Positions 1 through 64,000 of a DNA stretch of 64,000 bases are shown in pieces. A program made the translations under genes and the position numbers. The stretch's first letter is position 1, and the number at the start of each line of letters is the position of its first letter. Under the pieces are notes generated by a model. It was not told where the DNA came from. It ran no database searches and was given only the letters and a program-made list of their open reading frames with translations. The stretch is from the NCBI RefSeq assembly GCF_003664325.1, contig NZ_RCDA01000003.1:1-64000 (forward strand), written 5' to 3'. The stretch is from Alkalispirillum mobile. Lineage in GTDB: Bacteria > Pseudomonadota > Gammaproteobacteria > Nitrococcales > Halorhodospiraceae.

Positions 1-2104
1 CACCGAGAACACCGAGCGTTTCGGCCGGCTCTACGTCTGGCTGATCGCGGTCAACAGCATCGGTCTGGTGCTGCTGTTCAGCGTCATTGCCGCCAACCTC
101 TGGCGGTTGTTTCGTCAGCGCCGGCGCGGGCAGGTGGGCAGCCGGCTCACGGTACGCCTGGTGGCGGTTTTCGTGCTGCTCTCCGTGGTGCCGGTGTCAG
201 TGGTCTACTACTTCTCCATGCAGTTCCTGCGGGCGGGCATCGACAGCTGGTTTGATGTCCGCGTGGAGCACGCCCTGGAGGATGCGCTCACCCTCTCCCA
301 GGCCTCGCTGGACCTGCGCACCCGAGACCTGTTGCGCCGGGTCGAGGCCGCGGCGCGGGATGTCTCCGACACCCCGGAATCGTTGGCCGCCATCACCGTC
401 AATGACCTGCGTGAGCAGTTGCAGGCCAGCGAGGTGACCCTCATGCGTTCCAGCGGCCAGATCATTGCCACCAGTAGTGCCCAGCCCTCCGCCACCCTGC
501 CGGATCGCCCGGAGGAGGAGATCTTGCTGCAACTGCGCCAGGGGCTGCCGTACGTGGCCCTGGACCCGATGGAGGACGGCGAGTTGCAGGCGCGGGTGGT
601 GGTGCCTGCCCGGGGGCCGGCGGGGCCCAGTGATACCCGTTTCCTCCAGGCCTATTTCCCCATCCCTTCCCGGCTGGGAGCGCTGGCCGAGGAGGTGCAG
701 ACCGCTTACGGCGAGTACCGCGAGATCGCCTTCCTGCGCCAACCGCTGAAGGACAGCTTCATCCTTACCCTGTCCCTGGTGCTGCTGCTCAGCCTGCTGT
801 TCGCGGTCTGGACAGCCTTCTACCTGGCCCGGCGCATGGTCGCCCCGATCCGCAATCTGGCCGAGGGCACCCGCGCGGTCGCGGCCGGTGACTACGGCAC
901 CCAGTTGCGGGCCGGCAGTCGCGACGAACTGGGTTTCCTGGTGGAGTCCTTCAACGAGATGAGCCGGCGTATCGCCCGGACGCGGGACAGTGCCCGGCGC
1001 AGCCAGGTCCAGGTGGAGCGCCAGCGCGCCTACCTGGAGACGGTCCTGGGGCGGCTCTCCTCCGGGGTGCTGGCGCTGGACGCGGAGGGCCGCTTCCGGA
1101 CCAGCAACCGGGCGCTGGAGGAGATCCTGGGCGTGAGCCTGGTAGGCCATGCCGGTGGCGACCTGGAGCAGCTGGCCCGGACCTATCCGCGGTTGACCGG
1201 GCTGTCAGCCGTGGTGATGCGCCACCTGCAAGGGGGCGACCCCGACTGGCGCGAGCAGCTGGTGCTGCCGGCCGAGGACGGGGAGCGGGTGCTCATGCTC
1301 AGCGGGGCCACCTTGCCGGGGCACCGGCAGAATGGTGGGCACGTGATCGTCATCGACGATATCACCACGCTTATCCAGGCCCAGCGAGACGCGGCCTGGG
1401 GTGAGGTGGCCCGCCGGCTGGCCCACGAGATCAAGAACCCCCTCACCCCCATTCAGCTCTCGGCCGAGCGGTTACGCCACAAACTCGCGGACCGGCTCAC
1501 CGGCCGGGATGCCGAGTTGCTGGAGCGATCGACTGGCACTATCGTGCGCCAGGTCAGTGCGATGAAGGAGATGGTCAACGCCTTCTCCGAGTACGCCCGG
1601 CCACCGCGGCTGCGGCTGGAAGCGGTCGATCTGAATACCCTGGTGGCCGAGGTGGCAGAACTGTATCAAGGGGAAGCCGGTCTCGCCCTGGAGCTGCTAC
1701 CGGCCGACGAGTTGCCCCGTATCCGGGGCGATGCCGGGCGGTTGCGGCAACTGCTGCATAACCTGATCAAGAACGCCCAGGAGGCGGCCGAAGGCCCGGC
1801 CCGGGTGCGGCTCGAGACCTGCAGCGGGTACGCCAACGGCCAGCGCCGGGTGCACTTGCAGGTGTGCGACAACGGACCGGGGTTCAATGCCGAGATGCTG
1901 GCCAGTCTGTTCGAGCCTTATGTGACGACGAAGGCCCGGGGCACGGGGCTGGGGCTCCCCATCGTCAAGAAGATTGTCGAGGAACACGGCGGCAGCATCA
2001 GTGCCCGTAACAGTGACGAGGGCGGCGCCTGCATCGCCATGCGCTTCCCCGTGCCCCAGGAACAGGGCGCCCTGAGCGCGCCCGGGGAGAAGAATCGCCC
2101 ATGA
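1..2104 (+). CDS. ntrY: NtrY-type membrane sensor histidine kinase (5' partial)
   Basis: Sensor kinase of the NtrYX two-component system, which responds to nitrogen or redox/envelope cues and phosphorylates NtrX. The frame is open to the left edge, so the true start lies outside the window; the first in-frame GTG at 68 sits inside a membrane helix. Visible in order: two hydrophobic helices (about 38-115 and 143-230), a periplasmic stretch, a third helix (about 760-830), HAMP, a PAS domain, then HisKA with the H-box RRLAHEIKNPLTP (phospho-His codon 1424-1426). The ATPase part shows the N box HNLIKNAQEA and the G boxes DNGPGF and GTGLGLP. The stop overlaps the ntrX start by four bases (ATGA), so the two are translationally coupled. 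Domain order is typical of the NtrY family. Confidence 0.9.
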   Translation, partial: TENTERFGRLYVWLIAVNSIGLVLLFSVIAANLWRLFRQRRRGQVGSRLTVRLVAVFVLLSVVPVSVVYYFSMQFLRAGIDSWFDVRVEHALEDALTLSQASLDLRTRDLLRRVEAAARDVSDTPESLAAITVNDLREQLQASEVTLMRSSGQIIATSSAQPSATLPDRPEEEILLQLRQGLPYVALDPMEDGELQARVVVPARGPAGPSDTRFLQAYFPIPSRLGALAEEVQTAYGEYREIAFLRQPLKDSFILTLSLVLLLSLLFAVWTAFYLARRMVAPIRNLAEGTRAVAAGDYGTQLRAGSRDELGFLVESFNEMSRRIARTRDSARRSQVQVERQRAYLETVLGRLSSGVLALDAEGRFRTSNRALEEILGVSLVGHAGGDLEQLARTYPRLTGLSAVVMRHLQGGDPDWREQLVLPAEDGERVLMLSGATLPGHRQNGGHVIVIDDITTLIQAQRDAAWGEVARRLAHEIKNPLTPIQLSAERLRHKLADRLTGRDAELLERSTGTIVRQVSAMKEMVNAFSEYARPPRLRLEAVDLNTLVAEVAELYQGEAGLALELLPADELPRIRGDAGRLRQLLHNLIKNAQEAAEGPARVRLETCSGYANGQRRVHLQVCDNGPGFNAEMLASLFEPYVTTKARGTGLGLPIVKKIVEEHGGSISARNSDEGGACIAMRFPVPQEQGALSAPGEKNRP

Positions 2105-3471
2105 ATAGCGCACAGATTCTGGTTGTTGACGACGAGCAGGAGATCCGCGACCTGGTGGAGGAGATCCTCGAGGACGAGGGCTATCGGGTCCGCACCGCCC
2201 AGGACGGTGCCTCGGCGCGCGAGGCGATGCGCGCCCACGTGCCCGACCTGGTGCTGCTGGACATCTGGATGCCGGACGTGGACGGCGTCACCTTGCTGAA
2301 GGAGTGGACCGACGGCGGCGGCCCCGCCTGCCCGGTCGTGATGATGTCTGGCCACGGCACCGTGGAAACTGCGGTGGAGGCCACCCGCCTGGGGGCCTGG
2401 GACTTCATTGAAAAGCCCTTGTCCATGCCCAAGCTGCTGCTCACCGTGGAGCGGGCCCTGGAATCAGGGCGGCCGGGCACCCCGCAACCGTTGGCCGGGG
2501 CCCGTGGCGAGCCCGCCGCCGAGCCGGTGGGCAAGAGTGCGGTCATGCGCCAATTGCGGGACGACGCCCGCCGCATTGCCGCCCACGACACCCGGGTGCT
2601 GCTGCGCGGCGAGGCCGGCGCCGGCAAGCGTTGCCTGGCGCGCTATATCCACGACCACAGCCCGCGCCGGGAAGGTCCGTTTATTGAGCTGAGCGCCGGC
2701 AGCTTGGGCGAGCGGGGTGTTGGCGACCTGTTTGGCATCGACCGGAACGGTCAGCCGGCGCCCGGTGCGCTGGAGCTGGCGCGTGGCGGGACGCTCTACC
2801 TGGCTGATGTCTGCGAGTTGGATGCTGAGTTGCAAGGACAGTTGCTATCGGTGCTCAAGAGCGGTCGGTTCCAGCGCCAGGGTGGAGCCGAGGTGCTGGA
2901 CCTGGATGTGCGCCTGATCGCCGGCACGCGGTTGGAGCTGGCCGATGCCGTCCGCGCAGGGCGGTTCCGCGAGGATTTTTACTACTACCTGGACGTGGTG
3001 CCCCTGGCGGTCCCGGCGCTGCGCGAGCACGTCGAAGACGTGCCGGAGCTGCTGCACTATTACGTCAACTGCCTGGTGGAGCGCGATGGGCTGAGTTACC
3101 GCGAATTCACCGTCGCTGCCCAGAACCGGCTGCGGAACCACAGTTGGCCGGGCAACGTGCGCGAGCTGGAAAATCTGGTCCAGCGGCTGCTGATCATGGG
3201 CGAGGGCGAGAAGATCGAGGTGGCAGAGGTGGAGGCCGCGCTGGCGGAGGAGCGCCGCAGCGGCAATGCGGCCGAAGGGCTGTCCGCCGACCTGCACCTG
3301 GAGCTGCCCCTGCGCGAGGCCCGCGAGGCCTTCGAACGCCGTTACCTGCAGGAGCAGTTGCGCCGGGCGCAGGGCAGTGTCGGGCAGCTGGCCCGGCTGA
3401 CCGGCATGGAGCGCACCCACCTGTACCGCAAGCTCAAGGCGCTGGGCATCGACCCCCGGGAGCGGGCATGA
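2101..3471 (+). CDS. ntrX: NtrX-type response regulator with degenerate AAA+ domain
   Basis: Response regulator partner of the upstream NtrY kinase, 456 aa. Residues 1-120 form a receiver with the acidic pair at 10-11, phospho-acceptor D54 in LLDIWMP and K105. A sigma-54-activator-type AAA+ domain spans about 140-375 and a Fis-like helix-turn-helix about 425-452. Two things depart from the usual activator pattern. The GAFTGA loop that contacts sigma-54 is absent: after LFG (210-212) the chain goes almost straight to LARGGTLYL, several residues short. Walker B reads LYLADV instead of the usual LFLDE. Walker A, GEAGAGKR (170-177), keeps the invariant Lys. It probably cannot open sigma-54 promoters and may act as an ordinary DNA-binding regulator. 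The 3' end overlaps trkA by four bases. Confidence 0.88.
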
Positions 3472-4844
3472 AGATAATCATCCTCGGGGCCGGCCAGGTG
3501 GGTAGTACCGTGGCCGAGAACCTCTCCAGCGAGGCCAATGACATCACCCTGGTGGATACCCGCACCACGGTGCTGCAGGACCTCCAGGACCGGTTGGATA
3601 TCCGCACGGTCCATGGCAGCGGGACCTACCCGGACGTGCTGGAGCGGGCCGGGGCGCAGGATGCCGACATGATCCTGGCGGTGACCAACTCCGACGAGGC
3701 CAACATGACCGCCTGCCAGGTGGCCTACACCCTGTTCCGTACCCCCACAAAGATCGCTCGGGTGAGGGCGTTGGAGTACCTGCACCACCCGCAATTGTTC
3801 AGCCCGGACGCGCTGCCCATCGACGTGATCATCAGCCCGGAGCAGCTGGTCACCGACTACGTGCAGCGGCTGATCGAGCACCCCGGGGCCCTGCAGGTGC
3901 TGGACTTCGCCCAGGGGCGGGTCCGGCTGGTCTGCGTGCGGGCCTATTACGGCGGTCCGCTGGTGGGGCATGAGCTCTCCACCCTCCGCGAGCACATGCC
4001 GGGCACGCCGACCCGGGTCGCGGCCATCTTCCGCCGGGGCAAGCCCATCCTGCCGGAGGGCAACACCGTCATCGAGGCCGGCGATGAGGTCTTCTTCATT
4101 GCCGCAAAGAAGGACATCCGCGCCGTGATGAGCGAGCTGCGCCGGCTGGAGAAGCCAGTCAAGCGCCTGACCATCGCCGGTGGCGGCAATATCGGCAAGC
4201 GGCTGGCCCAGGCCCTGGAGCGCCGCTACCAGGTCAAGCTGATCGAGCACTCCCCGGAGCGCGCCCGCGAGATCTCCGAGGAACTGAAGCGCGCGATCGT
4301 ACTGCTGGGGGACGCCGCCGACGAGGAGCTGTTGCTTGAGGAGAATATTGAGAACACGGACGTCTTCTGCGCGGTGACCAACGACGATGAGGCCAACATC
4401 CTGTCGGCAATGCTCGCCAAGCGGCTGGGGGCCCGGCAGGTGATGGCCCTGATCAACCGGGCGGCCTACGTGGAGCTGATCCAGTCCAGTGAGGATATCG
4501 ATATCGCCGTCTCGCCGCAGCAGGCCACCATCGGCAGCCTGCTGGCGCACATCCGGCGGGGCGATATGGCCAATGTCCACTCCCTGCGCCGCGGTGCCGC
4601 CGAGGCCATGGAAGCGGTGGCCCACGGCTCGCCGGCCAGTTCCCAGGTGATCGGGCGGGCCATCGACGAGATCCGGCTGCCGCCGGGCACCACCATCGGT
4701 GCCGTGGTGCGCGGTGACGAGGTACTGATGGCGCACCACGACCTGGTGATCGAGCCGGAGGATCACGTCATACTGTTCCTGGTGGACAAGAAGCGCGTGT
4801 CGGAGGTGGAACGCCTCTTCTCCGTCGGCGTCACCTTCCTCTGA
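3468..4844 (+). CDS. trkA: Trk K+ uptake system NAD-binding regulatory protein TrkA
   Basis: Peripheral cytoplasmic regulator of the TrkH/TrkG potassium channel, 458 aa, the usual full length. It is built as two tandem RCK units. The first starts with the Rossmann motif ILGAGQVGS at residues 4-12 and ends in a TrkA-C domain. The second has IAGGGNIGK near residue 238 and another TrkA-C domain at the C terminus. The ATG at 3468 overlaps the ntrX stop (ATGA); the open frame runs much further upstream, but that part lies in another frame of ntrX and is not coding. The ntrY-ntrX-trkA order recurs in gammaproteobacteria. K+ uptake fits a halophilic lifestyle, but that link is inference. Confidence 0.95.
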
Positions 4845-4881
4845 GCCGCGCCGCCCGCATCGCCACCCAAGGGGGATTGCC

Positions 4882-5205
4882 ATGAGTATGCTGGACAACC
4901 TGGAGAAGATGCTCGCCACCGGTCGCGACAGCCCCATGCTGCGCCTGAGCTTGGGATCGGGTTACCTCAAACAGGGGGAGCCCGGCCGGGCCATCGACCA
5001 CCTGGAGGCCGCGCTGGAGCAGGATGGTGACTACTCCGCCGCCTGGAAAGTCTACGCGGCGGCCCTGGCCGACGACGACCGGCTGGACGAGGCCATTACT
5101 GCCTACCGGCGTGGGATTGATGTGGCCGAGGCCCAGGGCGACAAGCAGGCGGTGAAGGAGATGCGGGTGTTCCTGGGGCGGTTGGAAAAACGGCGCGGCA
5201 GTTGA
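4882..5205 (+). CDS. Small tetratricopeptide-repeat protein
   Basis: A 107-aa soluble protein dominated by TPR helices at about residues 20-95 (for example GEPGRAIDHLEAALEQDGDY and DDRLDEAITAYRRGIDVA). TPRs mediate protein-protein contacts; the partner cannot be deduced. There is no signal peptide or membrane helix. A purine-rich GGGGG lies 7-8 bases before the ATG. It follows trkA by 37 bases on the same strand and converges with the acyltransferase gene, only three bases from its stop. Small proteins of this kind are often left as hypothetical TPR proteins. Confidence 0.8.
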   Translation: MSMLDNLEKMLATGRDSPMLRLSLGSGYLKQGEPGRAIDHLEAALEQDGDYSAAWKVYAAALADDDRLDEAITAYRRGIDVAEAQGDKQAVKEMRVFLGRLEKRRGS

Positions 5206-5208
5206 TGC

Positions 5209-6111
5209 TCAGCGCTTGCGCCGCCGTTTCGGGTAGACCCGATCCCAGCCCTCGGGCTGGTGGGCGAAGCGCTTGTAAGTCCAGAGGTATTGCTCCGGGG
5301 TCTCCCGTACGCACGCCTCGACACCGGCATTGAGTGCCGCCAGCGCGCGATCCGGGTCGGGGTCGTGGATGCCCTCGGGGGCGGGCAGAAAGCGGATGGT
5401 CCAGCGCCCGCCCGTCGCCGCACGGCGGGCATACCCGAAAACCACCGGCGCCCGTTGGCGGGCGGCCAGCTTCACCGGCAGGTCCATGGTCAGGGCCGGG
5501 CGGCCGAAGAAAGGGGCATAGCGTCCCTCATCCTTGGGTGGTTCCTGATCCGGCAGTATTCCCACCACGTCCCCCTGGCGCAGTGCCTTGTACAGGGCGC
5601 GCAAGCCGGCAGTGTTTGCCGGCAAGGCGTGCCCACCCCCGCGGTTGCGGGCTTCGACCATGATCGGCTCCAGCACCGGCTGCCGGGGCGGGCGGTAGAG
5701 GAAGTGCAACGGGTAATGCCGGGCCACCCAGAGGTTGAGCAACTCCCATGACCCCAGGTGCGGGGCGGCAATGATGGCGCCGCGGCCCTCGCGATAGGCC
5801 TGGTCCAGCAACTCCGCCCCCTCCACCCGGTCGATGCGTGCCAGCAATCGCTCCACCGGTTGGCGGAACAGCGCCGGCACCTCCATGATCTGCCGTCCGT
5901 ACTCCCGGCGCGCGGAGCGGGTCAGTGCCGCGAGGGCCTCTTCCGATCGTTCCGGAAAGCAGACAGCCAGGTTGCGTTGCAGTACCTCATCCGCGCGGGT
6001 GCCCGGCCGGCTCAGCCAGGGGCCCAGCACCGCCCCGACGCGGTGCATGGCGCCCACCGGCAGGGTGGCCAGGGCGGTGAGCAGCGATTTCAGCAGGGCG
6101 GCGCGATCCAT
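5209..6111 (-). CDS. LpxL/HtrB-type lysophospholipid (lipid A) acyltransferase
   Basis: Inner-membrane acyltransferase of the HtrB/LpxL/LpxM family, which adds a secondary acyl chain to Kdo2-lipid IVA from acyl-ACP. The protein is 300 aa, matching the family. The catalytic HX4E motif is seen as APHLGSWE with H118 and E123. A substrate-binding motif follows as LPDQEPP, and the C-terminal YLWTYKRF is typical of the family. I chose the ATG at 6111 (MDRAALLK) because it begins the N-terminal hydrophobic helix and has a GAGG ribosome site. The frame stays open 47 codons further, but that sequence looks non-coding. Which acyl position it modifies (LpxL versus LpxM or LpxP) cannot be decided here. 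Confidence 0.85.
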   Translation of the reverse strand: MDRAALLKSLLTALATLPVGAMHRVGAVLGPWLSRPGTRADEVLQRNLAVCFPERSEEALAALTRSARREYGRQIMEVPALFRQPVERLLARIDRVEGAELLDQAYREGRGAIIAAPHLGSWELLNLWVARHYPLHFLYRPPRQPVLEPIMVEARNRGGGHALPANTAGLRALYKALRQGDVVGILPDQEPPKDEGRYAPFFGRPALTMDLPVKLAARQRAPVVFGYARRAATGGRWTIRFLPAPEGIHDPDPDRALAALNAGVEACVRETPEQYLWTYKRFAHQPEGWDRVYPKRRRKR

Positions 6112-6288
6112 GAGCAGGCCTCGGTTCGGCTGGCGGCTTGTCCGACTGGGTGGCATAGCTAAACGCGGGCGCCCGCAGCTTGCAAGTCTGGCGGATTCTC
6201 CCTCAGGGTTTAGACTTCCGGTGAAGGTCAAGTTGTTGACCGGTAATGTCACCGGAGACTGCCAGACGGCAACAAGGAGTCGCTAGAA

Positions 6289-6846
6289 ATGAGCTGGAAC
6301 AAACAGATGGAAGACATGGTGCAGAACTGGACCAGCATGCAGCAGCAGATGTGGGACAGCTGGCTGCAGGCCATGAAGGGCATGGGTGCGCCCGGGTCTT
6401 CCGCCCAGGGCATGGAGTCCGTACAGCAGGAGTACCAGAAGAACCTCGAGGCCTGGGAAAAGGCGGTGCGTGACGCATTGGATGCCCAGAGCCAGTGGAG
6501 CAGTCACTTCGCCGATGCACTGGAGAAGGACGGGCAGGCTCCGGAGGCCGTCTCCCAATGGGTGCACCAGGTGCAGGAGATGATGAAGGCCTGGACCGAG
6601 GCTCAGGGCCAGCTCTGGAACGCCTGGTTTGAAAGTGCCCGCAACGTGGACCCCTCCAAGATGGGAAGCAACTGGGAGGAGGAGGGCCAGCGCGTGCTTC
6701 ACGCCTGGCAGGACGCCACCCAGCGGGCCCAGGACGCCCTCGCCGAGTTGTCCAAGACCGCGACCCGGATGGGTGAGGAGGCTCCCAAGGCGGCCAAGGC
6801 CCCCAAGGCGCCGGGCAAGCCCGGTGGCGGTACCCGCAAGGGGTAA
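6289..6846 (+). CDS. Phasin-like, Trp/Gln-rich helical protein with basic Ala/Lys/Pro tail
   Basis: A 185-aa protein with no membrane segment, predicted to be almost all helix and unusually rich in Trp, Gln, Met and Ala (for example NWTSMQQQMWDSWLQ near the start). Regularly spaced Trp in amphipathic helices resembles the N-terminal part of PhaE, the PHA synthase subunit, and phasins. The last 30 residues are a Lys/Pro/Ala-rich basic tail (AAKAPKAPGKP), like the DNA-binding tails of PhaF and PhaM. A good ribosome site (AAGGAG) precedes the ATG. It stands alone, divergent from the acyltransferase gene and followed by two hairpins. A PHA-granule or nucleoid-associated role is my inference; no phaC is in the window. 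Confidence 0.6.
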   Translation: MSWNKQMEDMVQNWTSMQQQMWDSWLQAMKGMGAPGSSAQGMESVQQEYQKNLEAWEKAVRDALDAQSQWSSHFADALEKDGQAPEAVSQWVHQVQEMMKAWTEAQGQLWNAWFESARNVDPSKMGSNWEEEGQRVLHAWQDATQRAQDALAELSKTATRMGEEAPKAAKAPKAPGKPGGGTRKG

Positions 6847-6850
6847 TGCC

Positions 6851-6912
6851 GCATCGGCGGCAGACGCCGATGCCATCAGCTGAAACCGTCGGGCCGCCCC
6901 TCCGGGCGGCCC
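6851..6912 (+). terminator. Two GC-rich hairpins after the phasin-like gene
   Basis: The first stem is GCATCGGCG (6851-6859) pairing with CGCCGATGC (6865-6873). The second is GGGCCGCC (6891-6898) pairing with GGCGGCCC (6905-6912). There is no clean T tract, so this may be a weak or Rho-assisted terminator or a 3' stabiliser. Confidence 0.5.
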
Positions 6913-7157
6913 GGTGCTTTGCCCGCCCTGTGTCCCGCTCGATCTCACAGGTTGGTGGAAGACGGGGCCCTCCCTGGCCCGCTCGACCATCCCTGGCCGA
7001 ATTGCTCTCCTGGGTTGCCTGGCAGTGGTCCCCTCCTGGTGGCTGCGGCCTCCTGCCCCTGCTGGCACGTATGATTATCCTGCCCGGTAGCGCTCGTGTC
7101 TGTAGGATTTGTCAGCAATCCTTGTAGGATTTTTCTGAATTTTCCCGGGGGAACGAA
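6913..7157 (+). promoter_or_regulatory. Upstream region of dtd with 22-bp-spaced direct repeat
   Basis: The gap between the phasin-like gene and dtd (6847-7157) holds no credible gene. After the hairpins it contains two copies of TGTAGGATTT (7101-7110 and 7123-7132), offset by 22 bp, about two helical turns. The second copy also forms an inverted repeat AATCC-N5-GGATT (7117-7131). This looks like a regulator-binding site or promoter-proximal element for dtd; the regulator is unknown. Confidence 0.4.
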
Positions 7158-7610
7158 ATGATCGGACTGATTCAGCGCGTGAGTGAGGCGCGGGTGGAGG
7201 TCGACGGCCATTTGGTGGGCCGGACGGGCCGGGGGCTGCTGGCGCTGGTCGGGGTGCAGCGGGGTGATGTCGAGGCCCAGGCCCGGCGGTTGCTTGAGCG
7301 CATGCTCGGCTACCGGGTGTTTCCCGACGAGGCGGGACGGATGAACCGTTCGCTGCAGGATATCGGCGGGGGGCTGCTTCTGGTGCCGCAGTTCACCCTG
7401 GCGGCCGATACCCGCAAGGGCATGCGGGCCAGCTTCGGTCCGGCGGCGCCGCCGGAGGAGGGTGAGCGGCTGTTCAACATTCTGGTCGCGCTGGCACAGA
7501 AGAGCGGGGTGCCGGTGGGGGCCGGGCGTTTCGGCGCCGACATGCAGGTCCACCTGGTCAACGACGGGCCGGTAACCTTCTGGCTGGAGGCGCGGCCCCC
7601 GGGGGAGTGA
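7158..7610 (+). CDS. dtd: D-aminoacyl-tRNA deacylase
   Basis: Cytoplasmic homodimeric proofreading enzyme that hydrolyses D-amino acids from mischarged tRNA; 150 aa, a typical length. Family motifs are present: the N-terminal [13 protein letters not shown] strand, the [11 protein letters not shown] active-site loop and the C-terminal [10 protein letters not shown] carrying the Gly-cisPro pair. The residue before QFTL is Pro, where many homologues have Ser (SQFTL); Ser is not invariant across the family, so activity is still expected. The ATG at 7158 is the only sensible start. It is transcribed alone, ahead of the his cluster. Confidence 0.93.
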
Positions 7611-7754
7611 CGGCCGGCCACCACGGCCGGGTGTGTCCTGTATCCCGCCACGGCGCCCCATGGGCGAGGCGGCCATGCGGGTTGTGGTATCCTCGGCGGT
7701 CGAAACCGAGTAAATGTCCTCAGAAATGACCCTTTCACAGGTGAGCGCCCAATC

Positions 7755-8348
7755 ATGACCAACCGCAGTGCCGAGGTGCAGCGCGACACCCTGGAGACCC
7801 GGGTGAAAGTGCGCCTGGACCTGGACGGGGCCGGCGAATCCCGCATTCGCATCGGTGTGCCCTTCATGGAGCATATGCTGGATCAGGTGGCCCGCCACGG
7901 GCTGATCGACCTGGACATCGAGGCCGATGGCGATACCCACATCGACGACCACCACACGGTGGAGGACGTGGGCATCACCCTGGGGCAGGCGTTGGCCCGT
8001 GCCCTGGGCGACAAGAAGGGGCTCCGCCGCTACGGGCACGCCTACGTGCCCCTGGACGAGGCGCTCTCCCGTGTCGTGGTGGACTTCTCCGGCCGCCCCG
8101 GGTTGCAATTCCACGTGGACTTCACCCGTGCCCGTATCGGCCAGTTCGACGTGGACCTGTTCCAGGAGTTCTTCCAGGGGGTGGTCAATCACGGCTTCCT
8201 GACCCTGCACGTGGATAACATCCGTGGGGTCAATGCCCACCACCAGGCCGAGACGGTGTTCAAGGCGCTGGGCCGGGCGCTGCGCATGGCAGCCGAGGCG
8301 GACCCGCGCCAGGCCGACCGGATACCCTCCACCAAGGGGGCGCTCTGA
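7755..8348 (+). CDS. hisB: Imidazoleglycerol-phosphate dehydratase
   Basis: Catalyses the dehydration of imidazole glycerol phosphate to imidazole acetol phosphate in histidine synthesis. At 197 aa it is the monofunctional enzyme without the HAD phosphatase domain found in the enterobacterial bifunctional HisB. The manganese-binding motif [10 protein letters not shown] (H66, H67, E70, D71) and the second one, [12 protein letters not shown], are intact. It opens the cluster hisB-hisH-hisA-hisF-hisE. The hisH ATG shares one base with its stop (TGATG). A short hairpin (CTCGG-N9-CCGAG) lies in the 144-base upstream gap. Confidence 0.96.
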
Positions 8349-8992
8349 TGGGCTTCGTGGCGGTCGTCGATTACGGCATGGGCAACCTGCGTTCGGTGTC
8401 CCGGGCGCTGGAGTTTGCCGGTGGCGGTGGGCGTGTGCGTATCACCGCGGATGCCGACGATGTCCAGCGGGCCGAGCGGGTGGTCTTCCCCGGCGTGGGC
8501 GCCATGCGCGACTGCATGAGCGAGCTGCAGCGCCTGGAGCTGGTGGACGTGCTGCGCGAGGCGGCACAAACCAAGCCCTTTCTCGGGGTCTGCCTGGGCA
8601 TGCAGGCCCTGCTCAGCCGCAGCGAAGAGAACGACGGCGTCGAGGCCCTGGACATACTGCCCGGCGCGGTGCGCCGCTTCGCCGATGACCAGGCGGGGCC
8701 GGATGGCCGGCGGCTTAAGGTGCCGCACATGGGGTGGAACCAGGTCCGCCAGGTGCAGGGCCACCCCCTGTGGGCCGATATCCCGGACGACAGCTGGTTC
8801 TATTTCGTGCACAGCTACTACGTGGCGCCGGCCCAGGAGGACTGGGTGGCCGGGCGCACCGAGTACGGGGTCCACTTTGCCAGCGCCGTCGCCCGCGGCA
8901 ATGTCTTCGCCACCCAGTTTCACCCCGAGAAGAGCCAACGCCCGGGCCTGGTCCTGCTGGGCAACTTCCTGCGCTGGGACGGCAGCGAATAA
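8348..8992 (+). CDS. hisH: Imidazole glycerol phosphate synthase, glutaminase subunit
   Basis: Class I glutamine amidotransferase subunit that hydrolyses glutamine and channels ammonia to HisF; 214 aa. The nucleophile elbow GVCLGMQ places Cys82, and the His/Glu of the triad are in TQFHPEKSQ near the C terminus. The oxyanion-strand PGVGAMRD is also present. It is coupled to hisB by a one-base stop/start overlap and is followed by hisA after 16 bases. Confidence 0.96.
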
Positions 8993-9008
8993 CCTCACGA
9001 GTGATGCC

Positions 9009-9758
9009 ATGCAGTTGATACCCGCCATCGATCTCAAGGACGGCCGCTGTGTCCGCCTGCGCCAGGGGCGCATGGATGATGAAACGGTCTTTTCCGACGA
9101 CCCGGTCGCCATGGCCGGGCGCTGGGTCAACGCCGGTACCCGCCGCCTGCACCTGGTCGACCTGAACGGTGCGGTTGCCGGCGAGCCGGTCAACGCGGAA
9201 GTCATCCAGCGAATCGCCAACCGTTATCCGGAACTGCGCATCCAGGTGGGCGGTGGCATCCGTGACCTGGAGACCATCCGGGCCTACCGAGAGGCCGGGG
9301 TGGATGACCTGATCATCGGGACGCAGGCCGTGCGCCGCCCGGAGTTCGTCAACGAGGCCTGCGAGGCCTTTCCCGGTCATATCATCGTCGGGTTGGACGC
9401 CCGTGACGGCCGGGTGGCCACCGATGGCTGGGAGCAGGTCTCGGAGGTGCTGGCGGTGGACCTGGCCCGCCGTTTCGAGTCCGCCGGGGTGAACGCCATC
9501 GTCTTCACCGATATCGGCCGGGACGGCATGATGAAAGGCGTCAACGTGGAGGCGACCCGCGAACTGGCCCGGGGTGTCAGCATCCCGGTGATCGCCTCCG
9601 GCGGGGTCTCCAGCCTGGACGACGTGCGGGCGCTGTGCGCGGCGGTTGGCGACGGTATCGCCGGCGCCATCGTCGGACGGGCCATCTACGAGGGCAGCCT
9701 GGATCTGGCGGAAGCCCAGGCCCTGGCGGATCAGCTTTGCGCCGAGGTGAAGCCGTGA
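9009..9758 (+). CDS. hisA: ProFAR isomerase (phosphoribosylformimino-AICAR-P isomerase)
   Basis: TIM-barrel isomerase that opens the ribose ring of ProFAR to give PRFAR; 249 aa. Catalytic Asp residues lie in PAIDLKDG (residue 8) and GLDARDG. Phosphate-binding loops are visible as GGGIRD and ASGGVSSL. The start is the ATG at 9009 ([10 protein letters not shown]), matching the family; the open frame extends upstream only as a shadow within hisH. Its stop overlaps the GTG of hisF by four bases. Confidence 0.96.
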
Positions 9759-10552
9759 CCGTCGCCAAGCGCATCATTCCCTGCCTGGATGTGGACGACG
9801 GCCGGGTGGTGAAGGGGGTCAAGTTCGTCGACATCCGCGATGCCGGCGACCCGGTGGAGATCGCGCGCCGTTACGACGCCATGGGCGCCGACGAGATCAC
9901 CTTCCTGGACATTACCGCCAGCCACGAGCAGCGCGACACCATGGTGCAGGTGGTGGAGCGGGTGGCCAGTCAGGTCTTCATTCCGTTGACCGTCGGCGGT
10001 GGCATCCGCGAGGTGGCGGACATCCGGCGCATGCTCAACGCCGGCGCCGACAAGGTGGGCATCAACACCGCCGCCGTGGCACGGCCGGAGTTTGTGGCCG
10101 AGGCCGCCGAGCGCTTCGGCTCGCAATGCATCGTGGTGGCGGTGGATGCCAAGCAGGTCAGTCGGCCGGATGAGCCGCCCCGCTGGGAGGTCTTTACCCA
10201 CGGCGGGCGCAAGGCCACCGGGCTCGATGCAGTGGCGTGGGCCCGCCGCATGGCGGAGCTGGGCGCCGGCGAGATCCTGCTGACCAGCATGGATCGGGAT
10301 GGTACCCAGTCCGGCTTCGACCTGGCTCTGACCCGCGCGGTCAGCGATGCGGTGCCGGTGCCGGTGATCGCCTCCGGTGGGGTCGGCAACCTGCCCGATC
10401 TGGCCGAGGGTGTGCTGGAGGGGGGTGCCGACGCGGTGCTGGCCGCCAGCATCTTCCACTTTGGGCGCTATACCGTGGCCCAGGCCAAGCGGCTGATGGC
10501 CGATCGCGGCATCACCGTGCGTATCACCGGCGACGAGCGGACCGACGTATGA
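9755..10552 (+). CDS. hisF: Imidazole glycerol phosphate synthase, cyclase subunit
   Basis: TIM-barrel partner of HisH that forms imidazole glycerol phosphate and AICAR; 265 aa. Catalytic residues sit in [13 protein letters not shown] (Asp11) and VAVDAKQV (near residue 130); a phosphate loop reads ASGGVGN. It starts with GTG at 9755, overlapping the hisA stop (GTGA). Homologous N termini ([12 protein letters not shown]) support this start over the longer open frame. It ends overlapping the hisE ATG (ATGA). Confidence 0.96.
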
Positions 10553-10878
10553 GCGAGCAGCGCGATATCCTGAACGCCCTGGCCGAAGTGCTGGAGCAGC
10601 GCCGGCAGGCGGACCCCGAATCCTCCTACGTGGCCAGGCTGCATCACAAGGGGCTGGACGCGATCCTGAAGAAGGTCGGCGAGGAGGCCACCGAGGCGGT
10701 GGTGGCGGCTAAGGGCGGTGATCGCTCACAAGTCATTTATGAAACCGCCGATCTGTGGTTCCATAGCCTTATCATGCTCTCGGCCTGTGGCGCTGGGCCG
10801 GATGATGTGCTGGCAGAACTGGAGCGTCGGTTCGGGTTGTCCGGTATCGACGAGAAAGCGGCCCGTAAAGGGCAGTAG
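10549..10878 (+). CDS. hisE: Phosphoribosyl-ATP pyrophosphatase
   Basis: MazG-like all-helical enzyme that removes pyrophosphate from phosphoribosyl-ATP, the second step of histidine synthesis; 109 aa. The nucleotide/metal motif is seen as [15 protein letters not shown] followed by [13 protein letters not shown]. It is monofunctional: there is no HisI (PR-AMP cyclohydrolase) domain, and no separate hisI lies between hisF and hisE, where many proteobacteria carry it. It ends 33 bases before tatA, an arrangement common in beta- and gammaproteobacteria. Confidence 0.95.
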
Positions 10879-10911
10879 CAGAGCGGGCCCCGCGCCCCGG
10901 AGGAGTTTGTT

Positions 10912-11184
10912 ATGGGTATCAGCCCCTGGACCTTGCTGATTGTGCTTCTGATTGTGCTTCTGGTGTTCGGCACCAAGAAGCTGCGTAATCTGGGTGGTGA
11001 CATGGGTGGGGCCATCAAGGGCTTCAAGGATGCCATGAAGGAAGGCGAGGAGGGTGACAAGGAGGGTGAGAAGTCCGAGCCCTCCAAGCTGGAGCAGCCT
11101 TCCGGCGAAGACGAGAAGCCCACCCAGGGACATACCATCGAGGGCGAGCACACCGAGAAGTCCCGCGATCGCCATTCCTCCTGA
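10912..11184 (+). CDS. tatA: Twin-arginine translocase subunit TatA
   Basis: Pore-forming Tat subunit, 90 aa. It has one N-terminal membrane helix (residues about 4-20), the [10 protein letters not shown] hinge, an amphipathic helix with [12 protein letters not shown], and a long acidic/lysine-rich cytosolic tail. A strong ribosome site (CCGGAGGAG) precedes the ATG. It is first of tatABC. A Tat substrate candidate is present in this window: the transporter binding protein at 36538. Confidence 0.95.
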
Positions 11185-11213
11185 TTCACTGTCGCTGAGA
11201 GGGGTCGCCGCCC

Positions 11214-11723
11214 ATGTTTGACCTGGGCTTCTGGGAGGTACTCATCATCATGCTGATCGGCCTGCTGATTCTGGGGCCGGAGCGGATGGCGCGTACCGTG
11301 CGGACGGCCGGGCTCTACCTGGGCAAGGCGCGGGCGGCTTTTAATGCCGCCAAGTCCGAGGTGGAGCGCGAGTTGCACGTCGAGGAGATGCGCAAGGCAA
11401 CCGAATCCGTGCGCAAGGACGTGGACAAGGTGCGCAAGGACGTGGAGAAGGATGCCCGGCGTTTTGAGGCCGAGGCCGATGGCGTGAGTCGGGCCTACCG
11501 CGAAACCGGTCGGAAGGCCGCGTCGGCGGAGTCGGCTGGCAGCAGTAAGGAGTCGGCCGACAAGGCCCGAGGCGAGGGCGCCTCCGAGGCCCTGTCAGAT
11601 CAGCGCGGCAACAGTCAGCCGCCTGCCGGGGGCGCCCCCGCGGGTCGGGAGGCGGAACCGGCTAGTGACAAGGCGGCGGGTGACCCGGCCGTGCAGGAAG
11701 GTGGTGAGGAGAGGCGTCAGTGA
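11214..11723 (+). CDS. tatB: Twin-arginine translocase subunit TatB
   Basis: Forms the Tat substrate receptor with TatC; 169 aa. It has an N-terminal membrane helix with the TatB-type sequence FDLGFWEVLIIM, followed by LGPERM and a long charged amphipathic helix, then a disordered Ser/Ala/Glu-rich tail. The larger size and the FDxGFxE start distinguish it from TatA. Its stop overlaps the tatC GTG start by four bases. Confidence 0.95.
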   Translation: MFDLGFWEVLIIMLIGLLILGPERMARTVRTAGLYLGKARAAFNAAKSEVERELHVEEMRKATESVRKDVDKVRKDVEKDARRFEAEADGVSRAYRETGRKAASAESAGSSKESADKARGEGASEALSDQRGNSQPPAGGAPAGREAEPASDKAAGDPAVQEGGEERRQ

Positions 11724-12505
11724 GTGACCGTTCCCCGGACCGGGATCGAGATCGGCGGCAGGATTCCGACCAGGAGGAGATGGAGGATCAGCCGCTGCTG
11801 AGCCATCTGCTGGAGCTGCGCGGCCGGCTGTTCCGCGCGGTTGTCGTGATCCTGGTGGCGTTCCTGGCGCTGTACCCCTTTGCGGACGAGATCTACCAGT
11901 TCGTTTCCGGTCCGCTGCGGGAGGTATTGCCCGAGGGCACCTCGATGATCGCCATCAAGGTGGCCTCGCCCTTCCTCATCCCGATGAAGCTGGCCCTGGT
12001 GGCGGCCATCTTCCTGACCATTCCCTACACCCTCTACCAGGCCTGGGCGTTCGTCGCGCCGGGCCTTTACCGGCATGAGCGGCGGCTGGTGGGCCCGCTG
12101 GTGATGGCCAGCACGGTGCTGTTTTATGGTGGGGCGGCGTTCGCTTACTACGCCGTCTTCCCGCTCGCCTTTTCCTTTTTTGCCGCCACCACGCCCGAGG
12201 GCGTGTCCATGATGACGGACATCAGTGAGTACCTGTCCTTCGTGCTCACGCTGTTCTTCGCCTTCGGCGTGGCCTTCCAGGTCCCGGTGGCGACTATTCT
12301 CATGGTGCGCACCGGGGTGACCACCCGCGAGGCGCTGGCCGCCAAGCGCCCTTACGTGATCGTCGGGGCTTTTGTGCTGGGTATGCTGCTGACCCCGCCA
12401 GACGTGATTTCCCAGGTCCTGCTGGCAGTGCCCGTTTACCTGCTCTATGAGCTGGGGATTCTGCTCGCCTGGCGTACCCGGACGCCAGAGGAGCAGCAGG
12501 AGTGA
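11720..12505 (+). CDS. tatC: Twin-arginine translocase subunit TatC
   Basis: Polytopic inner-membrane core of the Tat translocase that binds the twin-arginine signal; 261 aa with six membrane helices. The conserved N-terminal motif LLSHLLELRGRLFRA is visible near residue 27, and the first periplasmic loop carries the usual Pro-rich FLIPMKLALV segment. The N-terminal 25 residues are highly charged, and the start is GTG. It is the last gene of the unit; a hairpin follows. Confidence 0.95.
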   Translation: MSDRSPDRDRDRRQDSDQEEMEDQPLLSHLLELRGRLFRAVVVILVAFLALYPFADEIYQFVSGPLREVLPEGTSMIAIKVASPFLIPMKLALVAAIFLTIPYTLYQAWAFVAPGLYRHERRLVGPLVMASTVLFYGGAAFAYYAVFPLAFSFFAATTPEGVSMMTDISEYLSFVLTLFFAFGVAFQVPVATILMVRTGVTTREALAAKRPYVIVGAFVLGMLLTPPDVISQVLLAVPVYLLYELGILLAWRTRTPEEQQE

Positions 12506-12521
12506 CCACGGGCGCCGTCCA

Positions 12522-12539
12522 GGCCGGTTTTCGCCGGCC
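12522..12539 (+). terminator. Hairpin after tatC
   Basis: A perfect six-base-pair stem GGCCGG/CCGGCC with loop TTTTCG lies 16 bases after the tatC stop. No T tract follows, so the terminator call is tentative. Confidence 0.45.
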
Positions 12540-13121
12540 GCGCCTTGCGCCGCGCGGGCATTACGGGTTATTTTACTGCGCATAAGAACAGCGTTCTGGC
12601 CGCCCTGACGCAATATCTGCGGTAGGGGCCTACAATGAAAAAATCAGATGATTAATCGGGTGCGTTCCCTGGTGGCTCCCGCCTCACAGGCCACGCGCCC
12701 CGTATTTATCTGGGCCAGGACATAATCCGGATGGGTAACGAGGAGAAAAACGTCGCGCGCCTCTTGGTTTAGCGCGAACGTCTGGAGGCATCCGCACCCG
12801 AGATGCAACAAGAGACCGCCACACCAGCACCGCTTCCCTTTCCCCAGGGCGTCGCCCCTCAGGGTTGCTGCCCCGTGCTGGCCTGGGCTGTCGCCCGTTC
12901 ACTGCCTTGCGAAGCGCTCCTGGAGAGGGCGTAACCATGACAGTGGCGGCGGCGACGGTCTCAATGTGTTCATGTGGCCGTGCCCCTGTCCGGTTCTTTT
13001 CGGTTTTCAGTCTTTTCCCAGGTTTGCCGTCCCGTCTGGCGCGTCCGATATTCAGGTCGCGCCCGGGCCTCCGTGCAACCTGTCCACCCGCAAACCCCGA
13101 ATCAGGCAGGTGAGCTAACCG
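12540..13121 (+). promoter_or_regulatory. Long non-coding upstream region of sucA
   Basis: The 616-base gap between tatC and sucA contains no protein I can support. It has a relatively AT-rich island near 12560-12730, including a -10-like TACAAT (12631-12636) without a convincing -35 at standard spacing. Short C-rich and hairpin-prone stretches follow further down. No sdh genes precede sucA here, so the region probably carries the sucAB-lpd promoter and a long leader. Confidence 0.4.
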
Positions 13122-15947
13122 ATGAACGGTCTTTTCCAGAGACTTCAGCAGACGTCGTACCTCAATGGGGCCAACAGCACCTTTATTGAGGACATGTACG
13201 AGGAGTATCTGCGCGATCCCAACGGCATCGACCCGGAGTGGCGTGGCTATTTTCGCGCGCTAGCCGATGGCGGGGTGCAGGATGTCCCCCACGGTCCGGT
13301 CCGCGAAGAGTTTGCGCGCCTGGCGCGCACCCCCGGCACCACCCGTGTGGCCGTGCCGGCGATGACGCCGGATGCGGCCGAGAAGCAGGCCGCGGTGCTG
13401 CGTTTGATCAACGCGTACCGTTTCCGCGGTCACCAGCTGGCGGATGTGGACCCGCTGAACCTGCGTGCCAAGCCCGAGGTGCAGGACCTGGACCCTGCCT
13501 ACCACGGGCTCACCGAGGCGGACATGGGAGAGGAGTTCAATACGGGCTCCCTGTTCGCCCCGGACCGCATGCCGCTGCGCCGCATCATCGAACTGCTGCA
13601 GCAGGTGTACGCCGGCCCCATCGGCTCGGAGTACATGCACATCACCGACACCGACCAGAAGCGCTGGATCCAGGAGCGCCTGGAGTCCAGCCGGGCGCAG
13701 GCGGACCTCCCCGCTGACCGGCGTAAGGCTATTCTCGAGCGGCTCACCGCGGCCGAGGGGATCGAGAAGTACCTGCACTCCAAGTACGTCGGCCAGAAGC
13801 GCTTCTCTCTGGAGGGGGGCGAGTCGCTGATCCCGATGCTGGACGACCTGATTCAGGACGCCGGCAAGCAGGGGGTCCGCGAGGTGGTGCTGGGCATGGC
13901 GCACCGCGGCCGCCTGAACGTGCTCATCAACATCATGGGCAAGTCGCCCAAGGACCTGTTCGCGGAGTTCGAGGGCAAGAAGCCCTCCGACATCAACGGC
14001 TCCGGTGACGTGAAGTACCACATGGGCTTCTCCAGCGACATCCAGACGCCGGGCGGCGCGCTGCATGTGGCCATGGCCTTTAACCCCTCCCACCTGGAGA
14101 TTGTCAATCCGGTGGTGGAGGGTTCCGCACGGGCCCGGATGCATCGCCGTCGCGACCAGGTGGGTGCCGAAGTGATGCCGGTACTGATCCACGGCGATGC
14201 CGCCTTCGCCGGCCAGGGCGTGGTCATGGAGACCTTCCAGCTCTCCCAGGCCCGCGGCTTTTACACCGGCGGCACGGTGCACATCGTCATCAACAACCAG
14301 ATCGGGTTCACCACCTCCAACCCGCTGGACACCCGCTCCACGGTGTACTGCACCGAGGTGGCGAAGATGATCCAGGCGCCGATCTTCCACGTGAACGGTG
14401 ACGACCCCGACGCCGTGGCCTTCGTCACCCAGCTGGCGCTGGACTACCGCCAGGCCTTCAACCGTGACGTGATCATCGACGTGGTTTGCTACCGCCGGCA
14501 CGGTCACAACGAGGCGGACGAGCCCTCGGCCACCCAGCCGGTCATGTACCAGAAGATCAAGGGCCGCCCGACCACCCGCCAGCTCTACGCCCAGCGCCTG
14601 GAGCAGGAGGGGGTGCTCGCCGCCGACGAGGCCAAGGACTTCACCCAGGTCTACCGCGATAAGCTGGACGCCGGCGAGATTGTGGCCCGCGGCATCCTCA
14701 CGGGGGTACGTAACGACTACGCGGTGGACTGGAGTCCCTATATCGGTACCCAGTGGAACGACCCGGTGGACACGGCCCTGCCGCTGGACACCCTGCGCGA
14801 GCTCCAAGGGCTGCTGGACAAGCTGCCCGAGGGCTTCGAGCTCAACAACCGCGTCGGGGCCATCATGGAAAACCGCCGCAAGATGGCGGCCGGCGCCCTG
14901 GCCCTGGACTGGGGCTTCGCCGAGACCATGGCCTATGCCAGCCTGCTCCGGCAGGGCTACAAGGTACGCCTGGTGGGGCAGGACTCCGGTCGGGGCACCT
15001 TCTTCCACCGCCATGCGGTGCTGCATAACGCGCAGGACGGCTCCAGCTTCATCCCGCTGAAGGACGTGACCACCGACCAGAACGACTTCGTGGTCATCGA
15101 CTCGCTGCTCTCAGAAGAGGCAGTCATGGGCTTCGAGTACGGTTACGCCACCGCGGATCCGCAAACCATGGTGATCTGGGAGGGGCAGTTCGGTGACTTC
15201 GCCAACGGTGCCCAGGTGGTCATCGACCAGTTCATCAGTTCCGGCGAGTCCAAGTGGGGCCGGCTCTGCGGCCTGACGCTCTATCTGCCGCACGGTTACG
15301 AAGGCCAGGGGCCGGAGCACTCCTCCGCGCGCCTGGAGCGCTACCTGCAACTCTGCGCCGAGCACAACATGCAGGTGGTGGTGCCCTCCACCCCCGCCCA
15401 GTTCTTCCACATGATCCGCCGGCAGATGATGCGGCCCTACCGCAAGCCGCTGGTGGTCATGACGCCGAAGAGCCTGCTGCGTCACAAGCTGTCCACCTCT
15501 TCCCTGGAGGACCTCTCCGAGGGCCGCTTCCAGCCGGTGATCGACGACCCGGACGGCGTGACCGCCAGCAAGGTCAAGCGGGTGGTGCTGTGCAGCGGCA
15601 AGGTCTTCTACGATCTGCTGGATGCCCGCCGTAAGGCCGAGCAGGAGGACGTCGCTATCGTCCGGATCGAGCAGCTCTACCCCTTCCCGGAGGATGCCCT
15701 GGCAGAGTTGCTGCGCGACCGCTATGGCAAGGCCAAGGAGGTGGTCTGGTGCCAGGAGGAGCCCAAGAACCAGGGCGCCTGGTACTCCAGCAACCACCAC
15801 TTCCGCGCCTGCATGAAGAGTGGCCAGTCGATCGGTTATGCCGGCCGTCAGGCCTCCGCCTCTCCGGCTGTTGGCTCCGCCAAGGTGCACCACGAGCAGC
15901 AGCGTGCCCTGGTGGACCACGCCCTCAACCAGCCGCTGAGCGAGTAA
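13122..15947 (+). CDS. sucA: 2-oxoglutarate dehydrogenase E1 component
   Basis: Thiamine-diphosphate E1 subunit that decarboxylates 2-oxoglutarate and reductively succinylates the lipoyl group on SucB; TCA cycle, cytoplasm. It is 941 aa, the family length. The N-terminal E2-binding segment begins SYLNGANSTFIEDMYEEYL. Core motifs include the active-site run GMAHRGRLNVL, HGDAAFAGQG, the ThDP motif around GDDPDAV and VVCYRRHGHNE, and a transketolase C-terminal part with LPHGYEGQGPEHSSARLER. The start at ATG 13122 agrees with homologues. sucB follows after an 82-base gap containing a hairpin. Confidence 0.97.
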   Translation: MNGLFQRLQQTSYLNGANSTFIEDMYEEYLRDPNGIDPEWRGYFRALADGGVQDVPHGPVREEFARLARTPGTTRVAVPAMTPDAAEKQAAVLRLINAYRFRGHQLADVDPLNLRAKPEVQDLDPAYHGLTEADMGEEFNTGSLFAPDRMPLRRIIELLQQVYAGPIGSEYMHITDTDQKRWIQERLESSRAQADLPADRRKAILERLTAAEGIEKYLHSKYVGQKRFSLEGGESLIPMLDDLIQDAGKQGVREVVLGMAHRGRLNVLINIMGKSPKDLFAEFEGKKPSDINGSGDVKYHMGFSSDIQTPGGALHVAMAFNPSHLEIVNPVVEGSARARMHRRRDQVGAEVMPVLIHGDAAFAGQGVVMETFQLSQARGFYTGGTVHIVINNQIGFTTSNPLDTRSTVYCTEVAKMIQAPIFHVNGDDPDAVAFVTQLALDYRQAFNRDVIIDVVCYRRHGHNEADEPSATQPVMYQKIKGRPTTRQLYAQRLEQEGVLAADEAKDFTQVYRDKLDAGEIVARGILTGVRNDYAVDWSPYIGTQWNDPVDTALPLDTLRELQGLLDKLPEGFELNNRVGAIMENRRKMAAGALALDWGFAETMAYASLLRQGYKVRLVGQDSGRGTFFHRHAVLHNAQDGSSFIPLKDVTTDQNDFVVIDSLLSEEAVMGFEYGYATADPQTMVIWEGQFGDFANGAQVVIDQFISSGESKWGRLCGLTLYLPHGYEGQGPEHSSARLERYLQLCAEHNMQVVVPSTPAQFFHMIRRQMMRPYRKPLVVMTPKSLLRHKLSTSSLEDLSEGRFQPVIDDPDGVTASKVKRVVLCSGKVFYDLLDARRKAEQEDVAIVRIEQLYPFPEDALAELLRDRYGKAKEVVWCQEEPKNQGAWYSSNHHFRACMKSGQSIGYAGRQASASPAVGSAKVHHEQQRALVDHALNQPLSE

Positions 15948-15953
15948 GAACCC

Positions 15954-15978
15954 CGGGCGGCCCTCGGAGGGCCGCCCG
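15954..15978 (+). terminator. sucA-sucB intergenic hairpin
   Basis: The stem CGGGCGGCCC (15954-15963) pairs with GGGCCGCCCG (15969-15978) across loop TCGGA. It has no T run. Lying inside the operon, it may be a partial attenuator or an mRNA-stabilising or processing element that sets sucA versus sucB levels. Confidence 0.5.
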
Positions 15979-16029
15979 CCGCATTTCACCCGAACAAACA
16001 GACACCAAGAAGTCTGAAGCGAGGAGTCG

Positions 16030-17298
16030 ATGAGCATCGAAGTCAAAGTGCCGCCGCTACCGGAGTCCGTTTCCGAAGCCACCATCGTGGCCTGGCACAA
16101 GCAGCCGGGGGACGCCGTATCCCGGGATGAGAACCTGGTGGACCTGGAGACCGACAAGGTCGTGCTAGAGGTTCCGGCCCCGGCCGACGGCGTGATGGGC
16201 GAGCTGATCAAGAACGAGGGTGACACTGTCACCGCGGACGAGGTGCTGGGCAAGCTGGAGGAGGGCGCTGCCCCCGCCAAACCGGCTGCCGAGCCCGCCC
16301 AGGAGGCCGCCCCGGCAGCCGAGCAGGCCGCCCCCGCCGCACCGGCGGAGAAGCCCGCCGCGGCTTCCGGCGCCTCCAGTAAAGATCTGGCCGAGCTGCC
16401 CCCTGCCGCCCGCCGCCTGGTGGAGGAGAACGACCTGGATCCGAAACAGATCCCGGGCACCGGGCGCGACGGTCGGATCACCAAGGAGGACGTGGTCCGC
16501 TTCATGAAGGGCGAGACCCAGCCGGCGCAGCAGCCCGCTGCCGCCCCGCAGCAGCCGGCGGCTGCCGCGGCACCGCAGGTGTCCGCGGATGCCACCGAGC
16601 GCCCCGAGAAGCGCGTCCCCATGACCCGCCTGCGTCAGCGCATCGCTGAGCGGCTGGTCGAGGCACAGCAGACCGCTGCCATGCTCACCACCTTCAACGA
16701 GGTGAACATGCAGCCGGTGATGCAGACGCGCACCCAGTACAAGGACAAGTTCGAGAAGACCCACGGTATCAAGCTGGGCTTCATGTCCTTTTTCGTGAAG
16801 GCCGCCGTCGAGGCGCTGAAGCGCTATCCTGCCGTCAACGCCTCCATCGACGGCAAGGACATCATGTACCACGGCTATTACGACATTGGGATTGCCGTGT
16901 CCTCCCCCCGTGGCCTGGTGGTGCCGGTGCTGCGTGACGCCGACCAGATGAGCTTCGCCGAGATCGAGGCCAAGATTGCCGAGTTCGGTCAGAAGGCCCG
17001 CGACGGCAAACTCTCCATGGAGGAGCTGACCGGCGGCACATTCACGATCACCAACGGCGGTATCTTCGGTTCCCTGTTGTCCACCCCGATCCTGAACCCG
17101 CCGCAGAGCGGCATCATGGGCATGCACAAGATCCAGGAGCGCCCGATGGTAGAGAACGGCGAAGTGGTGGTGCGCCCCATGATGTACCTGGCGCATTCCT
17201 ACGATCACCGTATCATCGACGGGCGCGAGGCCGTGCAGTTCCTGGTGACCATCAAGGAATGCCTGGAGGATCCGACCCGGCTGCTGCTGGAAGTCTGA
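16030..17298 (+). CDS. sucB: Dihydrolipoyllysine succinyltransferase (E2)
   Basis: E2 core of the 2-oxoglutarate dehydrogenase complex, transferring succinyl from lipoyl to CoA; 422 aa. It has one lipoyl domain with K43 in [11 protein letters not shown], an Ala/Pro linker, a peripheral E1/E3-binding domain at about 118-158, a second Ala/Pro/Gln linker, and the catalytic acyltransferase domain. That domain ends in [12 protein letters not shown] with H393 and D397. A single lipoyl domain and the SucA neighbour mark it as succinyl- rather than acetyltransferase. Confidence 0.96.
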
Positions 17299-17342
17299 GA
17301 TCCGCGGCCTGAACGCCTACAGCCATAACTGGAGAGGACAAC

Positions 17343-18764
17343 ATGGCGAATAGTTACGACGTGATCGTCATCGGTGCCGGGCCTGCCGGCTACGTGGCGG
17401 CCATCCGCTGCGCGCAGTTGGGCATGACGACTGCGCTGATCGACGAATTCCGTTACAAGGACGGTAAGCCGCAACCCGGGGGGACTTGCCTGAACGTGGG
17501 CTGCATCCCTTCCAAGGCGCTGCTCGACTCCTCCGAGCACTACCACAAGGCCAGGGAAGAGCTGCAGGTGCATGGCATCACGGCCAAGGATGTCAGCATC
17601 GATGTCAAGAAGATGATCGAGCGCAAGGACAAGGTGGTGCGTGATCTCACCGGCGGGATCCACCAGCTGCTCAAGGCGAACAAGATCGACTTCAAGACCG
17701 GCCACGGCAAGCTCACCTCCAACAGCACCGTCGAGTTCACCCCGCACGAGGGGGCGGCCGAGGAGCTGAAGGGCGAGTACATCATCCTGGCCACCGGGTC
17801 CAAGCCCATCGATATCAGCGCCGCGCCCGCGGACGAGAAGTCCATCCTCACCTCCAACGGTGCGCTGGACATGGAAGAGGTGCCCAAGCGCCTGGGCGTC
17901 ATCGGCGCTGGTGTCATCGGGCTGGAGATGGGCTCGGTGTGGAACCGGCTGGGGTCCAAGGTGGTGCTGCTGGAGGCCCAGGACGAGTTCCTTGCCCCGG
18001 TGGACCGCCAGGTATCCCGCATGGCCCAGAAGGCCTTCAAGGACCAGGGGCTGGACATCCGCCTCGGGTGCCGCGTGACCGACACCAAGGTGGGCAAACA
18101 GGTCTCCGTCCACTACGAGGACAAGGACGGCAAGCACAACATGCAGGTGGACAAGCTGATCGTCTCGGTGGGCCGCCGGCCCAACACCGACGGGCTGGCC
18201 GCCGACGACGTCGACCTGCTGCTGGACGAGCGCGGCTTTGTGCACGTGGACGACGAGTGCCGCACCAACCTGCCGAACGTCTACGCCGTGGGTGACGTGG
18301 TGCGCGGCCCGATGCTGGCCCACAAGGGGTCGGAAGAGGGCGTCATGGTGGCCGAGCTGATCGCCGGCCATCCGGGGCACATTAACTACGACACCATCCC
18401 ATGGGTCATCTACACCCATCCGGAGATCGCCTGGGTGGGCAGGACCGAGACGCAATTGAAGAGCGCCGGCATCCCCTACAAGTCCGGTACCTTCAACTTC
18501 GCCGCCACCGGCCGGGCGCGTGCCATGGAGGAGTCGGTGGGGATGGTCAAGGTGATCTCCCATGCGGAGACCGACCGGATCCTCGGTGTGCACATGGTGG
18601 GGGCATCCGCCTCCGAGCTGATCGCCGAGGCCGTGGTGGCCATGGAGTTTGCCGGTTCTGCCGAGGACCTGGCCCGCATCATCCACGCGCACCCGACCCT
18701 GTCGGAGGCTGTGCACGAGGCGGCGCTGTCCGTCTCCAAGCGGGCGATCCATAAGGCGAACTGA
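17343..18764 (+). CDS. lpdA: Dihydrolipoyl dehydrogenase (E3)
   Basis: FAD enzyme that reoxidises dihydrolipoamide with NAD+; 473 aa. The FAD motif GAGPAGYVAA (11-20) is followed by the redox disulfide GGTCLNVGCIPSK (C49, C54). The NAD motif GAGVIGLEMGSV and the FAD-binding YAVGDV follow, and the C-terminal interface carries HAHPTLSEAVHEA with the His-Glu pair near 450/455. It is the third gene of sucA-sucB-lpd and ends in a strong terminator. It may also serve the glycine cleavage complex, whose L-protein gene is absent from the gcv cluster here (inference). Confidence 0.96.
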   Translation: MANSYDVIVIGAGPAGYVAAIRCAQLGMTTALIDEFRYKDGKPQPGGTCLNVGCIPSKALLDSSEHYHKAREELQVHGITAKDVSIDVKKMIERKDKVVRDLTGGIHQLLKANKIDFKTGHGKLTSNSTVEFTPHEGAAEELKGEYIILATGSKPIDISAAPADEKSILTSNGALDMEEVPKRLGVIGAGVIGLEMGSVWNRLGSKVVLLEAQDEFLAPVDRQVSRMAQKAFKDQGLDIRLGCRVTDTKVGKQVSVHYEDKDGKHNMQVDKLIVSVGRRPNTDGLAADDVDLLLDERGFVHVDDECRTNLPNVYAVGDVVRGPMLAHKGSEEGVMVAELIAGHPGHINYDTIPWVIYTHPEIAWVGRTETQLKSAGIPYKSGTFNFAATGRARAMEESVGMVKVISHAETDRILGVHMVGASASELIAEAVVAMEFAGSAEDLARIIHAHPTLSEAVHEAALSVSKRAIHKAN

Positions 18765-18821
18765 CCCGCCTGCCCGCTGTGCGTCGCTGTACCGGCGGCC
18801 TTCGCCCGGACAGCGCGCGAG

Positions 18822-18857
18822 ACCCCGTCACCTTTCTCCGGTGGCGGGGTTTTTTTT
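18822..18857 (+). terminator. Rho-independent terminator of sucAB-lpd
   Basis: A ten-base-pair stem CCCCGTCACC/GGTGGCGGGG (one G-T pair) is followed directly by eight T residues. A textbook intrinsic terminator. Confidence 0.92.
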
Positions 18858-19059
18858 GTGGCGTTTCCAGGTGGAAATGAGAGCGTTCCCAATCCATCAG
18901 GATGGCCAGTATTGAGTGGGATAATAGCGTCCGATTCCCGTTTGCGGCCGTTCACATTTGTGGCCCGTTTTTGCTTTTCAGGTATTTGATTTTAAAAGGA
19001 TTTGGGAAACGCTATTCCGGCAGGGTAGACTTGTAGCCCATTCGACATGAGGTGCCCTG
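18858..19059 (+). promoter_or_regulatory. AT-rich promoter region of the acuI-prp unit with inverted repeats
   Basis: An AT-rich 200-base region ahead of acuI. A perfect small palindrome, TTTCC-AGGT-GGAAA, sits at about 18864-18877. AGCGTTCCCAATCC (18882-18895) is the near inverse of GGATTTGGGAAACGCT (18998-19013), about 100 bp apart, which is suggestive of paired operator half-sites. No PrpR-type regulator gene is nearby, so the binding protein is unknown. Confidence 0.45.
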
Positions 19060-20088
19060 ATGTCCACATTCCGAGCCTGGCGTGTTCACCAGAATGGAGA
19101 CCGAATTGCCGGGGCCGTGGAGTCGCTGCCACTGCCCGTTCCCGGCGAGGGCGAGGTCCTTATCCGCGCCAAGTGGTCCGGCATCAACTACAAGGATGCC
19201 CTGGGCGCCACGGGTGCGGGCAAGATCCTGCGCCGTTTCCCGCTCACGGCCGGTATCGACGTGGCCGGCACGGTGGCGGAGAGCCGGCACCCGGACTGGC
19301 GTGTTGGGCAGCCGGTGCTGGTCAACGGCTGCGGGCTGGGCGAGAACCACGATGGCGGCTTTGCCGAGTGCGTCTGCGTGCCCGGTGACTGGGTGGTCGC
19401 CCTGCCGGATGGGTTGTCCACCCGCGATGCGATGATTCTGGGCACGGCCGGCTTTACTGCCGCACTGGCCCTGACCCGCATGGAAGCGCTGGGCCAGACT
19501 CCGGAACAGGGCCCGGTGCTGGTCACCGGCGCCAGTGGCGGGGTGGGTAACTTCGCCGTGCAGTGTCTGAAGCGGGCCGGCTACACCGTGCACGCGGTCA
19601 GCGGCAAGCCGGAGGCCGCGGATTGGCTGCAACGTCTCGGGGCGGACGAGGTTACGACGCCGGAGGCGTTGGGCCTGGGGCATCGGCCGCTGGAGAAGGC
19701 CCGTTGGGCTGGTGCAGTGGACTCAGTGGGCGGTGAGCTGCTGGCGGGGATCTGCCGCCACGTGGACCTTTTCGGCAACGTGGCCGCCATCGGCCTGGCC
19801 GCCATCGGCCTGGCCGGCGGCGCCCGGCTGGAGACCACGGTGATGCCGCACATCCTGCGCGGTGTGAGCCTGCTGGGGATCAGCTCGGCCAACTGCCCGC
19901 AGCCGCTACGTCGTCAGGTGTGGGCACGGCTGGGTGAGGCGCTGCGGCCGCGCCATCTGGACGAAGTGGTGGATCGGGTCCTGCCGCTGGAGCAGTTGCA
20001 GGGCGGCTTTGAAGACCTGCTTGAACGCCGTGTCCGCGGTCGGATTCTGGTGGATCTGGCCTCACCCGGCCGACCGGATAATCAATGA
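19060..20088 (+). CDS. acuI: AcuI/YhdH-type acryloyl-CoA reductase (MDR family)
   Basis: Zinc-free medium-chain dehydrogenase/reductase, 342 aa. AcuI/YhdH enzymes reduce acryloyl-CoA to propionyl-CoA with NADPH. Family features are [14 protein letters not shown] near the N terminus, the nucleotide motif VTGASGGVG, and [14 protein letters not shown] near the C terminus. Next to prpBC-acnD-prpF-prpD this role makes sense, because its product enters the methylcitrate cycle. The gene carries a perfect 15-bp tandem duplication (19781-19816) that repeats the peptide AAIGL, so the protein is five residues longer there than expected. The start ATG has a nearby AGGT ribosome site. prpB follows after 58 bases. 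Confidence 0.85.
19781..19816 (+). repeat. 15-bp in-frame tandem duplication inside acuI
   Basis: The unit TGGCCGCCATCGGCC occurs twice in direct succession (19781-19795 and 19796-19810), followed by a partial third start TGGCCG. It keeps the frame and adds one extra AAIGL to the protein. Confidence 0.9.
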
Positions 20089-20146
20089 AAATCAGGGGCC
20101 GGTGGTCGGCCCCACCCCAAGCACTCGCGTGCCAGGAGGAAACACC

Positions 20147-21028
20147 ATGAGCGATACAACCCCCGGCGGCCGCTTTCGGGCCGCCCTGGAGGCCAACCGG
20201 CCGCTGCCCATCGTGGGCACCATCAATGCCTACACCGCCATGATGGCGGAGCGGGTGGGTCATAAGGCCATTTATCTGTCTGGTGGCGGGGTGGCCAACG
20301 CCTCCTTCGGTCTGCCGGACCTCGGCATGACCACCATGAACGACGTGGTGCAGGACGCCCACCGCATCTGCGGCGCCACCGATCTTCCCCTGCTGGTGGA
20401 CATCGACACCGGTTGGGGCGGGGCCTTCAACATCGCCCGCACGGTTAAGGAGATGCAGCGGGCCGGGGTGGCGGCGGTGCACCTGGAGGATCAGGTGGCG
20501 CAGAAGCGCTGCGGGCACCGCCCCAACAAGGAGATCGTCTCCCAGCAGGAGATGGTGGATCGGGTGAAGGCGGCTGCCGATGCGCGCATCGATCCCGACT
20601 TTTACCTGATTGCCCGCACCGACGCCTTCCAGAAGGAGGGGCTGGACGCCGCCATCGAGCGGGCGGCCGCCTGCATCGAGGCCGGGGCCGACGCCATCTT
20701 CGCCGAGGCGGTGCACACCCTTGAAGACTACCGCGCCTTCTGCGAGCGGGTGGATGCGCCGATCCTGGCGAACATCACCGAGTTCGGGGCCACGCCGTTG
20801 TTTAGCCAGCAGGAGCTGGCGGAGGTGGGCTGCCAGATGGTGCTCTACCCGCTGTCCGCCTTCCGGGCCATGAACGCGGCGGCGCTGAAGGTCTACCAGG
20901 ATATCCACGAAAAGGGCCATCAGCGGGATGTGGTCGAGCTGATGCAGACCCGTGACGAGCTCTACGATTTCCTGAATTACCACGACTTCGAACAGAAGCT
21001 GGACGCGCTGTTCGAGCAGGACAAGTAA
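20147..21028 (+). CDS. prpB: Methylisocitrate lyase
   Basis: Splits 2-methylisocitrate into pyruvate and succinate, the last step of the methylcitrate cycle; 293 aa. The isocitrate-lyase-superfamily signature KRCGH (120-124, catalytic C122) is present in the PrpB form [12 protein letters not shown], with the metal-binding VDIDTGWGG upstream. The start ATG at 20147 has AGGAGG seven bases before it; the longer open frame upstream is not coding. prpC follows 200 bases downstream, across a large palindromic element. Confidence 0.96.
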
Positions 21029-21053
21029 GTATTTTGCGGGCTTGCGGCGGGAC

Positions 21054-21179
21054 GCCGGCCATTGGGCGGCCGGAACTTCCGTCGCGGGGACGCTGCGAGT
21101 ACGTCCCCGTACGCTCGACGCCGGCCTTCCCTGGCCGGCGACGCCCCACGACGGAAGTTCCGGCCACCCAATGGCCGGC
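21054..21179. repeat. 126-bp palindromic (MITE/REP-like) element between prpB and prpC
   Basis: The outer arms are 31 bp each: 21054-21084 is the inverse of 21149-21179 with a single mismatch (C versus T). Between them are two further hairpins: GGGGACG (21086-21092)/CGTCCCC (21102-21108) and CGCCGGCC (21119-21126)/GGCCGGCG (21133-21140). The layout, long terminal arms with nested hairpins and no coding capacity, is like a miniature inverted-repeat element or BIME. As RNA it would form a three-way junction between prpB and prpC. I see no second copy in this window. Confidence 0.8.
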
Positions 21180-21228
21180 TCCGGGGCAGCATTTTGACTG
21201 AATTGCCAAACCGCACGAGGAGAGACTT

Positions 21229-22353
21229 ATGAGCGATAAAAAACTGGGCGGTGCCGGCCTGCGCGGCCAGTCCGCCGGCGAGACCGCACTGTGCACCGTG
21301 GGCAAGGGCTCCGGCCTGACCTATCGCGGCTACGACGTCCGCGAGCTGGCCGAGGGAGCCACGTTCGAAGAGGTGGCCTATCTGCTGCTGAAGGGCGAGC
21401 TGCCCACCCGGGCGCAGTTGGACGCCTATACCGAGAAACTGAAGAGCCTGCGTGGCCTGCCCGATGCGCTGAAGACCGTGCTTGAGCAGATCCCGGCGGA
21501 CGCCCACCCCATGGACGTGATGCGTACCGGCGCCTCCATGCTGGGCAACCTGGAGACCGAGCAGAGCTTCGACGAGCAGCAGGCCGCCACCGACCGCTTG
21601 CTGGCCGTGCTGCCGGGGATCATCACCTATTGGTACCGCTACAGCCACGACGGCGTGCGCATCGACACCGCCACTGACGATGACTCCATCGGCGCCCAGT
21701 TCCTGCACCTGCTGCACGGCGAGAAGCCCAACAGCCTGCACGAGAAGGTGATGCACGCGTCGCTGATCCTGTACGCGGAGCACGAGTTCAACGCCTCCAC
21801 CTTCACCGCCCGGGTCTGCGCCTCCACCCTGTCCGACATCCACTCCTGCGTCACCGGCGCCATCGGCTCCCTGCGCGGCCCGCTCCACGGCGGCGCCAAC
21901 GAGGCGGCCATGGCCATGATCGAGCAGTGGGGCAGCGCCGATGAGGCCGAGCGCGAGCTCAAGGGCATGCTCGAGCGCAAGGAGAAGGTGATGGGCTTCG
22001 GTCACGCCATCTACCGCGTCTCCGATCCGCGCAACGAGATCATCAAGGCCTGGTCGAAGAAGCTGGCCGACGAAGTGGGCGACACCGTGCTCTACCCGGT
22101 CTCCGAGCGGGTGGCGCAGGTCATGTGGGACGAGAAGAAGCTCTTCCCCAACGCGGACTTCTTCCACGCCTCCGCCTACCACTTCATGGGCATCCCCACC
22201 AAGCTGTTCACCCCCATCTTCGTGATGTCTCGGGTGACCGGCTGGGCGGCCCACATCTTCGAGCAGCGGGCCAACAACCGCATCATCCGCCCCAGCGCGG
22301 ACTACACTGGCCCCGACGAGCGGCCCTTCACCCCCATCGATCAGCGGGGCTGA
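21229..22353 (+). CDS. prpC: 2-methylcitrate synthase
   Basis: Condenses propionyl-CoA with oxaloacetate to 2-methylcitrate; 374 aa, the short citrate-synthase form typical of PrpC. Active-site segments are visible: SCVTGAIGSLRGPLHGGANE, GFGHAIYRVSDPRN with His and Asp, and an Arg in the C-terminal SRVTGWAAHIFEQR. The ribosome site GAGGAG precedes the ATG. Annotation as citrate synthase 2 is possible on sequence alone; the prp neighbours favour methylcitrate synthase. Confidence 0.95.
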   Translation: MSDKKLGGAGLRGQSAGETALCTVGKGSGLTYRGYDVRELAEGATFEEVAYLLLKGELPTRAQLDAYTEKLKSLRGLPDALKTVLEQIPADAHPMDVMRTGASMLGNLETEQSFDEQQAATDRLLAVLPGIITYWYRYSHDGVRIDTATDDDSIGAQFLHLLHGEKPNSLHEKVMHASLILYAEHEFNASTFTARVCASTLSDIHSCVTGAIGSLRGPLHGGANEAAMAMIEQWGSADEAERELKGMLERKEKVMGFGHAIYRVSDPRNEIIKAWSKKLADEVGDTVLYPVSERVAQVMWDEKKLFPNADFFHASAYHFMGIPTKLFTPIFVMSRVTGWAAHIFEQRANNRIIRPSADYTGPDERPFTPIDQRG

Positions 22354-22383
22354 AGACTGCGGCGGTGGGTGTGCGCCCCCACC

Positions 22384-22463
22384 GTCACTGCGAGGAGGCG
22401 CAGCCGACGTGGCAGTCCAGCGCAGCGCGTGGATCGCCACGGGCCTTCGGCCCTCGCGATGAC
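22384..22463. repeat. 80-bp dispersed repeat with GTCAyTGCGAGG-type terminal inverted repeats
   Basis: It begins GTCACTGCGAGG and ends CCTCGCGATGAC, imperfect inverted ends (two mismatches), with an internal ATCGCCAC and GGGCCTTCGGCCC hairpin near the right end. Similar GTCATTGCGAG...CTCGCAATGAC elements are scattered through many bacterial genomes as non-autonomous repeats. It sits 30 bases after the prpC stop. Confidence 0.7.
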
Positions 22464-22534
22464 CAGGGCGGCGCCAGGAATGGCGCTACCCAGCCCCGAT
22501 GGGTCGGCGGGTGTGCCGGTTCCGGTGGGGGACC

Positions 22535-22668
22535 GTAGGCGACAGGGATGTCGCCTACGAGCCTACAGGGGTGAGCCGCACTGCGGCGAACGCCCGGCCA
22601 GGGAGGGCCGGGCTGGACTTGCAAGCGGAGCAGGACCGCGTAGCTTGCAAGTATTCACGGCGTGTCTC
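22535..22668. repeat. Dispersed intergenic repeat, interrupted copy (prpC-acnD gap)
   Basis: It contains the hairpin GTAGGCGAC (22535-22543)/GTCGCCTAC (22550-22558), then CCTACA, and about 85 bases later GTATTCACGGCG (22651-22662). The same blocks occur joined, without the middle, at 26913-26956. The extra middle part holds its own inverted repeats: GCCCGGCC/GGCCGGGC and CTTGCAAGC (22618-22626)/GCTTGCAAG (22643-22651). With the 80-bp repeat upstream, most of the 502-base gap 22354-22855 consists of repeats; no gene is seen in it. Confidence 0.7.
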
Positions 22669-22855
22669 CCACCGGAGCCGGCACGCCCGCCGGCCCCCGA
22701 CTCCGCGCCTAGCGCGCGATTTTATATCTGAGCAGGCCCCCAACCGGGGCGAAGTACAACGGGAACTGGCCATCGGACCGGCAGCCTAATCAGCCCAATG
22801 GGGGCACATAAAAGGCCCCCCGACCCGACCACCGACTCGACGGAAAGCAGACGCC

Positions 22856-25474
22856 ATGAACACCAAATACCGCAAGAACCTGCCCGGCACCGATCTCGAT
22901 TATTTCGACGTGCGCGCCGCCGTCGAGGACATCCAGCCGGGCGCCTACGACAAACTGCCCTTCACCTCCCGCGTGCTGGCCGAGAACCTGGTGCGCCGCT
23001 GCGAGCCCGAACGGCTCACCGATTCCCTGAAGCAGATCATCGAGCGCAAGCGCGACCTGGACTTCCCCTGGTACCCGGCGCGGGTGGTCTGTCACGACAT
23101 CCTCGGCCAGACCGCCTTCGTCGACCTGGCCGGCCTGCGCGACGCCATCGCCGAAAAGGGCGGCGACCCGGCCAAGGTCAACCCGGTGGTGCCCACCCAG
23201 CTCATCGTTGACCACTCCCTGGCGGTGGAGCACGCCGGCTTCGAGAAGGACGCCTTCGAGAAGAACCGCGCCATCGAGGAGCGCCGCAACGAAGACCGCT
23301 TCCACTTCATCAACTGGACCAAGCAGGCCTTCGAGAACGTCGACGTCATCCCCCCGGGCAACGGCATCATGCACCAGATCAACCTGGAGCGGATGTCCCC
23401 CGTGGTGCACAAGAAGGACGGCGTCGCCTTCCCCGACACCCTGGTGGGCACCGACAGCCACACCCCCCACGTGGACGCCCTGGGCGTGATCGCCATCGGC
23501 GTCGGCGGCCTGGAGGCCGAGAGCGTCATGCTGGGCCGGCCCAGCTACATGCGGCTGCCCGACATCGTCGGCGTGGAACTCACCGGCAAGCCCGCGCCGG
23601 GCATCACCTGCACCGACATCGTGCTGGCGCTCACCGAGTTCCTGCGCAAGGAGCGGGTGGTCTCCGCCTACCTGGAGTTCTACGGCGAGGGGGCCGAGGC
23701 CCTCAGCGTCGGCGACCGGGCCACCATCTCCAACATGACCCCGGAGTTCGGCGCCACCGCCGCCATGTTCCACATCGACCAGCAGACCCTGGACTACCTG
23801 ACCCTCACCGGCCGAGAGCCGGAGCAGGTGGACCTGGTGGAGAAGTACGCCAAGACCGCCGGCCTCTGGGGCGACGACCTGAAACAGGCCGAGTACGAGC
23901 GGGTGCTCACCTTCGACCTCTCCACCGTGGTGCGCAACATGGCGGGCCCCTCCAACCCCCACCGGCGCGTGTCCACCACCGATCTGGCCAAGGCCGGGAT
24001 CGCCGGCGAGGTGGAGCAGCGCGATGACGGCCTGATGCCCGACGGCGCGGTGATCATCGCCGCCATCACCAGTTGCACCAACACCAGCAACCCGCGCAAC
24101 GTCATCGCCGCCGGTCTGCTGGCGAAGAAGGCCAACGAGCTGGGCATGGACCGCAAGCCCTGGGTGAAGACCTCCCTGGCCCCCGGCTCCAAGGCGGTCC
24201 AGTACTACCTGGAGGACGCCGGCCTGCTGCCCGAGCTGGAGAAGCTGGGCTTCGGCATTGTCGCCTTCGCCTGCACTACCTGCAACGGCATGAGCGGGGC
24301 CCTGGACCCGAAGATCCAGCAGGAGATCATCGACCGCGATCTCTACTCCACCGCCGTGCTCTCCGGTAACCGCAACTTCGACGGCCGCATCCACCCCTAC
24401 GCCAAGCAGGCCTTCCTGGCCTCGCCGGCCCTGGTGGTGGCCTACGCCATCGCCGGCACCGTCCGCTTCGACATCGAGAAGGACGCCCTGGGCACCGATG
24501 CCGACGGCAACCCGGTCACCCTGAAGGACCTGTGGCCCACCGACGAGGAGATCGACCGCATCGTGGCCGAGCACGTGAAGCCGGACCACTTCCGCAAGGT
24601 CTACATTCCCATGTTCGAGAAGAAGGTGGAGAAGGCCGACCAGGTGAGCCCTCTCTACGACTGGCGCCCCCAGAGCACCTACATCCGCCGGCCCCCCTAC
24701 TGGGAGGGCGCCCTGGCCGCCGAGCGCACCCTCAAGGGCATGCGGCCGCTGGCGATCCTGCCCGACAACATCACCACCGACCACCTGTCCCCCTCCAACG
24801 CCATCATGCGGGACAGCGCCGCCGGCGAGTACCTGGAGAAGATGGGCCTGCCGGAGGAGGACTTCAACTCCTACGCCACCCACCGGGGCGACCACCTGAC
24901 CGCCCAGCGGGCGACGCTGGCCAACCCCAAGCTGTTCAACGAGATGGTGCGGGACGAGAACGGCGAGGTGAAGCAGGGCTCGCTGGCCCGGCTGGAGCCG
25001 GAGGGCAAGGTGATGCGCATGTGGGACGTGATCGAGACCTACATGGAGCGCAAGCAGAACCTGATCATCATCGCTGGCGCGGACTATGGTCAGGGCTCCT
25101 CCCGCGACTGGGCCGCCAAGGGCGTGCGTCTGGCCGGGGTGGAGGCCATCGTGGCGGAAGGCTTCGAGCGCATCCACCGCACCAACCTGGTGGGCATGGG
25201 CGTGCTGCCGCTGCAGTTCCAGGAAGGCACCACCCGCAAGACCCTGGGCCTGGACGGCACCGAGACCTATGACGTGCAGGGCGAGCTGGCGCCGGGTGCC
25301 ACCCTGACCCTCATCGTCAACCGCCAGGATGGCGGCCGCGAGGAGGTCCCGGTGATCTGCCGGCTGGATACCGCCGAGGAGGTCTCCATCTACGAGGCCG
25401 GCGGCGTGCTGCAGCGCTTCGCCCAGGACTTCCTGGAGGCAGAGGCCGAAGAGCAGCAGGGCCGCCGCGCCTGA
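22856..25474 (+). CDS. acnD: Fe/S-dependent 2-methylcitrate dehydratase AcnD
   Basis: Aconitase-family enzyme that dehydrates 2-methylcitrate to 2-methylaconitate, working with PrpF; 872 aa. [4Fe-4S] ligands are in AAITSCTNTSNPRN and CTTCNGMSGA. The substrate loop GADYGQGSSRDWAAKG and the N-terminal LVGTDSHTPHVDALG are typical. Length and the adjacent prpF separate it from AcnA or IRP1-type aconitase. The ribosome site before ATG 22856 is weak (GGAAAG). The gap to prpF is 200 bases and includes a hairpin. Confidence 0.93.
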   Translation: MNTKYRKNLPGTDLDYFDVRAAVEDIQPGAYDKLPFTSRVLAENLVRRCEPERLTDSLKQIIERKRDLDFPWYPARVVCHDILGQTAFVDLAGLRDAIAEKGGDPAKVNPVVPTQLIVDHSLAVEHAGFEKDAFEKNRAIEERRNEDRFHFINWTKQAFENVDVIPPGNGIMHQINLERMSPVVHKKDGVAFPDTLVGTDSHTPHVDALGVIAIGVGGLEAESVMLGRPSYMRLPDIVGVELTGKPAPGITCTDIVLALTEFLRKERVVSAYLEFYGEGAEALSVGDRATISNMTPEFGATAAMFHIDQQTLDYLTLTGREPEQVDLVEKYAKTAGLWGDDLKQAEYERVLTFDLSTVVRNMAGPSNPHRRVSTTDLAKAGIAGEVEQRDDGLMPDGAVIIAAITSCTNTSNPRNVIAAGLLAKKANELGMDRKPWVKTSLAPGSKAVQYYLEDAGLLPELEKLGFGIVAFACTTCNGMSGALDPKIQQEIIDRDLYSTAVLSGNRNFDGRIHPYAKQAFLASPALVVAYAIAGTVRFDIEKDALGTDADGNPVTLKDLWPTDEEIDRIVAEHVKPDHFRKVYIPMFEKKVEKADQVSPLYDWRPQSTYIRRPPYWEGALAAERTLKGMRPLAILPDNITTDHLSPSNAIMRDSAAGEYLEKMGLPEEDFNSYATHRGDHLTAQRATLANPKLFNEMVRDENGEVKQGSLARLEPEGKVMRMWDVIETYMERKQNLIIIAGADYGQGSSRDWAAKGVRLAGVEAIVAEGFERIHRTNLVGMGVLPLQFQEGTTRKTLGLDGTETYDVQGELAPGATLTLIVNRQDGGREEVPVICRLDTAEEVSIYEAGGVLQRFAQDFLEAEAEEQQGRRA

Positions 25475-25624
25475 CCGGTTCAGGGACCGGCCCAGAAACC
25501 GGCCCAGGGGCGCCTGCTCTCGACGACGGCGGGTGGGCGTCCCGCGTGGCCTCGGACCAGGCCACCGGCGGCTTCGCGAGGGGGGCGGAGCGGGCATGCG
25601 CCCGGATTCGCCCCGCCATTCAGC

Positions 25625-25650
25625 GGTGCCTCGCCCAGTGGCGGGGCACC
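25625..25650. repeat. Hairpin upstream of prpF
   Basis: An eleven-base-pair stem (25625-25635 with 25640-25650, loop CAGT, one G-T pair) starts 50 bases before the prpF ATG. It has no T run. It may modulate read-through from acnD into prpF. Confidence 0.5.
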
Positions 25651-25674
25651 CTTGCATCAGGACGAAAAAGGCCC

Positions 25675-26853
25675 ATGGCACACACCCCACAGATCCGTAT
25701 CCCCGCCACTTACATGCGCGGCGGCACCAGCAAGGGCGTCTTCTTCCGCCTGGACGACCTGCCCGAGGCGGCCCAACAGCCCGGCGAGGCCCGGGACCAG
25801 CTGCTGCTCCGGGTTATCGGCAGCCCCGACCCCTACGGCAAGCACACCGACGGCATGGGTGGCGCCACCTCCAGCACCAGCAAGACGGTGGTCCTCTCCA
25901 AGAGTGACAGCCCCGATCACGACGTGGACTACCTCTTCGGCCAGGTCTCCATCGACAAGCCCTTCGTGGATTGGAGCGGCAACTGCGGCAACCTTTCCGC
26001 CGCCGTCGGCCCCTTCGCCGTCAGCAACGGACTGGTGGACCCGGCCCGCATCCCCGAGAACGGCGAGGTCGAGGTGCGCATCTGGCAGGTGAACATCGGC
26101 AAGACCATCGTCGCCCGGGTGCCGATCACCAACGGCGAGGTGCAGGAGACCGGCGACTTCGAGCTGGACGGGGTGACCTTCCCGGCGGCCGAGGTGCCGG
26201 TGGCCTTCATGGACCCGGCGGACGGCGGCGGCGCCATCTTCCCCACCGGCAACCGGGTGGATGATCTGGAGGTGCCCGGCGTGGGGACCCTGAAGGCGAC
26301 CCTCATCAATGCCGGTATTCCCACGGTCTTCGTCAACGCGGACGAGATCGGCTACACCGGCACCGAATTGCAGGAGGCCATCAACGGCGACCCGAAGGCG
26401 CTGGATATGTTCGAGACCATCCGCGCCCACGGGGCGGTGAAGATGGGCCTCATCAACGATCCGGCCGAGGCGGCGGCCCGCCAGCATACCCCCAAGGTGG
26501 CCTTCGTGGCCCCGCCGGCCAGCTACACCGCCTCCAGTGGCAAGGCGGTACAGGCCGAGGACATCGACCTGCTGGTGCGCGCCCTGTCCATGGGTAAGCT
26601 GCACCACGCCATGATGGGCACCGCCGCCGTGGCCATCGGCACCGCCGCGGCCATCCCCGGCACCCTGGTCAACGAGGCCGCCGGTGGCGGCGACCGCGAC
26701 TCCGTCCACTTCGGTCATCCCTCCGGCACCTTGCGGGTGGGCGCCGAGGCCGTTCAGGAGAACGGCGAATGGATGGTGAAACAGGCCATCATGAGCCGCA
26801 GCGCGCGGGTCTTGATGGAAGGCTGGGTGAGGGTGCCGGGGGATAGCTTCTAA
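25675..26853 (+). CDS. prpF: 2-methylaconitate cis-trans isomerase PrpF
   Basis: Isomerises the trans-2-methylaconitate produced by AcnD to the cis form for hydration; 392 aa with the diaminopimelate-epimerase-like fold. Family motifs are IPATYMRGGTSKGVFF at the N terminus, DGMGGATSSTSKTVV, and WSGNCGNLSAAVGPFA with the active-site Cys. The ATG at 25675 matches the usual N terminus (MAHTPQIRIPATYMRGG). The frame is open 43 codons further upstream, but that part overlaps repeat-like sequence and is not conserved in type. Confidence 0.94.
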   Translation: MAHTPQIRIPATYMRGGTSKGVFFRLDDLPEAAQQPGEARDQLLLRVIGSPDPYGKHTDGMGGATSSTSKTVVLSKSDSPDHDVDYLFGQVSIDKPFVDWSGNCGNLSAAVGPFAVSNGLVDPARIPENGEVEVRIWQVNIGKTIVARVPITNGEVQETGDFELDGVTFPAAEVPVAFMDPADGGGAIFPTGNRVDDLEVPGVGTLKATLINAGIPTVFVNADEIGYTGTELQEAINGDPKALDMFETIRAHGAVKMGLINDPAEAAARQHTPKVAFVAPPASYTASSGKAVQAEDIDLLVRALSMGKLHHAMMGTAAVAIGTAAAIPGTLVNEAAGGGDRDSVHFGHPSGTLRVGAEAVQENGEWMVKQAIMSRSARVLMEGWVRVPGDSF

Positions 26854-26912
26854 GCGCTCCACCCACTTTTTTGGGGGCTTCGGTTGGGCTGCGGATCGGG
26901 CCTGGGGCTTCC

Positions 26913-26956
26913 GGCAGGGATGCCGCCTACGCGCCTACATGGACGTATTCACGGCG
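26913..26956. repeat. Dispersed intergenic repeat, compact copy (prpF-prpD gap)
   Basis: The run GGCAGGGATGCCGCCTAC is followed by GCGCCTACA and then GTATTCACGGCG. It matches the two ends of the interrupted copy at 22535-22668, but without the roughly 85-base insert. It lies in the 280-base prpF-prpD gap, which otherwise holds nothing identifiable except the prpD ribosome site. Confidence 0.7.
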
Positions 26957-27133
26957 AGTCCACAACCGAACCCCACCCCTCGGCCGTCCCCAGCTTGTCG
27001 AAGCCCAAGTCCCCAAAAGATCCCCCCAGAACGCCACGCCATCACGACCTCACACCCGGCTCTCAAATACCTACACTGAGGGAAGAACAACCAACACAAA
27101 CGGGAAAGCCGACCGCCAAAAGGAGGAACAGCC

Positions 27134-28588
27134 ATGAGTGCAACCGATCGGGGCACCAAATCCAGCAAGCGGCCCAAGCCGGACAAGGAACTGGTAGACA
27201 TCGCCAAATACGTCGCCAAGAAAGACATCAAATCCGACGAGGCCTACGACACCGCCCGCTACTGCCTCATGGACACCCTGGCCTGCGGGATGCTGGCCCT
27301 GCAGTACCCGGCCTGCACCAAGCTGCTCGGCCCGGTCGTCCCCGGGGCGCAGATGGCCGACGGGGCCAAGGTCCCCGGCACCCCCTACCAGCTCGACCCC
27401 GTCCAGGCCGCCTTCAACATCGGCGCCATGGTCCGCTGGCTCGACTTCAACGACACCTGGCTGGCCGCCGAGTGGGGCCACCCCTCCGACAACCTGGGGG
27501 GCATCCTCGCCGTGGCCGACTACCTCAGCCGCCAACGCCTGGCGCAGGGCAAAAAGCCCCTGGTCATGAAGGACGTGCTCACGGCCATGATCAAGGCCCA
27601 TGAGATCCAGGGCGTGCTGGCCCTGGAGAACTCGTTCAACCGGGTGGGGCTGGACCACGTCATGCTCGTGCGCATTGCCACCACCGCCGTGGCCACCGGC
27701 ATGCTGGGCGGTAACCAGCAGGACATCAGCAACGCCCTGTCCCACGCCTTCATCGACGGCTCTGCCCTGCGCACCTACCGCCACGCCCCCAACACTGGCT
27801 CACGCAAGAGCTGGGCGGCGGGGGATGCCAGCGCCCGCGGCGTGCGCCTGGCGCTGGTCGCCATGACCGGCGAGATGGGTTACCCCACCGCCCTGTCCGC
27901 GGACTTCTGGGGGTTCAACGACGTGCTCTTCAAGGGCAACAAGCTCGAGATCAACCAGGCGTACGACAGCTACGTCATGGAAAACATCCTGTTCAAGATC
28001 TCCTTCCCCGCGGAGTTCCACGCCCAAACCGCCGTCGAGGCGGCCATGACCCTGCACGAGCAGGTGCGCGAGCGCCTCGACGAGGTGGAGAAGGTGGTCA
28101 TCGAGACCCAGGAGGCGGGGGTGCGGATCATCGACAAGGAGGGGCCGCTGGACAACCCCGCCGACCGCGACCACTGCATCCAGTACATGGTCGCCGTGCC
28201 CCTGATCTTCGGCCGGCTCACCGCCGACGACTACGAGGACAGCGTGGCCGCCGACCCGCGCATCGACGCCCTGCGGGAGAAGATGGAGGTGGTGGAGAAC
28301 AAGCAGTTCTCCAAGGACTACCTGGACGAGAAAAAGCGCTCCATCGGCAATGCCGTGCAGGTGCACTTCAAGGATGGGAGCAAGACCGACCGGGTAGCGG
28401 TCGAATACCCCATCGGCCATCGTCGCCGGCGCAAGGAGGGGATACCGGTGCTGGTGGACAAGTTCCACCGAGCCCTGGCGACCCGGTTTGCCCCGCGGCG
28501 GGCGGAGGCCATCCGCAAGGCGTGTGACAAGCAAAAGGCGCTCGAGCGGATGCCGGTCAACGAGTTCGTGGACCTCTGGGCACTGTGA
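27134..28588 (+). CDS. prpD: 2-methylcitrate dehydratase PrpD (MmgE/PrpD family)
   Basis: Iron-sulfur-independent dehydratase of the methylcitrate cycle, 484 aa, the typical PrpD length. Conserved stretches include [46 protein letters not shown], and [17 protein letters not shown]. The GGAGG ribosome site is strong. The cluster therefore carries two routes for the same dehydration (AcnD/PrpF and PrpD), as some pseudomonads do. PrpD may act mainly in the hydration step or as a backup (inference). The gene is closed by a terminator shared with the convergent phasin gene. Confidence 0.95.
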
Positions 28589-28620
28589 CGGCCGCTGTCT
28601 GGCAGCCCCGGTGCCGACAT

Positions 28621-28655
28621 AAAAAAACGCCGGCCCCCCGGAAGGGGCCGGCGTT
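28621..28655 (-). terminator. Terminator between prpD and phasin gene
   Basis: The twelve-base-pair stem AACGCCGGCCCC (28626-28637)/GGGGCCGGCGTT (28644-28655) is flanked by a run of seven A at 28621-28627. Read on the minus strand this is a stem followed by a T run, so it is a strong intrinsic terminator for the phasin gene. On the plus strand the stem may still stop prp transcripts, but without a long T tract. Confidence 0.88.
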
Positions 28656-28680
28656 CGCGTCTGGCGCTACGGTTTAGCCC

Positions 28681-29046
28681 TTACTTGGACTGACCGCTGG
28701 CCTTCGCCGCCGCCTGCACGCTCTCCTGGCCGAGGGCCTGAGCCTCTTCGGCGTACTTGCGGTTCAGGCTGACCACCTTCTCGGCGTCGGCCTTCACGCG
28801 CTCGCTGAGCTCCTGCGCGACGGTCTGCTGGTTCTGGAAGTAGCTCTGCACGTCGTCGGCGGACTTGATGTCCAGCGCGGCGCGGAGCTGCTTGAAGCCC
28901 AGGTCAGAGTAGTTCTTGGACAGCTCGACCTGGTTGCTCACCAGCGCTTCCATGTGGTTGATGTTCAGCGCGGCGAAGCTGCGGGCCGGGCCGGAAACCA
29001 GTTGCTCAAACTGCTTGGTCATCTGCTCGAGAATCGGGTTCATCAT
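28681..29046 (-). CDS. Phasin family protein
   Basis: A small (121 aa) helical amphipathic protein of the phasin_2 family that coats polyhydroxyalkanoate granules. It shows the typical run of Gln/Ala/Glu-rich helices, with NHMEALVSNQVELSKNYSDL near the middle, and lacks Cys, signal peptide and membrane helices. Two ATG codons stand in tandem (29046 and 29043), with GAGGTG upstream. The gene is monocistronic, with its own terminator and an AT-rich upstream gap of 131 bases. PHA synthase and reductase genes are not in the window. PHA storage links naturally to propionyl-CoA metabolism next door, but this is inference. Confidence 0.85.
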   Translation of the reverse strand: MMNPILEQMTKQFEQLVSGPARSFAALNINHMEALVSNQVELSKNYSDLGFKQLRAALDIKSADDVQSYFQNQQTVAQELSERVKADAEKVVSLNRKYAEEAQALGQESVQAAAKASGQSK

Positions 29047-29177
29047 GGCAACACCTCATTGCGTTTGAATTTGCGACAAGGCGTGGAGCCCTTCTCCAAC
29101 CTTGTTGCGATGCAGCATAGCAGTGGGTTTGGTGCAGTGCAACAACTAATTTCAATCGGCCCGAAAGGGTGCGGCGG

Positions 29178-29780
29178 TCAGTGCTCGTCCGGCGTCGCGG
29201 CCGGCGCATGGCGTAGCAGGTAGTGAATGGCGGCCCAGTCGTAGAGGGCGTGAATCAGACAGACGATCAACAGGTTGCCGGTCAGCTCGTAGATCACGCC
29301 CAGGTACAGGCCGAAGATCACGGCGAACACGAAGTAGGTCCAGGACAGGCAGTGCAACAGGCCGAAAACCAGCGCTGCCACCATCACCCCCACCCACGGC
29401 CCGGCCAGCCCGGTGAGCCAGCCCTGCAGGACCCCGCGGAAGAGCAACTCCTCGCCGAAGCCGGCCAGCAGGGAGATCAGTACCACCGGCCCGGGCCCGC
29501 GCCCGCGGAACAGGGCGTCGATCATGGGCCGTACCAACGCGTCCAGCTCTTCCATCCAGGGTACCCGGGCCCGTGACAGGGCCCACAGGCCCAGCAGCGG
29601 GGGGAGGGTGGCGAGCACCGCCAGCAGCACCGCATCCAGGTCGGCATCCATGGCCGTCCAGGGTCGGACGCCGAGCAGGAAGGCCAGGCCGATGGCCAGC
29701 GGGAAGATGAGTCCCTGAAAGACGATGGCTGCGATCAGCGGGTCGGTGACCGGTGTCTTTCCTTTCGACAAGGTTGGCAT
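29178..29780 (-). CDS. CPBP-family intramembrane glutamic endopeptidase
   Basis: Integral membrane protein of 200 aa with about six hydrophobic helices, belonging to the CPBP (CaaX protease/bacteriocin-processing, ABI) family. The conserved motifs are in order: [13 protein letters not shown] (EExxxR), FGLLHCLS (FxxxH), and HALYDWAA (HxxxD/N). Its substrate is unknown; relatives process prenylated or bacteriocin precursors. I chose ATG 29780 (MPTLSKGK), just before the first membrane helix; a far longer open frame upstream is antisense to the CoA ligase gene and not credible. Confidence 0.85.
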
Positions 29781-29945
29781 CCCGCGGTGGTTGTGACTGG
29801 GCCGACCGGCGGCGATCACCGCCGAGCCTGGGACGGTAACAGATTGTACCGCGCGCCGTCCGTTTCTATGCTTAATGTGAAAAGCATCGTTACGGGTGCG
29901 ACCGGGCCGCGAGCATCGGGCCTTGCTCACTCGCAGGAGTACCCT

Positions 29946-31745
<1,800 letters not shown>

Positions 31746-31764
31746 TTGCCTAGAGCACGGCCGG

Positions 31765-32544
31765 TCAGCCGCCACTGCGGCAGGGCGCGTCCGGTGCCGG
31801 GTCTCCGCCCTGTCGTGACCGCTCGATCAGCCGTTCTATCCGCCGGGCATGGCTGCCGTACCAATAGACCTGGCCGCAACCGCTGCAGACCTTGAAGGTG
31901 TCGTAATAGCGCCGGGTCAGCGGCTCCAGCCGCGGCGCCACCTCGGCCTTGTCGGCGTCCCGCAGCAGGGCGTTGCAGCGGGCGCAGCGCCGGAAGGGGG
32001 CCGCCCGGTCCTGGAGCTGAAAGCGGTGGAGCACCTCAGTGAGCTGCGCCTCCGGCCGGTCGCTGCGTACGAAGTAGCCGTGGGTGATGATGCGCCGTTT
32101 CAACAGCCGTATATCCCGGGTCAACAGCACCCGGCCTTTGTGGGCCGAGATCGAGGCCAGTTCTGCATCCCGAAAATCGTTGCGGTAGAGGGTATCGAAG
32201 CCGCACAGCCGCAGGTAGCGGGCCAGTCGTCCCAGGTGGGCGTCCAGCACGAACCGCAACTCGCGCAGGGGAAACTCGCGCACGCGCAGGTGCTCGCTGA
32301 TGTCGAAGGACTCGAACACCGGATAGACCGCCACCCGGTCGCCATCGCGGACGATATAGTCGAAGCCCACCGACTCGCCGTTGACCAGGATCAGCTCCAC
32401 CTCCGGGTGGGGTACACCCAGCGCTTCAATCACGTCCTTGACGGCGGCCCGGCGGTCCAGCGGGTAATCGAAGGCCACCTTGCGCCGTTCCGGCGGCAGG
32501 AAGTCGTTCAACTCCTCGTAAAAGCGAAACACCGCACGGGCCAT
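31765..32544 (-). CDS. Mut7-C RNase-domain protein with N-terminal ubiquitin-like domain
   Basis: A 259-aa cytoplasmic protein in two parts. Residues 1-80 form a ubiquitin/ThiS-like beta-grasp (Ub-Mut7C). Residues about 90-245 form a Mut7-C PIN-like nuclease domain with acidic candidates D101 (FVLDAHLGRLARYLR) and D144 (LLTRDIRLL). A zinc ribbon follows from C187/C190 (RRCARC) and C220/C223 (VCSGCG). The family is thought to be an RNA-degrading or RNA-modifying nuclease; its substrate in bacteria is unknown. The start ATG 32544 (MARAVFRFY) begins the domain directly; in-frame codons upstream add only a Pro/Arg-rich extension. Confidence 0.85.
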   Translation of the reverse strand: MARAVFRFYEELNDFLPPERRKVAFDYPLDRRAAVKDVIEALGVPHPEVELILVNGESVGFDYIVRDGDRVAVYPVFESFDISEHLRVREFPLRELRFVLDAHLGRLARYLRLCGFDTLYRNDFRDAELASISAHKGRVLLTRDIRLLKRRIITHGYFVRSDRPEAQLTEVLHRFQLQDRAAPFRRCARCNALLRDADKAEVAPRLEPLTRRYYDTFKVCSGCGQVYWYGSHARRIERLIERSRQGGDPAPDAPCRSGG

Positions 32545-32700
32545 GCGCGCGCCTCTTCTCCGCCAATCCGCTGGTGTCATGGTATCGCCGGCGGCCGGAG
32601 CGCCCAAGCCCGGCCGCCGGACCGGAGCCACCGCTCAGCGCCCGGGCCCGCGGCTGTGTTGTAATGGATGCAGGCGCAGGCGAAACGGAGGGACGAAGGC

Positions 32701-33744
32701 ATGGCCGGTACCGGCGGCAGACGACCTATCAAGACCAACCTCATCACCGGTTTTCTGGGCACCGGCAAGACCACCACCATCCGGGGGCTGTTGGCCAACC
32801 GGCCGGCGGAGGAGCGCTGGGCCGTGCTGGTCAACGAGTTCGGCGAAATCGGCGTGGATGGCGGTTTGCTGGAGGATACGGGCGTTGCCCTGGAGGAGAT
32901 CCCCGGTGGGTGCCTCTGCTGCGTCTCCGCCAACCTGTTCACGGTCGGCCTGGACCGGTTGATCCGCCACGCCCGGCCCGATCGCATCCTGATCGAGCCC
33001 ACCGGCCTGGGCCACCCCGCGGAGATCATCCGTACCCTGACCACGCTGCCCTACGATCGGTTGCTGGACCTCCGCGCCACGGTCACCCTGATGGACGCGC
33101 GCCACCTGGCCTCCACCCGGCACCGCGAGCACCCCAACTGGAATGACCAGATCTACCTGGCAGACGTGCTGCTGGCCAACAAGGCAGACCTCTACGACCA
33201 CGCGGACCGGGTGGCCCTGCAGGGTTTCGTGGCCGAGCGCCCGGCCCCGCGGCCCCGGGTCATCGAAACCCGCCACGGACGCATGGCCCCGGCGCTGCTG
33301 GACCAGCCCCGCCTGGACCGGGGCGGGGCACTCTTCCCGGAAGTGCGCGCCTTTCAGGCCCGGCAGGCCGCCCGCACCGGTGACCACCACCATGCCCACA
33401 ACCACGCCGGGCCCGGCGATGCGGCCGGGGAGGCCTGGGTGTTCATCGATAACCGGGCGGATGACTTCGTCGGGCGCAGCTGGCTGCTGCCCACGTACTG
33501 CTGCCTGGACCACGCGGCACTGGCGCAGCTGATCGACGGGCTTGGCGCCGAGCGGGTCAAGGGGATACTGCGGACCGATCAGGGGTGGCAGCAGATCAAC
33601 CGCGTGGGCGGGGAGGGCGGGCTGTCCGCGGGGCGTGCGCCCGCCGACGGGGGCCGGCCGCGGCTGGAGGTGATCCATCACACGACCGACACCACCGATC
33701 TGGATGCCCTGGACCGGGGCCTGCGCAACGCGGAGCGCTACTGA
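32701..33744 (+). CDS. COG0523 (CobW/YjiA-type) GTPase, putative metal chaperone
   Basis: G3E-family P-loop GTPase, 347 aa. It has Walker A GFLGTGKT (17-24), the metal-binding GGCLCC (C71, C73, C74), IEPTGLGHP as switch/Walker B region, the base-specific motif NKAD, and a CobW C-terminal domain. A His cluster, HHHAHNHAG, in the linker near residue 230 is typical of zinc-handling members (ZigA/YeiR/ZnuD-associated). The start at ATG 32701 has GGAGG eight bases upstream; an earlier in-frame ATG (32668) has no ribosome site. Likely a Zn or Co chaperone or insertase; no Zur box was recognised. Confidence 0.87.
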   Translation: MAGTGGRRPIKTNLITGFLGTGKTTTIRGLLANRPAEERWAVLVNEFGEIGVDGGLLEDTGVALEEIPGGCLCCVSANLFTVGLDRLIRHARPDRILIEPTGLGHPAEIIRTLTTLPYDRLLDLRATVTLMDARHLASTRHREHPNWNDQIYLADVLLANKADLYDHADRVALQGFVAERPAPRPRVIETRHGRMAPALLDQPRLDRGGALFPEVRAFQARQAARTGDHHHAHNHAGPGDAAGEAWVFIDNRADDFVGRSWLLPTYCCLDHAALAQLIDGLGAERVKGILRTDQGWQQINRVGGEGGLSAGRAPADGGRPRLEVIHHTTDTTDLDALDRGLRNAERY

Positions 33745-33765
33745 GCAGGCCCGGTCGGGCACCGG

Positions 33766-35361
<1,596 letters not shown>

Positions 35362-35685
35362 TTGCTAGCTCCTCGTGTATTCGTGTTTGCCGGGGCGGCC
35401 TGTGCGTTTTATTGAATGTATTGGCCGGACGATGGCGCATATGTTACCGCGTGATGAAGGCTAATGCCGCCCCCGATAGCCAGTTTGTGGCCCCCAACGT
35501 CCAACTTGGTGCGCTGGCGTGCTCCAGCGCTCAATGCGCGCACCACCGGCGGGCGCGACACACCCCGTCGGTACCCGCCGGTTTTATGCAACCTCCTGTT
35601 TTGCCGCCAGGCCTGGCCATTGGCACGCACCTTGTATTGTTTTGCACTGCATCAATGCTGACGGGCTCAGCCCCTGGAGTTGCTC
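35362..35685. promoter_or_regulatory. pckA / ANTAR-regulator divergent intergenic region
   Basis: This 324-base gap has no gene I can support. On the right it carries a sigma-54-like promoter for the regulator (35621-35636), preceded by a possible NtrC half-site CCAACTTGGTGC (35501-35512). On the left an AT-richer segment with TTTTATTGAATGTATTGG (about 35407-35424) probably holds the pckA promoter on the minus strand. Confidence 0.5.
35621..35636 (+). promoter_or_regulatory. Sigma-54-like promoter upstream of the ANTAR regulator
   Basis: TGGCACGCACCTTGTA matches the -24/-12 consensus TGGCACG-N4-TTGCW except for T in place of C at the -12 dinucleotide (GG-N10-GT). Transcription would start near 35648, leaving a short leader to ATG 35686. 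Confidence 0.6.
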
Positions 35686-36267
35686 ATGGTCACCAAAGTC
35701 ATGCTGGTTGATGATTCGCCGGAGCGTTCGGCCTGGCTCGAGGAGTCATTGCAGGTAGCAGGCTTCACCGTGGTGGCCACCGTGCAGGGCGAGGATGACC
35801 TCTACCAGCGGGTGCTCGACGAGGAGCCGGAGGTGGTCATCACCGAGGCGGTATCGGGCAAACGCGACACCCTGGAGGGGCTGTGCAGCCGCGGGGGGCG
35901 GTACCCGGGGCCAGTGATGAACGGCTCCGTTCATCACGACCCGGAACTGATGAGCACAGCCGCGGCGGCAGGGCTCAGTGCCTACGCCGTGGGGGGCGTG
36001 CCGCGCGAAGGGGTGCAGGGGGCGATTCGCCTGGCCATCCGGCAGTATGAGCGCTTCCAGGGGTTGGCCCGCGAGCTGGCGGACACCCGCCGCCAGCTCG
36101 CCGAGCAGCGTGATGTGCACCAGGCCAAGTGCCTGCTGATGGAGCGCGAGGGGCTGGGGGAGGCCGATGCCTACCACCTGCTGCGCCGGCGCGCCATGAA
36201 CAGCGGCCAGCCTATTCCGCGTCTGGCGCGTCGGTTGCTGGCCGACGCCGGCCTCGCCCACGGTTGA
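35686..36267 (+). CDS. NasT-type ANTAR response regulator (transcription antiterminator)
   Basis: RNA-binding regulator of 193 aa. Residues 1-120 form a receiver-like domain starting VTKVMLVDDSPER, but the usual phospho-acceptor Asp position is Glu54 (VVITEAVSGKRDTLE), so phosphorylation control is unlikely. Residues about 128-186 form an ANTAR domain with the signature QAKCLLMEREGLGEADAYHLLRR..AM split over HLLRRRAMNSG. NasT proteins bind two-hairpin leader RNAs and prevent termination upstream of nitrate or nitrite assimilation genes. The downstream transporter leader has exactly such a terminator. No nasS gene is adjacent. Start ATG 35686 with GGAG upstream; an in-frame TTG is two codons earlier. 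Confidence 0.85.
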   Translation: MVTKVMLVDDSPERSAWLEESLQVAGFTVVATVQGEDDLYQRVLDEEPEVVITEAVSGKRDTLEGLCSRGGRYPGPVMNGSVHHDPELMSTAAAAGLSAYAVGGVPREGVQGAIRLAIRQYERFQGLARELADTRRQLAEQRDVHQAKCLLMEREGLGEADAYHLLRRRAMNSGQPIPRLARRLLADAGLAHG

Positions 36268-36286
36268 CCCGCGGCGGTGCATGCTC

Positions 36287-36301
36287 GCACCGCTAGCGTG
36301 C
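36287..36301 (+). promoter_or_regulatory. Possible NtrC enhancer site
   Basis: GCACCGCTAGCGTGC reads GCACC-N5-CGTGC, one base away from the NtrC palindrome GCACC-N5-GGTGC. It lies about 66 bp upstream of the sigma-54-like -24 element, a normal enhancer distance. It could also be a chance match within the hairpin-rich 3' end of the regulator gene. Confidence 0.35.
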
Positions 36302-36366
36302 AGCCGCCCCGCCACGGGGGCTGACTTTCTTTCGTAAAACGATGTTTTAACGGTAAAAGACAAACC

Positions 36367-36382
36367 TGGCACGTAAATTGAA
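36367..36382 (+). promoter_or_regulatory. Sigma-54-like promoter of the transporter-cynS operon
   Basis: TGGCACGTAAATTGAA has a perfect -24 block TGGCACG, N4 spacing and TTG at -12, with A replacing the usual C (GG-N10-GA). It is embedded in a conspicuously AT-rich stretch. The predicted start near 36392 gives a leader of about 145 bases containing the ANTAR-like hairpin and terminator. Confidence 0.65.
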
Positions 36383-36424
36383 TTTAGATTGTTGACATCA
36401 GTGCTCTGTCCGTCGCAGCGCGGC

Positions 36425-36438
36425 ACCCAACGGCGGGT
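36425..36438 (+). promoter_or_regulatory. Candidate ANTAR-target hairpin in the leader
   Basis: ACCC (36425-36428) pairs with GGGT (36435-36438) around the six-base loop AACGGC, which has A at loop position 1 and G at position 4, the known ANTAR RNA signature. The stem is only four pairs, and I could not find a convincing first hairpin beside it (the known targets have two). Confidence 0.4.
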
Positions 36439-36471
36439 TGTGGCAGGCATTGAAACAGGCTTTGCAGGCAA

Positions 36472-36519
36472 GGGCGTCTGGCGTCGGCTTCCGGCCGATG
36501 CCGCGCCCTTTTTTGTTTT
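36472..36519 (+). terminator. Rho-independent attenuator directly before the transporter operon
   Basis: The outer stem GGGCG (36472-36476)/CGCCC (36504-36508) continues into an inner nine-pair stem (36480-36488 with 36494-36502, one G-T), followed by TTTTTTGTTTT. It ends only about 20 bases before the ATG at 36538, so unless it is prevented from forming it would stop transcription before the operon. This is the hallmark of a NasT-type antitermination leader. Confidence 0.82.
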
Positions 36520-36537
36520 CGGCGGGAGGTATGAACC

Positions 36538-37965
36538 ATGAGCAACCGATCACTCAACGACCCGTTCAACCCGGAGGCGGATCTGCGCCACGGGGCGGGT
36601 TGCACCTGCTCCAGCTGCGGCGGCAGCGAACACGCCCACCACGACCACGGGGCCACCCCGGTGGAGCAGGAAACCAACCCGATGCTCGCCGCGAAGCAGG
36701 GCGTCGACAAGGAGGCCATGTTCGACCGGGCCGTGGAGAGCGCGGTGGTGCGCGCCCTGTTCGGTCACCACGACGCCAGCCGGCGCTTCTTTCTGAAGGC
36801 GGTGGGGGCCGGCACCTTCGCCGCGGCGGTGGGCTCCATATTCCCGCTGGACGCGGCCAAGGCCCTGCTCAAGGACAACCTGGGTGACCCGGAGAAGCGC
36901 GACCTGACCGTGGGCTTCGTGCCCATCACCTGCGCCACGCCCATCATCATGGCTCACCCCATGGGCTTCTACGAGCGCTACGGGTTGAACGTGGACCTGC
37001 GCTCCACCGCCGGCTGGGCGGTGGCCCGGGATATGTCCATGAACCGGGAGTATGATGCCTCCCACATGCTCACCCCCATGCCCCTGGCCATGACCATGGG
37101 CACCGGCTCGTCGAGCATGCCTTTCATAATGCCGGCGGTGGAGAACATCAACGGCCAGGCCATCACGCTGCACAACAAGCACAAGGACAAGCGCGACCCC
37201 AGCCAGTGGAAGGGCTTCCGCTTCGCCGTGCCCTTCGACTTCTCCATGCACAACTTCCTGTTGCGCTACTACGTTGCCGAGCACGGCCTGGACCCGGACC
37301 GGGATATCCAGATCCGCGTGCTGCCGCCGCCGGAGATGGTTGCCAACCTGCGGGCCGGCAATGTGGACGGCTACCTGGCCCCCGACCCCTTCAACCAGCG
37401 GGCGGTCTGGGAGGAGGTGGGCTTCATCCACATGCTCACCAAGGAGATCTGGGACGGCCACCCCTGCTGCGCCTTTGCCACCAGCCGCGCCTTTGCCGAG
37501 GAGTACCCGAACAGCTTCGGGGCCCTGTTCAAGGCCATTGTGGAGGCCACCCATTACTCTTCCGAGCACGAGAACCGGGCCGAGATCGCCGAGGCCATCG
37601 CGCCGCGCAACTACCTGAACCAGCCGGTCTCGGTGATTCAGCAGGTGCTGACCGGCCGCTACGCCGACGGGCTGGGCAACGTCAAGGAGGACCCGGACCG
37701 GATCGACTTCGACCCCTTCCCCTGGCACTCCATGGCGGTGTGGATCATGACCCAGATGAAGCGCTGGGGTTACGTGGACGGCGACGTGGACTACAAGGGC
37801 ATCGCCGAAGAGGTCTACCTGGCCACGGAATGCGGCCGGGTCATGCGCGAACTGGGCTACGAGCCGCCGGAGGTCACCTACAAGAGCCACATGATCATGG
37901 GCAAGGAGTTCGACCCCGAGCAGCCGGAGGCCTATGTGGACAGCTTCGAGATCCGGAGGTCTTAA
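36538..37965 (+). CDS. CmpA/NrtA/CynA-family ABC transporter substrate-binding protein with Tat signal
   Basis: Binding protein for nitrate, bicarbonate or cyanate uptake, 475 aa. It starts with an unusual 80-residue leader containing Cys22/24/27 and a His cluster (32, 34, 35, 37). A twin-arginine signal SRRFFLKAVGAG (81-92) and hydrophobic segment follow, so export by Tat and probably membrane anchoring are expected. From residue about 118 the NrtA fold begins (LTVGFVPITCATPIIMA). Similar Cys/His-leader plus RRxFLK architectures occur in proteobacterial CmpA/NrtA homologues. With cynS in the same operon cyanate is the likeliest ligand, but nitrate cannot be excluded. It has a strong GGGAGG ribosome site, immediately after the attenuator. 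Confidence 0.88.
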   Translation: MSNRSLNDPFNPEADLRHGAGCTCSSCGGSEHAHHDHGATPVEQETNPMLAAKQGVDKEAMFDRAVESAVVRALFGHHDASRRFFLKAVGAGTFAAAVGSIFPLDAAKALLKDNLGDPEKRDLTVGFVPITCATPIIMAHPMGFYERYGLNVDLRSTAGWAVARDMSMNREYDASHMLTPMPLAMTMGTGSSSMPFIMPAVENINGQAITLHNKHKDKRDPSQWKGFRFAVPFDFSMHNFLLRYYVAEHGLDPDRDIQIRVLPPPEMVANLRAGNVDGYLAPDPFNQRAVWEEVGFIHMLTKEIWDGHPCCAFATSRAFAEEYPNSFGALFKAIVEATHYSSEHENRAEIAEAIAPRNYLNQPVSVIQQVLTGRYADGLGNVKEDPDRIDFDPFPWHSMAVWIMTQMKRWGYVDGDVDYKGIAEEVYLATECGRVMRELGYEPPEVTYKSHMIMGKEFDPEQPEAYVDSFEIRRS

Positions 37966-37968
37966 GCC

Positions 37969-38808
37969 ATGTTGAGTCGCGAGAACCTCAAGGCCTTCGC
38001 CCTCAGCCTCGCCATGCTCGTGGTGATACTGGGGATCTGGGAATGGAGCGTGGGCGGGGCTTTGATACCCGGTCAGGAAGAGTTGAGCGAGTACGAGATG
38101 CTCACTGGCGGGGGCAGCAGCTCCAGCAGCAACATCCCGGCGCCGTCGGAGGTATTGAGCCTGGCGGTGACGGAGCTCTCCGACCCCTTCTACGACCGGG
38201 GCAGCAACGACAAGGGTATCGGTACGCAGCTGGCCTACTCCATCAGCCGGGTGCTGGCGGGTTACGGCCTGGCGGTGCTGGTGGCCATCCCGCTGGGCTT
38301 CGTGGTGGGCATGTCACCGGTGATGCAGAAGGCGCTTAACCCCTACATCCAGGTGCTGCGGCCCATCTCGCCGCTGGCCTGGATGCCCCTGGCGCTCTAC
38401 ATCATCCAGGACTCCGTGCAGTCGGCGATCTTCGTCATCTTCATCTGTTCCGTCTGGCCCATCCTGGTGAACACCGCCTTCGGGGTGGCGGGGGTCAAGA
38501 GGGACCTGCTGAACGTGGCGCGCACGCTGCAGCTCTCGCCGGTGAAAACCGCCTTCTCGGTGATCCTGCCGGCGGCGGCGCCCACGATCCTCACCGGCAT
38601 GCGTATCGCCATCGGGATCTCCTGGCTGGTCATCGTGGCCGCCGAGATGCTCGTCGGTGGGACCGGCATCGGCTACTTCGTCTGGAACCAGTGGAACAAC
38701 CTGGATCTGACCAGCGTGATCTTCGCGGTGCTCATGATCGGGATCGTCGGCATGATCCTGGACAGCATGCTGGCCATGGCCACCCGGGCCGTGCAGTACG
38801 CCGAATGA
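37969..38808 (+). CDS. Nitrate/cyanate-type ABC transporter permease
   Basis: Inner-membrane permease of the NrtB/SsuC/TauC family, 279 aa, with about six membrane helices. The EAA loop that contacts the ATPase is seen around LLNVARTLQLSPVKTAFSVI. The C-terminal helices include ISWLVIVAAEMLVGGTGIGY, a signature stretch of NrtB-type permeases. It starts three bases after the binding-protein stop. A 97-base gap containing a hairpin (CCCCCGGC/GCCGGGGG, 38866-38886) separates it from the ATPase gene. Confidence 0.92.
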   Translation: MLSRENLKAFALSLAMLVVILGIWEWSVGGALIPGQEELSEYEMLTGGGSSSSSNIPAPSEVLSLAVTELSDPFYDRGSNDKGIGTQLAYSISRVLAGYGLAVLVAIPLGFVVGMSPVMQKALNPYIQVLRPISPLAWMPLALYIIQDSVQSAIFVIFICSVWPILVNTAFGVAGVKRDLLNVARTLQLSPVKTAFSVILPAAAPTILTGMRIAIGISWLVIVAAEMLVGGTGIGYFVWNQWNNLDLTSVIFAVLMIGIVGMILDSMLAMATRAVQYAE

Positions 38809-38905
38809 GCCCGGGTACCACACTGCATTCAGGCATCCGAATACAACGTCACTGTGGGCAATCCACCCCCGGCCGAGCGCCGGGGGCCGCCCCGGGAGAG
38901 ACCCT

Positions 38906-39778
38906 ATGAGTCATGCATTCCTCGAGGTGGAGAGCCTCAAGAAGACCTTTCCCGCCGCCCGCGGCGGGGACCCGCTCACCGTCTTTGACGGAGTGGACTT
39001 CAACATCGAGAAGGGCGAGTTCATCTGTGTGATCGGCCACTCCGGCTGCGGCAAGTCCACCATCCTGAACGTGCTGGCGGGCCTCGACGAGGCCACCGAC
39101 GGCAACGTCTTCATGGATGGCAAGGAGGTGAAGGGCCCCAGCCTGGACCGGGGGGTGATCTTCCAGAACCACAGCCTGCTGCCCTGGAAGAGCGCCCTGG
39201 CCAACGTGGTCTTCGCCACCCAGGCCCGCTGGCCCGGCTGGAGCCGTCAGCAGGTGCGCGATCACGCCATGAAGTACATCCGTCTGGTGGGGCTGGAGGG
39301 CAGTGAGAACCGCCGACCGTCGGAGCTTTCCGGCGGCATGCGCCAGCGGGTGGGTATCGCCCGCGCCTTCGCCATCGAGCCCAAGCTGCTGCTCATGGAC
39401 GAGCCCTTCGGCGCCCTGGATGCCCTGACCCGGGGCACCATCCAGGACGAGTTGCTGCGGATCTGGAGCGACTCCGGGCAGACGGTGTTCATGATCACCC
39501 ACGATGTGGACGAGGCCATCCTGCTCTCCGACCGCATCCTGCTGATGACCAACGGCCCGGAGGCCCACGTGGCCGAGGCGGTGAAGGTGGATATCCCCCG
39601 GCCCCGGGACCGGACCTCCATCATCGAGCACCCCAACTACTACCCGACCCGCAACCACCTGGTCGACTTCCTGGTCCGGCGCTCACGTGAGCTGCAGGGG
39701 CAACGCGGCACCCGCAAAGCGGCCGAGGTCAATGTCGGCGAGGAACCGGAGCCCGGAAAGCGGGTTGCCAATGGCTGA
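38906..39778 (+). CDS. Nitrate/cyanate-type ABC transporter ATP-binding protein
   Basis: ABC ATPase of 290 aa (NrtD/SsuB/CynD class). It has Walker A GHSGCGKST, Q-loop FQNHSLLPW, signature LSGGMRQRVGIARA, Walker B LLLMDEPFGALD and the switch His in MITHDVDEA. It lacks the fused binding-protein domain of cyanobacterial NrtC, so one ATPase gene serves the transporter, probably as a homodimer. The ribosome site GGGAGAG lies ahead of the ATG. cynS follows after 86 bases. Confidence 0.93.
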   Translation: MSHAFLEVESLKKTFPAARGGDPLTVFDGVDFNIEKGEFICVIGHSGCGKSTILNVLAGLDEATDGNVFMDGKEVKGPSLDRGVIFQNHSLLPWKSALANVVFATQARWPGWSRQQVRDHAMKYIRLVGLEGSENRRPSELSGGMRQRVGIARAFAIEPKLLLMDEPFGALDALTRGTIQDELLRIWSDSGQTVFMITHDVDEAILLSDRILLMTNGPEAHVAEAVKVDIPRPRDRTSIIEHPNYYPTRNHLVDFLVRRSRELQGQRGTRKAAEVNVGEEPEPGKRVANG

Positions 39779-39864
39779 ACCGCACCTGCCACGGCGGGTG
39801 AGTACTACCTTGAACGCGGCGTAGCCGTGCTACCTAACCCTTGATCTTCGAGAGGATGACAACC

Positions 39865-40308
39865 ATGAACAAGTCACAAATGCGTGAAGCGATCCTGGCC
39901 GCCAAGCAGTCGAAGGGCATGAGCTGGGAGGCCATCGGCGAGGCCACGGGCATGTCGCCGGTCTTCATCTGCTCCGCCTGTCTTGGCGAGAACAGCCTGC
40001 TGGCCGATCAGGCCGAGAAACTCTGCGGCGTGCTGGGGCTACCCGGCGAGGTGGGGGCGGCTTTGCAGGTCTACCCGGAGAAGGGCCAGCGCTACCAGGA
40101 GATGCTCTCCGACCCGCTGGTCTACCGCCTCAACGAGGTGGTGATGGTCTACGGCGAGACCCTGAAGGAGGTGATCCAGGAGAAGTTCGGTGACGGCATC
40201 ATGAGCGCCATCGACTTCACCATGGAGGTAGACAAGGTGGAGGACCCGAAGGGCGACCGGGTGGTGCTGACCCTGAACGGCAAGTTCCTGCCCTACAAGC
40301 GCTGGTAG
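39865..40308 (+). CDS. cynS: Cyanase (cyanate hydratase)
   Basis: Converts cyanate and bicarbonate to ammonia and two CO2, allowing cyanate to serve as a nitrogen source and detoxifying it; homodecameric, cytoplasmic, 147 aa. The catalytic triad aligns with the E. coli enzyme at a constant offset of eight: R88 and E91 in YRLNEVV and S114 in GIMSAIDF. The ATG at 39865 follows AGAGGA; an in-frame TTG and ATG upstream are weaker. It is last in the operon and ends at a strong terminator. Its presence argues that the preceding transporter imports cyanate (cynABDS-like order of cyanobacteria). Confidence 0.95.
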   Translation: MNKSQMREAILAAKQSKGMSWEAIGEATGMSPVFICSACLGENSLLADQAEKLCGVLGLPGEVGAALQVYPEKGQRYQEMLSDPLVYRLNEVVMVYGETLKEVIQEKFGDGIMSAIDFTMEVDKVEDPKGDRVVLTLNGKFLPYKRW

Positions 40309-40333
40309 GGCAGCGGCCCGTCCCGCAAAAAAG

Positions 40334-40368
40334 AAACGCCCGGAGGCCATCGGCCCCCGGGCGTTTTT
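40334..40368. terminator. Bidirectional terminator between cynS and DUF2892 gene
   Basis: The ten-base-pair stem AAACGCCCGG (40334-40343)/CCGGGCGTTT (40357-40366) has T5 on the plus side and an A-rich run on the other side. It can therefore end both the cynS operon and the convergent minus-strand gene. Confidence 0.9.
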
Positions 40369-40391
40369 GCCTGTGGTCCCGGGTGTCCGGG

Positions 40392-40589
40392 TCAGGCCTT
40401 CTTTTCGCAGGTGCTGATGCCCAGCGGCATGTAGGCGGGGCACCAGCCGATGGCGGCGGTGGCCAGCGGGATGATGCCGATCAGGCCCCAGGCGGTCTGC
40501 GGGCCGACTACGACCAGCGCCAGCAGGATGACGCCAACCACGGCGCGGATCGCCCGGTCGATGGTGCCCATGTTCTTGGTCAGGTTCAT
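40392..40589 (-). CDS. DUF2892 family small inner-membrane protein
   Basis: A 65-aa protein with two hydrophobic helices (RAVVGVILLALVVVG and LIGIIPLATAAIGWCPAYMPLG), matching the DUF2892/YgaP-membrane-domain family. It contains the family's conserved N-terminal NMGTIDRAIR and the WCPAY...C pattern. The function is unknown; relatives are often fused or linked to rhodaneses and sulfur metabolism. ATG 40589 has GGAGG eight bases upstream; in-frame codons before it are not family-like. It lies 90 bases past the end of the large oxidoreductase gene on the other side of a short gap. Confidence 0.85.
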   Translation of the reverse strand: MNLTKNMGTIDRAIRAVVGVILLALVVVGPQTAWGLIGIIPLATAAIGWCPAYMPLGISTCEKKA

Positions 40590-40682
40590 GCTTGTTGCCT
40601 CCGGATTAAGGGCTGATGTATTCAATAAATATAGAATATCAGCGTGCGCCTTATTTGTCCGCTTTTCAAGCCCGGATCGGCA

Positions 40683-43600
40683 TCAGCTCTCGGCCTGCTT
40701 CAGAACATAGTCCACCCACTGCCCGGTGAGCTGATCCAGCAACCGGTTCTGCTGCTGGCGGGCAGCCAGGTTGTCCAGGTCGATCCAGGCCAGGGGCTGA
40801 TCCTGCTCGGCGCAGGAGAACACCGGCCGGGTGCGCTTGCCGGTCTCCGGGTCCACCTGCCATTGCAGGCACTGGGCGCAGACGCCCTTGAGCATGCACT
40901 GCATGGGGCTGCCCACGGTGCCGTGGGCCTGCACCCCGGGGGCCAGCCGGCCGCCCAGGTGGTCCTCCAACGCGGCCTGGAAGCCCTTGAGCAGGCCGGT
41001 CCCGCCCATCACCAGGATGCGGTCTACCGAGGACAGCGGGAGGCCGCGCCCCTCGGCGGGCTGGATCTCGCCATCGCCGTAGCGGCGCAGCACGTCCAGC
41101 ATGTCCGTGGCCTGCACCGCGCAGTCGCCGGGGCGCCGGGCCGGGATGAGCGCTTCACCGGCCGTGCACCAGATGATCTGGTCGGCACCGGCCTCCAGCT
41201 CCTCCTGGTGGTCCACGTCGCGGGGTGAGCCGAAGGCGGCCAGGTAGAGCACGCGATTGCCGGCGGCGCGCAGGGCCGAGCCGATGTCGTGCATCACCGC
41301 CGCCCCCCAGCGCCCGGCCACCACCAGCACGGTCTCGTTGGACGGGATGTCGGTGGCGGCGCCGGTGGGCCCCATCAGCACCACCGGGTCGCCCGGTTGC
41401 AGCCGCCCGGCGATGCGCGGCCCCGCCCCCCACTGGAAGACCATCAGGCGGATGCAGTCGCCGTCGATACCGGTCCCGGAGACGGTGAGGATGGGTACCT
41501 GCAGCCGGGTGCCGGCCACCAGCGGCGAGTAGCTCTCGTAGGTCTGCAGGCGGAAGAACTGCCCCGGGCGGAAGCGCCGCGCAGCGGCCGGGGCGCGCAC
41601 CCAGAGCTCGGTGACCGCCGGGTTGTCGCGGTTGACCGACACCACCTCGGCGCGCAGCAGGTCACTGATACGGAGCTGGAAGGCGGTGGGGTCGGGGTTG
41701 GGCACCCGGGCCGGCAGGCTGTCCAGGGCCTTCATGACCTCCGGCCAGCTGTCACGGGCCGAGGCGATGGCACGCACCACGCTCCCCTGGTAGACGGGGT
41801 GGGTGTCGCCCAGGAAGGTCACCGTCCGGCCCTGGCGGCGGTAGCCGGTAAAGGGGCCCACCTCGGGGGATTTGACGTGCTCCGCCTTCTGTACCGGCTG
41901 CAGCCCCTCGCTGTGGAAGGCGTGGGTGCGGTAGTGGTTGTCCTCCAGCTCCAGGCTGCCTGGGTGTTCATGCTCGTAGATGGTGTTGGGCACGGTGCCG
42001 GCGGCCACGAACACCGAGCGGGCGGGCAGCTCCACCTCGTTGTTGGTGGTGAACCAGCGCCCCGCATCATGCTTCATCTGGCGGCAGACCAGGCTGCGGA
42101 TGTGCTGGTGCTCGTCCAGCCGGGCGTGGATCGGGTCCAGCCCCTCGGCGTAGTAAAGCCCCTCCTCGGTGGCCGCCCGCAGCTCCTCGTGGTTACGGGT
42201 GTAGGCGGGGGAGGCGTTCATGCCCTTGCGGTAGGCGATGGTGACCCCGCCCCATTGCTGGATGAGCGGTACGAAGTCCGGTTCACGGTCCTCGGCTGCA
42301 GCCCGCTCCCGTTCCTCGCGGGCCGCCCGGCCGTGGGCCAGGAACTCGTCCAGGATGGTCTGGTCCTCCTCGCCCAGCCGGCCGCGCACGGCCTCCTCGC
42401 CGCGCTCCGCTACCAGGGTCTCGTAGCGCCAGAGCACCTTTTCCACCTGGCGGATGTAATAGGCCTGCACCTCGGTGGCGGTGTCCACGCCGGTGAGCCC
42501 GCCGCCGATGACCACCGCCGGCAGACGCACCTGCAGGGTGGCGATGGAGCTCATCTTGCCGGCGCCGGTGAGCTGCAGCGCCATCAGGAAGTCGTTGGCC
42601 TGGCGCATGCCCCGGGCCAGCGAGTTGCCCATGGGGATAACCCGCGGGTAGCCGGCGCCGGTGGCCACGCAGACGTGGTCGAAGCCCTGCTCCCAGGCAT
42701 CCTCCAGGGTGAGGGTGCCCCCCAGGCGCACGCCGCCGTGGACACTGAAGGTCTGGCGCCGGGCCAGGGTGAGGTAGATGAGTTTGAGGAAGTTCTTGTC
42801 CCAGCGGACGGTGATGCCGTACTCGGCCACCCCGCCGAAACCGAGCAGGATGCGCTCGTCCAGGTCCTCGGCCAGCTGGCCCCAGTCGCGCACCGGGCCC
42901 TTCAGGATGTCCTCGGGCAGCGGCTCCACCTTCAGGCCGTCAATGCCGACCACCTTGCAGCCGGCCATGGTCAGGTGGTGGGCCATGGTGAAGCCGGCGG
43001 GCCCCATGCCGGCCACCAGCACGCGGCGGCCGTTGTGGGGCTGTTGCAGGTACTGCTGGGGCCGCAGCGGGTTCCAGCGTGCCAGCAGGTGGTAGAGTTC
43101 AACCCCCCAGGGCAGGTCCAGCACCTCGGTGAGCACGCCGGTTTCCGCCTGCGGGATGTCGACCGGGTCCTGCTTCTGGTAGATGCAGGATTTCATGCAG
43201 TCGTTGCAGATGCGGTGACCGGTGGCCGGGACCATGGGGTTGTCCACCATGATCATGGCCAGGGCGGCGATCACCCGGCCCTCCCGGCGCAGGGCATTCA
43301 TCTCGCCGATCTTCTCCTCCAGCGGGCAGCCGGTGAGGGTGTTGCCCAGCGGGTCCTGGCGAAAGCCCAGCTCCGGCTGCTTTTTCTTCTCGGGGAAGCC
43401 GCGGGAGCAGAAGTCGCCCGCGTGGTCGTGGCAGAGCACGCAGTAGTGCGCCTCGGCGTGCACATCACGGGCGGACATGCGTGCATCGGTCAGGCTGAAG
43501 CCGTCACGGTTGCGCCGGTCGGCCTCGGTGGCCTCCAGCCGGGGGGCCCCGGGCAGGTCGGCGCGGCGCAGGGGCACCAGACGGGCGTGGTCCACCTTGC

Positions 43601-44177
43601 GAGGCAGACGGAAGGCGGACCAGCCAGCCACCCGGGCGCGGCCCTCGGGGGTTTCCAGGGCGCGGGCGCACCAGTCGGCCAGCTGGCGGATGGCCTGTTC
43701 ATGGGTCTGCTGGTCGCCCAACAGGTTCAGCCCGTAGCGGGCCACGGCCAGTTCCTCGTCGAGATCGGTGGGCAGGCCGGCCCGGCGCAGGGCGGCGGTC
43801 AGCTCCGCGTCCAGGGTGGTGAAGTCGTCCTCCGGCCGGGCCTTGCGGGCCCGCTTCTGGACGAACTCACGTTTGAAGTCGACGATGACATCGTCGGCGG
43901 CCAGCTCCGCGCGCCGGCGGGTCAGCGGCTCGGTGATACCGAAAAGCCCCGCCAGCCACTGCTCCAGGTGGGGGGCGACAGCCAGTAGCAGGCCGCTGTA
44001 GGCCGGTGTGGCCTCGGGGGAGCGGTCGCGAGTAGCCAGCAGCCGGTCGCGCAACTCGGCATCGCGCTCACCCAGCCAGTCGAGAAAGCGGCGGTCCAGT
44101 TCGGCCAGACCCTCCGGGGTCTGCAGACGGGCGAAATCGAGGCCGGCGTTCTCCAGGTGTTGGTTGAGGCTGATCAT
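40683..44177 (-). CDS. 1164-aa iron-sulfur flavoprotein: GltD/NfnB-like plus PyrK/NfnA-like fusion
   Basis: A single polypeptide in three parts. Residues 1-240 are an unassigned helical region. Residues 246-331 hold two Cys sets (C246, C249, C257, C284 and CxxCxxxC at 324/327/331), as in the Fe-S entry domain of GltD/NfnB. An FAD Rossmann motif VAGMGPAGF (388-396) and an NAD(P) motif IGGGLTGVD follow, typical of that class. The C-terminal 300 residues resemble PyrK/NfnA: FRPGQFF, GPTGAATDIP, a nucleotide domain, and [2Fe-2S] cysteines in CMLKGVCAQC plus FSCAEQ. NfnAB transhydrogenases bifurcate electrons between NADPH, NADH and ferredoxin. Here both halves are fused, so an electron-bifurcating or transhydrogenase role is possible but unproven. 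Start ATG 44177 with AGGGA upstream. Confidence 0.75.
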   Translation of the reverse strand: MISLNQHLENAGLDFARLQTPEGLAELDRRFLDWLGERDAELRDRLLATRDRSPEATPAYSGLLLAVAPHLEQWLAGLFGITEPLTRRRAELAADDVIVDFKREFVQKRARKARPEDDFTTLDAELTAALRRAGLPTDLDEELAVARYGLNLLGDQQTHEQAIRQLADWCARALETPEGRARVAGWSAFRLPRKVDHARLVPLRRADLPGAPRLEATEADRRNRDGFSLTDARMSARDVHAEAHYCVLCHDHAGDFCSRGFPEKKKQPELGFRQDPLGNTLTGCPLEEKIGEMNALRREGRVIAALAMIMVDNPMVPATGHRICNDCMKSCIYQKQDPVDIPQAETGVLTEVLDLPWGVELYHLLARWNPLRPQQYLQQPHNGRRVLVAGMGPAGFTMAHHLTMAGCKVVGIDGLKVEPLPEDILKGPVRDWGQLAEDLDERILLGFGGVAEYGITVRWDKNFLKLIYLTLARRQTFSVHGGVRLGGTLTLEDAWEQGFDHVCVATGAGYPRVIPMGNSLARGMRQANDFLMALQLTGAGKMSSIATLQVRLPAVVIGGGLTGVDTATEVQAYYIRQVEKVLWRYETLVAERGEEAVRGRLGEEDQTILDEFLAHGRAAREERERAAAEDREPDFVPLIQQWGGVTIAYRKGMNASPAYTRNHEELRAATEEGLYYAEGLDPIHARLDEHQHIRSLVCRQMKHDAGRWFTTNNEVELPARSVFVAAGTVPNTIYEHEHPGSLELEDNHYRTHAFHSEGLQPVQKAEHVKSPEVGPFTGYRRQGRTVTFLGDTHPVYQGSVVRAIASARDSWPEVMKALDSLPARVPNPDPTAFQLRISDLLRAEVVSVNRDNPAVTELWVRAPAAARRFRPGQFFRLQTYESYSPLVAGTRLQVPILTVSGTGIDGDCIRLMVFQWGAGPRIAGRLQPGDPVVLMGPTGAATDIPSNETVLVVAGRWGAAVMHDIGSALRAAGNRVLYLAAFGSPRDVDHQEELEAGADQIIWCTAGEALIPARRPGDCAVQATDMLDVLRRYGDGEIQPAEGRGLPLSSVDRILVMGGTGLLKGFQAALEDHLGGRLAPGVQAHGTVGSPMQCMLKGVCAQCLQWQVDPETGKRTRPVFSCAEQDQPLAWIDLDNLAARQQQNRLLDQLTGQWVDYVLKQAES

Positions 44178-44254
44178 GGGTCCCTGCGGTGTGCTGTGGA
44201 GGGCCGGGGTGCCGGCGGGCACCCCGTGTGGCGGAACACCGCAGATTAACGCGG

Positions 44255-45649
44255 CTAACGGCGGACTTCCACCCGGTAGCGCAGCTCGGCGCTGTCCTCG
44301 GCGGGGACTTCCAGCGACCAGCGGGCCAGCCGGGCCGAGACTCGCTCATGCTCGCTGCTCTCGTCCAGGATCTCCCAGTCGCCGTCCAGCTGCTCTTCCA
44401 GAAGCACGGCAACGGTCTCGTCGGTGGCGTTGTCCACCTGGATGCGCCACTCGGCCTCAAAACCGCCGCGATCATCCAGCCGCCGCCATTCGACCGGCGT
44501 GCGCTCGGCCGTGATGTCAAAGCTGCGGCCGATATCCAGTCTCACGGTCTGGCCGGCCGGGGTGGCGTCGAGGCGTTGTTCGCCCAGGTAGTGCAGCTCG
44601 CCCTCGGCGTCCGGGCCGTAGACCTGCATGGGGCCTGCGGGCATGGGGCTGCCCTCACCCCGTGCGCCGTTGTCGAAGACCAGGCGGTGGCTCACCCCCT
44701 GGGGCCGGGGATCGGAGAGGCGCTGCTGGGCCTGGCCGCGGCTGACCCACTGCTGCTCTACCGGCACGCTGCGGGACTCGGACAGAGTGGCCAGGCGGGT
44801 CTCCCCGTCGCGCAGGGTGACCGGGTCGGGCAGCGTGTACAGGTGGTAGCCGGCCAGCGCCTCGCGCTCCACGGTTTCGGCCTCGGCCAGTTGGCTGCGC
44901 AGCGCCATGGGTTGCACCGGGCGTTCCTCGCCGTGGGTGTCGCCGGCGAGCAGCTGCAGCCGCGCGTCCACCCAGTTGGTCCCGCTGTTGTTGTCGATGG
45001 CGGCCAGGGATTCCAGCCGGAGCTGCTCCCCGGCCTCGTCCAGGGTAGCGGTGTGGCGGGCCGACCAGGACAGGCCGCCGGTAAGGTAGGCCAGGTCCAC
45101 CGGCTGCTCGCCGGCCTGTTCCGGCGTCAGGTCCAGGGTGAGCGCGGGCAGGGGGTGGCGGTGCGTCGGCAGGTCGCTGAAGCGGATCCGCCAGTGGTCA
45201 TTCAGTGGGACGGTCTCGGCGCCGCGGTCGGTTTCCAGTAACACCTGCCGGTCGTCGTGGTGCAGCAGCCGCCCGCTGATCTGGCGGCCCGTCTCGTCAT
45301 GGATCAGCGACAGTGTCCGGCCGCGGTGGTCGGCGAGCAGCCGTTCGGTGTCCAGGTTGCCGCGGGTCCAGTCCAGGCCGCTGGCCCGCAGGGGGGCCTC
45401 GCTGCGCACGTGGAGGCTGGCCGGGTCCAGCGTTCCGGGCATGCCGGTGAAGCGGACGCGGGTACCGTCACTGTCCAGCGCCAGTTGGCGCTGCTCCCGG
45501 ACCAGGGCGAGATCGCGCTGGTAGACGGTGATGGACAGGGCGCTGCGGTCGTCGGCGGTGCTCTCCGTGACGGTCTGCTGCCCGTGCAGCAGGGCGGGTG
45601 CGGTGAGCAGCAGGCCGGCAAGGGTGGTGGCGGACCAGGTTTTAATCAC
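44255..45649 (-). CDS. Secreted DUF4139-domain protein
   Basis: A 464-aa protein with an N-terminal signal peptide (KTWSATTLAGLLLTAPALLHG, cleavage near residue 23) and the DUF4139 beta-rich fold through most of its length, including LAYLTGGLSWSARHTATLD, a conserved family segment. The function is unknown; homologues are periplasmic or outer-membrane-associated. The start is GTG with AAGGAG upstream. It lies 77 bases upstream of the large oxidoreductase on the same strand, so cotranscription is possible. Confidence 0.82.
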   Translation of the reverse strand: MIKTWSATTLAGLLLTAPALLHGQQTVTESTADDRSALSITVYQRDLALVREQRQLALDSDGTRVRFTGMPGTLDPASLHVRSEAPLRASGLDWTRGNLDTERLLADHRGRTLSLIHDETGRQISGRLLHHDDRQVLLETDRGAETVPLNDHWRIRFSDLPTHRHPLPALTLDLTPEQAGEQPVDLAYLTGGLSWSARHTATLDEAGEQLRLESLAAIDNNSGTNWVDARLQLLAGDTHGEERPVQPMALRSQLAEAETVEREALAGYHLYTLPDPVTLRDGETRLATLSESRSVPVEQQWVSRGQAQQRLSDPRPQGVSHRLVFDNGARGEGSPMPAGPMQVYGPDAEGELHYLGEQRLDATPAGQTVRLDIGRSFDITAERTPVEWRRLDDRGGFEAEWRIQVDNATDETVAVLLEEQLDGDWEILDESSEHERVSARLARWSLEVPAEDSAELRYRVEVRR

Positions 45650-45710
45650 GAGCAGTTCTCCTTATCCGAAGCCGCCCCGGCGCCGGGCCGGCGACGGGCG
45701 GGGCTACGCC

Positions 45711-46808
45711 TTATTGACCCCTCAGGGCCTGCAGGCGTTCCTCGGCCCGGGCCCGGCTGATCGGGTCCATCACTTCATCCAGCCAGGTCACGGCGTCCCG
45801 CGCCGGCGGGTAGCCCTGATCGTCGGCCATGCTGAACCAGCACCAGGCCTCGAGCTTGTCCTCGTCCACGCCATGGCCCTCGGAGTACATGATGGCCAGG
45901 TTGTACTGGGCCGGGGGAAAGCCCTGTTCGGCGGCCAGGTGGTACCACTTGACGGCCTTGGCCGGGTCTTTCACCACCCCGCGTCCCTGGTCGTGCATGA
46001 CACCCACGTTGGTCTGGCCCTCCGGGTGGCCCTGGCGGGCGGCCCGCCAATACCAGTCCACGGCGGCCCGGTCGTCGGTGGCCACGCCGTTGCCATCGCG
46101 ATAACAGTTGCCCAACTGCACCTGTGCGTCGGCGTCCCCGGCCTCGGCCGCCTGCTGCCACCAACGGACCGCCTCGGCCAGGTCCTGCGCCACGCCCACG
46201 CCCATGGTCAGCAGACCGGCCAGGTTGGCAGCGGCCTGGGGGTGACCCTGTTCGGCGGCCCGGCGGTAATGACGCGCGGCAGCGGTGAAGTCCTCGTCCA
46301 CCCCGCGGCCCAGCTGGTGGGCAACGCCCAGGCTGTTGTCGGCGTCCGGCAGCCCGGCCGCGGCGGCCTGTTGCCACAATGCCACCGCCTGCGCCGGGTC
46401 TTCGGCGATCCCCTGGCCTTGGAACAGTAGCGCGGCCAGGGCGTGCAGCCCCTGGGGGTGGCCCTGGCCGGCGGCATGGCGGTATAGCTCGGCCGCCCGG
46501 GCCGGGTTCGGTTCACCGTCCAGGCCGTACTCGGTGAGCTGGCCGAGGTTGAAGCAGGCGTCGGCGTGGCCCTGCTCGGCCGCCTTCTCCCACCAGCGGC
46601 GTGCCGCGGCCAGGTCCTGGGTGAGACCCTCCCCGTGGGCCAGCAGCAAACCAAGGCCCACTTGGGCGTCCGGGTCGCCCTGTTCCGCCGCCGGCTGCCA
46701 GAGCCGGGCTGCCTCTGCCGCGTCGCCGCGTTCCCAGGCATGGCGTCCGGCTTGCGTGGTGTCGCCGGGGCCGGCGACCATGCCGCTGTGTATCAGGGGC
46801 AGTATCAT
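45711..46808 (-). CDS. Sel1-repeat (TPR-like) protein
   Basis: A 365-aa protein consisting of about eight consecutive Sel1-like repeats of 36 residues (each of the form AAEQGHPDAQ..LG..Y..G.GV..D...A..W). No signal peptide or membrane helix is evident. Sel1 proteins are scaffolds in signalling or envelope processes; the partner is not predictable. I placed the start at ATG 46808, though no clear ribosome site is seen and ATG 46781 is an alternative. The long open frame upstream is antisense to the exporter gene. Confidence 0.82.
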   Translation of the reverse strand: MILPLIHSGMVAGPGDTTQAGRHAWERGDAAEAARLWQPAAEQGDPDAQVGLGLLLAHGEGLTQDLAAARRWWEKAAEQGHADACFNLGQLTEYGLDGEPNPARAAELYRHAAGQGHPQGLHALAALLFQGQGIAEDPAQAVALWQQAAAAGLPDADNSLGVAHQLGRGVDEDFTAAARHYRRAAEQGHPQAAANLAGLLTMGVGVAQDLAEAVRWWQQAAEAGDADAQVQLGNCYRDGNGVATDDRAAVDWYWRAARQGHPEGQTNVGVMHDQGRGVVKDPAKAVKWYHLAAEQGFPPAQYNLAIMYSEGHGVDEDKLEAWCWFSMADDQGYPPARDAVTWLDEVMDPISRARAEERLQALRGQ

Positions 46809-46914
46809 GGGTCGTTTGCACCGTCTGTTTGCGATTGATCCTTTGCATGATACGGATCCGCCGGCGCGGCGGCCACGGCCGTGCAGTCGGGGGTAAGGAG
46901 GGGGTATCCAGACC

Positions 46915-47802
46915 ATGGTAAGCGGTCTGTCACGGCAGGCCCGGGGCATGTTGATCGCCGGCGCCGGGGTGCTGGCGCTGAGCTTCGATGCCCTGCTGGT
47001 GCGGCTGGCGGGGGTGGGCCCCTGGGAGGTGGCCGTCTGGCGTGGGGTGTTCATCGCCCTGTCGCTGGCCCTGGTGGCCGGTTGGATGGGCGGCTGGGGC
47101 AAGGCGCTGCGCGCACCCCGGCTGCCGCTGCTGGGCGCCGGCATCATGTTCGGGCTGAATGGCCTGCTGTTTGTCCTGGCCATCATGCACACCGCTGTCG
47201 CCAACGTGGTGATAATCCTCAGTGCGGCCCCCTTGTTTGCGGCTGCCTGTACCCGGCTGTTCCTGCGCGAAGGGGTGGCCGCGCACACCTGGGTGGCGAT
47301 GGTGGTGGCGGTGGTCGCCGTCGGCGCCGTTTTCGCCGGTTCGCTGGACGGGGATGGCCTGGCGGGGGATCTCTTCGCCCTGGGGGCGGCCATGGTGCTG
47401 GGGGGCAACTTCACGCTGCTGCGCCGGTTCCCGCAGGTACCGCGGCTGCCCACGGTCTCCCTCGGCGGGGTAGTCACTGCACTACTGGCACTGCCCTTTG
47501 CCGCCCCCTGGGGGCTGGGGGCCGACAGTTACGCGGTACTGGCGCTGATGGGCCTGGTGCAGATGCCGCTCGCGCTGGGGCTGCTGGCCACGGCGACGCG
47601 CTATATCACCTCGCCGGAGGTCAGCCTGTTCATGCTGGTGGAAATGGTGCTGGCGCCGGTCTGGGTGGCCGCCTGGCTGGGGGAGTGGCCCACCCCGCAA
47701 ACCCTGGCCGCCGGGGCGTTGCTGCTGGTCACCCTGGCAGCCCATAGTGCCCTGGCACTGCGTGCTGTCCCCGGTCGGCCGCCGTCGGCCGGCGGGGTGT
47801 AG
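46915..47802 (+). CDS. EamA/DMT-family transporter
   Basis: A 295-aa inner-membrane protein with ten hydrophobic helices in two EamA halves (residues about 10-145 and 160-290), the drug/metabolite transporter superfamily. The substrate is unknown; relatives export amino acids or metabolites. AAGGAGG is present but about 13 bases before the ATG, a long spacing. It converges with gcvPB, leaving 22 bases between the stops. Confidence 0.87.
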   Translation: MVSGLSRQARGMLIAGAGVLALSFDALLVRLAGVGPWEVAVWRGVFIALSLALVAGWMGGWGKALRAPRLPLLGAGIMFGLNGLLFVLAIMHTAVANVVIILSAAPLFAAACTRLFLREGVAAHTWVAMVVAVVAVGAVFAGSLDGDGLAGDLFALGAAMVLGGNFTLLRRFPQVPRLPTVSLGGVVTALLALPFAAPWGLGADSYAVLALMGLVQMPLALGLLATATRYITSPEVSLFMLVEMVLAPVWVAAWLGEWPTPQTLAAGALLLVTLAAHSALALRAVPGRPPSAGGV

Positions 47803-47824
47803 GCGTAGGCGGCTGCGCCCGGCG

Positions 47825-49294
47825 TCAGGCCCCGGTGGGGTCCTTTTCTTTGTGCCAGGCCAGGTCGGGTTGGCGGGCCGCCCGTACTTCGTCCAGGCGC
47901 CTTACCGGCAGCCTGTAGGGGGCGCCGTGCACCTGGGCGGGGTCCTGTCGGGCCGCCTCGCGGATGGCCACCATGGCATCCACGAAGGCGTCCAGTTCGG
48001 CCAGGCTCTCGGTCTCGGTGGGCTCGATCAGCAGGCATTCGGGGATGTGTACCGGGAAGTACATGGTGGGGGCGTGAATGCCGTGGTCCAGCAGCGCCTT
48101 GCTGAAGTCCAGGGCAGTGACGCCCAGTTCCTTCGCCTCCTGGCGGAGGGTGATCACGAACTCGTGACTGGCCCGCCGTTCCGGGTAGGCCAGTTGGAAG
48201 CCCTCGGCCTGCAACCCCGCCATCAGGTAGTTGGCGTTCAGCGTGGCGTACGCGGCCACCCGGGGCATGCCCTCCCGGCCCAGCATGCGGGCGTAGGCCC
48301 AGGCCCGCAGCAGCACGCCCACGTTCCCGCCGAAGGTGGACAGCCGGCCGATGCTCTCCGGCCGGTCGCCCTCGTGCAGCCAGCGGTAGCGGCCGTCGCG
48401 CTCGCGGATAACCTGCGGGACCGGCAGGTAGGGCGCGAGCCGCTCGCCCACGCAGACCGCCCCGGCCCCGGGGCCGCCCCCGCCGTGGGGGGTGGAGAAG
48501 GTCTTGTGCAGGTTCAGGTGCATGACGTCGAAGCCCATATCCCCCGGACGCACCCGGCCGAGAATGGCGTTCAGGTTGGCGCCGTCGTAGTAGAGCAGGC
48601 CGCCGGCCTCGTGCACCGCGTCGGCCATCTCGCGGATGCGGCGCTCGAACACGCCCACGGTGGAGGGGTTGGTGAGCATGATGCCTGCGGTCCGGGGGCC
48701 CAGGGCCTCGCGCAGGGCCGCCATGTCGACGTCGCCGTCGGCCCCGGTGGGGATCTCGCGGACGGTGCAGCCGCAGAGCGCCGCGGTGGCCGGGTTGGTG
48801 CCGTGGGCGGCATCGGGGACGATGATCTCGCGCCGCTCGTGGTCGCCGCGCCCGGCGTGCCAGGCCATGATCATGGCCACGCCGCAGAACTCGCCCTGGG
48901 CGCCGGCCATGGCGGCCAGGCTGGTCTCGGCCATGCCCGTCACCTCGCTGAGCCAGTCCTGCAACTCGTGCAGACAGGCCATCATCCCCTGGCCGGTGGT
49001 GGCCGGGGCGAGGGGGTGGCGGTCGGCGAACCCCGGCAGGCTGGCCACCGCGTGGCAGCCGCGGGGGTTGTACTTCATGGTGCAGGAGCCCAGCGGGTAA
49101 AAGTGGGTGTCGATGGAAAAGTTGCGCTGGGACAGGCGGGTGTAGTGGCGGACCGCCTGCAACTCGGACACCTCCGGCAGGGCCGGGCGGCGCCGGCGAC
49201 GGAAGGCCTCGGGCAGCGCTGGGACCTGTTCCGGGGGCTGTGGGGCCTGCGCCGCGGCGCGCCGCCCCTCGCTGGCCTGTTCGAAGATCAGCAT
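47825..49294 (-). CDS. gcvPB: Glycine dehydrogenase (decarboxylating) subunit 2
   Basis: PLP-carrying subunit of the split P-protein of the glycine cleavage system; 489 aa. The PLP lysine is in [16 protein letters not shown], with [12 protein letters not shown] and the N-terminal [20 protein letters not shown] as family stretches. It works as an (alpha-beta)2 tetramer with GcvPA. Unusually, a peroxidase gene (tpx) separates it from gcvPA. It is the last gene in the gcvT-gcvH-gcvPA-tpx-gcvPB series. Confidence 0.95.
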
Positions 49295-49362
49295 CGGCGG
49301 TGTCCTGGGTCGGTAACTGGGGTTGGGCGACGGGGCCGCCGGACGGCCCCGTCGGCGAGCGG

Positions 49363-49863
49363 TCAGTCCAGCGCCTTGAGTGCGGCCTGGTAATCGGGTT
49401 CCTGTTTGATCTCAGGGACCAGCTCGGTATGGCATACCTTGCCGGATTCGTCGATTACCACCACGGCGCGGCAGGTGATGCCCGCGGTGGGACCGGTCTC
49501 CACCAGCACGCCGTAATCTTTGGCGAAGTGCCGGTCACGCATCATCGACAGGGTTTTCACATTGTCGATGCCTTCCGCCTGACAGAAGCGCTGCTGGGCA
49601 AAGGGCAGGTCCGCGGAGACATTGAGGACCACCAGGTCATCGCGCTTTTTCGCGGCCTCGTCGAAGGTCTTGGCCGAGGTGGCGCAGAGGCCGGTGTCCA
49701 GGCTGGGCGTGATGTTCAGGATGACCTTCTTGCCGCGGAAGTCGGCCAGGCCCACGTCCTTCAGGTTGACGTCGGTAAGGGTGAAGTCGGGGGCCATGCT
49801 CCCGACGGCCGGGAGGTCGCCGCAGGTCTGGATGGGGTCCCCTGCCAGGGTGATTGTCGCCAT
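49363..49863 (-). CDS. tpx: Thiol peroxidase Tpx
   Basis: Atypical 2-Cys peroxiredoxin that reduces lipid and alkyl hydroperoxides with thioredoxin; 166 aa. The peroxidatic Cys60 is in [11 protein letters not shown] and the resolving Cys94 in [10 protein letters not shown], with the usual spacing of 34. The ribosome site AAGGAG is strong. It sits between gcvPA (42 bases upstream) and gcvPB (68 bases downstream) on the same strand, so it is likely cotranscribed with the glycine cleavage genes. Confidence 0.96.
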
Positions 49864-49905
49864 GGTCTTCTCCTTGCTGTTGGTCTGGTTGGTTTTGGAA
49901 CGGTG

Positions 49906-51270
49906 TCAGGCCGGGGGCTCCAGTACCCCGGCCAGGGCGGAACGGTAGTGCTCGATGTCCGTCCGGTCGCGCATCTCGGTCGCGCAGACCAGCAGCGTGT
50001 CGCCCAGCTCCGGGTAGTCGCCCGCAAGATCATGGCCACCCAGAATGCCCTGTTGCTCCAGTGCCTGCAGCACCGGGGCCACGGGGCGGTCCAGACGCAG
50101 CACCGCCTCGTGGAAGCGCGGGCCGGACAATGCCTCGGTCACGCCGGGCAGGTCGGTGAGTGCCTCCACCAGGGCCTGGGTGTGGGCCAGGCAGCAATCG
50201 GCCACCCGCTCCAGGCCGTCGGGGCCGAGCAGCGCCAGGTGGATGGTGGCCGCGGTCGCCATCAGGCCCTGGTTGGTGCAAATGTTGGAGGTGGCGCGGC
50301 CGCGGCGGATGTGCTGCTCGCGGGCCTGCAGGGTCAGGGTGTAGCCGGTGCGCCCGTCCAGGTCGACGGTGCGGCCCACCAGCCGACCCGGCAGCTGGCG
50401 CAGGAGCGATCGCCTGCAGGTGAGAAAGCCGAAACCGGGGCCGCCGGAACTCATGGGGATGCCCAGCGGCTGGCCCTCGCCGCAGGCGAGGTCCGCCCCG
50501 TCCTCGGCCCATTCCCCCGGCGGAGCCAGGCGCGCGAGGGCGACCGGGTTGACCACGCCGATCACCAGGGCGCCGCGTGCCCGGGCGGCGTGGGTCAGCT
50601 CGTCCACCGGCTCCAGCACGCCGAGGAAGTTGGGCTGGGGGAGCAACAGGGCGTCGAAGTCGCCCTCGATGGCGTCCAGTGCCGTAGCCGGCAGGTGCCC
50701 CCGGTGGTGGTCGTAGTCGAGTAGCTCGATGGCGATGCGCTGGGGGCTGAGCAGGGTCTCCAACACCCGGCGGTAGAGCGGGTGCAGGGTCCTCGGCACC
50801 ACCACCCGGTGGGCGGCATCGCGCCGGCGCTGGCGCACCGCCATCAGCGCGGCCTCCGCGGTGGCGGTGGCGCCATCGTAGAGTGAGGCGTTGCTTACGG
50901 GCAGGCCGGTGAGCTCTGCCAGCATGGTCTGGAACTCGTAGATGACCTGCAGCGTCCCCTGGGAGGCCTCCGCCTGGTAGGGGGTGTAGGCGCTGTAGAA
51001 CTCGCCCCGGGCGGCGATCTGCCAGACGGCGGCGGGGATGTGGTGCTCGTAGCACCCCGCCCCCAGGAAGCAGAGCGGTTGCCGGTCCTGGTCGGCCCGG
51101 CGGCGGGCGGTGCGCTGGACCGCCATCTCCGGCGCGGCCGGGGGCACCTGTTCCAGCGCCGGCGCCCGCAACCCCTCCGGGATCTCGTCGAACAGCGCTT
51201 CCAGGTCGCGGACGCCGATGGTTTCCAGCATCCGCCGGACTTCCGCCTCGGTATGCGGGATAAAGGGCAT
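49906..51270 (-). CDS. gcvPA: Glycine dehydrogenase (decarboxylating) subunit 1
   Basis: Non-PLP-binding subunit of the two-part P-protein, 454 aa. It begins [15 protein letters not shown], the usual N terminus, and contains the [17 protein letters not shown] and [15 protein letters not shown] blocks and [14 protein letters not shown], all conserved in the family. It follows gcvH directly (six-base gap). Confidence 0.95.
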
Positions 51271-51276
51271 GCGCCG

Positions 51277-51669
51277 CTAGTCCTCGTCGGCCACCAGGTC
51301 TTCGTAGTCCTCGGGAGGCAGTAGCGTCTCCAGGTCATCGGCGTCGTCGGGGCGGATGCGCATGATCCAGCCCTCGCCGTAGGGGTCGGTGTTGACCAGC
51401 TCGGGGCTGTCCTGCAGTTCGGCATTGGCGTCGATAACCTCGCCGGACACCGGTGCGTAGATGTCGGAGGCGGCCTTTACCGACTCCACCACCGCGCAGG
51501 CCTCCTCGGCGTCGTAGTGCCGGCCCACGGTGGGGGTTTCCACAAACACCAGGTCGCCCAGAGCGTTCTGGGCGTGATCGGTGATGCCGATCGTGAGCGT
51601 GCCGTCGTCCTCCAGGCGGGTCCATTCGTGGGTGCGGCTGTACTTGAGGGTTTCGGGTACCTGGCTCAT
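51277..51669 (-). CDS. gcvH: Glycine cleavage system H protein
   Basis: Lipoyl carrier shuttling the aminomethyl group among P, T and L proteins; 130 aa. The lipoylated Lys65 is in [14 protein letters not shown]. It has the usual N-terminal [22 protein letters not shown] (split here by the strand order) and an acidic C-terminal tail rich in Asp/Glu. I chose ATG 51669 because it fits homologues; 21 further in-frame codons upstream look non-coding. Confidence 0.95.
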
Positions 51670-51748
51670 GTCTGGGTGATCCCCTTGGTCGTGGTGTGGG
51701 TCCGGGGTGGCAGGCCACCCCATATTGCTCATGTCGGTGTAAGCGAGG

Positions 51749-52843
51749 CTAACCCGGGCCGTCCACCCGCGGCTTGCCGTTGCGCACGAATGGCGGCCGC
51801 ACGGGCTCCGCCTCCAGGGCGCGGCCGCGGATCTCTACCCGGAAAGGGCCACGGGCGTCCGCGGCTACCCGCGCCAGGGCGATACCCCGCTGCAGCACCG
51901 GTGACCAGCCGCCGCTGGTCACCTCGCCTACCGGCGTGCCCGCGGAATCCAGCACCGGGTGTCCGTGGCGGGGGATACCGCGCCCCTGCAGCACCAGCCC
52001 CTGCCGGCGCCGGCCGGCGCCGGCAGCGCGCTGCGCTGCCAGGGCGTGGCGACCGATGAAGTCGCGGTCTTCCGGTGACCAGTGAACGGTCCAGCCCAGA
52101 CCGCACTCCAGGGGGGTGGTGTGCTCGTCCATATCCTGGCCGCTGAGGTTCAGGCCCGCCTCAAGTCGCAGGCTGTCCCGAGCGGCCAGCCCGCAGGGCC
52201 GGGCCCCGGCGGCGATCAGCGCATCCCAGGCGGCCCCGGCCTCGCCCCCGGGCAGGATGATCTCGAAGCCGTCCTCTCCGGTGTAGCCGGTGCGGCTGAT
52301 GAACAGCGGGTCCTGGTCCAGGGCCTCGAAGGGGGGTAGCCCCACCGCCCTGGCAGCGCCGGGCAGTTGTTCGATCAGGTTGGGGGCGGCGGGGCCCTGG
52401 AGGGCGATCATGGCCAGGTCGTTGCGGCACTGCGGCCGCAGACCGAAGGCGGCGGTGAGTCGCTCCAGCCAGCCCTGTACCACCTCGCGGGTGGCGGCGT
52501 TGGAAACCAGGCGGTAGCGCCCCTCGCCGCGGCGGAAGATGATCAGGTCGTCGATGATGCCGCCGGATTCGTTGAGCAGGCAGCCGTACTGGGCCTTGCC
52601 GGGTGGGGCGTCGTCCAGCCGGGCCACGTCTGCGGCCAGAATCAGGCGCAGGGCGTCGCAGGCGGTAGCGCCCTCCAGGTCGGTGATGGCCATGTGGGAG
52701 ACGTCGAACAGCCCGCAATGCTCGCGCACCGCCCGGTGCTCGGCGAGGGCGGAGCCGAAGTCCATGGGCAACTGCCAGCCAGCGAAATCCACCAGTCGGG
52801 CGTCGGCTTGCTGGTGGCGGCGGTAGAGCGGCGTGCGATGCAT
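51749..52843 (-). CDS. gcvT: Aminomethyltransferase (glycine cleavage T protein)
   Basis: Transfers the methylene group from the H-protein aminomethyl-lipoate to tetrahydrofolate, releasing ammonia; 364 aa. Typical sections are [21 protein letters not shown], the folate-site Asp region [25 protein letters not shown] and [15 protein letters not shown]. It is the first gene of the minus-strand gcv series. Only 85 bases separate its start from the neighbouring permease stop, too short for a full tandem glycine riboswitch. Confidence 0.95.
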
Positions 52844-52928
52844 GGGCTCCCTTGGCGATCTGATCCGGCTGTGCCAGCGGTCGGACCACTATAGCGCCAA
52901 TTACCGGCGCGGGAACAGGGGGGCGGGG

Positions 52929-54638
52929 TCAGTTCTGCAAGGCCTCGGCGGCCGCGGGCTTCTGGTTGCGCGGGTGTTTGCGCACCGTGCGATTGACCAG
53001 GAAGATCACCGGGATCAGGCCCACCGCCACCAGCGTGACCGCCGGCAGGGCGGCACGCTCCCATTGGCCTTCCACCGTGAACTCGAAGATCCGCACCGCC
53101 AGCGTATCCCAGCCAAAGGGCCGCAGCAGCAGGGTAGCGGGCATCTCCTTCATTACGTCCACGCCCACCAGCAGGGCGGCGGTGATCAGCCCGGGGCGCA
53201 GCACCGGGATGTAGATACGGCGGATAATCTCGCTGTCGCGGGCGCCCAGGCTGCGCGCCGCCTCGCGGAGGCTGGGGCGGATCTGTTCCAGTGCGCTGTC
53301 CACGGCGCCGAAGGCCACCGCCATGAAGCGCATCACGTAGGCCAGCACCAGGGCGAAGACACTGCCGGTGAGCAGTTGGCCCCCCAAATCGCCCACCAGC
53401 GGCTCGAGCAGGTCCGCCACCCGGTGGTCCAGCCAGGTGAAGACGATCATGATGCCGACGGCCAGCACCGAGCCGGGCAGGGCGTAGCCCAGTGTGGAGG
53501 CGCCCACCGCCCGGCGGGTGATGAAGTCCGGCTGGGCCCGGCGGGCATAGGCGAGCATCAGGGCGATGCTGACCGTGACGACGGCAGACACGGCGCCCAG
53601 GGTCAGGGTGTTGACCACCAGCTCCAGGTAGCGCTCATTGAAGTCCGCGAGGTAGCCCCAGCCCCAGATCATCAACTGCAACACGGGCAGCAGAAAGCCC
53701 AGAAAGAGCACGGTGAAGGCGAACCCGGTGGCGGCCCAGGCGCGCCAGCCATGGAGCTGGATGCGGGTGATCTCGCCGCCCTGGCGCTGGTCAAAGCGGG
53801 CCCGTCCGCGGGCCATCTTCTCGGCGGTCAGGCCCAGCAGGATGAACAGCAGCAGCAGCGCTGCCAGCTGGCCGGCAGCCGCCAGGCTGTAATAGCCGAA
53901 CCAGGCGCGGTAGATGGCGGTGGTGAAGGTCTCGAAGTTGAACACCGAGACGGCGCCGAAGTCGGCCAGCGTTTCCATCAGGGCCAGCGCGGTACCGGCG
54001 GCGATGGCGGGGCGCGCCATGGGCAGCGCTACCCGGAAGAAGCTGCCCCAGGCCCCCAGCCCCTGCACCCGGGCCGCCTCTATGGGGGCAGTGCCCTGGC
54101 TGAGGAAGGCCGCGCGGCTGAGCATGTAGACGTAGGGGTAGAGCACCAGGCTCATCACCAGGATAAGGCCCGGCGTGGAACGGATGGAGGGCAGGCGCAG
54201 ATCGGAAGAGATGGTCTCGCGGAGAAAGCCCTGCACCGGCCCGGCATACTCGAACAGGCCTACAAAGACGAAGGCCAGCACGTAGGTGGGTACCGCCAGG
54301 GGCAGGATCAGTGCCCAGTCAAAGATGTTGCGGCCGGGGAAGTCGCAGCGGGCCGTCAGCCAGGCCAGGCCGACGCCGATGAACAGCACCCCGGAGCCCA
54401 CCCCGAAGACCAGCAGCAGCGTGTTGGTCAGGATCTCGGCGAGCAGCGTCTCCTGGACGTGCCGCCAGACCTCCATGTCCGGGTTGAACCAGCTGGCCAG
54501 CGTCACCGCGATGGGGATGAACAGCAGTGCCCCCATACAGACGGCAAAAAACCGCCAGAACCCGACCCGCCGGAGCGGGTCGAGCAGGCTGGCGGTCAGC
54601 CCCCGCGGGGGCGCGTTGCCGGACCAGGCGACGGACAT
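52929..54638 (-). CDS. Iron(III) ABC transporter permease, fused two-domain (FbpB-like)
   Basis: An integral membrane protein of 569 aa with about twelve helices in two homologous BPD_transp_1 halves. The EAA loops read EAARVQGLGAWGSFFRVALP in the first half and REAARSLGARDSEIIRRIYIP in the second. This fused layout is characteristic of FbpB/SfuB/HitB-type ferric permeases. It starts four bases after the binding-protein stop. No ATP-binding gene follows; the next gene on the strand is gcvT. Confidence 0.9.
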   Translation of the reverse strand: MSVAWSGNAPPRGLTASLLDPLRRVGFWRFFAVCMGALLFIPIAVTLASWFNPDMEVWRHVQETLLAEILTNTLLLVFGVGSGVLFIGVGLAWLTARCDFPGRNIFDWALILPLAVPTYVLAFVFVGLFEYAGPVQGFLRETISSDLRLPSIRSTPGLILVMSLVLYPYVYMLSRAAFLSQGTAPIEAARVQGLGAWGSFFRVALPMARPAIAAGTALALMETLADFGAVSVFNFETFTTAIYRAWFGYYSLAAAGQLAALLLLFILLGLTAEKMARGRARFDQRQGGEITRIQLHGWRAWAATGFAFTVLFLGFLLPVLQLMIWGWGYLADFNERYLELVVNTLTLGAVSAVVTVSIALMLAYARRAQPDFITRRAVGASTLGYALPGSVLAVGIMIVFTWLDHRVADLLEPLVGDLGGQLLTGSVFALVLAYVMRFMAVAFGAVDSALEQIRPSLREAARSLGARDSEIIRRIYIPVLRPGLITAALLVGVDVMKEMPATLLLRPFGWDTLAVRIFEFTVEGQWERAALPAVTLVAVGLIPVIFLVNRTVRKHPRNQKPAAAEALQN

Positions 54639-54642
54639 CGGA

Positions 54643-55674
54643 TCAGCGCCAGCCCACCCGGTCCATCAGCATGGCGGCCTGCCGTTGCAGCCGGCCGGCC
54701 TCGGAGACGTTGATGTTGTCGGCCTCGAAATCGCCCCATTCGGCGACAATCGGGTCCAGGGCGATGTCGGGGTTGGCCGGGTATTCCATGTTGAGCGCGG
54801 CGAAGTCCTCTTGGGCGGCATCGCTGGCCAGCCACTCGATCAGCTTCTGCGCCTGCTCCGGGTTGTTCGCATGGCGGGTAACGCCGGCGCCGGAGACGTT
54901 CACATGCACGCCCACGTCATCCTGGTTGGGCCAGAACGGGGCCACCGGGAAGTCGGGGTCGTCCTTGAGCACCCGGCCCAGGTAGTAGGTGTTGGTGATG
55001 CTGACATCACACTGGCCGGCGGCGATGGCGCGCAGCGTGGAGGTATCGTTGGAGAAGGGGCGGTCGGCGAAGTTGTTCACCCAGCCCTCCAGCACCTCGC
55101 GGGTCCGCTCCTCACCGTGGTGGGAGATCATGGTGGCCACCAGTGACTGGTTGTAGACGTGCTGCGAGGTGCGCACGCAGAGGCGGCCCTCCCACTTCGG
55201 ATCGGCCAGGTCCTCGTAAGTGGACAGCTCCTCCGGGTCCACCCGGTCCGGGGCGTACATGATGGTGCGGGCGCGCACCGACAGGCCGAACCACTGGTCG
55301 TCGGGGTCACGCAGGTGTTCCGGGATGGATTCGCGCAGGGGCTCGGAGTCGATGGACTGGAGGACGCCCCGGTCGGCGGCCTGCCACAGGTTGCCGGCAT
55401 CCACCGTCATTAGCACGTCGGCAGGGGTACGGCGCCCCTCCTGCTGCAGCCGGGCCAGCAGCGGGCCGGCGCTGTCGGTCACGTACCGCACGTTGATGCC
55501 GGTCTCTTCGGTGAACCGGTCGAACAGCGGTTTGATCAGGTGCTCCTGCCGGGCGGAGTAGACCGTTACGGTGTCGTCGCTGGCCTGGGCGGTGCCTGGC
55601 ACGGCCAGGGTCGCGGCCAGCGGCAGGGCGAGGGGGGCGGCCAGCAGGCCGGTGAGAAGACGCTTGAGCTTCAT
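54643..55674 (-). CDS. Iron(III) ABC transporter substrate-binding protein (FbpA-like)
   Basis: Periplasmic ferric-ion-binding protein, 343 aa, with a Sec signal peptide (residues 1-31, ending in GTAQAS). The mature start DDTVTVYSARQEHLIKPLF and the adjacent iron-ligand tyrosines in TNTYYLGRVLKDD are hallmarks of the FbpA/FutA family. ATG 55674 (MKLKRLL) has GGAG upstream and starts the signal peptide; 21 codons of open frame before it overlap the promoter and Fur box. A Fur-box-like palindrome lies 34 bases upstream. Confidence 0.93.
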   Translation of the reverse strand: MKLKRLLTGLLAAPLALPLAATLAVPGTAQASDDTVTVYSARQEHLIKPLFDRFTEETGINVRYVTDSAGPLLARLQQEGRRTPADVLMTVDAGNLWQAADRGVLQSIDSEPLRESIPEHLRDPDDQWFGLSVRARTIMYAPDRVDPEELSTYEDLADPKWEGRLCVRTSQHVYNQSLVATMISHHGEERTREVLEGWVNNFADRPFSNDTSTLRAIAAGQCDVSITNTYYLGRVLKDDPDFPVAPFWPNQDDVGVHVNVSGAGVTRHANNPEQAQKLIEWLASDAAQEDFAALNMEYPANPDIALDPIVAEWGDFEADNINVSEAGRLQRQAAMLMDRVGWR

Positions 55675-55707
55675 GGTGCCACTCCTTGCAGCGAGGATGC
55701 TGACCGA

Positions 55708-55726
55708 GATGATAAGCATTCTCATT
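55708..55726 (-). promoter_or_regulatory. Fur box upstream of the ferric transporter genes
   Basis: On the minus strand the sequence AATGAGAATGCTTATCATC matches the 19-bp Fur palindrome AATGATAATCATTATCATT at 15 of 19 positions. It is positioned just ahead of the binding-protein gene, consistent with repression under iron sufficiency. Confidence 0.75.
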
Positions 55727-55763
55727 GCACTCTGCAAAGTCTTATTCTGTTTGTAGGTTTTAG

Positions 55764-56225
55764 TTATTCCAATTCAGGAAAGTCATGCTGGCGGAGGGCT
55801 TCGTACAGCACCACTGAGACGCTGTTGCCCAGGTTCATGCTCCGGCTCTCCCGGCGCATGGGCAGACGCAGCCGGCGGCCGGGGCTGAAGCGCACCAGAT
55901 GCTGGCGCAGGCCGCCGGTCTCGCAGCCGAACACCAGCGCATCGCCGGGTTGGTAACGGGCCTGGTGGTAGCCGGTGTGGCCCCGGGTGGACAGGGCCCA
56001 GGCACGGCGGGGGCGGAGCCGGCACAGGCAGTCCACCAGGCTGGCGTGCTCCTGGACCCGCGCCCATTCATGGTAGTCCAGCCCGGCCCGGCGCAGGCGG
56101 GTATCATCCAGCTCGAACCCCAACGGGTGGATCAGGTGCAGGTGGGCACCGGTATTGGCGGCCAGCCGGATGATATTGCCGGTGTTGCCCGGGATCTCCG
56201 GCTCGACCAGGACGATATGGAACAT
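55764..56225 (-). CDS. trmL: tRNA (cytidine/uridine-34-2'-O)-methyltransferase TrmL
   Basis: SPOUT methyltransferase that 2'-O-methylates the wobble base of tRNA-Leu isoacceptors; 153 aa. The three SPOUT motifs are visible: PEIPGNTGNIIRLAANTGA at the N terminus, LVFGCETGGL, and the knot sequence RLPMRRESRSMNLGNSVSVV. It follows gpsA by seven bases, a common gammaproteobacterial neighbour. Confidence 0.95.
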   Translation of the reverse strand: MFHIVLVEPEIPGNTGNIIRLAANTGAHLHLIHPLGFELDDTRLRRAGLDYHEWARVQEHASLVDCLCRLRPRRAWALSTRGHTGYHQARYQPGDALVFGCETGGLRQHLVRFSPGRRLRLPMRRESRSMNLGNSVSVVLYEALRQHDFPELE

Positions 56226-56232
56226 GCGGGGG

Positions 56233-57231
56233 TTATTGCTCCTGGCGGCCGCCGGGCCGGAGCAGCAGGTTTTCCACGGCCTCGCGGGTGGAGATGCGGC
56301 CGGTCAGGCGCAGGTAGGCCTGCTCGCAGATGGGCATCTCCACGCCGTGGCGGACCGCCAGCCGGTGCAGCTCTTCGGCGGTGCGCACGCCCTCCACGGT
56401 GCCGATGGCGTTGATGGCGGCTTCCAGCTCCTCGCCCCGGCCCAGGGCAAGCCCGAGGCGGCGGTTGCGGGACTGGTCATCGGTGCAGGTCAGGATTAGG
56501 TCGCCCATGCCGGCGAGGCCGGTGAGGGTGTCCGGCTCAGCGCCCAGGGCCTCGCCCAGGCGGCGGGTCTCGGCCAGCCCGCGGGTGATGAGCGCTGCCC
56601 GGGCGTTGGCGCCAAAGCCCAGCCCGTCGGCCACCCCGGTGGCGATGGCCAGGACGTTCTTGACGGCGCCGCCCAGCTGCACGCCCACCAGGTCGGTGCT
56701 GACGTACACGCGGAAACGCTCGTAACGAAAGGCCGCGGCCAGGTCGTCGGCGAACCGACTGTCTTTGGCGGCCACGGTGACGGCGGTGGGCAGGCCGCGC
56801 CCCACTTCCCCGGCGAAGCTGGGGCCGGAGAGCACCGCCAGCGGCGGGAGCGGCGAAAGCACCCGCTCGGCCACCTGGCTGAGCAGGCCGCCGGAAGCGG
56901 CGTCCAGCCCCTTGGTGGCCCAGGCGATCCGGTGCTCGGGTCGCAGCGACGGGGCGAGGGTGCGCAGGGTGTCCTCGAAGGCGCGGCTGGGCACGACCAG
57001 CATCAGGTCGTCGCACGCGGCGAGCAGGGTGTTGAGGTCCGGCTCCGGTTGCACCGGGTCCGGCAGGGGGCAGTCCGGCAGGTTGCGGCGGTTGACCCGG
57101 TCGCGGGCCATGGCCGCCAGGTTGGTGGCGTCACGCCCCCAGAGCCGGACCGGCTGGCCGGCGTGACCGGCAGCGATGGCCAGCGCCGTACCCCAGGCGC
57201 CGGCGCCGATAATGCCCAGTGGCCTGCTCAT
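56233..57231 (-). CDS. gpsA: Glycerol-3-phosphate dehydrogenase [NAD(P)+]
   Basis: Makes sn-glycerol 3-phosphate from dihydroxyacetone phosphate for phospholipid synthesis; cytoplasmic, 332 aa. It has the Rossmann motif IIGAGAWGTALA at the N terminus, the WATKGLD segment, the catalytic-Lys helix LGGAVKNVLAIATG, and NARAALITRGLAE. It starts 17 bases after the secB stop. The order secB-gpsA-trmL is conserved in many relatives. Confidence 0.96.
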   Translation of the reverse strand: MSRPLGIIGAGAWGTALAIAAGHAGQPVRLWGRDATNLAAMARDRVNRRNLPDCPLPDPVQPEPDLNTLLAACDDLMLVVPSRAFEDTLRTLAPSLRPEHRIAWATKGLDAASGGLLSQVAERVLSPLPPLAVLSGPSFAGEVGRGLPTAVTVAAKDSRFADDLAAAFRYERFRVYVSTDLVGVQLGGAVKNVLAIATGVADGLGFGANARAALITRGLAETRRLGEALGAEPDTLTGLAGMGDLILTCTDDQSRNRRLGLALGRGEELEAAINAIGTVEGVRTAEELHRLAVRHGVEMPICEQAYLRLTGRISTREAVENLLLRPGGRQEQ

Positions 57232-57248
57232 GGCCTGCCCTCCGGCGG

Positions 57249-57797
57249 TTACTGCTGGGAGCCCTGCCCTTGTTGGGCCTGGCTGGCCGCGGTTTGCTCG
57301 CCCTGCTGCTCCGCCTTGCGCTGTTCCGCCGCCTTGGCCAGGCGCTGCTGGTACAGGGCGTCGAAGTTGACCGGTTGCAGCATCATGGCGGGGAAGCCGC
57401 CCTGGGTCACCAGGCTGTTGACCTGCTCGCGCACGTAGGGGAAGAGCTGGGCGGGGCAGTAGGCGCCGAGCAGCCCGTTGCGTGCCCCGTCCTCAAAGCC
57501 GCTGATCTGGAAGACCCCGGCCTGGGTGACCTCGCACAGGTAGGCCGTCTTTTCGCCCTGCTTGGCCGTGACCGTAACAGTGAGCGCCACCTCGTAGTGG
57601 TTCTCCTGCAGCGAGCGGGTCTTGCTGCTGAGGTCGACGTTGATCTGGGGCTTCCATTCGCCGGTGAACACCTCCGGGCTGTTCGGGGTCTCCAGCGATA
57701 CGTCCTTCAGGTACAGCTTGGCGATCTGGAATTGCTGCTGGGCCTTGTCGCCCTGGGCGGCGCCCTGACCGTTACCTTGGGGTTGTTCCTCTGCCAT
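57249..57797 (-). CDS. secB: Protein-export chaperone SecB
   Basis: Tetrameric chaperone that keeps preproteins unfolded and hands them to SecA; 182 aa. The core includes FQIAKLYLKDVSLETPNSPEVF and the C-terminal FPPxxL-type region LLGAYCPAQLFPYVREQV...GGFPAMMLQPVNFDALY (given in pieces). It carries a longer than usual Gln/Glu/Ala-rich tail after residue 155. It is the second gene in the rhodanese-secB-gpsA-trmL series. Confidence 0.95.
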   Translation of the reverse strand: MAEEQPQGNGQGAAQGDKAQQQFQIAKLYLKDVSLETPNSPEVFTGEWKPQINVDLSSKTRSLQENHYEVALTVTVTAKQGEKTAYLCEVTQAGVFQISGFEDGARNGLLGAYCPAQLFPYVREQVNSLVTQGGFPAMMLQPVNFDALYQQRLAKAAEQRKAEQQGEQTAASQAQQGQGSQQ

Positions 57798-57849
57798 CTC
57801 TGCCTGCTCCGTGATGTCTTTGCCGTGATTGTGCAGCGCGCCGGAAGGG

Positions 57850-58299
57850 TCAGCCCTTCGCCTTCTTGGTCTTGCCGCGCTCCATGGGGTAGCCCGCGCC
57901 CTCCCAGCCGCTCAGGCCGGTCTTGAGCTGGTAGACGGTCTGGATGCCCGCCTTGGCCAGCCGGCGCGCCGTCTTGTTAGCCTGCAGCCCAGTGGCATCA
58001 TAGACGATCAGCGGCTGGTCCTGGTGGTTGCGACGCAGCTTGTCCAGCAGTTGCTCCACCTCGGTGGAGGGCATGTTGAACGCCCCCGGCAGGTGGGACT
58101 TGCGGTACTCGGCGTTGTTGCGGATGTCCACGAACAGCGCGTTTTCGCGGTTGTAGAGCTGGGTGGCGACTTCCGGTGTGACCGTCTTGACGCCACTGCT
58201 GAAGTGGTAGATCTCGGCGCCGATCCAATAGCCCAGGATGAGCATGAACGCCAGCACCAGCATCCAGTTGTCGGTGATGAATTCCAGCAACTGCTCCAT
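57850..58299 (-). CDS. Membrane-anchored rhodanese-fold protein lacking the active-site Cys
   Basis: A YibN-like protein, 149 aa, with one N-terminal membrane helix (about residues 12-27) and a rhodanese domain (VDIRNNAEYRKSHLPGAFNMP, then LIVYDATGLQANKTARRL). The loop that carries the sulfur-accepting Cys in active rhodaneses reads YDATGLQ, and the entire protein has no Cys at all, so it cannot be a conventional sulfurtransferase. In E. coli yibN-grxC-secB-gpsA lie together; here grxC is missing between this gene and secB. A scaffold or secretion-linked role is a guess. Confidence 0.85.
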   Translation of the reverse strand: MEQLLEFITDNWMLVLAFMLILGYWIGAEIYHFSSGVKTVTPEVATQLYNRENALFVDIRNNAEYRKSHLPGAFNMPSTEVEQLLDKLRRNHQDQPLIVYDATGLQANKTARRLAKAGIQTVYQLKTGLSGWEGAGYPMERGKTKKAKG

Positions 58300-58445
58300 G
58301 AAAGGTCCCGTTTTTGTTCGACCGGTTACGCGGACGGCAGCCCCGCTGGCCGGCGCTGCGGCGCCTTGCGGAGTGCCAAGTGGGCGGCCATGATACCAGC
58401 CTCCTGTTCACCGCGCAGTGCCCTTTGCCCACGACCGGAAAGTCC

Positions 58446-59603
58446 ATGCCCAGAGCGCCTCTCATTATCCTGTCGTTGTTACTGACCCTGGTTTCATGGC
58501 CGGCGGTTGCCGTCGAAGGCGACTACGCCGACACCGAGGCGGAACTGGAGGCCGTGCGCGAGCGTATCGAGTCCGTGCGCCAGTCCCTGGCGGAGGACGA
58601 ATCCGAGCGGGACGAGGCGGAGGCTGCCCTGGAAGAGAGCGACCGGCGAGTGGAGCGGGCCGCCAGGGCGCTGCGCGCCGCTCAGCAGGAGCGCAGCGAG
58701 CTGGCGGCGCGGGTCGCGGACCTGGAGGCGGAGATGGCCGAGCGTGACGAGGCGCTGCAGGCTCAACGCCAGCGCCTGGCGCAACAGCTGCGGGCGGTCT
58801 GGCAGGGCGGGCGCGATGCCGGCCTGCGTGTGTTGCTCAACCAGGAGGACCCCTCCGCATTGCAGCGGCTGCTGGCCTATCACGGGCGCCTGGATGCCGC
58901 GCGCCGCGCCGAGTTGGTGAACATCATCGACGAGTTGGAGCGCCTGCAGGCGCTGGAAACCGAGCTGGAGGAGGAGGCCGCCGCCCTGGCCCGCGCCGAA
59001 GACGAGGCCGAGGCCCGTCGCGACGAGCTGGCGCAGGAGCGGGCGCAGCAGCGCGAACGGCTGCAGGCGCTGGAGGCGCGGCTGGCCGAGACCGGCGAGC
59101 GGCTGGTGCGCATGGAGGCGGATGAACAGCGGCTGCAGGGCCTGCTCGATGAGCTGGCCGAGGAGTTGGCCGCGGTGCCCGACCGGGACCTGCGCGACCT
59201 GCAGTTTCGGGAGCACCGGGGGGAGTTGCCCTGGCCGGTGGACGGGGCCCTGGTAGCGCGCTTCGGTGAGGCGCGGGATATCGGCGACATCAAGTGGCGC
59301 GGGCTGGTGATCGAGGCGGAAAACGGCACCGAGGTGCAGGCGGTGGCCACCGGGCAGGTGGTCTACGCTGACTGGTTCCGCGGCCTGGGGCTGTTGGTGA
59401 TCGTCGACCACGGGGAGGGTTACCTGAGCCTCTACGGCTACAACGAGTCGTTGTTCGTGGAGGAGGGTGACAGCGTCCAGGCCGGGGCGGTGGTCGCCTC
59501 GGTGGGCGCCAGCGGTGGCCGACGTGAGCCGGGGCTCTACTTCGAGGTGCGCGCGGACGGTGATCCGGTGGATCCGCTGCCCTGGCTGGCGGAAGCGGAC
59601 TGA
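58446..59603 (+). CDS. envC: Murein hydrolase activator EnvC-like (coiled coil + degenerate LytM)
   Basis: A periplasmic activator of N-acetylmuramoyl-L-alanine amidases during division; 385 aa. It has a signal peptide (residues 1-22, LIILSLLLTLVSWPAVA), a long Ala/Glu/Arg-rich coiled coil (about 25-245), and a C-terminal LytM/M23 domain (about 270-375). There the Zn-ligand positions are altered, as in EnvC (DHGEGYLSLYGYNE instead of a terminal HxH), so it is probably catalytically inactive. ATG 58446 starts the signal peptide; the open frame upstream is not coding. It precedes ctpA, the common gammaproteobacterial order. Confidence 0.9.
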   Translation: MPRAPLIILSLLLTLVSWPAVAVEGDYADTEAELEAVRERIESVRQSLAEDESERDEAEAALEESDRRVERAARALRAAQQERSELAARVADLEAEMAERDEALQAQRQRLAQQLRAVWQGGRDAGLRVLLNQEDPSALQRLLAYHGRLDAARRAELVNIIDELERLQALETELEEEAAALARAEDEAEARRDELAQERAQQRERLQALEARLAETGERLVRMEADEQRLQGLLDELAEELAAVPDRDLRDLQFREHRGELPWPVDGALVARFGEARDIGDIKWRGLVIEAENGTEVQAVATGQVVYADWFRGLGLLVIVDHGEGYLSLYGYNESLFVEEGDSVQAGAVVASVGASGGRREPGLYFEVRADGDPVDPLPWLAEAD

Positions 59604-59718
59604 GCGGCCGGGTCTGACAACCGCATGCATCAGGGTTAAACTGCGGCAATACTGAACAGAACCCGCCGCCCGGGAACGGCCCGGCCGGCGAGGCATCAGG
59701 CTGAGGAGCGCCGCAGGC

Positions 59719-61002
59719 ATGCGCATGATTCGACCACTGTATTTCACCGCCGCTCTGCTACTGCTGGCCATCTGGCTGGGGCTGGGCCAGACCGTCTGGG
59801 CCGAGCGCCAGCAGGCCAATGCGGAACTGCCCCTGGAGAAGCTCCAGGCGGTGGCGGAGGTTTACGCCCGCATCCGCAGCCACTACGTGGACGAGGTGGA
59901 CGACGAAGAACTGCTGGAGGCCGCCGTGCGCGGCATGCTCAGCAGCCTGGATCCCCACTCCAGCTACCTGGACAGCGACGAGTTCAAGGCCCTGCAGGAG
60001 GGGACCCGTGGCGAGTTCGGCGGCCTGGGCATCGAGGTGGGGATGGAGGACGGCTTCATTAAGGTCATCGCCCCCATCGACGATACCCCGGCCAGCCGCG
60101 CCGGTTTGCGCCCCGGTGATCTCATTACCCGCATCGATGACGAGCCGATCAAGGGCAAATCCCTCAACGAGGCGGTGAAGCGGATGCGCGGCGAGCCGGG
60201 CAGCACCGTGGAGCTGACCGTGGTGCGCGAGGGCGAGGACCGGCCGATCACCTTCGAGCTCACCCGCGACGTGATCCAGGTGCAGAGCGTGCGGTCGCGC
60301 ATGCTGGAGCCGGGCTATGGCTACCTGCGCATCAGCCAGTTCCAGGAGCGTACCGGCCGCGATGTGCGCGAGGCGCTCAGCGATCTCAAGAAGGAGGCCG
60401 ACGGTAGCCTGCGCGGCCTGGTGCTGGACCTGCGCAACAACCCCGGCGGCGTGCTGGACGGCGCGGTGAGCGTCTCCGATATCTTCCTGAGCAACGGTCG
60501 GATCGTCTACACCGAAGGCCGCGATGAGCGCGCCGAAATGGACTTCAACGCCACTCCGGTGGACATGCTGCACGGGGCCCCGATGGTGGTGCTGGTCAAC
60601 CGGGGTTCGGCCTCCGCCTCGGAAATCGTCGCCGGTGCCCTGCAGGATCACGGCCGCGCGGTCATCATGGGCTCGCCCACCTTCGGCAAGGGCTCGGTGC
60701 AGAGCATCCTGCCCCTCGGCCGCGACAGCGCCATCAAGCTGACCACCGCCCGTTACTACACCCCCGGTGGGCGCTCTATCCAGGACGAGGGCATTCAGCC
60801 CGATATCCTGTCGGAGGACCTGAAGGTTTCGCGGGTGGAGCGTGAGCGCGACGACATGTCCGAGGCCGAGCTGGAGCGCCACCTCCAGGGCGAGCGTCCG
60901 GAGCGCGACGACGAGGCGGAGAGGACCCTGGCCCAGGAGGACTTCACCCTGTACGAGGCGCTCAACCTGCTGAAGGGCGTGGGCATCTTCACCGGGCGCT
61001 GA
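59719..61002 (+). CDS. ctpA: S41-family carboxy-terminal processing protease
   Basis: Periplasmic serine protease with a Ser-Lys dyad, 427 aa. It has a signal peptide or anchor at residues 5-27, a PDZ domain (about 95-180, beginning GEFGGLGIEVGMEDG), and a tail-specific protease domain with the nucleophile Ser in RGSASASE and the general-base Lys in GSPTFGKGSVQ. It trims C termini of envelope proteins, including peptidoglycan hydrolase regulators. GGAGCGCC precedes the ATG. The next gene starts two bases after its stop. Confidence 0.95.
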   Translation: MRMIRPLYFTAALLLLAIWLGLGQTVWAERQQANAELPLEKLQAVAEVYARIRSHYVDEVDDEELLEAAVRGMLSSLDPHSSYLDSDEFKALQEGTRGEFGGLGIEVGMEDGFIKVIAPIDDTPASRAGLRPGDLITRIDDEPIKGKSLNEAVKRMRGEPGSTVELTVVREGEDRPITFELTRDVIQVQSVRSRMLEPGYGYLRISQFQERTGRDVREALSDLKKEADGSLRGLVLDLRNNPGGVLDGAVSVSDIFLSNGRIVYTEGRDERAEMDFNATPVDMLHGAPMVVLVNRGSASASEIVAGALQDHGRAVIMGSPTFGKGSVQSILPLGRDSAIKLTTARYYTPGGRSIQDEGIQPDILSEDLKVSRVERERDDMSEAELERHLQGERPERDDEAERTLAQEDFTLYEALNLLKGVGIFTGR

Positions 61003-61003
61003 G

Positions 61004-61804
61004 ATGCGGACAGGCGGCGCGGACCGGCAACGGGAATGGCAGCGACCCTGGTGGCAGGGACTGCTGTGCGGGCTGATGCTCTGGCTTGTCGGGGCCGCCC
61101 AGGCTGATGAGCCGGTGCGGGTGGCGGTGATCATCGACGACATGGGCGATCATCGCGCCCTGGGCGAGCGCACCGTGGACCTGCCCGGCCCGATCACCTG
61201 TTCCGTGCTGCCCCACACCCCGCACGCCCGCCCGTTGGCCGAGGCCTGCTATCGCGCCGGCAAGGAGGTCATGCTCCACGTGCCCATGCAGGCCAAGAAC
61301 GGCGCTGATCGGGGGCCGGGCGGGGTCGATATCCACATGGACCAGGCGGCGGTAGAGCAGGCCGTGGCCGACGATCTGGCCGCCGTGCCCCACGTGCGCG
61401 GCGTCAACAACCACATGGGCAGCCTCTACACCCGGCACCCGGGCAACATGCGCTGGTTCCTCGAGGCGCTGCGGGCCGAGGGTGACTACTATTTCGTGGA
61501 CAGCCGCACCACCCCTCGTAGCGTGGCGGGCCAGGTGGCGCAGGAGACCGGCGTGCCTGCGCTGGACCGCCACGTCTTCCTGGACCACGACCGGGACGAG
61601 GACACGATCCGCTACCATTTCCGGCGGCTGGTACGGCTTGCAGAGCGCACCGGTTACGGGATCGCCATCGGCCATCCCTACCCGGAGACCCTGGCAGTAC
61701 TGGAGGAGGTGCTGCCGGAACTGGCCGGGGCGGGCATCAAGCTGGTGCCGGTCTCGCGGTTGGTGGAGTTGCATGGTCAGGAGGAGGAGAACAGCCATGA
61801 GTAG
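61004..61804 (+). CDS. Divergent polysaccharide deacetylase family protein (YibQ-like)
   Basis: A 266-aa exported protein (N-terminal hydrophobic helix LLCGLMLWLVGAAQADE) with a NodB-like barrel of the DUF610/YibQ type. Markers are VAVIIDDMGDH (metal-binding Asp pair), LHVPMQAKNG, NNHMGSLYT and YFVDSRTTP. The envC-ctpA-yibQ order in gammaproteobacteria suggests a function in peptidoglycan or envelope carbohydrate processing. It overlaps the next gene by eight bases. Confidence 0.9.
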   Translation: MRTGGADRQREWQRPWWQGLLCGLMLWLVGAAQADEPVRVAVIIDDMGDHRALGERTVDLPGPITCSVLPHTPHARPLAEACYRAGKEVMLHVPMQAKNGADRGPGGVDIHMDQAAVEQAVADDLAAVPHVRGVNNHMGSLYTRHPGNMRWFLEALRAEGDYYFVDSRTTPRSVAGQVAQETGVPALDRHVFLDHDRDEDTIRYHFRRLVRLAERTGYGIAIGHPYPETLAVLEEVLPELAGAGIKLVPVSRLVELHGQEEENSHE

Positions 61805-62375
61805 CGTGCTGGTGCCCCTGGCGCAGGGGTGTGAGGAGCTGGAGGCGGTCACGGTGATCGACCTGCTGCGACGGGCGGGCATTGACGTGGTCACCGCCTC
61901 CCTGGACGGTGAGCCGGTGCAGGCCAGCCGCGGTGTCACGTTGGTCGCGGACACCGCCCTGGACGAGGCGCTGGACCGCGACTACGACATGGTCGTCCTG
62001 CCCGGTGGGGCCGAAGGGGCCCGGCGGCTGGGCGAGGACGAACGGGTCAACACACTGCTGCGCAAGCTGGCAGACAGCGAGCGTTTCACCGCCGCCATTT
62101 GCGCCGCCCCCAAGGTGCTGGCCGGTGCCGGCGTGCTGGAGGGCCGCCAGGCCACCGCCTTCCCGGGCGCACTGGACGACAGCCCAGGGGTGGAGTTACG
62201 CGGCGGCGAGCCGGTGGTGGTGGATGGCAGCGTGGTCACCTCCCGCGGCCCGGGCACCGCCATGGACTTCGCCCTGCGGCTTATTGAGCTGTTGGACGGC
62301 GAGCAGAAGGCCGTCGAGGTGGAGCAGGCGCTGCAGCGCCCGGCGGAGCACCGCCAGTACGTGCACGAGGCCTGA
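61797..62375 (+). CDS. DJ-1/PfpI (YajL-type) family protein
   Basis: A 192-aa protein with the DJ-1 fold. The reactive Cys is in the nucleophile elbow AAICAAPKVLA, and the acidic residue supporting it in GCEELEAVT. YajL-type members are redox chaperones, reported also to act on glyoxal adducts. The ATG at 61797 has GGAGGAG upstream and is chosen although it overlaps the 3' end of the preceding gene by eight bases. Confidence 0.92.
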   Translation: MSSVLVPLAQGCEELEAVTVIDLLRRAGIDVVTASLDGEPVQASRGVTLVADTALDEALDRDYDMVVLPGGAEGARRLGEDERVNTLLRKLADSERFTAAICAAPKVLAGAGVLEGRQATAFPGALDDSPGVELRGGEPVVVDGSVVTSRGPGTAMDFALRLIELLDGEQKAVEVEQALQRPAEHRQYVHEA

Positions 62376-62424
62376 CCCGCAGGCCCGTCGAACCCATTCC
62401 CAACCAGAGCACAACGGAGTCGCA

Positions 62425-63312
62425 ATGAAAGCAGGCGTGATCGGACTGGGTGCCATGGGCGCCGGCATGGCCGCCAACCTGACCAAACAGGGGCTGTTGG
62501 CGGCCGTATGGAACCGCACCTATGACAAGGCGGTGGATTTTGCCGGTCAGCACGGGGTGGCGGCGGCAGCGGATGCCCCCACCGTGGCGGCCCAGTGCGA
62601 CGTGATCGTCACCTGCGTGTCGGCGGACGCCGACGTGCTGGAGGTAGTGGACGCCATGCTGCCCGAGCTGGGCGAGGGCAAGGTGGTGGTCGACACCTCC
62701 ACCGTCAGCGCGGATACCGCCCGGGAGGCCGCCGAGCGGGTTGCAGCCACCGGCGCGCAGTTCCTGGACGCCCCGGTCTCCGGCGGCAAGGAGGGCGCCG
62801 AGAAGGCCACCATGGTGATGATGGTGGGCGGCGACGAGGCCACCCTGGAGCGCGTGCGGCCGGTGCTCTCGGCCATCAGCCGCTCGGCCACCTACATGGG
62901 GCCGTCGGGTGCCGGGCAGGTCACCAAGGCGGTCAACCAGATCATGGTGGCCGGCATCAACCAGGGGGTGACCGAGGCGCTGGCCTTCGGCCAGGCCCAG
63001 GGCCTGGACATGGACAAGGTCATCGAGGTGCTGAGCGGCGGCGCGGCCGGCAGCTGGTTCCTGCAGCACCGCGGTCCCACCATGGTGCGCGGGGTGTACG
63101 AGCCCGGCTTCAAGATGGCCCTTCACCGCAAGGACCTGGAGATCTGCCGCGCCATGCTGGAGAACATGGGCGTGGCCCTGCCGGTGGTGGAGATGACCCT
63201 GAAGCAGTATCGGCCGTTGATCGAAGGCGGCCACGGGGATGACGATATCTCCGGGCTGTACCGCAGCAAGCGGGCCATGTTCGAGAACGGCGGGAACAAG
63301 AAAAGCCTCTGA
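62425..63312 (+). CDS. 3-hydroxyisobutyrate dehydrogenase-family NAD(P)-dependent oxidoreductase
   Basis: A beta-hydroxyacid dehydrogenase of 295 aa. It has the N-terminal Rossmann motif GVIGLGAMGAGMAANL, the substrate motif FLDAPVSGGKEGAEK and the catalytic Lys in GAGQVTKAVNQIM. The family covers 3-hydroxyisobutyrate dehydrogenase, tartronate semialdehyde reductase (GarR/GlxR) and others; the sequence alone does not decide the substrate. It starts 49 bases after the DJ-1 gene on the same strand. Confidence 0.9.
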   Translation: MKAGVIGLGAMGAGMAANLTKQGLLAAVWNRTYDKAVDFAGQHGVAAAADAPTVAAQCDVIVTCVSADADVLEVVDAMLPELGEGKVVVDTSTVSADTAREAAERVAATGAQFLDAPVSGGKEGAEKATMVMMVGGDEATLERVRPVLSAISRSATYMGPSGAGQVTKAVNQIMVAGINQGVTEALAFGQAQGLDMDKVIEVLSGGAAGSWFLQHRGPTMVRGVYEPGFKMALHRKDLEICRAMLENMGVALPVVEMTLKQYRPLIEGGHGDDDISGLYRSKRAMFENGGNKKSL

Positions 63313-63322
63313 TCACGGCAGC

Positions 63323-63363
63323 GGCGCTGCTCCCCGGGTCTGGCCCGGGCGGGGAGCAGCGCC
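63323..63363. terminator. Bidirectional hairpin between the dehydrogenase gene and clpB
   Basis: A perfect thirteen-base-pair stem GGCGCTGCTCCCC (63323-63335)/GGGGAGCAGCGCC (63351-63363) lies between convergent genes. It has no T runs, so termination may need Rho, or it blocks invading transcripts. Confidence 0.6.
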
Positions 63364-63393
63364 CAACCGCCCGGGCTGCCCAATGCCCATTTG

Positions 63394-64000
63394 TCAGGCC
63401 TCGGTGGCGGCCGACGCCCCCTTGCTGAAGGTCAGCGCGTCGCCCTCGGTATCCACCCGAATACTATCCCCAGGCATAAACTCGCCGCGCAGTATCCGCT
63501 GGGCCAGGGCGTTTTCCAGCCGTTGCTGCAGTACCCGCTTGAGGGGCCGCGCCCCGTACACCGGGTCGAAACCGGCCTCGCCCAACTGGTCCTTCGCCGC
63601 CTCGGAGACCTCCAGCGCCAGCTCCTTGTCCGCCAGCCGGGCGTTGAGCTGACGCAGCTGGATGTCGGTGATGGAGCGGATGTGCTCGCGGCCCAGGGGG
63701 TGGAAGACCACCACCTCGTCCACCCGGTTGATGAACTCCGGCCGGAAGTGGGTGCCGACGATGTCCATCACCGCCGAGCGCATCTCCTGGTAGTGCTCCT
63801 CGCCCGCCATCTGCTGGATCACGTCCGAGCCCAGGTTGGAGGTCATCACGATCACGGTGTTGCGGAAGTCCACGGTGCGGCCGTGGCTGTCGGTCAGCCG
63901 GCCGTCGTCCAGTACCTGCAGCAGCACGTTGAAGACGTCCGCGTGGGCCTTTTCCACCTCGTCCAGCAGGATCACCGAGTAGGGCTTACGGCGCACGTGC
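63394..64000 (-). CDS. clpB: ATP-dependent chaperone ClpB, C-terminal part (5' partial)
   Basis: The last roughly 200 residues of the AAA+ disaggregase ClpB/Hsp104 that works with DnaK; the gene continues beyond the right edge. It starts within the second AAA+ domain: [17 protein letters not shown] (Walker B), [22 protein letters not shown] (sensor 1, shown in part), [18 protein letters not shown] (Arg finger), and the D2-small domain [18 protein letters not shown] with sensor 2. The stretch has no M-domain, which would lie outside the window. Confidence 0.95.

Follow-up and report, generated by a model that had tools for sequence, protein, structure and literature searches.

The window (the whole 64,000-nucleotide stretch of DNA analysed here) very probably holds an ANTAR-type antitermination switch ahead of an operon for cyanate uptake and cyanase, worked by the REC-ANTAR protein encoded just upstream; from the sequence comparisons described below, we give this reading a probability of roughly 0.86. 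Studied cyanate operons are switched at transcription initiation (CynF in Pseudomonas, CynR in E. coli, NtcA in cyanobacteria). At this locus, control seems to have shifted to elongation via a NasT-type RNA switch. This would be a natural example of an operon exchanging one type of regulator for another, would extend ANTAR targets to cyanate use, and would point to an ANTAR lineage for which no sensor partner is known. Published surveys place ANTAR motifs ahead of many nitrogen genes. Our literature search found no report of ANTAR control or antitermination of cynS or cyanase; the supplementary tables of the main ANTAR survey lay outside this search and may list such a leader under 'nitrate transporter'.

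The layout of the locus is given in the table. The ABC transporter subunits of the operon are matches to nitrate-transporter families, and the operon is named a cyanate operon because cynS is part of it (the ATG at 39865 is a possible alternative start codon for cynS). An earlier note, made from the letters of the sequence, had placed an ANTAR protein gene immediately upstream. This gene is real: its product matches PF03861 with 56 bits against a cut-off of 27, has PDB matches to Rv1626, AmiR, EutV and NasR, and is the sole ANTAR match in the genome. CynA carries an N-terminal, Cys/His-rich extension of ~80 residues ahead of its Tat-type motif (36538-36830 of the window), similar to that of at least one relative (L134). 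Convergent with cynS, the minus strand encodes a 1179-aa glutamate synthase small subunit-like protein fused to a ferredoxin-reductase-like part (40683-44222).

Table. Features of the ANTAR gene, the leader and the cyanate operon, in window coordinates
Feature	Position	Strand	Basis or remark
−24/−12 element TGGCACGCACCTTGTA of the ANTAR gene (sigma-54)	35621..35636	+	one mismatch to consensus
Response-regulator-type ANTAR protein, 193 aa, proposed cyn-leader antiterminator	35686..36267	+	PF03861, E 2.5e-15
Glu54 codon of the ANTAR protein, phosphoacceptor position	35845-35847	+	Glu in place of Asp
NtrC-type enhancer site GCAC-N7-GTGC	36287..36301	+	exact match, 80 nt before −24 element
−24/−12 element of the cyn operon (sigma-54)	36367..36382	+	conserved upstream of P1, 8/8 loci
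Outer helix enclosing P1, 5′ arm	36398..36410	+	pairs with 36442-36453; 12 bp, one bulge
P1 hexaloop hairpin CCC-AACGGC-GGG (A1, G4)	36426..36437	+	loop A1/G4 and stem kept in 8/8
Outer helix, 3′ arm	36442..36453	+	pairing with 5′ arm
P2 hexaloop hairpin CAGGC-AAGGGC-GTCTG (A1, G4), proposed antiterminator	36465..36480	+	present in 8/8
Intrinsic terminator, 5′ strand starting with the P2 loop	36470..36514	+	folding; comparison of 8 leaders
cynA, cyanate ABC transporter binding protein (NMT1_2) with Tat-type signal	36538..37965	+	PF13379, 2.2e-91
cynB, ABC permease	37969..38808	+	TIGR01183, over cut-off
cynD, ABC ATPase	38906..39778	+	TIGR01184, over cut-off
cynS, cyanase	39841..40308	+	TIGR00673, 1.7e-47, over cut-off

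The near-consensus −24/−12 element proposed earlier for the cyn operon is present as TGGCACGTAAATTGAA, differing from TGGCACNNNNNTTGCW at a single position (the −12 C), and the predicted transcription start near 36393 yields a leader of 145 nt, in keeping with the earlier estimate. Taken alone, the element is not significant, with 2.2 such sites expected in 64 kb and three found, two of which precede the ANTAR gene and the cyn operon. The case for it rests on its conservation in eight genomes. Two parts can be added to the sigma-54 gate as it was then described. The ANTAR gene has a conserved sigma-54 element of its own, with one or two mismatches, at a distance of 60–83 nt from the start of the gene both in the window, where it lies upstream, and likewise in the six relatives with an alignable start; at loci where both regions are examinable, sigma-54 elements stand ahead of the ANTAR gene and ahead of the leader. 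The other addition is an NtrC-type enhancer site: an exact GCAC-N7-GTGC lies 79–92 nt before the operon's sigma-54 element in five of the eight ANTAR loci, and a copy with one mismatch lies at a similar distance in two more. NtrC is encoded in the genome (over cut-off). By its sequence pattern, this is a sigma-54/NtrC-type arrangement, and the cyn operon is probably controlled by NtrC.

Within the leader, the loop AACGGC (36429-36434) is located where the earlier note had placed it. It had been described as the one loop with A at position 1 and G at position 4, but a second such hexaloop had been missed: AAGGGC (36470-36475). This second loop overlaps the terminator and supplies the other half of the dual motif. 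The strong hairpin and T tract are likewise present, and the T6 (36509-36514) ends 23 nt before the ATG at 36538. P2 has a 5-bp stem in the window, and the terminator's 5′ strand opens with the six bases of the P2 loop; sharing these bases, P2 and the terminator are mutually exclusive. The whole window leader folds better than its shuffles (z = −2.4). Since two or more A1/G4 hexaloops arise in 3.4% of shuffled window leaders, the dual hexaloop in this leader alone is only suggestive, and the comparative evidence decides.

P1 lies together with a small second hairpin within a larger folded domain, closed by a conserved outer helix. In the window, the gap between the minimal P1 and P2 hairpins is 27 nt; measured from the end of the 12-bp outer helix to P2 with its 5-bp stem, it is 11 nt. 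Hairpin linkers measure 5–12 nt in eut leaders (PMC3369931) and 2–25 nt in surveys, 25 nt being the published upper bound (PMC8164766). The gap thus falls within these limits when taken from the outer helix, but not when taken between the minimal hairpins. The loop ACAGGC (36455-36460) also fits the A1/G4 rule as a candidate P2 and was rejected for want of conservation at this position. An Rfam scan of the leader gave no match at gathering scores and, below them, weak matches to unrelated families.

The order ANTAR–leader–cynA–permease–ATPase–cynS recurs in seven other genomes of the order, two of which are incomplete in assembly or gene: the G041 operon is broken up by a contig boundary, and the ANTAR gene of G031 is interrupted by an in-frame TAA (near 9376-9379 of L036, between the receiver/coil part and the ANTAR domain, with the leader intact), reflecting either a recent loss or a sequencing error. 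The earlier note would have counted the lack of a conserved dual hairpin in orthologous leaders against its proposal; both hairpins are found at fixed spacing in all eight leaders with an adjacent ANTAR gene. P1 keeps its CCC/GGG stem (CCU in one leader) and a loop with A1 and G4 in every case. P2 keeps its GGC/GYC stem in all eight and the A1 and G4 of its loop in seven, G039 having G at position 1. The loops are separated by 38–41 nt throughout, though much of the remaining leader sequence differs, and the terminator's 5′ strand always contains the P2 loop and 3′ stem, the loop being paired in the terminator. A helix also surrounds P1 in 8/8 leaders. Of the 48 cells that make up its innermost six pairs, 47 are paired, and each position shows two to four pair types; the register was chosen per sequence, and it is clearly above shuffles in four of the eight, the window sequence being no better than its shuffled flanks. 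The P1 and P2 stems vary too little to show covariation. The eight genomes are related and do not count as eight independent events, their ANTAR proteins forming one lineage in the tree.

R1, a covariance model of P1 and P2 derived from all eight leaders, recovers each of them at E <= 3e-7 and has one site in the window's own genome, the cyn leader (4e-8). Applied to 54 loci around cynA homologues, R1 matches every one of the eight ANTAR loci at E < 2e-8, and the non-ANTAR loci give no convincing match, except for one decayed leader; beside these remaining loci, no ANTAR gene was found. Four non-ANTAR cyn loci have weaker receiver-type matches beside them, which were disregarded; the one inspected by eye looks like a LuxR-type regulator. 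The decayed leader precedes a cyn operon without an ANTAR gene in G019 (L089, about 5684-5832, minus strand, counted from the far end), where P1 is kept, the P2 stem is broken and the T tract is interrupted, an apparent decay of the switch after loss of the regulator. To judge from these loci, ANTAR gene and leader are gained and lost together.

Outside the order, the weak matches of R1 include the leader of a nirB gene and those of two NrtA-like genes, one of which directly follows a NasT gene. All three have P1, P2 and a terminator, with a clear sigma-54 element in the nirB leader and the NasT-adjacent one. These nirB and NrtA-like leaders come from other gammaproteobacteria and belong to known kinds of NasT target. 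As R1 matches them, if weakly, the cyn leader is a nitrate-type ANTAR leader placed before a different operon. Among the minority of weak matches inspected in the order and class, those inside coding sequence were set aside as chance.

The earlier note had drawn on NasT-type ANTAR proteins, and the regulator does stand near these in the tree: the cyn ANTARs, together with one further protein from a contig end, form one clade (99/97) beside NasT proteins mostly of the same order, several of which are NasS-neighboured (G026 is a long branch of unsure placement). It is not an ordinary NasT, however. Glu occupies the position of the phosphoacceptor Asp in seven of eight cyn ANTARs, against none of the NasS-neighboured NasT proteins, nearly all of which have Asp, and no NasS neighbour other than CynA itself was found in the eight ANTAR loci. 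A search for NasS elsewhere in the window's own genome recognised none, the other three NMT1_2 matches being two Tat-type binding proteins and a TAXI-like protein. Among the residues with which EutV contacts RNA, the window protein keeps Lys149, Glu160, Tyr164, Arg168, Met172 and Asn173, and five of 11 are changed. The contig-end protein of the clade (L012 / L042, from G035) also has Glu at the phosphosite; no cynS was found in G035, and the target of this ANTAR protein may be some other operon or one off the end of the contig.

Several known systems share parts with this locus. The NasT/NasS systems of the Paracoccus, Azotobacter and Bradyrhizobium nitrate/nitrite operons have a REC-ANTAR regulator in common with it, and the NasT-type gammaproteobacterial loci L159 and L163 have the same sigma-54 element, similar P1 and P2 loops and a terminator before an nrtA-like or nirB gene. 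In contrast to NasT/NasS, the target here is a cyanate operon and the regulator forms a separate clade, with Glu at the phosphosite in 7/8 members and no NasS neighbour. The targets of EutV, NasR and AmiR are dual A1/G4 hexaloop hairpins, the second overlapping an intrinsic terminator (PMC3369931, PMC8934654), an architecture that EutV/EutW, AmiR/AmiC and NasR have in common with the cyn leader. Unlike in those systems, the regulator here has neither an attached nor a neighbouring histidine kinase, AmiC or NIT sensor, P1 sits inside a longer helix with a second small hairpin, and the P1–P2 gap is longer.

The closest counterpart on the side of the operon is cynABDS of Pseudomonas pseudoalcaligenes, for which the divergently encoded sigma-54 activator CynF is essential (PMC6627978). 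Structural genes and a sigma-54 promoter are common to both, whereas the operon in the window has no such activator adjoining it and an RNA switch instead. A CynF-like activator adjoins 23 of 38 non-ANTAR cyn-type loci versus 0/7 ANTAR loci in the class and phylum samples (p = 0.004, nominal because the loci are related, and with cynS not shown in all 38). Three relatives (L103, L104 and L105) also have second cynA-like paralogues, which, with no ANTAR leader, carry a GACAATGTCGACATTGTC-like palindrome, a sigma-54 element and an adjacent sigma-54 activator.

The sequences themselves show these parts, that they are conserved and that they occur together. From them, we infer protein–RNA binding, read-through, NtrC control and a signal that would act together as follows. 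Sigma-54 RNA polymerase, probably activated by NtrC in nitrogen shortage, would start near 36393. When the regulator is absent, the nascent leader would fold the P1 domain and then the terminator (36470-36514), stopping transcription before cynA. When it is present and active, the REC-ANTAR protein would bind the P1 hexaloop and then the P2 hexaloop; P2 would capture bases of the terminator's 5′ strand, thereby blocking the terminator and allowing polymerase to read into cynABDS. The regulator would be a descendant of the NasT lineage that has lost its NasS partner and, in most members, replaced the phospho-accepting Asp with Glu. With a conserved sigma-54 element ahead of the ANTAR gene as well, both regulator and target would need nitrogen shortage, as in a feed-forward AND gate. 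Nitrate assimilation in Paracoccus becomes constitutive when NasS is lost (PMC3795266), which suggests that a NasS-free ANTAR protein may be controlled mainly by its own amount, following its own sigma-54 element. Our leading guess is that the switch is set by regulator amount, or by a ligand sensed without phosphorylation. The ANTAR protein might also be a cyanate-specific sensor that replaces CynF, either as a phosphorylation-independent pseudo-receiver sensing cyanate directly, or as a protein held inactive by ligand-free CynA; we think this unlikely. CynA belongs to the NasS protein family and, given its Tat-type signal, would already be folded before leaving the cytoplasm, where it could act like NasS.

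Other readings of the locus have to account for the same leader. The hairpin and T tract might be a mere terminator of the ANTAR gene, downstream of which they lie on the same strand, with the cyn operon switched by sigma-54 and NtrC alone and the hexaloops incidental; many non-ANTAR cyn operons do have a sigma-54 element and no terminator leader. This is very improbable, since the terminator is downstream of the operon's own sigma-54 element and only 23 nt from the start codon, the leader is found only alongside the ANTAR gene, and all eight leaders retain two A1/G4 hexaloops at a constant distance (loop 2 with G1 in one) while other letters differ. We give even less credence to a real antitermination switch worked by a different factor (an RNA-binding protein, a small RNA or a metabolite at the P1 junction), with the ANTAR gene serving something else. 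Such a factor would suit the larger P1 domain, whose conserved outer helix and second small hairpin canonical ANTAR targets do not need, but it fits poorly with A1 and G4 in both loops, with the shared gain and loss of gene and leader, and with a genome in which a single ANTAR match meets a single R1 site.

Ordinary NasS–NasT nitrate sensing could also drive a nitrate/cyanate transporter, in which case nitrate would be the signal and NasS would be encoded at another locus. The matches of the transporter subunits to nitrate-transporter families, the likeness of the leader to those of nitrate/nitrite genes, and the sister position of the ANTAR clade to a group including NasS-neighboured NasT of the same order all speak for this. 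We nevertheless consider it quite unlikely given the Glu at the phosphosite, the cynS gene in the operon, the lack of a NasS-like protein adjoining the gene in the eight loci, the identity of the other three NMT1_2 proteins in the genome, and the finding of no NirB over cut-off there. The antitermination switch worked by the upstream REC-ANTAR protein is the reading we prefer. Elsewhere in the same genome, contig C1 holds two further Tat-type NMT1_2 ABC transporter loci (L208, L209), one of which is followed by a NifA-like sigma-54 activator.
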